DNA of 23,876 nt from a virus. The stretch is taken from positions 1 to 23,876 of the IMG/VR virus record IMGVR_UViG_3300009155_000265. One strand, given 5' to 3'. A program made the position numbers and the translations under genes. The notes under the pieces were generated by a model that worked only from the letters and a program-made list of their open reading frames with translations, did no database searches and was not told the DNA's origin. Every line of letters begins with the position of its first letter. Within the stretch, counting starts at the first letter, position 1. Below, piece after piece: positions 1 to 23,876 of this stretch.

Positions 1-181
1 TAGATTTATCGGTCGTGACTTTCTTCTTCGCTACCTTGGCTTTTTGCTTTGCCGCCCATATAACTGAATATACGTAGGCACTCTTTACCCCCAAGGCATC
101 GGCTACTTCTCTGGACTTAGCGTTTGGATGTGCCGCAACGTACTTGCGGATTTGCGCTGACTTTGACATCTTCTTTATCAT
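1..181 (-). CDS. Helix-turn-helix-like small basic protein, truncated by window edge
   Basis: Reading leftward from an ATG at 181 gives about 60 codons before the window ends, so the C-terminus is missing. The start is preceded by AGGAG at a spacing of about 9 and overlaps the stop of the upstream gene as ATGA. Residues 20-45 (KSREVADALGVKSAYVYSVI) have the spacing of a helix-turn-helix: a short helix, a turn at LGV, then a recognition-like helix. A Lys-rich tail follows (KQKAKVAKKK). It is probably a DNA-binding protein, perhaps a regulator of the leftward genes; the target is unknown. A second in-frame ATG at 169 is possible but has no good ribosome binding site. Confidence 0.7.
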   Translation of the reverse strand, partial: MIKKMSKSAQIRKYVAAHPNAKSREVADALGVKSAYVYSVIWAAKQKAKVAKKKVTTDKS

Positions 182-384
182 GGTTTAACTCCTGTTTGGT
201 TAGTAACGTATTGGGTAAGAATCTCACGCATCTTGGCTTGCTTTGTGTACGCAAAATTGGTGTTGAAATAATCCATCACCTCATGCGGTAGACGCAAACT
301 CGTATTGCAAAGCGCGGGTTTCTTTCCCAATCCCCGCCCCTTGCGTTTCTGTTCTAGCTTCAGTTCTTCAATTCCGGTTGTCAT
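178..384 (-). CDS. Ribbon-helix-helix-like protein (68 aa)
   Basis: The central segment (NTSLRLPHEVMDYFNT, about residues 27-42) followed by KQAKMREILTQYV resembles the strand-helix-helix of CopG/BrnA-type ribbon-helix-helix proteins: a short strand 'TSLRLP', a helix 'HEVMDYF', then a second helix ending in 'QYV'. The N-terminus is basic (EQKRKGRGLGKK). The start at 384 is supported by GAGGAG about 8 nt upstream and overlaps the end of the preceding gene. Proteins of this fold usually bind short palindromic DNA as dimers, so this is a candidate reader of the dispersed palindrome in this arm, though nothing in the sequence proves it. It could also be an orphan antitoxin-like regulator; no toxin gene is next to it. 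Confidence 0.7.
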   Translation of the reverse strand: MTTGIEELKLEQKRKGRGLGKKPALCNTSLRLPHEVMDYFNTNFAYTKQAKMREILTQYVTNQTGVKP

Positions 385-562
385 TTAACAAACTCCTCAA
401 TGATGTTCTGCTTGACCAACACCCCGTACACAACCATCGTGTCGATGACATCTCCACTCCCCCCTCGGGGGGCTTCATCTCTTCGCACTTGTTGCATAGC
501 TTGTACCTGTGTACAGGTTGGTTACTCCCAATGTCAAGGTTGTGTGTTTTAAACCCGTTCAT
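368..562 (-). CDS. Small zinc-ribbon protein (64 aa)
   Basis: Two CxxC pairs are visible, CNKC at about residues 23-26 and CTGC at about 45-48, separated by some 20 residues, which is the pattern of a zinc ribbon or treble-clef knuckle. The rest is polar and has no membrane segment. GGAG lies 9 nt before the ATG at 562. The gene overlaps the end of its upstream neighbour (549-746) and the start of its downstream neighbour (178-384), consistent with translational coupling in one leftward operon. Its function is unknown; such proteins in phages are often small nucleic-acid or protein adaptors. Confidence 0.75.
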   Translation of the reverse strand: MNGFKTHNLDIGSNQPVHRYKLCNKCEEMKPPEGGVEMSSTRWLCTGCWSSRTSLRSLLNDNRN

Positions 563-746
563 CTTCTACTACTCCTTCCAAAATATATTTAATCCTGTCG
601 AGCATGTCGGCTCTATCCCCGAACTGCCGTGGGTTTGCCAACACTCTGTCTATCTCAACCAGTGCAAGGTAATACTCTTCACCCCTCAGCGCATGTTTGA
701 GTTTGAGTTCATCTTGTGGGTACGTGAACTCAAGTACGGCCTTCAT
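549..746 (-). CDS. Conserved small acidic phage protein (65 aa)
   Basis: The protein begins MKAVLEFTYPQDELKLKHAL and continues with RGEEYYLALVEIDRVL, a composition and pattern (beta strand, then amphipathic helices around EEYYLAL) that I recall from many small early phage proteins of unknown role. A GGGAG ribosome binding site stands 6 nt before the ATG. The gene overlaps both neighbours (730-894 and 368-562). No metal site, membrane segment or enzymatic motif is visible. Coding status is well supported by context and the ribosome binding site; the function is not known. Confidence 0.75.
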   Translation of the reverse strand: MKAVLEFTYPQDELKLKHALRGEEYYLALVEIDRVLANPRQFGDRADMLDRIKYILEGVVEDERV

Positions 747-894
747 AAGCAGCTCCCTTCGTCAAGCGAATAAGTAGCCGTGCCTTACGCCATGTTCTGC
801 GTACGTCAGTAGAAGCGGCTCCAACCCACTTGAACTTGGGGTCATTGCAACTTCGCAGGGGGATTGCTCGTGAGTGGTATCTCAACTCTTCCAT
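730..894 (-). CDS. Hypothetical small basic protein (54 aa)
   Basis: I place the start at the ATG at 894 because GGAG lies 6 nt upstream of it. In-frame ATGs at 906 and 915 would add MLDMENK but have no clear ribosome binding site; the one at 915 lies inside a copy of the dispersed palindrome (909-922). The product is rich in Arg and Lys (WRKARLLIRLTKG near the C-terminus) and has no recognisable domain. It lies between the 285-aa gene and the 65-aa gene in the leftward operon. Function unknown. Confidence 0.6.
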   Translation of the reverse strand: MEELRYHSRAIPLRSCNDPKFKWVGAASTDVRRTWRKARLLIRLTKGAAYEGRT

Positions 895-908
895 TTTGTT
901 CTCCATAT

Positions 909-922
909 CTAACATTTGTTAG
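909..922. repeat. Dispersed palindrome copy 1
   Basis: CTAACATTTGTTAG on the plus strand. In the leftward mRNA sense it reads CTAACAAATGTTAG. It contains the TAA stop of the 285-aa gene and an ATG in frame with the 54-aa gene, so it sits exactly on a gene junction. Confidence 0.95.
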
Positions 923-1770
923 CTTACCAATAGTACAAAGATTTCATCGGTTACTTTGCAACCCATGTCGGTGATGTACTGCTCGTTCTCCACCAACTTG
1001 AGCATGCCTATCTTCATACGCATATCAACAGGGAGGCTATTATCATCGTATAGGTTTACATTGTCACCAATCCGAACTAAGTACTTACCAGAGTCTTTGA
1101 CTACTAACGCAGTTGTGCCATCAGCAAAATTACTCTGCACCTGCTCGATGGTCTTCATCTCTACGTTGGTAGCCTCTAGTCGTTCTCTAGCAGTCCTAAC
1201 TTTATGTGCTATTGATGGGAGGGCTTCCTTCTCTATGTACTCCATGAACATAGGGAACCCCGTAGTCGTAGCCCACTTAATCAACTCCGTTTGGACTACT
1301 TCCCTATGGGTAGAACGCTCACGGTCTTTGTTCCACGCACCTCGGGTCACCACACGCTCGGCTGCTTCCTTAGCCTTAGCTATACGCTCGTTGGGGTTCA
1401 TCTTGCCGAACATCTTCTTCGCCGTGACGATAGCCTTGTCTGCATCGGATGTCCGGTAGTTGCTTGATCGCGTTCTAGCCTTACCAATACGGTCGTTGCT
1501 GATACAGATCACTCGTCCCTTCTGCCCCATGTACGATGTGCTTATCGTACCTAACACTTCACCGTCCAACTTAACCTCGAACACTGACGCCGCTCTTCCG
1601 TTGCTTACACCTAGGTAGCTAGTAGCTATAAATGTCCAAAGCGGATTCAGCATAGCCAGTCGGCTAACTACTGGATCAATCAGTTGGTACACGCTAGTTA
1701 ACTCGCTCCTGTACTTCTCCATGTCTGGGTGAAGCAATACGTTACTCATCTGCAATGTCTTCATACTCAT
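919..1770 (-). CDS. Hypothetical protein of early operon (about 283 aa)
   Basis: This is a full-length protein without a domain I can name. It has a mixed alpha/beta N-terminal half (YLGVSNGRAASVFEVKLDGE, then GTISTSYMGQKGRVICISND), a charged helical middle (NPNERIAKAKEAAERVV, then a helix containing HKVRTARERLEATNVEMKTI) and a C-terminal beta-rich part ending in EIFVLLVS. I prefer the ATG at 1770 because AGGAG, partly formed by a palindrome copy, lies 9 nt upstream; the ATG at 1776 would be only 3 nt from it. The stop codon falls inside palindrome copy 1. It follows the 282-aa gene and belongs to the MoxR/VWA gene cluster by position. Function unknown. Confidence 0.8.
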   Translation of the reverse strand: MSMKTLQMSNVLLHPDMEKYRSELTSVYQLIDPVVSRLAMLNPLWTFIATSYLGVSNGRAASVFEVKLDGEVLGTISTSYMGQKGRVICISNDRIGKARTRSSNYRTSDADKAIVTAKKMFGKMNPNERIAKAKEAAERVVTRGAWNKDRERSTHREVVQTELIKWATTTGFPMFMEYIEKEALPSIAHKVRTARERLEATNVEMKTIEQVQSNFADGTTALVVKDSGKYLVRIGDNVNLYDDNSLPVDMRMKIGMLKLVENEQYITDMGCKVTDEIFVLLVS

Positions 1771-1782
1771 GCTCATCTACTC

Positions 1783-1796
1783 CTAACAAATGTTAT
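1783..1796. repeat. Dispersed palindrome copy 2
   Basis: CTAACAAATGTTAT, one mismatch at the last base. In mRNA sense it reads ATAACATTTGTTAG followed directly by GAG, so its last two bases complete the AGGAG ribosome binding site of the 285-aa gene. Confidence 0.95.
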
Positions 1797-1799
1797 TGA

Positions 1800-2648
1800 T
1801 TACCACTCGAACTTACCCAAGATCGCATCGACCTTGGACTTCAAACTCTCGCGCACAGTTGCGTCTTCTTTAACTTCCTCGATGTCTGTCCCAAGCATCG
1901 CTAGTTCTACTTGCCTACGTGCATCCTCCAACTTAGGATCGTTAGTGACATTCAGTTTTGTCAAGAGGTCGCACAACTCCAACGGGTTGCTAATCAGCGA
2001 GTCGTGATACCGCTTCTTAGAATCGCCTGAGTCTTCCAGCTTCTTGGACATGGACAACAGAACTTCATGCAGGCGCTCCCATGGTGTGCGCATCGCTTCG
2101 GCCAGCTTTTCCGAATACTGTGCTTCATAGGCCAGCCGCATCTCCTCTAAGTCATTCGCAGGTATGTCTAACCGGAAGTCACCGGCCTCGGGCAATGGCT
2201 TGATGATCCAACGGAACGCAAACTTACTACGCACTTCTTCCAGTGGCGGGTAGTCCTCGGCTTTGTACAGCGAACCCAGATTTACCTGTGCGTCCCGCAC
2301 CAGAGTCTCGTACTCGTCAAAGAAGTTATCGCACAACATGTTGAACGTACGCTCGTACCCGTTCATAGTCTGCTTCGATTCCATAAACAGCTTGGTTGGC
2401 AACATGCGCTCACCCTTGTCTGCCCATGGCAACGTATGCTGATTGTTGTAAAGCCGCACTCTTGCCGCGAACTTCTCAATGTCTGCTCGTAGGCTTGTAC
2501 CCGCAAACAGATTCTTTTTAGTCTGCGATGCGTCTTTGTGTGCCGATGCGTTTGCATTGACTTGGCTCGTCACCTCCCGATCAATCTTTGATGCAGGCCA
2601 AACGCTGATGTTCAATTCCACTAACACTGCTGATGCGCTGATACTCAT
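1800..2648 (-). CDS. 282-aa protein of MoxR/VWA cluster (DUF3150-like?)
   Basis: The N-terminus (MSISASAVLVELNISVWPAS) and the later segments LRADIEKFAARVRLYNNQHT and WADKGERMLPTKLF match, from memory, a phage and bacterial family found beside MoxR ATPases and VWA proteins; I think it may be DUF3150, but cannot check. The protein is largely helical and charged, with no catalytic motif or membrane segment. TGGAG precedes the ATG at 2648. It lies two genes downstream of the DUF2201-type VWA gene and in the same operon as the AAA+ gene, so a partner or substrate-adaptor role is a reasonable inference. Confidence 0.8.
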   Translation of the reverse strand: MSISASAVLVELNISVWPASKIDREVTSQVNANASAHKDASQTKKNLFAGTSLRADIEKFAARVRLYNNQHTLPWADKGERMLPTKLFMESKQTMNGYERTFNMLCDNFFDEYETLVRDAQVNLGSLYKAEDYPPLEEVRSKFAFRWIIKPLPEAGDFRLDIPANDLEEMRLAYEAQYSEKLAEAMRTPWERLHEVLLSMSKKLEDSGDSKKRYHDSLISNPLELCDLLTKLNVTNDPKLEDARRQVELAMLGTDIEEVKEDATVRESLKSKVDAILGKFEW

Positions 2649-2666
2649 TTCAATTCTCCAGTTAAG

Positions 2667-2918
2667 TTAATCTTTAGCGGGTTTGCCCGCCAACTTTGCC
2701 ATTGCATATATGTGGTCACTGATGATGTGCATCGAGAAGTTGGATTCGTTGGGGTACACGTGGTACGTGTATGGGTTTTCCATTCCCTTCTCTCTGCGCT
2801 TCTCTTCATTCCAATACTTCTCCTCGTATACCTCTGCGGCTTGCAAGCACTCAGCTAACATCATCGCTTGCTCTTTGGGCATCACCAGCTTGCGATACCC
2901 GATATCAACTACTACCAT
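2667..2918 (-). CDS. Hypothetical protein (83 aa)
   Basis: I use the ATG at 2918 (MVVVDIGYRKLVMPKEQAMM) rather than an upstream ATG at 3005, because AGGAG stands 7 nt before it and the longer form would overlap the VWA gene heavily. The AGGAG is formed where palindrome copy 3 meets GAG. The protein has a strand-helix start, a charged helix (EEKYWNEEKRREKGME) and a C-terminal helix ending GKPAKD. I recognise no family. It is sandwiched between the VWA gene and the 282-aa gene. Confidence 0.75.
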   Translation of the reverse strand: MVVVDIGYRKLVMPKEQAMMLAECLQAAEVYEEKYWNEEKRREKGMENPYTYHVYPNESNFSMHIISDHIYAMAKLAGKPAKD

Positions 2919-2928
2919 GTGCGTACTC

Positions 2929-2942
2929 CTAACAAATGTTAT
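2929..2942. repeat. Dispersed palindrome copy 3
   Basis: CTAACAAATGTTAT, same variant as copy 2. In mRNA sense it reads ATAACATTTGTTAG plus GAG, creating AGGAG 7 nt before the 83-aa gene's ATG. Confidence 0.95.
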
Positions 2943-2958
2943 AAACAAACGATCAAAC

Positions 2959-4203
2959 TTATTCTTTAACGTGGACTGTCTTACCATTTGGCGCAATGAC
3001 ATCATTACCTCCTACGATTGCCCACAACACGGGCGCTGTCCAATCACTACCCCAATCGCTACCCACGTACCCATCCGTAAGAACGATGATGCACTCAGGC
3101 TCAATCGCTTTCGCTTTCAGGTACTCTGATACACAGGACGGTGAAGTCCCTCCGCCGCCTTTGGGCTTAGTCGAGTTGATGATGTCGCTCACCATGTTCT
3201 CGGTGTACTCCTCATGCGCGGCAACCTCACTGTCCCAATAGATCAAGTCCACTTGGCTCGGCTTAACTTCTTCTGCGATACCCCTAACTTCTGTTAGGAA
3301 CTCGGACAACTCTTCCTGACCAACAGAACCCGATGTGTCTACTGCGATAACCAGATGACCTACCTTCTCACCGATGAGACTAGGCATGTACGTACCCATA
3401 GATAAGAACCTACGGTTAACCCTACGCCATGAGGACGTATCCTTTGCATGGCATGTGGACTTCACAAACTCACGCAACATCTCACGCCAGTTGACCTTGG
3501 GTTCAAGCAAGTCAAGCAAGTCACGATCCAATCCACCTGCGTTAGTTCCCGCTATTTTTTGATGCGCCATTACACCTTGCCTGATAGCCTGATCTATCTC
3601 ACGCTCAAGCTCCTTCTTCTCTACCTCGGTCATTTCTTTGGCACCATCCCAATCGTGCTCATCGAACCCTTCACCATTCCCATCCCCATTAGTGGGAATC
3701 CCACCACTATCCCCGTCTTCACAAGGATTCCCTTTGCCTTTCTTCTGCTCCTCTTTCAGTAGGTCGAACACTTGTTTGGCGTGCATGCCGCGATACTTCT
3801 CATCTATCAGGCCCATGATCTTGCCCTTCATCTCTCCGTCCTTGAAGCGGGGCATCGCAATGACCTTCTCGCTTGGGTCAAGGTCTTTCAGCTTGAGGTT
3901 AATCACGTAGTCACAAGCGGCGTTAGCCAGCCGATGATTCTCATCGTGCAACTTCTTCCACGTAGTCAAGTGACGGAACGCCTTGTGCAGATTCTCGTGA
4001 AGCACCACGAAATTCAACTCGTTGTCTTTCAGGTCAGCAACGAACTTGCGTCCGTACTTCTCATCCCGTCCGTTAGTGCACGCAGTCGGCATGTTGTCCA
4101 CTACGCTCGTACGACCAACCATCAAGATGCCAGACCACAACGCGAACATTGGGTTACGCATCAAAGTGATCTTGGCCTTCTGAACTTTTCTTTCTTCTAA
4201 CAT
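2959..4203 (-). CDS. DUF2201-type metallopeptidase-like/VWA protein (414 aa)
   Basis: Two modules are visible. The N-terminal part has an HExxH motif, HENLH at residues 69-73, followed by RLANAACDYVINLKL at about 91-105, the arrangement of the putative metallopeptidase domain DUF2201_N. A low-complexity Gly/Asp linker spans about 155-187. The C-terminal part is a VWA-like domain with a metal ion-dependent adhesion site: DTSGS at 289-293, GGGT near 350-353 and LTDG at 375-378. Such proteins are usually paired with MoxR ATPases, and one is encoded just upstream (4822-5898). The start ATG at 4203 lies inside palindrome copy 4, with AAGGG 6 nt upstream. The substrate is unknown; whether the peptidase site is active cannot be told. 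Confidence 0.9.
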   Translation of the reverse strand: MLEERKVQKAKITLMRNPMFALWSGILMVGRTSVVDNMPTACTNGRDEKYGRKFVADLKDNELNFVVLHENLHKAFRHLTTWKKLHDENHRLANAACDYVINLKLKDLDPSEKVIAMPRFKDGEMKGKIMGLIDEKYRGMHAKQVFDLLKEEQKKGKGNPCEDGDSGGIPTNGDGNGEGFDEHDWDGAKEMTEVEKKELEREIDQAIRQGVMAHQKIAGTNAGGLDRDLLDLLEPKVNWREMLREFVKSTCHAKDTSSWRRVNRRFLSMGTYMPSLIGEKVGHLVIAVDTSGSVGQEELSEFLTEVRGIAEEVKPSQVDLIYWDSEVAAHEEYTENMVSDIINSTKPKGGGGTSPSCVSEYLKAKAIEPECIIVLTDGYVGSDWGSDWTAPVLWAIVGGNDVIAPNGKTVHVKE

Positions 4204-4210
4204 TTGTTAC
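4197..4210. repeat. Dispersed palindrome copy 4, carries a start codon
   Basis: CTAACATTTGTTAC, one mismatch at the end. In mRNA sense GTAACAAATGTTAG: its ATG (4203-4201) is the start codon of the VWA gene, with AAGGG just upstream. Confidence 0.95.
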
Positions 4211-4220
4211 CCTTCGTTGT

Positions 4221-4595
4221 TTAAAAACCACACTCAATACTTCTAACTACATGAAGCAAGCCATCGGCTTGATAGCTACGCCTCTCCTCTATGTCTTCCA
4301 CCTCCTCTCCTAGACGCACGAACTCCCAATACCATTTGTTGCCCTCGTCGGCTAACTTCTCGAACTTCTTCAACGCTTGCTCGAATCCCTGTATGTCAGA
4401 ATAGGATTCGTACCACTTCACATCTGTCAAGTAGAACTTGATACCCTGCAAGTTATCTGTCCTCTCAAACGTACTCATGAACTCTTCATCTTTGAACCAC
4501 TCGGGTATGTTCTCGTCAATGAATAACTTCATCGCAGGGAACTCATTAGGTTCGTAGGTGTAGAACACCGCCATAACATTACTTCGATAGCCCAT
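4221..4595 (-). CDS. Conserved GYRS-type hypothetical protein (124 aa)
   Basis: The protein begins MGYRSNV and contains FYLTDVKWYESYSDIQGFEQ near the middle and FVRLGEEVEDIEER near the end. This layout (N-terminal GYRS/GYRSDV, a WYESY segment, a RxGE-x-EDIE segment) is one I recall from a widespread family of small phage and bacterial proteins of unknown function. GGAGAAGGTA precedes the ATG at 4595, which overlaps the end of the 76-aa gene upstream. It lies between the MoxR and VWA genes, so it is probably co-transcribed with them. No catalytic motif is evident. Confidence 0.8.
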   Translation of the reverse strand: MGYRSNVMAVFYTYEPNEFPAMKLFIDENIPEWFKDEEFMSTFERTDNLQGIKFYLTDVKWYESYSDIQGFEQALKKFEKLADEGNKWYWEFVRLGEEVEDIEERRSYQADGLLHVVRSIECGF

Positions 4596-4809
4596 TACCT
4601 TCTCCTTCGTTTAATATGTTTGCTACCTTCTCGCACACAACCTTGTCGGTATGCTCGAACACTGTCTTCCAACCAAATGAATCGTTGTCTCGAATACAGT
4701 ACCCAAGTAGTTGTAAGTGACCAGTATCCGAATCCATCGTGGTCACCCATTGCATTAAGTAGCGGGGCTTTTTCAAGTCCCTCGCTGTTGTCCCGTTCAT
4801 TCCTAACAT
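4579..4809 (-). CDS. Hypothetical protein (76 aa)
   Basis: Contains a segment LMQWVTTMDSDTGHLQLLGY and a helical C-terminus (KVVCEKVANILNEGEG). No family recognised. The start is uncertain: the ATG at 4809 lies inside palindrome copy 5 and gives an N-terminus MLGMNG, while the ATG at 4800 has AGGA directly abutting it, which is too close to act as a ribosome binding site. The gene starts 13 nt after the MoxR gene's stop, so it may rely on translational coupling. It overlaps the next gene by 17 nt. Confidence 0.65.
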   Translation of the reverse strand: MLGMNGTTARDLKKPRYLMQWVTTMDSDTGHLQLLGYCIRDNDSFGWKTVFEHTDKVVCEKVANILNEGEGNGLSK

Positions 4810-4816
4810 TTGTTAG
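4803..4816. repeat. Dispersed palindrome copy 5
   Basis: CTAACATTTGTTAG, perfect match to the consensus. It lies in the short gap between the MoxR gene and the 76-aa gene, and its ATG (4809) is a possible start codon of the latter. Confidence 0.95.
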
Positions 4817-4821
4817 ATGTA

Positions 4822-5898
4822 TCAGAGCAGGTCTTGGTTCTTAACAACCCAAGCCTTGAACGCACTGCTGTGGAAAGCAACCTGTTGCTTAGCGGGATTC
4901 TTCGCAATGTTGATAGCGAACACGGCTTGCCACTCGGCATCGAATCTCTCCAAGTACTCCATGAACGGACTGATAGTCTCTTTGGTGATACGCGCAATCG
5001 CACCGAACACCACAATGGCGCATGCACCTGAGCTTGTCGGTACCTTCGTATTCTTAGGGTCTTTTACCGTTGCTTCCCATGTCGGCAATTGATCTGAGAA
5101 CTCGATGTACGCTTGCATATCACGCGCACCGGATTCACCAATCGCACCTGTCAATGCGGCAATCACCGAATCAGGGTCGTTGTCTTTGCGTGTACCCACG
5201 ATGTTGCTCGCTGTCTCCAATGAGCGTGGGGATACGAAAGCATGCTGAGTTTTACGGGGGTTGTAAATGTAGGGGTTGTCACCTTGCGCCGCATCGGTAT
5301 AGCTTGCCAATACTTGCGGGAAACGATTCACCCATGCAATTACCTCTGGCTCAAGACCCTTAGCGATAGCCCACTCGATCCACTGCTCGGCATCGGGCTT
5401 CGCAATCGTCACCGGTACAAGTCGGTTACGGCTATGTGCTTTGAGGGAGTCGCCTACCCCGTCGGTCGTTAGATTACCTGTGAGAAACACGATAGTCGGT
5501 GGGTTGTTTGGCTCGTTCAATGCTATGTCACCGAGTCGCGGGTTTGCCTTCTCAAGCATGGGGTGCAGCATGTTCTTAACTGGGTCGGCACCCTTGGTGA
5601 ACTCGTCAAGCATGATGACCAACGGCTTCTTCTCATGAATCTTGAATCGTGCATTGGGATAATAGCGTGTGGTCTTGGTGTCGTGGTCGATCACAGGCAT
5701 TGCGATGTCGCCCAAGTCCATGTTGGGTACGTCAATATACGCATGCTCGTATCCAAGGGAGTTGGCAATACTCTCCAACAGGGAAGACTTACCGATGCCG
5801 GGCTCGCCTTGTAACAGGAAGCGGGTCGTTGGGTTTGTGCGGATAAGGTTAGCCGCTTGCTTGAGCGTGATGCTCTTACCAAAATTGATTTCAGCCAT
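4822..5898 (-). CDS. MoxR-type AAA+ ATPase (358 aa)
   Basis: A complete AAA+ core is visible: Walker A GEPGIGKSS at residues 31-39, Walker B VIMLDE at 94-99, sensor 1 TGN at 140-142 and candidate arginine-finger residues in HSRNRLVPV at about 155-163. The order and the residues around Walker B (LDEFTKG) fit the MoxR/CobS class, which remodels or activates partner proteins using ATP. The partner is probably the VWA/metallopeptidase-like protein encoded three genes downstream. AGAAGGAACC lies upstream of the ATG at 5898. The gene is first after promoter P2 (6030-6058), about 125 nt from the predicted transcription start, with palindrome copy 6 in the leader. Its biological role in phage infection is not known. 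Confidence 0.92.
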   Translation of the reverse strand: MAEINFGKSITLKQAANLIRTNPTTRFLLQGEPGIGKSSLLESIANSLGYEHAYIDVPNMDLGDIAMPVIDHDTKTTRYYPNARFKIHEKKPLVIMLDEFTKGADPVKNMLHPMLEKANPRLGDIALNEPNNPPTIVFLTGNLTTDGVGDSLKAHSRNRLVPVTIAKPDAEQWIEWAIAKGLEPEVIAWVNRFPQVLASYTDAAQGDNPYIYNPRKTQHAFVSPRSLETASNIVGTRKDNDPDSVIAALTGAIGESGARDMQAYIEFSDQLPTWEATVKDPKNTKVPTSSGACAIVVFGAIARITKETISPFMEYLERFDAEWQAVFAINIAKNPAKQQVAFHSSAFKAWVVKNQDLL

Positions 5899-5932
5899 GA
5901 TGAATGGTTCCTTCTAATTACTCTGATGATTT

Positions 5933-5946
5933 CTAACATTTGTTAG
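5933..5946. repeat. Dispersed palindrome copy 6
   Basis: CTAACATTTGTTAG in the leader between promoter P2 and the MoxR gene, 35 nt upstream of its ATG. Confidence 0.95.
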
Positions 5947-5957
5947 GTTTGAATGTT

Positions 5958-5981
5958 TGCAGATTACTCTGCACTTTTTTT
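5958..5981 (+). terminator. Possible rightward terminator in MoxR leader
   Basis: TGCAGA (5958-5963), loop TTAC, TCTGCA (5968-5973), then C and seven T. This is a hairpin plus U-tract only when read rightward, against the direction of the genes here. The stem is short (6 bp), so strength is doubtful. It could stop antisense transcription. Confidence 0.4.
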
Positions 5982-6029
5982 ACATCTACACCTACGCTGA
6001 TACGGACACAATTATCCATACCAACTTAT

Positions 6030-6058
6030 ATTATACCACAATGTTATGGGTATGTCAA
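6030..6058 (-). promoter_or_regulatory. Leftward sigma70 promoter P2
   Basis: On the minus strand a perfect -35 TTGACA (6058-6053) and a perfect -10 TATAAT (6035-6030) are separated by exactly 17 bp. It precedes the MoxR gene and lies in a non-coding gap. The surrounding 41 bp (6025-6065) matches promoter P1 at 8082-8122 in 38 positions. Confidence 0.85.
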
Positions 6059-6081
6059 GTGTTTTCGGTGGTACGTTCAGG

Positions 6082-6273
6082 TCAGTTCTCCCCCCTCAGT
6101 TTGGTGTCCCGAGCAAGCTCGTGCGCCAATTTGTATGCTTTGATTCTCTTCAGTGTGGGGTACTTGGTCGTGAACCGTTCCTTCGCCATCACCATGTTCT
6201 TCGACTCGATGTGCTCGGCAATCCAGTTGCTGAACCTGTTGCTCCACCCTGTCACGTAGTATCTAGCTAACAT
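6082..6273 (-). CDS. Hypothetical basic protein (63 aa)
   Basis: The start codon at 6273 lies inside palindrome copy 7, and AAGGAG stands just upstream of the palindrome with 9 nt to the ATG, so this start is well supported. The protein is Lys/Arg-rich and helical (MAKERFTTKYPTLKRIKAYK), with no cysteine pairs or membrane segment. It is the last gene before promoter P2 on the leftward strand. Family and function not recognised. Confidence 0.7.
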   Translation of the reverse strand: MLARYYVTGWSNRFSNWIAEHIESKNMVMAKERFTTKYPTLKRIKAYKLAHELARDTKLRGEN

Positions 6274-6280
6274 TTGTTAG
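6267..6280. repeat. Dispersed palindrome copy 7, carries a start codon
   Basis: CTAACATTTGTTAG. In mRNA sense CTAACAAATGTTAG, whose ATG (6273-6271) is the start of the 63-aa gene, with GGAG 9 nt upstream. Confidence 0.95.
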
Positions 6281-6303
6281 TTCTCCTTGTAAGTTATTCA
6301 TCG

Positions 6304-6735
6304 TCAGTCCCTCGCTAACCACTCGGCGAGAAACTCAATTTCCCTATTCACGTACTCCCAAGTCTTGTAGTCGCAGCTCTGATAGAAGGTAAAGTCTTTC
6401 CTCCCTGCTTCGATCAGGTGCTCAACAATCTTGGGCGAGAAGTCATCGCTATGCGCAGTGTCGAACCCAAAGTACCAATAGCCATCGTCCCCCATCTCTG
6501 AGTACGTCAGCCCTCCGTGTACATCCAGATCGCTAGTGCCGATTTCATCGTACCCCGCGCCAAAGTGCATGTTCTCCTTCGGTACACCTACGTATCCGCA
6601 AAGGGTTCCGGTGATTGGGTTCCTCACGATGCGGCACTTCATTCCGTTCTCGTGCACCCACTCAGCCCTGTCGGGCTCGTTCTCCCACGGTCTTTGTGTG
6701 AAGAACAGTTTCATCTTCATGCTTGCTTCTAACAT
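6304..6735 (-). CDS. Conserved phage protein with HGGLTY and GFDTAH motifs (143 aa)
   Basis: The segments RIVRNPITGTLCGYVGVP, VHGGLTYS and YWYFGFDTAHSDD, then a helical end with REIEFLAEWLARD, match a family I recall from many phages and some bacteria, without known function. I place the start at 6735 (MLEASMKMK): GGAGG lies about 7 nt upstream, inside the end of the 30-aa gene. The ATG is part of a half copy of the dispersed palindrome (6729-6737). A longer form from 6762 would lack this ribosome binding site. The stop of the 30-aa gene is one base before this ATG. Confidence 0.85.
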   Translation of the reverse strand: MLEASMKMKLFFTQRPWENEPDRAEWVHENGMKCRIVRNPITGTLCGYVGVPKENMHFGAGYDEIGTSDLDVHGGLTYSEMGDDGYWYFGFDTAHSDDFSPKIVEHLIEAGRKDFTFYQSCDYKTWEYVNREIEFLAEWLARD

Positions 6736-6737
6736 TT
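6729..6737. repeat. Half copy of dispersed palindrome
   Basis: CTAACATTT followed by CAC in place of GTT. Only the left arm and centre are kept; its ATG in the mRNA sense is the start codon of the 143-aa gene. Confidence 0.6.
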
Positions 6738-6829
6738 CACGGCCTCCAATAATAAAGATCAAGGGCTACACCTATTGCGCAGAGAAGGAAGATCACACGC
6801 TCAATTCGTTCCCATGGTGTCAGTTTCAT
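6737..6829 (-). CDS. Single-span membrane micro-protein (30 aa)
   Basis: Reading leftward from the ATG at 6829 gives a 30-residue peptide: MKLTPWERIERV, then a hydrophobic stretch FLLCAIGVALDLYYW and a short RP tail. GGGAGAG lies about 5 nt upstream. The ATG overlaps the stop of the upstream gene as ATGA, and the stop is one base before the next gene's ATG, so it fills the gap exactly. The hydrophobic part is long enough for one membrane span, N-terminus probably inside. Function unknown; a small early membrane effector is possible. Confidence 0.6.
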   Translation of the reverse strand: MKLTPWERIERVIFLLCAIGVALDLYYWRP

Positions 6830-7005
6830 TCCATCTCTCCCTTGCGTGCCAATGTGTCCATCAGCGCAGTTTGTAACTCCTTGCGCTCTTGTGCGCTAGT
6901 AGTCAGTGGGTTCTTAGTTTCTACCTGAACCATGGCTTCACCGAGCATGCGCAGGTAGTCGGTCTGGGTTACGGGCGTAACCTTGTTTACCCGTAGGACT
7001 TTCAT
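6826..7005 (-). CDS. Hypothetical protein (59 aa)
   Basis: Start at 7005 (MKVLRVNKVTPVTQTDYLRM) is chosen because GAGGAG lies 8 nt upstream and the ATG overlaps the stop of the 56-aa gene as ATGA. The remainder is helical and charged (SAQERKELQTALMDTLARKG). A longer reading from 7083 would run through the 56-aa gene and is not supported. No family recognised. Confidence 0.7.
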   Translation of the reverse strand: MKVLRVNKVTPVTQTDYLRMLGEAMVQVETKNPLTTSAQERKELQTALMDTLARKGEME

Positions 7006-7172
7006 TGGGTTAACTCCTCGATCGACTCCAACTCCCAAAGCGCATCGTTGATGTCTGAACGACCGCGCTCTACTTCTTCCCACGCAAGGCGATCCGCTTC
7101 GTCTTCGTTTTCAGCCTCCACCGTCACCATGATGTAACTTGTGCGTTTCAGTTCTACGTTGTATGTTTTCAT
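7002..7172 (-). CDS. Small acidic protein (56 aa)
   Basis: Leftward from the ATG at 7172 one reads MKTYNVELKRTSYIMVTVEA, then an acidic helix ENEDEADRLAWEEVERG and an end WELESIEELTQ. GAAGGAG lies 7-8 nt upstream, within the end of the preceding gene; the ATG overlaps that gene's TGA, and its own TGA overlaps the next ATG. The layout (strand with R-T-S-Y, strand V-T-V-E-A, then an A-E/D-A-x-x-L-A-W helix) is one I recall from small phage proteins of unknown function. Confidence 0.75.
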   Translation of the reverse strand: MKTYNVELKRTSYIMVTVEAENEDEADRLAWEEVERGRSDINDALWELESIEELTQ

Positions 7173-7387
7173 ATTTCTGCTCCTTCGCTAACAATTGTTA
7201 GATTTTCTGTGTCTGGGGTTGTGAACTGCAACGGGCAGGACTCCTCGTACCAACCGTGACCGCAAACATTAGCCGGTAGACTCGCCGCTGTATAGGCGTG
7301 CATATCCCTAGCCCGCTTGAAGCTGAGGCCTTCCCAAAGGGTGCGCTTGCCGTTGGTGTCGGCAATATAAAAGGTGTATTTGCTCAT
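7169..7387 (-). CDS. Hypothetical protein (72 aa)
   Basis: Begins MSKYTFYIADTNGKRTLWEG, with WEGLSFKRARDMHAYTAA following, then a Cys-containing loop (NVCGHGWYEESC). Its C-terminal codons ENLTIVS are encoded by palindrome copy 8, so this copy is translated. AAGGGAC lies upstream of the ATG at 7387, which overlaps the preceding stop as ATGA. No known domain. Confidence 0.75.
   Translation of the reverse strand: MSKYTFYIADTNGKRTLWEGLSFKRARDMHAYTAASLPANVCGHGWYEESCPLQFTTPDTENLTIVSEGAEI
7188..7201. repeat. Dispersed palindrome copy 8, translated
   Basis: CTAACAATTGTTAG, a perfectly symmetric variant. It lies inside the 3' end of the 72-aa gene, in frame as L-T-I-V plus the first base of S, and 16 nt upstream of the 56-aa gene's ATG. 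Confidence 0.95.
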
Positions 7388-7761
7388 GGTTTTGTCCCTT
7401 CTTCAGCATGCAATTGGTCAATCATCGCAAGCAATTGCTTGCCGCCAACTTCCCTGAGTAACCACATCGTACTCAGCCCTGAGTTTCTGTTATGCCCCTT
7501 GTGTGCTTTAAACAACTGCTTCGCTAGGCGCAACACAACCCAATGGTGCGCTTGTGGTTCTTGGTATTCCTTAACTGCTTTGCCCCACTTTCTAACATTT
7601 GTTAGATTGGCAAAATTGTCGTACTGTTTCCAAGCCGCACAAGTGGGGCATCCCTTTTTGTAGTCGGCGCAACGCTCGCCCCAATAGAACGAGACTGCTT
7701 CATGCACCGCATTGTTGTCAGGCGCGGTATTTGTATTGGCTTTTAAGTTGTGGTTTTTCAT
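7384..7761 (-). CDS. Hypothetical protein with CPTC motif (125 aa)
   Basis: The N-terminal half has RCADYKKGCPTCAAWKQYD (about residues 30-48), with three cysteines that could bind a metal. The C-terminal half is helical and basic (LRLAKQLFKAHKGHNRN) and ends QLHAEEGTKP. Codons for L-T-N-V are provided by palindrome copy 9, an internal translated copy. AGGAG lies 8 nt before the ATG at 7761, which overlaps the upstream stop as ATGA. Family not recognised. Confidence 0.75.
   Translation of the reverse strand: MKNHNLKANTNTAPDNNAVHEAVSFYWGERCADYKKGCPTCAAWKQYDNFANLTNVRKWGKAVKEYQEPQAHHWVVLRLAKQLFKAHKGHNRNSGLSTMWLLREVGGKQLLAMIDQLHAEEGTKP
7592..7605. repeat. Dispersed palindrome copy 9, inside a gene
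   Basis: CTAACATTTGTTAG in the middle of the 125-aa gene; in mRNA sense it encodes L-T-N-V plus the first two bases of R. It is not at a gene junction, unlike most copies. Confidence 0.95.
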
Positions 7762-7982
7762 GTGCGTATCTCCTTTTGATTAGTCTGTTTGAGCGTTGTA
7801 CGTGCGCTCGCAGGTGTAACGAGTTGGTAGTTACCCTTACCATACTCTTGGACTACGCACCAACTCATGCGCTCAGTCCTTGCGGCTTCTTCACCGCAGA
7901 ATAAGCAGTGGCGGTAGCCCAACGCCCATCGCTCAATGTGCACATCATCGCCGCACTCGCGGCATTGCTTCCAATCGGACAT
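7758..7982 (-). CDS. Zinc-ribbon phage protein (74 aa)
   Basis: The start at 7982 gives MSDWKQCRECGDDVHIERWA, with AAAGG upstream. Cysteine pairs CREC (about residues 7-10) and CLFC (about 26-29) form a ribbon reminiscent of the DksA/TraR type zinc finger, with GYRHCLFCGEEAA between. The C-terminal part (MSWCVVQEYGKGNYQLVTPA) also occurs, as I recall, in a common family of small early phage proteins. A longer reading from 8060 would pass through the leader and palindrome copy 10 and lacks a ribosome binding site. It is the first gene after promoter P1, so probably expressed early. Confidence 0.8.
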   Translation of the reverse strand: MSDWKQCRECGDDVHIERWALGYRHCLFCGEEAARTERMSWCVVQEYGKGNYQLVTPASARTTLKQTNQKEIRT

Positions 7983-8001
7983 ATCTAGCCTTTCTAATAA
8001 T

Positions 8002-8015
8002 CTAACAAATGTTAG
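8002..8015. repeat. Dispersed palindrome copy 10
   Basis: CTAACAAATGTTAG in the leader between promoter P1 and the zinc-ribbon gene, about 20 nt before its ATG. Confidence 0.95.
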
Positions 8016-8086
8016 GAGTTGCCTGTGTGGGTTGGGTTTGGCGGCAAAACCTAACGACAAGAATGATTTCCCCCGCCCACTCTTAT

Positions 8087-8115
8087 ATTATACCACAAAG
8101 TTATAGATATGTCAA
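8087..8115 (-). promoter_or_regulatory. Leftward sigma70 promoter P1
   Basis: On the minus strand a perfect TTGACA (8115-8110) and a perfect TATAAT (8092-8087) are 17 bp apart. It heads the run of genes from 7982 leftward. It is almost identical to P2 over 41 bp. Confidence 0.85.
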
Positions 8116-8451
8116 GTGTTTTAGGGGGTGTGATCGGGGATAAAAAAGCAGTGGGTAGGTGAGCAGGTTGGGGTGTGGTTGTGTTACGGAAAATGGGGGT
8201 AATGTTGCAGAATGTTATGAGCAAAACATTTGACATGTAACAATATGAACTTCAATTAAATCAATGGGTTAGGAAAGAAAAACGGGGTTAAGTTATAAAG
8301 TTAAAGAATTTTGAATATTATATATATGGCCTAGCTGAAACAATATGTGGTACGTATTGCTCTTGGCGGCTTGCGCAACCTTTCCAACCGCCACACACAC
8401 TTTGAAAATAACGTAACATGTAACATCCCTTTAAAATCAACGACTTACGCG

Positions 8452-8466
8452 TGTTAAACTTTAACA
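8452..8466. repeat. Inverted repeat TGTTAAA-C-TTTAACA
   Basis: Seven-base arms around one central C. It lies 26 nt before palindrome copy 11 and shares the TGTTA/TAACA core in a different arrangement. Possibly a second operator type. Confidence 0.5.
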
Positions 8467-8492
8467 TTACCGAAAAAGCGTAACGCCGATCC

Positions 8493-8506
8493 ATAACATT
8501 TGTTAG
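8493..8506. repeat. Dispersed palindrome copy 11
   Basis: ATAACATTTGTTAG, first base mismatched. It directly abuts the first 44-bp direct repeat. Confidence 0.9.
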
Positions 8507-8550
8507 ACCCTGCCCCCGCACAGAGAACTGGTGCATGGAAAAGTTCTCAG
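8507..8550. repeat. 44-bp direct repeat, copy A
   Basis: Identical to 8619-8662 except one base (T versus G at position 8535). It contains the inverted repeat GAGAACT (8523-8529) / AGTTCTC (8542-8548) and the pair GCAC/GTGC, so alternative foldings exist. The change in copy A breaks the CCCTGC/GCAGGG pairing present in copy B. Confidence 0.85.
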
Positions 8551-8618
8551 TCTAACCAATACGTGTGTACCGAGGTGACTACGTGGATTTTGCAAACCGA
8601 TACCAAAGGCTACGCTTA

Positions 8619-8662
8619 ACCCTGCCCCCGCACAGAGAACTGGTGCAGGGAAAAGTTCTCAG
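8619..8662. repeat. 44-bp direct repeat, copy B
   Basis: Second copy, 112 bp after the first. The arms CCCTGC (8620-8625) and GCAGGG (8645-8650) are complementary, and the GAGAACT/AGTTCTC hairpin is conserved. Coding is unlikely because no frame with a start and ribosome binding site spans it. Confidence 0.85.
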
Positions 8663-8719
8663 ACCCAAATATTTTGAGGCCAAACGATAATACGTGACTT
8701 TTGAAAAAGAGAACGTTAG

Positions 8720-8733
8720 CTAACAAATGTTAG
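8720..8733. repeat. Dispersed palindrome copy 12
   Basis: CTAACAAATGTTAG. It is preceded by GTTAG sharing the CTAAC arm (GTTAGCTAAC at 8715-8724), giving three half sites in a row. Confidence 0.95.
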
Positions 8734-8742
8734 ATTCAGACG

Positions 8743-8767
8743 AAAAAAAGCCCGCATGAAGCGGGCT
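8743..8767 (-). terminator. Leftward Rho-independent terminator
   Basis: In the minus-strand transcript the stem AGCCCGC (8767-8761) and GCGGGCT (8755-8749) encloses a TTCAT loop and is followed by a run of U (plus-strand A at 8743-8749). It ends the transcript of the 181-aa gene. Palindrome copies 12 and 13 lie on either side. Confidence 0.85.
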
Positions 8768-8771
8768 AAAT

Positions 8772-8785
8772 CTAACAAATGTTAG
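8772..8785. repeat. Dispersed palindrome copy 13
   Basis: CTAACAAATGTTAG between the 181-aa gene and its terminator. Confidence 0.95.
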
Positions 8786-8787
8786 AA

Positions 8788-8805
8788 CCTAGGGTTTCCC
8801 CTAGG
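8788..8805 (-). other. Hairpin with GAAA tetraloop in 3' leader of the transcript
   Basis: Arms CCTAGGG (8788-8794) and CCCTAGG (8799-8805) are perfectly complementary. In the leftward transcript the loop reads GAAA, a stable GNRA type. It lies just after the 181-aa gene's stop and could protect the 3' end or be a protein site. Confidence 0.6.
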
Positions 8806-8817
8806 CTCTGTGGTTAC

Positions 8818-9363
8818 TTACTTCTTAGCGTCGTATGCTTCACCGACCAAAACAAAATAATTGTTCTTAAGGTTGTCAAGGATAGTGCTAGCATGGCAAT
8901 CTCCACCTTCTGATTCAACCTTTTCAATCCGGTTAATCATTGTCTTAAGTTCTGTTGCTGTTTTTGCGTCAACGTCAGTTGAACCGGAAACCTTACCATT
9001 GGCCACAAAACCGCTAGCTTCTTTTACACGTGCCCAATATGTGTCTACTGTTGCCGTAGGCTTACGCTGAAGGTTTCCATTGGCGTCAACAATGGACGAC
9101 TTAATAAACTTTGGGCTTTTATCCATCATTGCATTAACGAACTTGGCACGTTCGTCTTTAATACCCTTAGCGTCTTTGCCCTTCAAGTCAAACCATGCGG
9201 CAATGGTTTTGCCTTCGGTATCCTTGCGGTTAAAAACCTCACACAATACCTTCGCATACGATGCAATGAGGTCACCAGTCTTTGTGACTTCACCGACTAA
9301 TGCGGCACGTGCATTGTCCAAGATGGAAGAATCGAATTCACCGACTGTAATAACGTTTGACAT
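8818..9363 (-). CDS. Hypothetical early protein (181 aa), sole gene of its transcript
   Basis: Starts MSNVITVGEFDSSILDNARA and ends VLVGEAYDAKK. The middle is charged and mostly helical (FDLKGKDAKGIKDERAKFVN), followed by a likely linker and a further helical part (TATELKTMINRIEKVESEGG). AGAAGG precedes the ATG at 9363 by 7 nt. It has its own promoter (P3) upstream and a terminator plus hairpin downstream, so it appears to be a separate single-gene unit, unlike the other leftward genes. I recognise no family. Being strongly flanked by signals, it is probably highly expressed early. Confidence 0.85.
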   Translation of the reverse strand: MSNVITVGEFDSSILDNARAALVGEVTKTGDLIASYAKVLCEVFNRKDTEGKTIAAWFDLKGKDAKGIKDERAKFVNAMMDKSPKFIKSSIVDANGNLQRKPTATVDTYWARVKEASGFVANGKVSGSTDVDAKTATELKTMINRIEKVESEGGDCHASTILDNLKNNYFVLVGEAYDAKK

Positions 9364-9374
9364 AATCTAACCTT

Positions 9375-9386
9375 CTAACATGTTAC
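9375..9386. repeat. Shortened palindrome variant
   Basis: CTAACATGTTAC, with the two central bases of the 14-bp element missing. It lies just upstream of the ribosome binding site of the 181-aa gene. Confidence 0.55.
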
Positions 9387-9427
9387 CTAGTACCCCTAGG
9401 TGGATGCACCACAATATCGCGGTGCAT
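9385..9427 (-). promoter_or_regulatory. Two hairpins at the 5' end of the P3 transcript
   Basis: ATGCACC (9404-9410) pairs with GGTGCAT (9421-9427), and ACCTAG (9385-9390) pairs with CTAGGT (9396-9401). The predicted start of P3 (about 9427) coincides with the first arm, so the mRNA would begin with a hairpin. Confidence 0.5.
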
Positions 9428-9433
9428 GTTTAT

Positions 9434-9461
9434 ATTGTATCACAATTTAATATAAGGTCAA
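9434..9461 (-). promoter_or_regulatory. Leftward sigma70 promoter P3
   Basis: On the minus strand TTGACC (9461-9456) and TACAAT (9439-9434) are 16 bp apart, upstream of the 181-aa gene. It shares a TTGTG element before the -10 box and a following ATATAA with P1 and P2 but is less close to consensus. Confidence 0.7.
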
Positions 9462-9498
9462 CCCAATAAATAAATGAATTAAATGGGGGGCCAATGGG

Positions 9499-9512
9499 CT
9501 AACAATTGTTAG
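9499..9512. repeat. Dispersed palindrome copy 14
   Basis: CTAACAATTGTTAG, symmetric variant as in copy 8. It is the rightmost copy and lies just outside promoter P3, about 37 bp upstream of its -35 box. Confidence 0.95.
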
Positions 9513-9521
9513 ATTCGCCGA

Positions 9522-9542
9522 CCCGACCGACCCCACCCACCC
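9522..9542 (-). other. G-quadruplex motif
   Basis: The minus strand reads GGG-T-GGG-T-GGGG, then a 6-nt loop TCGGTC and GGG: four G-runs of at least three with loops of 1, 1 and 6 nt. It lies about 60 bp upstream of promoter P3. Confidence 0.5.
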
Positions 9543-9676
9543 AAATTCTGAGAAAGGAGTCCCTAGGATCCATACACAGTGAGTTGCACAACCGATCACC
9601 TCCTACCAGCTTTTTTGTAACACTGCTTTAGAAACACCCCCCGGTACTAAATAAAAAGGCCAGTCAAAAAAAATTT

Positions 9677-9705
9677 TTGCAAAAAATTAGAAACGCTGTT
9701 ACATT
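9677..9705 (+). promoter_or_regulatory. Candidate rightward promoter for structural genes
   Basis: TTGCAA (9677-9682) and TACATT (9700-9705) are 17 bp apart on the plus strand, after an A/T-rich tract. The match is moderate. No better rightward promoter was found before the small terminase gene. Confidence 0.4.
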
Positions 9706-9803
9706 CTGCTTGTTGGTGGGCTCCGGGCATGACGCGATGTAACGGGATCATGGGGCCGAGATGCGAGGAATCAATAAGCCCTGAACGCACTCAACCACCA
9801 ACA
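9698..9803 (+). promoter_or_regulatory. Possible folded leader of terminase transcript
   Basis: A nine-base inverted repeat TGTTGGTGG (9711-9719) / CCACCAACA (9795-9803) encloses a second imperfect stem, 9721-9732 with 9748-9760 (CTC/GAG and CATGA/TCATG). A further pair GTTACAT (9698-9704) / ATGTAAC (9737-9743) would compete with it. It ends 20 nt before the ATG of the small terminase. Confidence 0.4.
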
Positions 9804-9822
9804 CCCCTCTTTACGGAGTGCC

Positions 9823-10413
9823 ATGATTGAACTTCAACCCACAACGGAGCACCCGCTACCGTTCGATATGTCCGATGAGCAGCCCAAGACTCACAAGGAC
9901 GGTATAGCCATTGCTGTAAATACTGCAAACCTAATCGACGAGCTAGGCGGCTGTATTGATTACGATGATTCTGATCTGCACAAAGCAGCAGGGCTAATTC
10001 AAGGCACCGAGAAACCAAATACTCCTAGGCACGTACCCAGTGCGGCTGAGGCTAAGGCTGCTTCAGTTCTTGTACAACAATTCGACTTCCAAGCGTTTGC
10101 GGATGTCCAGCAGGCCCGCACATATATAACAAACAGGCTGGTAAAGATTTCCGACTGCGGTGATCCCAAGCTAGAACTCAAAGCGCTTGAGTTACTGGGC
10201 AAGCATTCTGACATCGGTTTGTTCACTGAACGCAGTGAGATTACAGTCCACCACACCACGAGCAAAGGGCTCGAAGATTCCATCAAAGAACGCATCAAAC
10301 GTTTAATGAATGCTAATGTTACGGACGTAGTTCCTCTAAATGATCTGGATACGCACTTAGGCGCAACAGATATTAGCACTCCGGGCAACGACACTGATGA
10401 GCTTACTGCTTAA
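9823..10413 (+). CDS. Putative terminase small subunit (196 aa)
   Basis: Position directly before the large terminase and its helical central region (ARTYITNRLVKISDCGDPKL and LELKALELLGKHSDIGLFTE) fit small terminases, which recognise phage DNA and load the large subunit. The N-terminus is acidic and probably disordered; the C-terminal part has a helical, basic segment (SIKERIKRLMNA) followed by an acidic tail. CGGAG lies 5 nt before the ATG. It overlaps the large terminase gene by 17 nt. The assignment rests on context and pattern more than on a signature motif. Confidence 0.75.
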   Translation: MIELQPTTEHPLPFDMSDEQPKTHKDGIAIAVNTANLIDELGGCIDYDDSDLHKAAGLIQGTEKPNTPRHVPSAAEAKAASVLVQQFDFQAFADVQQARTYITNRLVKISDCGDPKLELKALELLGKHSDIGLFTERSEITVHHTTSKGLEDSIKERIKRLMNANVTDVVPLNDLDTHLGATDISTPGNDTDELTA

Positions 10414-11917
10414 AGATATTGAAGACGTAATTGCCTCCGGCAAGCTGTCGGAGTCTGACCTGCGCGTGCTGGAAGCGCAGCTTATTCGATTGGAAAAGTT
10501 GAAGGATCGGGAACTTTACCAAGAAAAGTTCATTAAGTTTGTGGAAAGAGTCTGGCCTTCCTTCATCTCGGGTGCACACCACAAGAGAATGGCCGAAGCT
10601 TTTGAAAGGGTAGCCAATGGAACTTGCAAACGCCTTATTATCAACATGCCCCCTCGTCATACCAAGTCTGAATTTGCTTCTTACTTGCTACCTGCTTGGT
10701 TTTTGGGCAAGTTCCCGCACAAAAAGGTGATCCAAAGCTCCAATACCGGTGAATTAGCGGTTGGATTTGGTCGAAAAGTGCGAAATTTGGTGGATTCTGA
10801 GGTCTACAGCGAGATTTTCCCCAATTTAGCGCTCCAAGCGGACTCAAAAGCTGCTGGAAGGTGGAACACCAGCAAGGGTGGTGACTATTTTGCGATTGGT
10901 GTGGGCGGTACAGTGACAGGTAAGGGCGCTGACCTGCTGATTATTGATGACCCGCACTCAGAACAAGAGGCGGCGATGGCCGCAAGCAACCCAGAGGTCT
11001 ACGATAAGGTGTATGAGTGGTACACATCAGGCCCGCGCCAGCGTTTGCAGCCGGGTGGGGCGATTATTATCGTTATGACACGCTGGGCTCAGCGAGATTT
11101 GACTGGCCAAGTGATTAAAAGCGCGGCCCAGAGGTCGGGTGAAGAGTGGGAAGTGATCGAATTTCCGGCTATTTTACCTTCGGGTAAACCCCTATGGCCT
11201 CAGTTTTGGAACATCGAAGAGCTCTCGGCACTGCGGGAAGAGTTGCCCAATTCCAAGTGGCAGGCTCAGTATCAGCAAAATCCTGTCGGTAATGAGTCCG
11301 CTATTGTTAAGCGCGACTGGTGGAAGTGGTGGGAGAAAGATAGCCCCCCGATCTGTGACTACATTCTCCAGTCTTGGGACACAGCGTTTGAGAAAACCCA
11401 GAGGGCTGACTATTCGGCTGGCACAACGTGGGGCATCTTTAACTGTGAGGAAGATAACTTCGCGCCCAACATCATTTTGCTCAACACATATAAGAAGCGT
11501 GTGGAGTTCCCGGAGCTCAAGCGCGATGTGCTCAGAGAGTACAAAGAGTACGAGCCTGACTCGCTGATTGTGGAGAAAAAAGCATCCGGTGCGCCACTGA
11601 TCTATGACCTGCGTGCCATGGGCATACCTGTGCAGGAGTACACGCCGGGTAAGGGGCAGGACAAAATTGCCCGTTTGAACTCAGTCTCAGACATAATTGC
11701 AAGCGGGAAAGTGTGGGTTCCACAGACTCGTTGGGCAGAAGAGTTAGTGGACGAGGTTGCAGCATTCCCGTCAGGCGAGCATGATGACTTGGTTGACGCG
11801 ACAACTTTAGCGCTTATGCGCTTCCGTCAGGGCGGGTTCTTGCGCTTACCAAGCGACGAGCCTGAAGATATTCAATGGTTTAAAGGCCACCGCCGCGAGC
11901 GGTTCTACACAGTTTAA
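10397..11917 (+). CDS. Terminase large subunit (506 aa)
   Basis: This is the ATP-driven DNA packaging motor and headful/end-cutting nuclease. In the ATPase half, an atypical Walker A PPRHTKS is at residues 85-91, Walker B LLIIDD at 180-185 and a coupling-type motif MTRW at 227-230. The nuclease half shows the RNase H-like acidic residues: D328 in SWDTA, E393 in IVEKK and D463/D464 in HDDLVDA. Length is normal for the family. It overlaps the small terminase gene and is followed after 9 nt by the portal gene, a standard packaging arrangement. Confidence 0.95.
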   Translation: MSLLLKDIEDVIASGKLSESDLRVLEAQLIRLEKLKDRELYQEKFIKFVERVWPSFISGAHHKRMAEAFERVANGTCKRLIINMPPRHTKSEFASYLLPAWFLGKFPHKKVIQSSNTGELAVGFGRKVRNLVDSEVYSEIFPNLALQADSKAAGRWNTSKGGDYFAIGVGGTVTGKGADLLIIDDPHSEQEAAMAASNPEVYDKVYEWYTSGPRQRLQPGGAIIIVMTRWAQRDLTGQVIKSAAQRSGEEWEVIEFPAILPSGKPLWPQFWNIEELSALREELPNSKWQAQYQQNPVGNESAIVKRDWWKWWEKDSPPICDYILQSWDTAFEKTQRADYSAGTTWGIFNCEEDNFAPNIILLNTYKKRVEFPELKRDVLREYKEYEPDSLIVEKKASGAPLIYDLRAMGIPVQEYTPGKGQDKIARLNSVSDIIASGKVWVPQTRWAEELVDEVAAFPSGEHDDLVDATTLALMRFRQGGFLRLPSDEPEDIQWFKGHRRERFYTV

Positions 11918-11926
11918 GGATTAAAA

Positions 11927-14401
11927 ATGGCAACAAGTTCAATGGACAAAAGTTTGTACGCAGCGCCTATGGGCCTTGACCAAGGGATGGACTCCGCGTT
12001 TGAGGTTGAGATCGAAGACCCAGAGTCCGTAACGATGCGCATGGGTGATATTGAAGTACAGATTGCGCCTGAAGAAGAAACAGGCGATGAAGACTTTGAT
12101 GCCAACCTTGCAGACTTCATGGCGGACAGTGAGTTGGACTCGCTTGGTAGTGAGTTGGTCGAAGAGTTCTCTAAAGACATCAATGACCGCAAAGACTGGA
12201 TCAAGACTTACGTTGACGGCTTGAAACTCTTGGGTTTGAAATACGAGGAGAGAACAGAGCCTTGGAGTGGCGCTTGCGGTGTGTTTCACCCGATGCTTAC
12301 TGAGTCCGTGGTTAGGTTCCAGAGCGAAGGCATCATGGAGACGTTCCCCGCCGCTGGCCCAGTAAAGACGCAAATCTTGGGGAAAGACACCCCAGAAAAA
12401 GAAGACGCATCTGCCCGCGTGCGCGAGGACATGAACTACCAGCTTACTGAGGTGATGCAGGAGTACCGCCCAGAGCATGAGAAGTTATTGTGGAATTTGC
12501 CACTCGCAGGCTCTGCGTTTAAGAAGGTCTACTATGACCCGAGCATTGGCCGTCAAGTTGCTATGTTTATCCCCGCTGAGGACATTGTTGTTCCCTATGG
12601 CGCGTCCAGCATGGAGCGTGCCGAGCGAGTCACGCACGTGATGCGTAAGACTGAGAATGAAATTACTAAGCTGCAAGAGGCTGGGTTTTATAGTGATGTG
12701 GACTTGGGTGATCCGTCGAGTGAGCTCGATGATATTGAGCGTCAAAAGGCTGAAGAGATGGGCATGTCAGCGGTGCAGGACGACAGGTATCGAATACTTG
12801 AGATGCACGTGGACTTAGACTTGAAGGGCTACGAGCATACGGACAAAGATGGAGAGCAGACTGGCATCGCACTTCCGTACGTGGTGACGGTAGAAAAGGC
12901 GACAACTAAGATTTTGGCCATCCGCCGCAATTGGTACGAGGGTGATGAACTGCACCTGAAGCGCCAGCACTTTGTACACTATCAATACATCCCGGGCTTT
13001 GGGTTTTATGGGTATGGTCTGATCCACTTGATTGGCGGATACGCTAAGAGCGCGACCATGCTGATTCGTCAGTTGGTGGACGCTGGCACATTGTCAAACT
13101 TACCCGGTGGCTTGAAGTCACGTGGCTTGCGAGTCAAGGGTGACGACACTCCAATTGCACCCGGAGAGTTCCGTGATGTCGATGTGCCAAGCGGCTCCAT
13201 CCGTGACAACATCTTGCCTCTGCCATACAAAGAGCCAAGCCAAGTTCTGTTTGCGCTGTTCCAGAACATCGTGCAGGAGGGCCGTCAGTTTGCCTCTGCT
13301 GGTGATATGAACGTGAGCGACATGAGTGCTCAAGCTCCAGTAGGTACAACTCTCGCTATTCTTGAGCGGACGTTGAAAGTGATGGGGGCGGTTCAAGCGC
13401 GGATGCACTACTCGATGCGCCAAGAGTTCCGCTTGCTCAAAGCCATCATCGCTGACTACACACCAGAAGAGTATGACTACGAGCCAGTGGATGGCTCACG
13501 CCGTGCCAAGAAGTCTGACTACGACATGGTTGCTGTGATCCCAGTGAGTGATCCGAATGCGTCAACAATGGCGCAGAAGATTGTGCAGTATCAAGCGGCA
13601 CTTCAACTCGCGCAGACAGCGCCTCAACTGTACAACTTGCCACTTTTACATCGTCAGATGATTGAGATACTGGGCATTAAGAACGCTGCTAAGTTGATCC
13701 CGATTGAGGACGATGCAAAAGCAACAGACCCAGTGCAAGAGAACCAGAACGTGTTGACTGGCAAACCTGCAAAGGCGTTTATAGAGCAGGATCATCAGGC
13801 CCACATTGCGGTGCACACTTCATTGTTGCAGAACCCCAAGATCATGAGTTTGATTCAAAAGACTCCTCAAGGGCAGGCACTCGTCGCTGCTATGCAAGCT
13901 CACATCAATGAACACTTGGCCTTTGCCTACCGCAAGGAGATTGAGCAGACTGTGGGCCTCCTGTTACCAACAGAGGAGCAAGAGAAAAACATGACCCCGG
14001 AGATAGCGGCGCAGGTTGCTCAGCTTTCTGCACAGGCGTCAACCCGCATGGCTCAACAGGCTCAGTCCCAACAAGCACAACAGCAAGCGCAGCAACAGCA
14101 GCAAGACCCGATTGTTCAGATGCAACAACAAGAGTTGCAGATCAAGATGCAAGAGCTTCAACTCAAGCAGCAGAAACAGCAAGCTGATATGCAAGCAAAA
14201 GCCCAGCAGATGCAGATTGAGCAGGCTCGCATTACGGCGCAGAAAGAAATTGCAGCTATGCAAGTTGGCGCAACCGCCACTGCTGCTAAAGAAAAGCTTC
14301 AAAAACAAACACAGCTTGAAGGCACTAAATTGGGTATTGATATTGCCAAACATCGCGCTCAAATGGCGTCTCAAAATAGGCCTAAAAAGGAAAATACTTG
14401 A
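11927..14401 (+). CDS. Portal protein (824 aa)
   Basis: Large protein immediately after the terminase, in the usual portal position. The N-terminal part is acidic (IAPEEETGDEDFDANLADFM), followed by a segment with DWIKTYVDGLKLLGLKYEER and EPWSGACGVFHPMLTESVVR, then a long alpha/beta core. The C-terminal region (about residues 704-784) is extremely Gln-rich and predicted to be helical or coiled coil, comparable to the barrel of P22-type portals. It forms the DNA channel at the capsid vertex and is the docking site for terminase. AAGGAT lies before the ATG. The stop overlaps the TTG start of the next gene. Confidence 0.92.
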   Translation: MATSSMDKSLYAAPMGLDQGMDSAFEVEIEDPESVTMRMGDIEVQIAPEEETGDEDFDANLADFMADSELDSLGSELVEEFSKDINDRKDWIKTYVDGLKLLGLKYEERTEPWSGACGVFHPMLTESVVRFQSEGIMETFPAAGPVKTQILGKDTPEKEDASARVREDMNYQLTEVMQEYRPEHEKLLWNLPLAGSAFKKVYYDPSIGRQVAMFIPAEDIVVPYGASSMERAERVTHVMRKTENEITKLQEAGFYSDVDLGDPSSELDDIERQKAEEMGMSAVQDDRYRILEMHVDLDLKGYEHTDKDGEQTGIALPYVVTVEKATTKILAIRRNWYEGDELHLKRQHFVHYQYIPGFGFYGYGLIHLIGGYAKSATMLIRQLVDAGTLSNLPGGLKSRGLRVKGDDTPIAPGEFRDVDVPSGSIRDNILPLPYKEPSQVLFALFQNIVQEGRQFASAGDMNVSDMSAQAPVGTTLAILERTLKVMGAVQARMHYSMRQEFRLLKAIIADYTPEEYDYEPVDGSRRAKKSDYDMVAVIPVSDPNASTMAQKIVQYQAALQLAQTAPQLYNLPLLHRQMIEILGIKNAAKLIPIEDDAKATDPVQENQNVLTGKPAKAFIEQDHQAHIAVHTSLLQNPKIMSLIQKTPQGQALVAAMQAHINEHLAFAYRKEIEQTVGLLLPTEEQEKNMTPEIAAQVAQLSAQASTRMAQQAQSQQAQQQAQQQQQDPIVQMQQQELQIKMQELQLKQQKQQADMQAKAQQMQIEQARITAQKEIAAMQVGATATAAKEKLQKQTQLEGTKLGIDIAKHRAQMASQNRPKKENT

Positions 14402-14595
14402 ACGAGTACAAGATGCTGGCGTACATCGCCAAAGAAATTGTGGGTCAGCGAGATTCTTATGAAGCCGCAGTAAAAAGCGGTGGAGTAAAAGACTTTGCTG
14501 AATACAAAAACCTCTGCGGGCTAATCCAAGGTCTATCGCAAGCAGAGGCAATCATTAACGACCTTGTGCAAAAAATGGAAAAATCCGATGATTAA
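14398..14595 (+). CDS. Hypothetical helical protein (65 aa), TTG start
   Basis: The start is a TTG at 14398, overlapping the portal stop as TTGA, with AAAAGGAAAA upstream. The product is entirely helical and charged (EYKMLAYIAKEIVGQRDSYE, later LIQGLSQAEAIINDLVQKME). It overlaps the start of the following co-chaperonin-like gene by 8 nt. Small helical proteins at this position occur in related phages, but I do not know the role. Confidence 0.7.
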   Translation: MNEYKMLAYIAKEIVGQRDSYEAAVKSGGVKDFAEYKNLCGLIQGLSQAEAIINDLVQKMEKSDD

Positions 14596-14998
14596 ATTTG
14601 ACGTCGCTGCCGTGGACTTGTCTGGCGTGCTTAATAAAACAGACGAAGATAAAGCCAAGCAGTTGCCTGACCCAAAAAGGTTTCACATGTTATGTGTGGT
14701 TCCAGAAGCTATGCAGGAGTACGCAGAAAGCGAAGCTGGGATTATTAAATCTAGCCAAGCCATGCACTACGAAGAAGTGCTGACCCCCGTGCTTTTTGTC
14801 GTCAAGCTTGGGCCTGACTGCTACAAAGATACCACCCGGTTCCCTAGTGGGCCGAGTTGCAAAGAGGGTGATTTTATTATCGTCCGCCCCAATTCAGGCA
14901 CCCGCCTGAAAATTCATGGCCGAGAGTTCCGCATCTTAAATGATGATTCGGTTGAGGCTGTTGTTGAAGACCCGCGTGGCATTTCCCGCGCTGCTTAA
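14588..14998 (+). CDS. GroES/Cpn10-like co-chaperonin domain protein (136 aa)
   Basis: The start at 14588 (MIKFDV) overlaps the preceding stop; an upstream in-frame ATG at 14564 lies in the previous gene. Residues about 36-130 follow the GroES pattern: a mobile-loop-like stretch with EAGIIKS, a strand LTPVLFVVKLGP, then KEGDFIIVRPNSG, and a final GREFRILNDDSVEAVVEDP, matching the VGDxVIF...G...NEEVLIMSESDILAIVE end of bacterial GroES. It lacks the exact host loop sequence and has an extra N-terminal segment of about 35 residues. Phage GroES homologues such as T4 gp31 help fold capsid protein in the host GroEL chamber, which fits its position before scaffold and capsid genes. Fold assignment is by eye. 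Confidence 0.7.
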   Translation: MIKFDVAAVDLSGVLNKTDEDKAKQLPDPKRFHMLCVVPEAMQEYAESEAGIIKSSQAMHYEEVLTPVLFVVKLGPDCYKDTTRFPSGPSCKEGDFIIVRPNSGTRLKIHGREFRILNDDSVEAVVEDPRGISRAA

Positions 14999-15008
14999 AG
15001 GATAAATC

Positions 15009-16004
15009 ATGGCAGAAGTAAAAGAAGATGACTTCAAGTTTCCTCACGAAATTGAAGAGGAAGCTAAGGGTAAACCCGTAGAAGATGATGGCGGCTTTGA
15101 TGTAGAAATTGAAGACGATACACCTCGAAAAGATCGTGGCCGCAAGCCCGATGACACACCCCCTGAAGACCCGACTGAAGAGGAACTCGCCTCTTACGAC
15201 GAGAAAGTCCAGTCCCGTTTGAAGAAATTTACCCGTGGCTACCACGATGAGCGCCGTGCAAAAGAAGAAGCACTGCGTGAACGCGAGGCGGCTGAAAGGT
15301 TGACCAAGCAGTTGTGGGAGCACAACCAGAAACTGCAACAACAAGTTGAGCTTGGATCAAGGGCGTACATTGAGCAGTCTAAGAGTTCCGCTGAGATGGA
15401 ATTTGAGAGCGCCAAGAAGCGTTATAAGGACGCTTATGAGTCTGGAGACTCCGATGCTGTGGTAGATGCACAGGCAGAAGTTGCCAAGGCGACACTGAAT
15501 TTAGACAAAGTTCAGAACATGAGGCCTTTACAAGCGCGAGAAAATAATGTACAAATACCACAACGTAGTACAAATCAGCCAAATGTGTCCGAACGGGATA
15601 ACCGTTGGATGCAAAAAAATACATGGTTTGGCCCCGAGCCTGAAATGACAGCATCCGCCCTAGGGTTGCATCAAAAGCTGGCTAAAGAGTTCGGTGCTCA
15701 GTATGTAGGTACTGATGACTACTACAAACGAGTAGACGCTACAATGCGTCGAAGATTTCCTGAGTATTTTGAGGATACTCAGAGCTATGAAGATGATGCC
15801 CCTTCGAAAAAGGTATCGGAACCGGCTTACGAGGATGAACCTCCACGCCGTGCAACAAAACCAGCTACTGTTGTGGCTCCGGCCTCACGTAGCACTCCGC
15901 CTACGCGTATTCGCTTGAAGGCATCCGAAGCAGCGATAGCTCGCCGTCTTGGGGTTCCGTTGGAAGAATATGCTAAACAGGTTGCTCAACTTAAAAGAGG
16001 TTAA
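15009..16004 (+). CDS. Capsid scaffolding protein (331 aa)
   Basis: Assembly chaperone that occupies the procapsid interior. The N-terminal 70 residues are highly acidic (EEEAKGKPVEDDGGFDVEIE). A long charged coiled coil follows (RRAKEEALREREAAERLTKQ and LWEHNQKLQQQVELGSRAYI), then a linker with Gln/Asn-rich parts and a Pro/Thr-rich stretch. The C-terminal 30 residues (RLKASEAAIARRLGVPLEEY) form a helix-turn-helix-like basic segment, the usual capsid-binding end. Length, composition and place between portal and capsid genes agree. AAAGGAT precedes the ATG. No protease domain is seen. Confidence 0.8.
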   Translation: MAEVKEDDFKFPHEIEEEAKGKPVEDDGGFDVEIEDDTPRKDRGRKPDDTPPEDPTEEELASYDEKVQSRLKKFTRGYHDERRAKEEALREREAAERLTKQLWEHNQKLQQQVELGSRAYIEQSKSSAEMEFESAKKRYKDAYESGDSDAVVDAQAEVAKATLNLDKVQNMRPLQARENNVQIPQRSTNQPNVSERDNRWMQKNTWFGPEPEMTASALGLHQKLAKEFGAQYVGTDDYYKRVDATMRRRFPEYFEDTQSYEDDAPSKKVSEPAYEDEPPRRATKPATVVAPASRSTPPTRIRLKASEAAIARRLGVPLEEYAKQVAQLKRG

Positions 16005-16006
16005 AA

Positions 16007-16480
16007 ATGGATCAAGTACAAACGCCTGTAAAGGCACAGAATCGTATGGCTCGTGAATTGGATACTAGGCAGGTAATGCAACGCCCTGAAGCGTGGCGTC
16101 CTCCTGAAACTCTTCCCATGCCAGATGAACGTCCGGGTTGGACGCACCGTTACGTGCGTATCAGTACCATGGGCACTGCTGATCCAAGCAACATCTCTTC
16201 AAAGTTTCGCGAAGGATACGAACCCTGCAAAGCAGATGAATATCCCGAGCTAATGGTGCACGCTTCCGCTGAAGGTCGCTTTAAAGGCGGCATTGAAGTG
16301 GGTGGTTTATTGCTTTGTCGTATTCCGTCAGAATTTATGGAGCAACGTTCTCGTTATTACGAGCAGCAAAATAAAGCTCAGGTGGATTCGGTAGACAATA
16401 ATTTCCTTCGTGAAAATGATCCTCGGATGCCTCTCTTTTCTGAGAAGCGAACCAAGGTCACTTTCGGTTCTGGTATTTAA
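16007..16480 (+). CDS. Conserved structural-module protein (157 aa)
   Basis: Contains RPEAWRPPETLPMPDERPGW, then a conserved-looking core HRYVRISTMGTADPSNISSK and EGYEPCKADEYPELMVHA, and a C-terminal segment with FRENDPRMPLFSEKRTKVTF-like residues (LRENDPRMPLFSEKRTKVTF). I recall proteins of this composition between scaffold and capsid genes in other podoviruses, but no function is known. It starts 3 nt after the scaffold stop with AGAGG as ribosome binding site. It could be a minor head protein or assembly factor. Confidence 0.75.
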   Translation: MDQVQTPVKAQNRMARELDTRQVMQRPEAWRPPETLPMPDERPGWTHRYVRISTMGTADPSNISSKFREGYEPCKADEYPELMVHASAEGRFKGGIEVGGLLLCRIPSEFMEQRSRYYEQQNKAQVDSVDNNFLRENDPRMPLFSEKRTKVTFGSGI

Positions 16481-16495
16481 TATTTGGAGTCTTAG

Positions 16496-17110
16496 ATGGC
16501 ATACCCTACCATTGACAAGACGTATGGCTTTAAACCAATCAACCGATTGGATGGACTGCCTTACGCCGGAGCGATCCGTCAAATCCCCGTGGCAGCGGCT
16601 TACGCTACTGCAATCCTGAATGGTGATACCGTTAAGGTGGACACAAACGGCTACGTTGTAGCTGCTTCGACTACTGATTCCGGTAACATCATTGGTGTGT
16701 TGGTTGGTTGTTCTTATATCAACTCAATGAGCCAGCCCGTATACGGCCAAGCTTATCCTGCCGCCGCATCGACCACTACAGCATTGGCTATGGCTTTTGT
16801 TGTGGATGATCCAAGTGCTGTGTTCAAGGTTGTAGCTACAGTCGCTGCGTCCACCACTCCTACGGCTTATTCCCGTGCGATTGTTGGTTCTAATGTGGCT
16901 TTGGTTGCTAACGTTGGTTCCACCACCACTGGTGACTCGTATTACGGCATTGACGGTTCTTCCGCCAACACCACCAATACGCTTCCCGTTCGTGTTGTTG
17001 ACGTTGTGCCCGATACTGCGACTGGCTTGCCAACCGTAGCCGCCACAACATACTACGAGTTCCTCGTTAAGTTCAACACCGCCCAGTACAACAGTACTAC
17101 CGGTATTTAA
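16496..17110 (+). CDS. Putative head decoration-type structural protein (204 aa)
   Basis: Beta-rich, small-residue-rich protein without charged helices. Segments NGDTVKVDTNGYVVAASTTD and SGNIIGVLVGCSYINSMSQP resemble capsid decoration or stabilisation proteins encoded just before the major capsid gene. GGAG lies before the ATG at 16496. It is followed after 13 nt by the capsid gene. The assignment rests on composition and position; it could also be a minor capsid protein. Confidence 0.6.
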   Translation: MAYPTIDKTYGFKPINRLDGLPYAGAIRQIPVAAAYATAILNGDTVKVDTNGYVVAASTTDSGNIIGVLVGCSYINSMSQPVYGQAYPAAASTTTALAMAFVVDDPSAVFKVVATVAASTTPTAYSRAIVGSNVALVANVGSTTTGDSYYGIDGSSANTTNTLPVRVVDVVPDTATGLPTVAATTYYEFLVKFNTAQYNSTTGI

Positions 17111-17123
17111 GGAGTAACTTACC

Positions 17124-18035
17124 ATGGCTATTTCACGCGCACAACTACTTAAAGAACTGCTCCCCGGCCTGAACGCTTTGTTCGGCATGGAATACGCACG
17201 TTACGGCGAACAACACAAAGAGATTTACGAAACTGAATCGTCTGAGCGTTCGTTCGAAGAAGAAACCAAGCTGTCTGGCTTTTCCGCCGCTCCGGTGAAG
17301 AACGAAGGCTCTGCAATTGCTTATGACAATGCGCAGGAAGCTTGGACAACTCGCTATAACCACGAAACTATTGCTTTGGGTTTCTCGATCACTGAAGAAG
17401 CGGTCGAAGACAACTTGTACGACAGCTTGTCTGCTCGTTACACCAAAGCTCTGGCTCGCGCTATGGCTTACACCAAGCAGGTCAAGGCTGCTGCGGTTAT
17501 TAACAACGGCTTTAGCTCTAGCTACCTCGGTGGTGACGGCGTGGCTTTGTATAGCACCGCTCACCCACTGATCTCCGGTGGCACTAACAGCAACCGCCCA
17601 TCTACTGGTGCCGATTTGAACGAGACTTCTTTGGAAGCCGCCGTTATCCAGATCGCTGCTTGGACAGATGAACGTGGCCTGTTGATCGCCGCTAAGCCTA
17701 AGAAACTGATTGTTCCTCCGGCTCTGCAATTCGTTGCTACTCGTTTGTTGGAAACCAGCCTCCGCGTTGGTACAACTGACAACGACATCAACGCTTTGAA
17801 GAACAACGGTTCGATCCCTGAAGGCTACACAGTTAACAACTACCTGACCGACACAAACGGTTGGTATTTGACTACTGATGTACCTAACGGTCTGAAGCAT
17901 TTCGTCCGTTCCCCTCTGGAGAACAAAATGGACGGCGACTTTGATACCGGCAACGTCCGTTACAAGGCTCGTGAGCGTTATAGCTTCGGCTGGTCTGATC
18001 CATTGGGAACCTTTGGTTCGCCCGGTTCAGCTTAA
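17124..18035 (+). CDS. Major capsid protein, Mu gpT-like HK97 fold (303 aa)
   Basis: Main shell protein. Segments YNHETIALGFSITEEAVEDN, LARAMAYTKQVKAAAVINNG and ALYSTAHPLISGG (N-terminal to central), DLNETSLEAAVIQIAAWTDE, and the end with RERYSFGWSDPLGTFGSPGS match the Mu gpT-type major head subunit as I know it. Position after scaffold and a strong terminator right behind (18060-18085) fit a highly expressed capsid gene. AAGGAG lies before the ATG. No cleavable N-terminal scaffold is obvious, in line with the separate scaffold gene. Length is typical for this class. Confidence 0.9.
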   Translation: MAISRAQLLKELLPGLNALFGMEYARYGEQHKEIYETESSERSFEEETKLSGFSAAPVKNEGSAIAYDNAQEAWTTRYNHETIALGFSITEEAVEDNLYDSLSARYTKALARAMAYTKQVKAAAVINNGFSSSYLGGDGVALYSTAHPLISGGTNSNRPSTGADLNETSLEAAVIQIAAWTDERGLLIAAKPKKLIVPPALQFVATRLLETSLRVGTTDNDINALKNNGSIPEGYTVNNYLTDTNGWYLTTDVPNGLKHFVRSPLENKMDGDFDTGNVRYKARERYSFGWSDPLGTFGSPGSA

Positions 18036-18059
18036 TAAATATTCTTTAGAGAATGTTGG

Positions 18060-18085
18060 AGGGGGCCTTGCGCCCCCTTTTCTTT
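18060..18085 (+). terminator. Rho-independent terminator after capsid gene
   Basis: GGGGGC (18061-18066), loop CTTGC, GCCCCC (18072-18077), extended by an A-T pair, followed by TTTTCTTTT. A strong GC stem with a U tract directly behind the capsid gene. Confidence 0.9.
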
Positions 18086-18183
18086 TGGTGTATATTGAGT
18101 TATCCGGGCTTTCCGGTGTGTCAAACTGTCCCGGCAGACATCATGCAAGATTGACGCACCTTTAACTGCATGAAGGAAACATC

Positions 18184-18717
18184 ATGGGATTCGCAACACA
18201 CCTCGGCCCTTGGCTGCTCGGCACTGTCAAAAACACCACCGGTACTACCGCTGGCACTATCCAGAACACCGGCGCAACAATGGTTGCTCAGACTGTTCAA
18301 TTAAACATGGTTGGCGCAACTTCCGCTGCCCCTATTACATGTTTTACTTTGCCTGCTGGCGCACACATTGTTGACTTTATTGTTGACACTTTGACTACCT
18401 TGTCTGGCACTGTTACAGCCGCCGTAATGACTATTGGTACAAGCACAACAGCTAACTTGTTTTTCCCTTCAACGACCATTTTGACTGCTGGTCGCCAAAG
18501 CCCAACATTGACAACTACGCAAGTAACCGCTTACGCTGGCGCTAGTTCTGCTGCCGTTCCCAACGGAATTGGTATCGGCCCTACTGATGTAATCGTAGTT
18601 GCAACTCCTACCTTTACCACTGGCGCTCCTAGCACAGCGGGTATTGTTCAAATCACTTGCCGCTACCTTGTTGCCGATTCAACAGGCGCTTTGGTTCCAA
18701 CCGCTACACAGCAGTAA
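18184..18717 (+). CDS. Structural beta-rich protein (177 aa)
   Basis: Starts MGFATHLGPWLLGTVKNTTG and is rich in Thr, Ala and Gly throughout, with hydrophobic strands (AHIVDFIVDTLTTLSGTV, later DVIVVATPTFTTG). The composition suggests a virion protein. It lies between two terminators, with a 100-nt leader containing short inverted repeats (ATGCA 18143-18147 / TGCAT 18167-18171), so it may be a separate, highly transcribed unit. GAAGGAA is the ribosome binding site. Exact role (minor capsid, spike or head fibre) unknown. Confidence 0.7.
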   Translation: MGFATHLGPWLLGTVKNTTGTTAGTIQNTGATMVAQTVQLNMVGATSAAPITCFTLPAGAHIVDFIVDTLTTLSGTVTAAVMTIGTSTTANLFFPSTTILTAGRQSPTLTTTQVTAYAGASSAAVPNGIGIGPTDVIVVATPTFTTGAPSTAGIVQITCRYLVADSTGALVPTATQQ

Positions 18718-18725
18718 TTAATCTT

Positions 18726-18746
18726 GGGGGCTTCGGCCCCCGTTTT
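18726..18746 (+). terminator. Rho-independent terminator with UUCG loop
   Basis: GGGGGC (18726-18731), TTCG loop, GCCCCC (18736-18741), then GTTTT. The UUCG tetraloop makes a very stable hairpin, just after the 177-aa structural gene. Confidence 0.9.
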
Positions 18747-18760
18747 AAAGGAGATTGATT

Positions 18761-19264
18761 ATGATGCAGACCGATGTTAAATCAGGGCATTTAAACAACA
18801 GCGGTTTTGTTGTTTTAGGCCGAAATAGGCTCAAAGCTGTTTCTACAGTTGGCTCAGCCACTGCGGGTACGTTGGATATTTTTGACACCGTAACAGCCCC
18901 AGTTTCAGCTACCTACGCACGAAGCACAACAACCATTACTGTTACAAAAACAGCACATGGTTTAGCTACCGGAGATGTGGTTGGGCTTGCTTTTGCAACC
19001 GCAAGCGGAACTTCAGGCACAAACGGCAACTACGTGATAACCGTGGCTTCGTCTTCGACTTTCACAGTTACAGACATAAACTCCGGCACAATTGCAGGCG
19101 GTACAGTAGCGGTGTACTCAACATTGTGGGTAGCTAGTTACGATACTGGCGCAGCGGACGTATTCAATAATTACGTGCTGCTTCCGGGCGAGGGTATATT
19201 GATTAAAAACGGTATCTACCTAAGCATGTCCAACATAACATCCGCTAACGTGTACTATGGCTGA
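18761..19264 (+). CDS. Structural protein with HGL-x-x-GD beta module (167 aa)
   Basis: The start at 18761 follows GGAG at 7 nt; the upstream TTG at 18755 is not needed. Residues about 48-115 (ATYARSTTTITVTKTAHGLA, then TGDVVGLAFATASGTSGTNG, NYVITVASSSTFTVTD) form the repeating beta pattern 'TAHGLATGDVV...NGNYVIT...TFTVTD' found as inserted domains in many phage virion proteins. The flanking parts are beta-rich. The last 8 nt overlap the next gene. Probably a minor virion protein; its position in the particle is unknown. Confidence 0.7.
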   Translation: MMQTDVKSGHLNNSGFVVLGRNRLKAVSTVGSATAGTLDIFDTVTAPVSATYARSTTTITVTKTAHGLATGDVVGLAFATASGTSGTNGNYVITVASSSTFTVTDINSGTIAGGTVAVYSTLWVASYDTGAADVFNNYVLLPGEGILIKNGIYLSMSNITSANVYYG

Positions 19265-19985
19265 AACCCGACAAGCAACTCTGACTGGGCGGACGCTGTT
19301 TATCGGCATCCCCGCCTATGACGGGAAGTTAAACATCAAGACTGCTTTTGCTCTGGCGCAGCTTATGCCCAAAGCGATGAGTCTTGGTGTGTCGGTTATC
19401 TTGTCCGATCTGTCTAACTGCTCCATCATCACAATGGCCCGAAACGCCTTGGTGCATGAGTTCTTGAAGACCGACGCAACAGAGTTGTTGTTTATTGATG
19501 CAGATATAGTCGCTACAGCCGACGACATGCTGCGGTTGATGGCTCAGAGCAGAGACATCACCACTGGCGCGTATCCACGCAGAGCCAAAGACCAAAACTT
19601 TTTTGCTGACCTGTACTTTGACGCCAATGGCGATCTGGAGTTTGACGGGTCACTGATGCGTGTTGAGCGTGCGCCTACAGGGTTCATGTTAATCCAGCGT
19701 CACGTTATTGAGAAAATGGTAGCCGCCCACCCAGAGTGGACATATGAGAAGTCCCCCACAGAGAAGATGTCAGCAGTGTTTGACTTTGCTATCGTTGATG
19801 GCAAGTATGTGGGCGAGGACTACTTGTTCTGTGATCGGGCTACCCAGATGGGGTTTAAGGTTTACATTGATGTGGACATCAGCCTTCCGCACGTAGGCTC
19901 AAATGAATTTACTCGTAATTTCCGCGAAGAGGTTGTAATGCCTATGCTGGAAAATATCTACAACTCTAAGTTGAAGGCGGCGTAA
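19257..19985 (+). CDS. Glycosyltransferase-like protein (242 aa)
   Basis: The N-terminus LFIGIPAYDGKLNIKTAFAL followed by VSVILSDLSNCSIITMARNA, then ATELLFIDADIVATADDMLR (DAD at residues 81-83) follows the GT-A glycosyltransferase plan: an initial strand, a donor-sugar region, and a metal-binding DxD. A later GEDYLFCDRATQMGFKVYID is also typical of this fold. It would transfer a sugar from a nucleotide donor to an unknown acceptor, possibly a virion protein or host surface sugar. Its place among head and tail genes suggests virion modification. Its start overlaps the preceding gene by 8 nt. Confidence 0.75.
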   Translation: MAETRQATLTGRTLFIGIPAYDGKLNIKTAFALAQLMPKAMSLGVSVILSDLSNCSIITMARNALVHEFLKTDATELLFIDADIVATADDMLRLMAQSRDITTGAYPRRAKDQNFFADLYFDANGDLEFDGSLMRVERAPTGFMLIQRHVIEKMVAAHPEWTYEKSPTEKMSAVFDFAIVDGKYVGEDYLFCDRATQMGFKVYIDVDISLPHVGSNEFTRNFREEVVMPMLENIYNSKLKAA

Positions 19986-20245
19986 TGGCGACAAAGAAAA
20001 AAGGCCCATCACTGGCTGTTGGCCGTGGTGAGAAGCTCCCAGTGTCTAAGGGCGCTGGCTTGACTGCCAAAGGGAGAGCTAAATACAATGCAGCTACGGG
20101 CAGTAACCTCAAGGCTCCGCAGCCCCAAGGTGGCCCCCGCAAAGACTCATTCTGCGCTCGGATGTCCGGTATGCCCGGCCCGATGAAGGATGAAAAAGGC
20201 AAGCCTACCCGCAAGGCGGCTGCTTTAGCAAGGTGGAAGTGCTGA
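19985..20245 (+). CDS. Basic DUF6321-like protein (86 aa)
   Basis: Lys/Gly-rich. The segments GAGLTAKGRAKYNAATGSNL and SFCARMSGMPGPMKDEKGKP, and the end TRKAAALARWKC, match the family I know as DUF6321, small proteins of phages with unknown function. Start overlaps the previous stop (TAATG). It ends in Cys, as do two further proteins in this cluster. High positive charge suggests nucleic acid or capsid interior association, an inference only. Confidence 0.75.
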   Translation: MATKKKGPSLAVGRGEKLPVSKGAGLTAKGRAKYNAATGSNLKAPQPQGGPRKDSFCARMSGMPGPMKDEKGKPTRKAAALARWKC

Positions 20246-20246
20246 C

Positions 20247-20507
20247 ATGGACGCAAATCTTATATGGACAGCCGGGCTGTCAATCATCATGGGTATATTT
20301 GGGTTTTTTATCCGAGAGAAACTTGGACAGGTCAAAGACATCAGTGAAGATGCCAAACGCATTGAGCGTCTCATTAACATCACACGCGAGGAGATTGCCC
20401 GTGATAACGTTACTCAAACAGAAATTCAACGAATTACTGACCACATTGACCAACGCTTTAACAAGCTTGAAGCAAAAATTGACCAGCTTATTCAAGCGGG
20501 GCGATGA
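20247..20507 (+). CDS. Single-span membrane/coiled-coil protein (86 aa), possible holin or lysis helper
   Basis: Residues 5-22 (LIWTAGLSIIMGIFGFFI) form one hydrophobic span with the N-terminus probably outside, followed by a charged coiled coil (EDAKRIERLINITREEIARD, later IQRITDHIDQRFNKLEAKID). This topology resembles small phage membrane proteins with a cytoplasmic coiled coil; a holin-like or anti-holin role is possible, but no lysin gene is next to it. A 4-nt ATGA overlap links it to the following gene. Confidence 0.65.
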   Translation: MDANLIWTAGLSIIMGIFGFFIREKLGQVKDISEDAKRIERLINITREEIARDNVTQTEIQRITDHIDQRFNKLEAKIDQLIQAGR

Positions 20508-21088
20508 TGCCAAGTAGCTCAAAGAAACAACACAATTTTATGGCGGCAATTGCGCATAACCCCGCATTTGCCAAGAAAGTAGGAATTCCGCAAAGCGTTG
20601 GGAAAGATTTTGACGAAGCGGATAAAGGCAAGAAGTTTGGTTCTGGTGGGATGGCCCGCCCCGACCTTCAAAAGATTAACAAACCCAAGACACTTCATGG
20701 CAAGATGTCAATCATGAAAGAAGGCGGTAATACTATGGCTACAAAAGGCGTAAACCCATTTGCTAAGTTTGAAAAATCAGGCAAAGACATGGAAAAAAAG
20801 GGCATGAAAGAGGGCTCCAAAATGGAAATGGTCATGGATAAAAAACAGATGATGGGCATGAAAAAGGGTGGCATGGCCGAAGGCGGCAAAGCTGATATGG
20901 CCCAAGACAAAGCCATGATTAAAAAAGCTTTCAAGCAGCACGATATGCAAGAGCATAAAGGCGGCAAGGGCACTGAATTGAAGCTAAAAAAGGGCGGTGC
21001 ATTCCGTTCTTCGGCTAACGGTGTTGCTACCAAAGGCAAAACCAAAGGCACAATGGTTAAGATGAACATGGGCGGCAAAGCCTGCTAA
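20504..21088 (+). CDS. Met/Lys/Gly-rich virion-module protein (194 aa), possibly two fused parts
   Basis: The N-terminal segment SSKKQHNFMAAIAHNPAFAK with VGIPQSVGKDF is a short module I recall from other phage proteins. From about residue 77 (MATKGVNPFAKFEKSGK) the sequence looks like a second small basic protein; the internal ATG at 20732 has a GGCGG stretch upstream and could be a second start. The C-terminal tag VATKGKTKGTMV...GGKAC is shared with the next gene. No enzyme motif. A DNA-binding or internal virion role is only suggested by the charge. Confidence 0.7.
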   Translation: MMPSSSKKQHNFMAAIAHNPAFAKKVGIPQSVGKDFDEADKGKKFGSGGMARPDLQKINKPKTLHGKMSIMKEGGNTMATKGVNPFAKFEKSGKDMEKKGMKEGSKMEMVMDKKQMMGMKKGGMAEGGKADMAQDKAMIKKAFKQHDMQEHKGGKGTELKLKKGGAFRSSANGVATKGKTKGTMVKMNMGGKAC

Positions 21089-21097
21089 GGAGCAATC

Positions 21098-21346
21098 ATG
21101 GCCGAGATCGAATACAAAACCCCTGAAGATGTGCGCGACGATAAGATGCGGATGAAGGCTGATAAAGCCTACGCCAAGTCTTTACGCAATACGGAAGAAG
21201 CTCCAGCCAAAGACCCCCGCGATGCTGTTCGTGGGCAACGTGGTTACGCTAAAGGCGGCTCAGCATCTAGCCGTGCTGATGGTTGCTGTACTAAGGGTAA
21301 GACCAAAGGCACAATGGTCACCATGAAAAATGGTGGTATGTGCTGA
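21098..21346 (+). CDS. Small basic protein with shared C-terminal tag (82 aa)
   Basis: Starts MAEIEYKTPEDVRDDKMRMK with an acidic/basic helix, then a Gly-rich linker and the C-terminal RADGCCTKGKTKGTMV followed by TMKNGGMC. This tag closely matches the end of the preceding protein and related motifs at 23412 and 23603. AAGGAG precedes the ATG. Role unknown. Confidence 0.75.
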   Translation: MAEIEYKTPEDVRDDKMRMKADKAYAKSLRNTEEAPAKDPRDAVRGQRGYAKGGSASSRADGCCTKGKTKGTMVTMKNGGMC

Positions 21347-21347
21347 C

Positions 21348-21527
21348 ATGGCAACCTCAAAACCTGTTGGTGGAGTGACTAAGTCGTTAAAAAAAGCCGG
21401 GTTTTATGAGGCAAGTGAACCCAAACGGTTGGCTATTATTAACAAAGTTACAACCAAACCCCAACGAATAAAGATGGTTGATAAATTGTTTCTAGCCAAA
21501 AAATCCATGAAGGGCAGAACAAAATGA
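21348..21527 (+). CDS. Small basic protein (59 aa)
   Basis: The start at 21348 (MATSKPVGGVTKSLKKAGFY) lies one base after the previous stop; an upstream ATG at 21330 would overlap that gene. The rest is helical and Lys-rich (KRLAIINKVTTKPQRIKMVD). It overlaps the next gene as ATGA. No family recognised. Confidence 0.7.
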   Translation: MATSKPVGGVTKSLKKAGFYEASEPKRLAIINKVTTKPQRIKMVDKLFLAKKSMKGRTK

Positions 21528-21811
21528 GAGCCAGTCGTGGAATGGGCGACATTAACCCAAGCAAAATGCCTAAAGGCATGCGTAAAGCACGCCGTGACGA
21601 CACCGACTTCACGCAATATGCTGAAGGTGGTAAAGTAAAGTCTAAGGTAAATGAAGCTGGAAATTACACCAAACCGGAGTTACGCAAGCGTATTTTTAAC
21701 AGTGTCAAAGCTGCGGCAATCGTAGGTACTGGGGCAGGGCAATGGAGTGCCCGTAAAAGTCAGGTGTTAGCAAAAAGATATAAAGCAGCAGGTGGAGGGT
21801 ATCGAGATTGA
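21524..21811 (+). CDS. Basic conserved phage protein (95 aa)
   Basis: The C-terminal half (NEAGNYTKPELRKRIFNSVK, then GQWSARKSQVLAKRYKAAGG) follows a pattern GNYTKPxLRKRxF...GQWSARKxQxLAKxYKxxGGGY that I recall from a family spread over phages and some large algal viruses. The N-terminal half is basic and probably flexible. Start at 21524 overlaps the preceding stop. Function unknown. Confidence 0.75.
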   Translation: MRASRGMGDINPSKMPKGMRKARRDDTDFTQYAEGGKVKSKVNEAGNYTKPELRKRIFNSVKAAAIVGTGAGQWSARKSQVLAKRYKAAGGGYRD

Positions 21812-22041
21812 AAGCACCTCAGAAGTCTCTTAAAGATTGGGGCGACCAGAAGTGGCGTACCAAGTCTGGTAAACCGTCAAGCAAGACGGGTGAGAGATAT
21901 TTGCCTGAAGCAGCTATTAAATCTTTGTCTCCCCAAGAATACGCAGCTACAACCAAAGCCAAGCGAGCAGGAAAAGCCGCCGGTAAACAATTTGTAGCGC
22001 AACCAAAGACTATTGCAAAGAAAACGGCAGGATTTAGATAA
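21808..22041 (+). CDS. Small basic conserved phage protein (77 aa), TTG start, DUF5872-like?
   Basis: The start is TTG at 21808, overlapping the previous stop as TTGA, with GGTGGAGGG upstream. Segments QKSLKDWGDQKWRTKSGKPS and GERYLPEAAIKSLSPQEYAA, then KAKRAGKAAGKQFVAQPKTI, match a phage and virus family I think is DUF5872. Very basic. It is coupled to the following gene by TAATG. Function unknown. Confidence 0.75.
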   Translation: MKAPQKSLKDWGDQKWRTKSGKPSSKTGERYLPEAAIKSLSPQEYAATTKAKRAGKAAGKQFVAQPKTIAKKTAGFR

Positions 22042-22961
22042 TGACCACTTCTGGAACAGCTTCGTTTAATCTTGACCTCACGGAGATCGTTGAGGAAGCG
22101 TTTGAGCGTGCTGGTTCAGAGATGCGTACGGGTTACGACCTGCGCACTGCACGGCGCTCCCTTAATCTGTTGTTTGCAGACTGGGCTAACCGAGGTATCA
22201 ATATGTGGACGTTTGAGCAGGGTACGCTCACGTTTACTCAGGGTCTAGCTACCTACGCGCTTCCAGACGATACAGTGGACTTGTTAGAACATGTGATTCG
22301 TACAGGCGGTGGCAACGTTGCCACACAATCTGACCTCACAATTACCCGTATTAGTGTTTCTACTTACGCTACTATCCCCAACAAATTACAGCAAGCCCGC
22401 CCAATTCAGGTGTGGTTTCAGCGTTTAGATGGTCAAACTTCTTCGATTGGTACTACGCTAAATGGCGGTATTTCAGCCACTGATACCACGATTACGCTGG
22501 TTTCCAGTACGGGTTTAGCTGCTACGGGTTTTGTGTTAATTGGCTCAGAGACAGTGCAGTATGGCTATATCAGTGGCAATCAGTTGTTAAATTGCTTCCG
22601 AGGCCAGAACAACACTACAGCGGTGGCTCATTTGACTGGTGTGGCTGTGTACTCACAGAACTTGCCTTCAGTCACGGTCTGGCCAACCCCTGATGGATCA
22701 CAGACTTACCAATTTGTGTACTGGCGCATGCGCCGTATTGATGATGCTGGTGCTGGTGTACGTACAATGGACGTACCTTTTCGGTTCTTACCTTGTTTGG
22801 TGGCAGGCTTGGCCTACTATTTGGCCCTAAAGGTGGAGAACGGCGCTCAGCGTTTGGACATCCTTAAATCTCAATACGATGAGGCTTGGCAACTTGCCGC
22901 TGGTGAGGATCAAGAACACGCTTCCTTACGATTTGTACCCCGCCAGATGTTCATATCATAA
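22041..22961 (+). CDS. P22 gp4-like head-tail adaptor / tail accessory factor (306 aa)
   Basis: The N-terminal segment DLTEIVEEAFERAGSEMRTG with YDLRTARRSLNLLFADWANR and GINMWTFEQ follows the P22 gp4 tail accessory factor family, which closes the portal channel and joins it to the tail. The core is interrupted at about residues 139-206 by an inserted beta module (ISATDTTITLVSSTGLAATG, then FVLIGSETVQYGYISGNQLL and CFRGQNNTTAVAHLTG). The C-terminal part continues with YWRMRRIDDAGAG and the usual helical end. This strongly supports a short-tailed phage. The start overlaps the previous stop. Confidence 0.85.
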   Translation: MTTSGTASFNLDLTEIVEEAFERAGSEMRTGYDLRTARRSLNLLFADWANRGINMWTFEQGTLTFTQGLATYALPDDTVDLLEHVIRTGGGNVATQSDLTITRISVSTYATIPNKLQQARPIQVWFQRLDGQTSSIGTTLNGGISATDTTITLVSSTGLAATGFVLIGSETVQYGYISGNQLLNCFRGQNNTTAVAHLTGVAVYSQNLPSVTVWPTPDGSQTYQFVYWRMRRIDDAGAGVRTMDVPFRFLPCLVAGLAYYLALKVENGAQRLDILKSQYDEAWQLAAGEDQEHASLRFVPRQMFIS

Positions 22962-22973
22962 GGAGCTTGTGTA

Positions 22974-23402
22974 ATGGGTAATCGGTTTGCTTCTGGTAAA
23001 AACAGTATCGCCATGTGCGACCGCTGTGGATTTCAGTACAAGTTGACATCTTTGCGCAAAGAAATTAAAAAAACCAAGACATACAATTTGTTGGTGTGTT
23101 CTCAGTGTTGGGATCCAGATCAGCCGCAGTTGCAGTTGGGTATGTACCCAGTAGATGACCCACAAGCAGTGCGCAATCCGCGTAATGATTCGACATATTA
23201 CACAGCGGGTACAAACGGTTTACAGGTTATTGACTCAACTAGCACGAGCCAATTAGCCGCTGGTTTTACTACTGGTGGATCACGGGATATTCAATGGGGA
23301 TGGCGTCCCGTTGGTGGAGCAAGTAGTTTTGATGCAATTTTGACCCCAAATTACTTGGTGGGAACGACAATTGTTGGTACAGTTACAGTAACGGTTTCAT
23401 AG
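22974..23402 (+). CDS. Zinc-ribbon structural-module protein (142 aa)
   Basis: Two CxxC pairs, CDRC (about residues 15-18) and CSQC (about 42-45), form a zinc ribbon in CDRCGFQYKLTSLRKE and YNLLVCSQCWDPDQPQ. The C-terminal half is flexible and then beta-rich (GTTIVGTVTVTVS). Proteins with this CxxCGFxxK...VCxxCWDPxxPQ plan are, as I recall, common next to the head-tail adaptor in environmental phages. AAGGAG precedes the ATG. Role unknown, perhaps head completion. Confidence 0.8.
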   Translation: MGNRFASGKNSIAMCDRCGFQYKLTSLRKEIKKTKTYNLLVCSQCWDPDQPQLQLGMYPVDDPQAVRNPRNDSTYYTAGTNGLQVIDSTSTSQLAAGFTTGGSRDIQWGWRPVGGASSFDAILTPNYLVGTTIVGTVTVTVS

Positions 23403-23411
23403 GAGTTAGTT

Positions 23412-23600
23412 ATGACATACAAACGCGCAGCAGATGGCATTACCCAAAAGGGTAAAACTGAAGGTACAAACTTGGGTAATGATGGCCCAACAGTATCTAG
23501 CCTTAAAGGTGGCAAGGGCGGCAAAGGCGGTAAAACCGATGCTGATATGAAATCAATGGGCCGTAATTTGGCCAAAGTTGCAGCACAAAAGCGAGGTTAA
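23412..23600 (+). CDS. Small basic Gly-rich protein with ADG motif (62 aa)
   Basis: Begins MTYKRAADGITQKGKTEGTN, related to the R-A-D-G...TKGKTKGT tag at the ends of the proteins at 20504 and 21098. A GGKGGKGGK linker and a helical end (ADMKSMGRNLAKVAAQKRG) follow. AGGAG lies 7 nt before the ATG. Unknown function. Confidence 0.75.
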   Translation: MTYKRAADGITQKGKTEGTNLGNDGPTVSSLKGGKGGKGGKTDADMKSMGRNLAKVAAQKRG

Positions 23601-23602
23601 TT

Positions 23603-23872
23603 ATGGCTACATTTAGCAAAAAAATGATGGGTAAAGAAGTGGGTAGTGCTTCAACTTACGCTAAGCCACACACAATGGATGGTAAACCTCTCAAGGCTGC
23701 AAAAGTCGTAGACCCAAACACTTTGTCTGCCAAGTCAGTCAACCCCTACACTCCAGCGATGCGCGTAAGCGCAGGCGACCCCGGTGCTGATGATGTTAAG
23801 ACTAGCGGTATCAAAATGCGCGGCACTGGTTGCGCTACTAAAGGTCTGATGTCACGAGGCCCAATGGCATGA
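23603..23872 (+). CDS. Basic protein with tag-like C-terminus (89 aa)
   Basis: Starts MATFSKKMMGKEVGSASTYA, continues with VVDPNTLSAKSVNPYTP and ends SGIKMRGTGCATKGLMSRGP plus MA, where GTGCATKG resembles the tag of the neighbouring small proteins. The gene is complete; its stop is at 23870-23872. The ribosome binding site is AGGTT-like and weak. Unknown function. Confidence 0.7.
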   Translation: MATFSKKMMGKEVGSASTYAKPHTMDGKPLKAAKVVDPNTLSAKSVNPYTPAMRVSAGDPGADDVKTSGIKMRGTGCATKGLMSRGPMA

Positions 23873-23876
23873 ACTA

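Follow-up and report, generated by a model that had tools for sequence, protein, structure and literature searches.

The window analysed here is a contig of 23.9 kb from an uncultured tailed phage (IMGVR_UViG_3300009155_000265), organised in two arms of opposite strand. The structural arm, on the plus strand (9.8–23.9 kb), carries the terminase, portal and major head protein genes; several of the small basic glycine-rich proteins encoded there (20504–21346 and 23412–23872) have a motif like DGxxTKGKTKGTMV. The left part is an operon of early-type genes on the minus strand, in which the initial annotation had placed a MoxR ATPase, a metallopeptidase/VWA protein and a companion of 282 residues. 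All three reading frames are open on that strand and encode, respectively, a 358-residue AAA+ ATPase of the MoxR-like/AAA_5 (dynein-related, midasin-like) type, P0006 (4822–5898), a 414-residue fusion of a putative DUF2201_N metallopeptidase with a VWA domain, P0003 (2959–4203), and a 282-residue protein placed here in the DUF3150 superfamily, P0001 (1800–2648). The observation was right but understated; a fourth conserved gene of the module, absent from that annotation, lies at 919–1776 on the same strand and encodes P7, a fast-evolving protein of 285 residues. An Rfam search gave no match.

P0006 was recognised through Pfam AAA_5 (6e-7, 30 bits against a cutoff of 22), Pfam AAA (1e-6) and PHROG 1297, labelled 'ATPase' (9e-46). 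Walker A K37, Walker B D98/E99, sensor-1 N142, the Arg finger R159 and sensor-2 R225 are invariant among relatives, and among solved structures midasin comes closest in sequence (1e-5). The AAA_5 match and the invariant motifs would place P0006 in the helix-2-insert AAA+ clade (AAA_5, midasin, MoxR-like), and in this sense the earlier description of a MoxR-type ATPase stands. A strict MoxR assignment through AAA_3, the MoxR Pfam model, does not seem warranted, as P0006 itself gives no match to it and none of 31 ATPase family members does at 0.01, while AAA_5 matches 29 of them. PADLOC matches of P0006 to mad8 and IetA cover the P-loop only, and were therefore not taken as membership of a defence system.

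Both the HENLH motif and the complete VWA metal site announced for P0003 have their residues intact. In line with the DUF2201 family that had been suspected, the protein scores above the gathering threshold for PF13203 (DUF2201_N; 6e-28, 98.6 bits, cutoff 23.2) and for PF09967 (DUF2201; 4e-19, 69.5 bits, cutoff 26.4). HENLH occupies residues 69–73, and H69, E70 and H73 are identical in all 125 aligned relatives of the clade; among the sequences alignable at HExxH, the motif is also intact in 6/6 other phages and 7/7 plasmids. D98 and N102 are kept among relatives and H78 mostly so; the candidate third ligand is D98, or else H78. The MIDAS residues D289, S291, S293, T353 and D377 are kept in 128/128 relatives, and across 222 aligned proteins the MIDAS is intact save for one S in place of T. 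In bacterial relatives (n=80), H69 is lost in 9 and E70 in 15, with the MIDAS kept. The relatives of P0003 measure 391–427 residues with a constant architecture, and matches to the VWA protein are present in 773 phage records.

The predicted model of P0003 (pLDDT 82) contains a VWA fold at residues 280–414 (best Z 12.6, MDN1-MIDAS being among the matches). The assignment of HENLH to a peptidase thus has strong support on the sequence side, from Pfam and from residue invariance, and the helices and strands predicted around the motif are confident; the fold-search matches cover the VWA domain only, VWA proteins filling the match list. A pore 'finger' like that of NorD cannot readily be seen in the modelled VWA domain, and the conserved segment 255–278 is of low confidence. 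The label 'HNH endonuclease' given by PHROG 1314 was rejected, because Pfam finds DUF2201_N together with VWA and it is the HExxH and MIDAS residues that are invariant; this mislabel has been copied onto many phage records.

The 282-residue companion turned out to be a homologue of proteins labelled DUF3150. P0001 aligns over its full length with a protein of phage MinM2 annotated as DUF3150 (1e-23), and the profile of its family finds annotated DUF3150 plasmid proteins (5e-47 and 6e-28). Two of 42 family members match PF11348 at 1e-4, and P0001 itself has no direct Pfam match, PF11348 giving no hit even at E 10; its placement in the DUF3150 superfamily is therefore drawn from the links of its family. 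The predicted model (pLDDT 83) consists chiefly of long helices, and a fold search against solved structures found nothing at E 0.001 or better. Matches from a second look, with Z up to 8.1, were set aside as generic helical bundles, being under the 13 advised for helical models. A profile search of genome contigs with the DUF3150 alignment returned no matches, although a VWA-based scan did, and DUF3150 is not discussed in the literature searched.

The conservation of the module was followed in a first sample of 80 IMG/VR loci found via the VWA protein (81 with the window's own) and in a second sample of viral loci found via a DUF3150 relative. In both, wherever the contig reaches, the order AAA-VWA-DUF3150-P7 is kept on one strand, amounting to approximately 130 related viral loci overall. 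Conserved co-occurrence in related phages, on which the initial annotation depended, is thus present. Over 85 loci the identities of the ATPase, VWA and DUF3150 proteins covary (r 0.90–0.91; 0.68–0.78 with P7), a correlation which shared phage ancestry alone would also yield. P7 follows the DUF3150 gene in 79 of the 81 loci, the window's included, and was seen in the second sample too. Its median pairwise identity is 0.26, against 0.64–0.72 for the other three proteins, and it has a conserved C-terminal domain of about 60 residues (LP..R..LGMLKLVE...VGxR..xF). In distant relatives (L128:6833–7790) this domain occurs in two short proteins rather than one long one, which suggests that it is a separable module. 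A comparison of P0007 with solved structures by sequence yielded weak survivin-like helix matches (E 0.005), judged to be chance coiled coil.

The small proteins that the initial annotation had noted between the module genes are present, but they are not constant occupants among the 81 loci. On the minus strand, p112 (2667–3005), between the VWA and DUF3150 genes, is found in 59 loci, p124 (4221–4595) in 37 with varying position, and p76 (4579–4809) in 31. These small ORFs are movable insertions, since in compact relatives (L126, L133–L139) the four module genes abut without them; p112, for example, has no counterpart in such operons.

Directly upstream of the ATPase gene, at 6058–6030 on the minus strand, lies an extended -10 sigma-70 promoter (TTGACA-N17-TATAAT, with TG before the -10) matching in 12/12 positions. 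In 57/87 relatives, a promoter scoring at least 11/12 is found within 600 bp 5' of the ATPase gene. The strong early-type promoter claimed previously is therefore real as far as its sequence goes, and is kept in relatives. A second perfect TTGACA-N17-TATAAT with TG is found at 8087–8115 on the minus strand, upstream of small early genes. The early arm also contains a 14-bp palindrome, CTAACANNTGTTAG, with 10 exact copies and 5 more with one mismatch between 909 and 9512 (0.04 by chance); it is confined to this arm and is also common in relatives. Read on the minus strand as cTAAcaaATGttag, it includes, at 909, 4197 and 4803, the start codon of the gene that follows, and the copy at 909 also holds the stop codon of the previous gene. 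Between the early arm and the gene at 8818–9363 there is a 44-nt direct repeat (8507–8550 and 8619–8662, 98% identical), possibly an origin or a regulatory RNA.

The question of whether the module is optional was answered by a third sample, drawn by terminase (best 80 matches, 79–94% identity) and counted where at least 7 kb lay beside this gene. The ATPase was found in 21/21 such loci and the VWA gene in 20/21, the exception ending inside the module; two loci with 5.5–6.0 kb of flank and no module seen were too short to judge and fall outside the count. Since the ATPase stands at the same place in all 21, the module is a core feature of this phage clade with a fixed position. In 8/8 near-complete relatives (59–67 kb), the DUF3150 gene is followed, 3–9 kb downstream, by a same-strand gene for DNA polymerase A; in those eight the terminase is on the opposite strand and the structural genes are divergent. 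No DnaB-type helicase was found in relatives. In a quick VWA tree (midpoint root, long branches), the window clade forms one supported group (SH-aLRT 100).

Outside this clade, N4, VBP47, phiFa and Rhizobium phages carry the AAA/VWA-metallopeptidase pair. The N4 proteins gp24 and gp25 are homologous to the module pair (profile E 2e-30 and 1e-39), and are encoded by middle genes that belong to the Schitoviridae core (PMC4193335, PMC7650795). No match to DUF3150 or P7 was found near the pairs of N4 or Rhizobium TM3, so not every such pair requires these partners. As possible equivalents of DUF3150 or P7, N4 gp30 and the TM3 gene after its metallopeptidase were tried and gave no match, nor did MinM2_64 as P7 or a 270-residue Spiribacter gene. 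The trio AAA-DUF3150-VWA is present in Synechococcus phage MinM2, in 14/80 bacterial contigs and on Burkholderiales and Rhodovastum plasmids. A DUF3150 relative was found in 42 plasmid records, and in 6 of the 9 plasmids opened the trio was confirmed by profile. On conjugative plasmids its neighbours are PRTRC, T4SS or primase genes (in those of B. anthina and P. graminis it has PRTRC genes on one side and type IV secretion genes on the other), and in Pseudovibrio a gene for the DNA polymerase III beta clamp adjoins it. In the VWA tree, MinM2 clusters with the trios of plasmids and chromosomes, apart from the window clade.

These distributions bear on the role already proposed in print, in jumbo phages, for this combination of AAA and metallopeptidase-VWA proteins, namely virion assembly (PMC7824862), for which that paper cites p618/p892 of Acidianus two-tailed virus as a precedent; the pair would help to fold or process structural proteins as a chaperone or protease. 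In the window, the module sits in the early arm behind a host-type promoter, divergent from the terminase and head genes, and the N4 homologues are middle genes whose products are missing from the LIT1 and RPP1 virion protein lists. Moreover, the trio is found on conjugative plasmids, which form no virion, and this speaks against a role in virion assembly alone. Taken together, the early position, the core status and the copies on plasmids make virion assembly less likely here, and we regard it as quite unlikely.

A second possibility is counter-defence or host takeover, the machine taking apart or cleaving a host defence or metabolic complex. The early-type promoter, the fast evolution of P7 and the sharing of the system by phages and conjugative plasmids, both of which face host defences, would all agree with it. 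In addition, in Spiribacter salilacus (L146:340–17077) a window-clade AAA+VWA pair lies inside a defence island with DrmA and DrmB (DISARM), a GajB-like helicase and HEC-05/GmrSD genes. Nevertheless, counter-defence genes are usually patchy, while the module occupies one fixed place in all relatives that could be judged (21/21), more in keeping with a basic function than with a facultative counter-defence gene. This core conservation, together with the high conservation of the ATPase, VWA and DUF3150 proteins and the lack of any PADLOC match for P0001 or P0003, weighs against counter-defence, which we consider unlikely.

The same core conservation also speaks against a module carried by the phage for defence or superinfection exclusion, as in the VMAP/iSTAND MoxR-vWA ternary conflict systems. 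The plan of MoxR, vWA and a third protein is indeed the same (PMC7159879), and iSTAND systems have peptidases fused to vWA (PMC12839542). Nevertheless, P0001 and P0007 gave no match to a VMAP or iSTAND third component among the general models of Pfam and PADLOC, and the variable effector domains fused to vWA in those systems find no parallel in P0003, a 414-residue protein of constant architecture, where effector domains are not swapped. This explanation appears highly improbable.

The reading we prefer, to which we give an even chance, is that the four genes form one early ATP-driven remodelling machine coupled to a zinc peptidase, its target being a complex, of host or phage, around replication. 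Host RNA polymerase would make the module early, given the conserved promoter, and in relatives the module stands at the front of an operon leading to DNA polymerase. By analogy with its family, the AAA+ protein would form a hexameric ring. On this ring the VWA domain would dock and grip the target through its MIDAS metal, as in NorQ/NorD and midasin, the former showing how MoxR-VWA pairs work (PMC13036017, PMC9976466). The N-terminal zinc-peptidase domain, with its invariant HExxH, may clip what the ring pulls or stay poised on it. The helical DUF3150 protein could act as a scaffold between ATPase/VWA and target, and fast-evolving P7 as the adaptor choosing that target. Most likely, a host or phage protein complex would be remodelled to start or sustain the element's replication, for which the position near replication genes gives an association only. 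Against this reading stand the missing AAA_3 match of P0006, the NorD-like finger that is not readily seen in the model, the low confidence of segment 255–278, and the pairs of N4 and Rhizobium TM3 with neither DUF3150 nor P7 found nearby.

An alternative use of the same parts would be cofactor or metal insertion, with a NorQ/NorD- or CobS/CobT-like machine maturing one phage metalloenzyme, and the best-studied MoxR-VWA pairs do insert metals (PMC13036017). This would leave the invariant HExxH peptidase unexplained, and no co-conserved client metalloenzyme gene was found in an unsystematic search; we hold metal insertion to be very unlikely. For the remodelling machine, a more specific and more tentative proposal, with rather less than an even chance, is that of a hitherto undescribed mobile-element AAA+/DUF2201 metallopeptidase-VWA/DUF3150 remodelling protease, common to lytic phages and conjugative plasmids and belonging to the core of a large phage clade, in which P7 is the target adaptor for an establishment or replication step. 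As to the initial annotation, the MoxR-type ATPase, metallopeptidase/VWA partner and companion that it described for the phage are co-conserved and, judging from the promoter sequence, probably expressed early.

The AAA/VWA-metallopeptidase pair itself was already known from phages, with no experimental function found in the literature searched, whereas its DUF3150 and P7 partners appear undescribed. Conserved partners, early-type promoter and plasmid copies shift the likely answer from virion assembly towards an early task that phages and plasmids share, and the module offers a defined four-protein set for purification and knock-out.

Among known systems, RavA/ViaA, NorQ/NorD and midasin resemble the window in combining an AAA+ ring with a VWA MIDAS partner or domain; to our knowledge, none of them has a peptidase domain or a DUF3150 partner. 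VMAP and iSTAND are likewise three-part MoxR-vWA systems (Kaur et al. 2020, PMC7159879; PMC12839542), but their third components appear to be other ones, and the window module shows no diversification of effectors. N4 gp24/gp25 are homologous to the window pair, likewise core, and expressed as middle genes; they differ in that no DUF3150 or P7 match was found nearby. MinM2 and the Burkholderiales conjugative plasmids share the three families, adjacent or close, but in the order AAA-DUF3150-VWA instead of AAA-VWA-DUF3150, without P7 and on a separate branch of the VWA tree. Finally, group 2.2 jumbo phages also have an AAA+ gene adjacent to one for a vWA protein with an N-terminal metallopeptidase domain (Iyer et al. 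2021, PMC7824862); to that pair, proposed for virion assembly, the window adds two partners and an early-type promoter and, unlike the pair described there, its module is placed ahead of the DNA polymerase.
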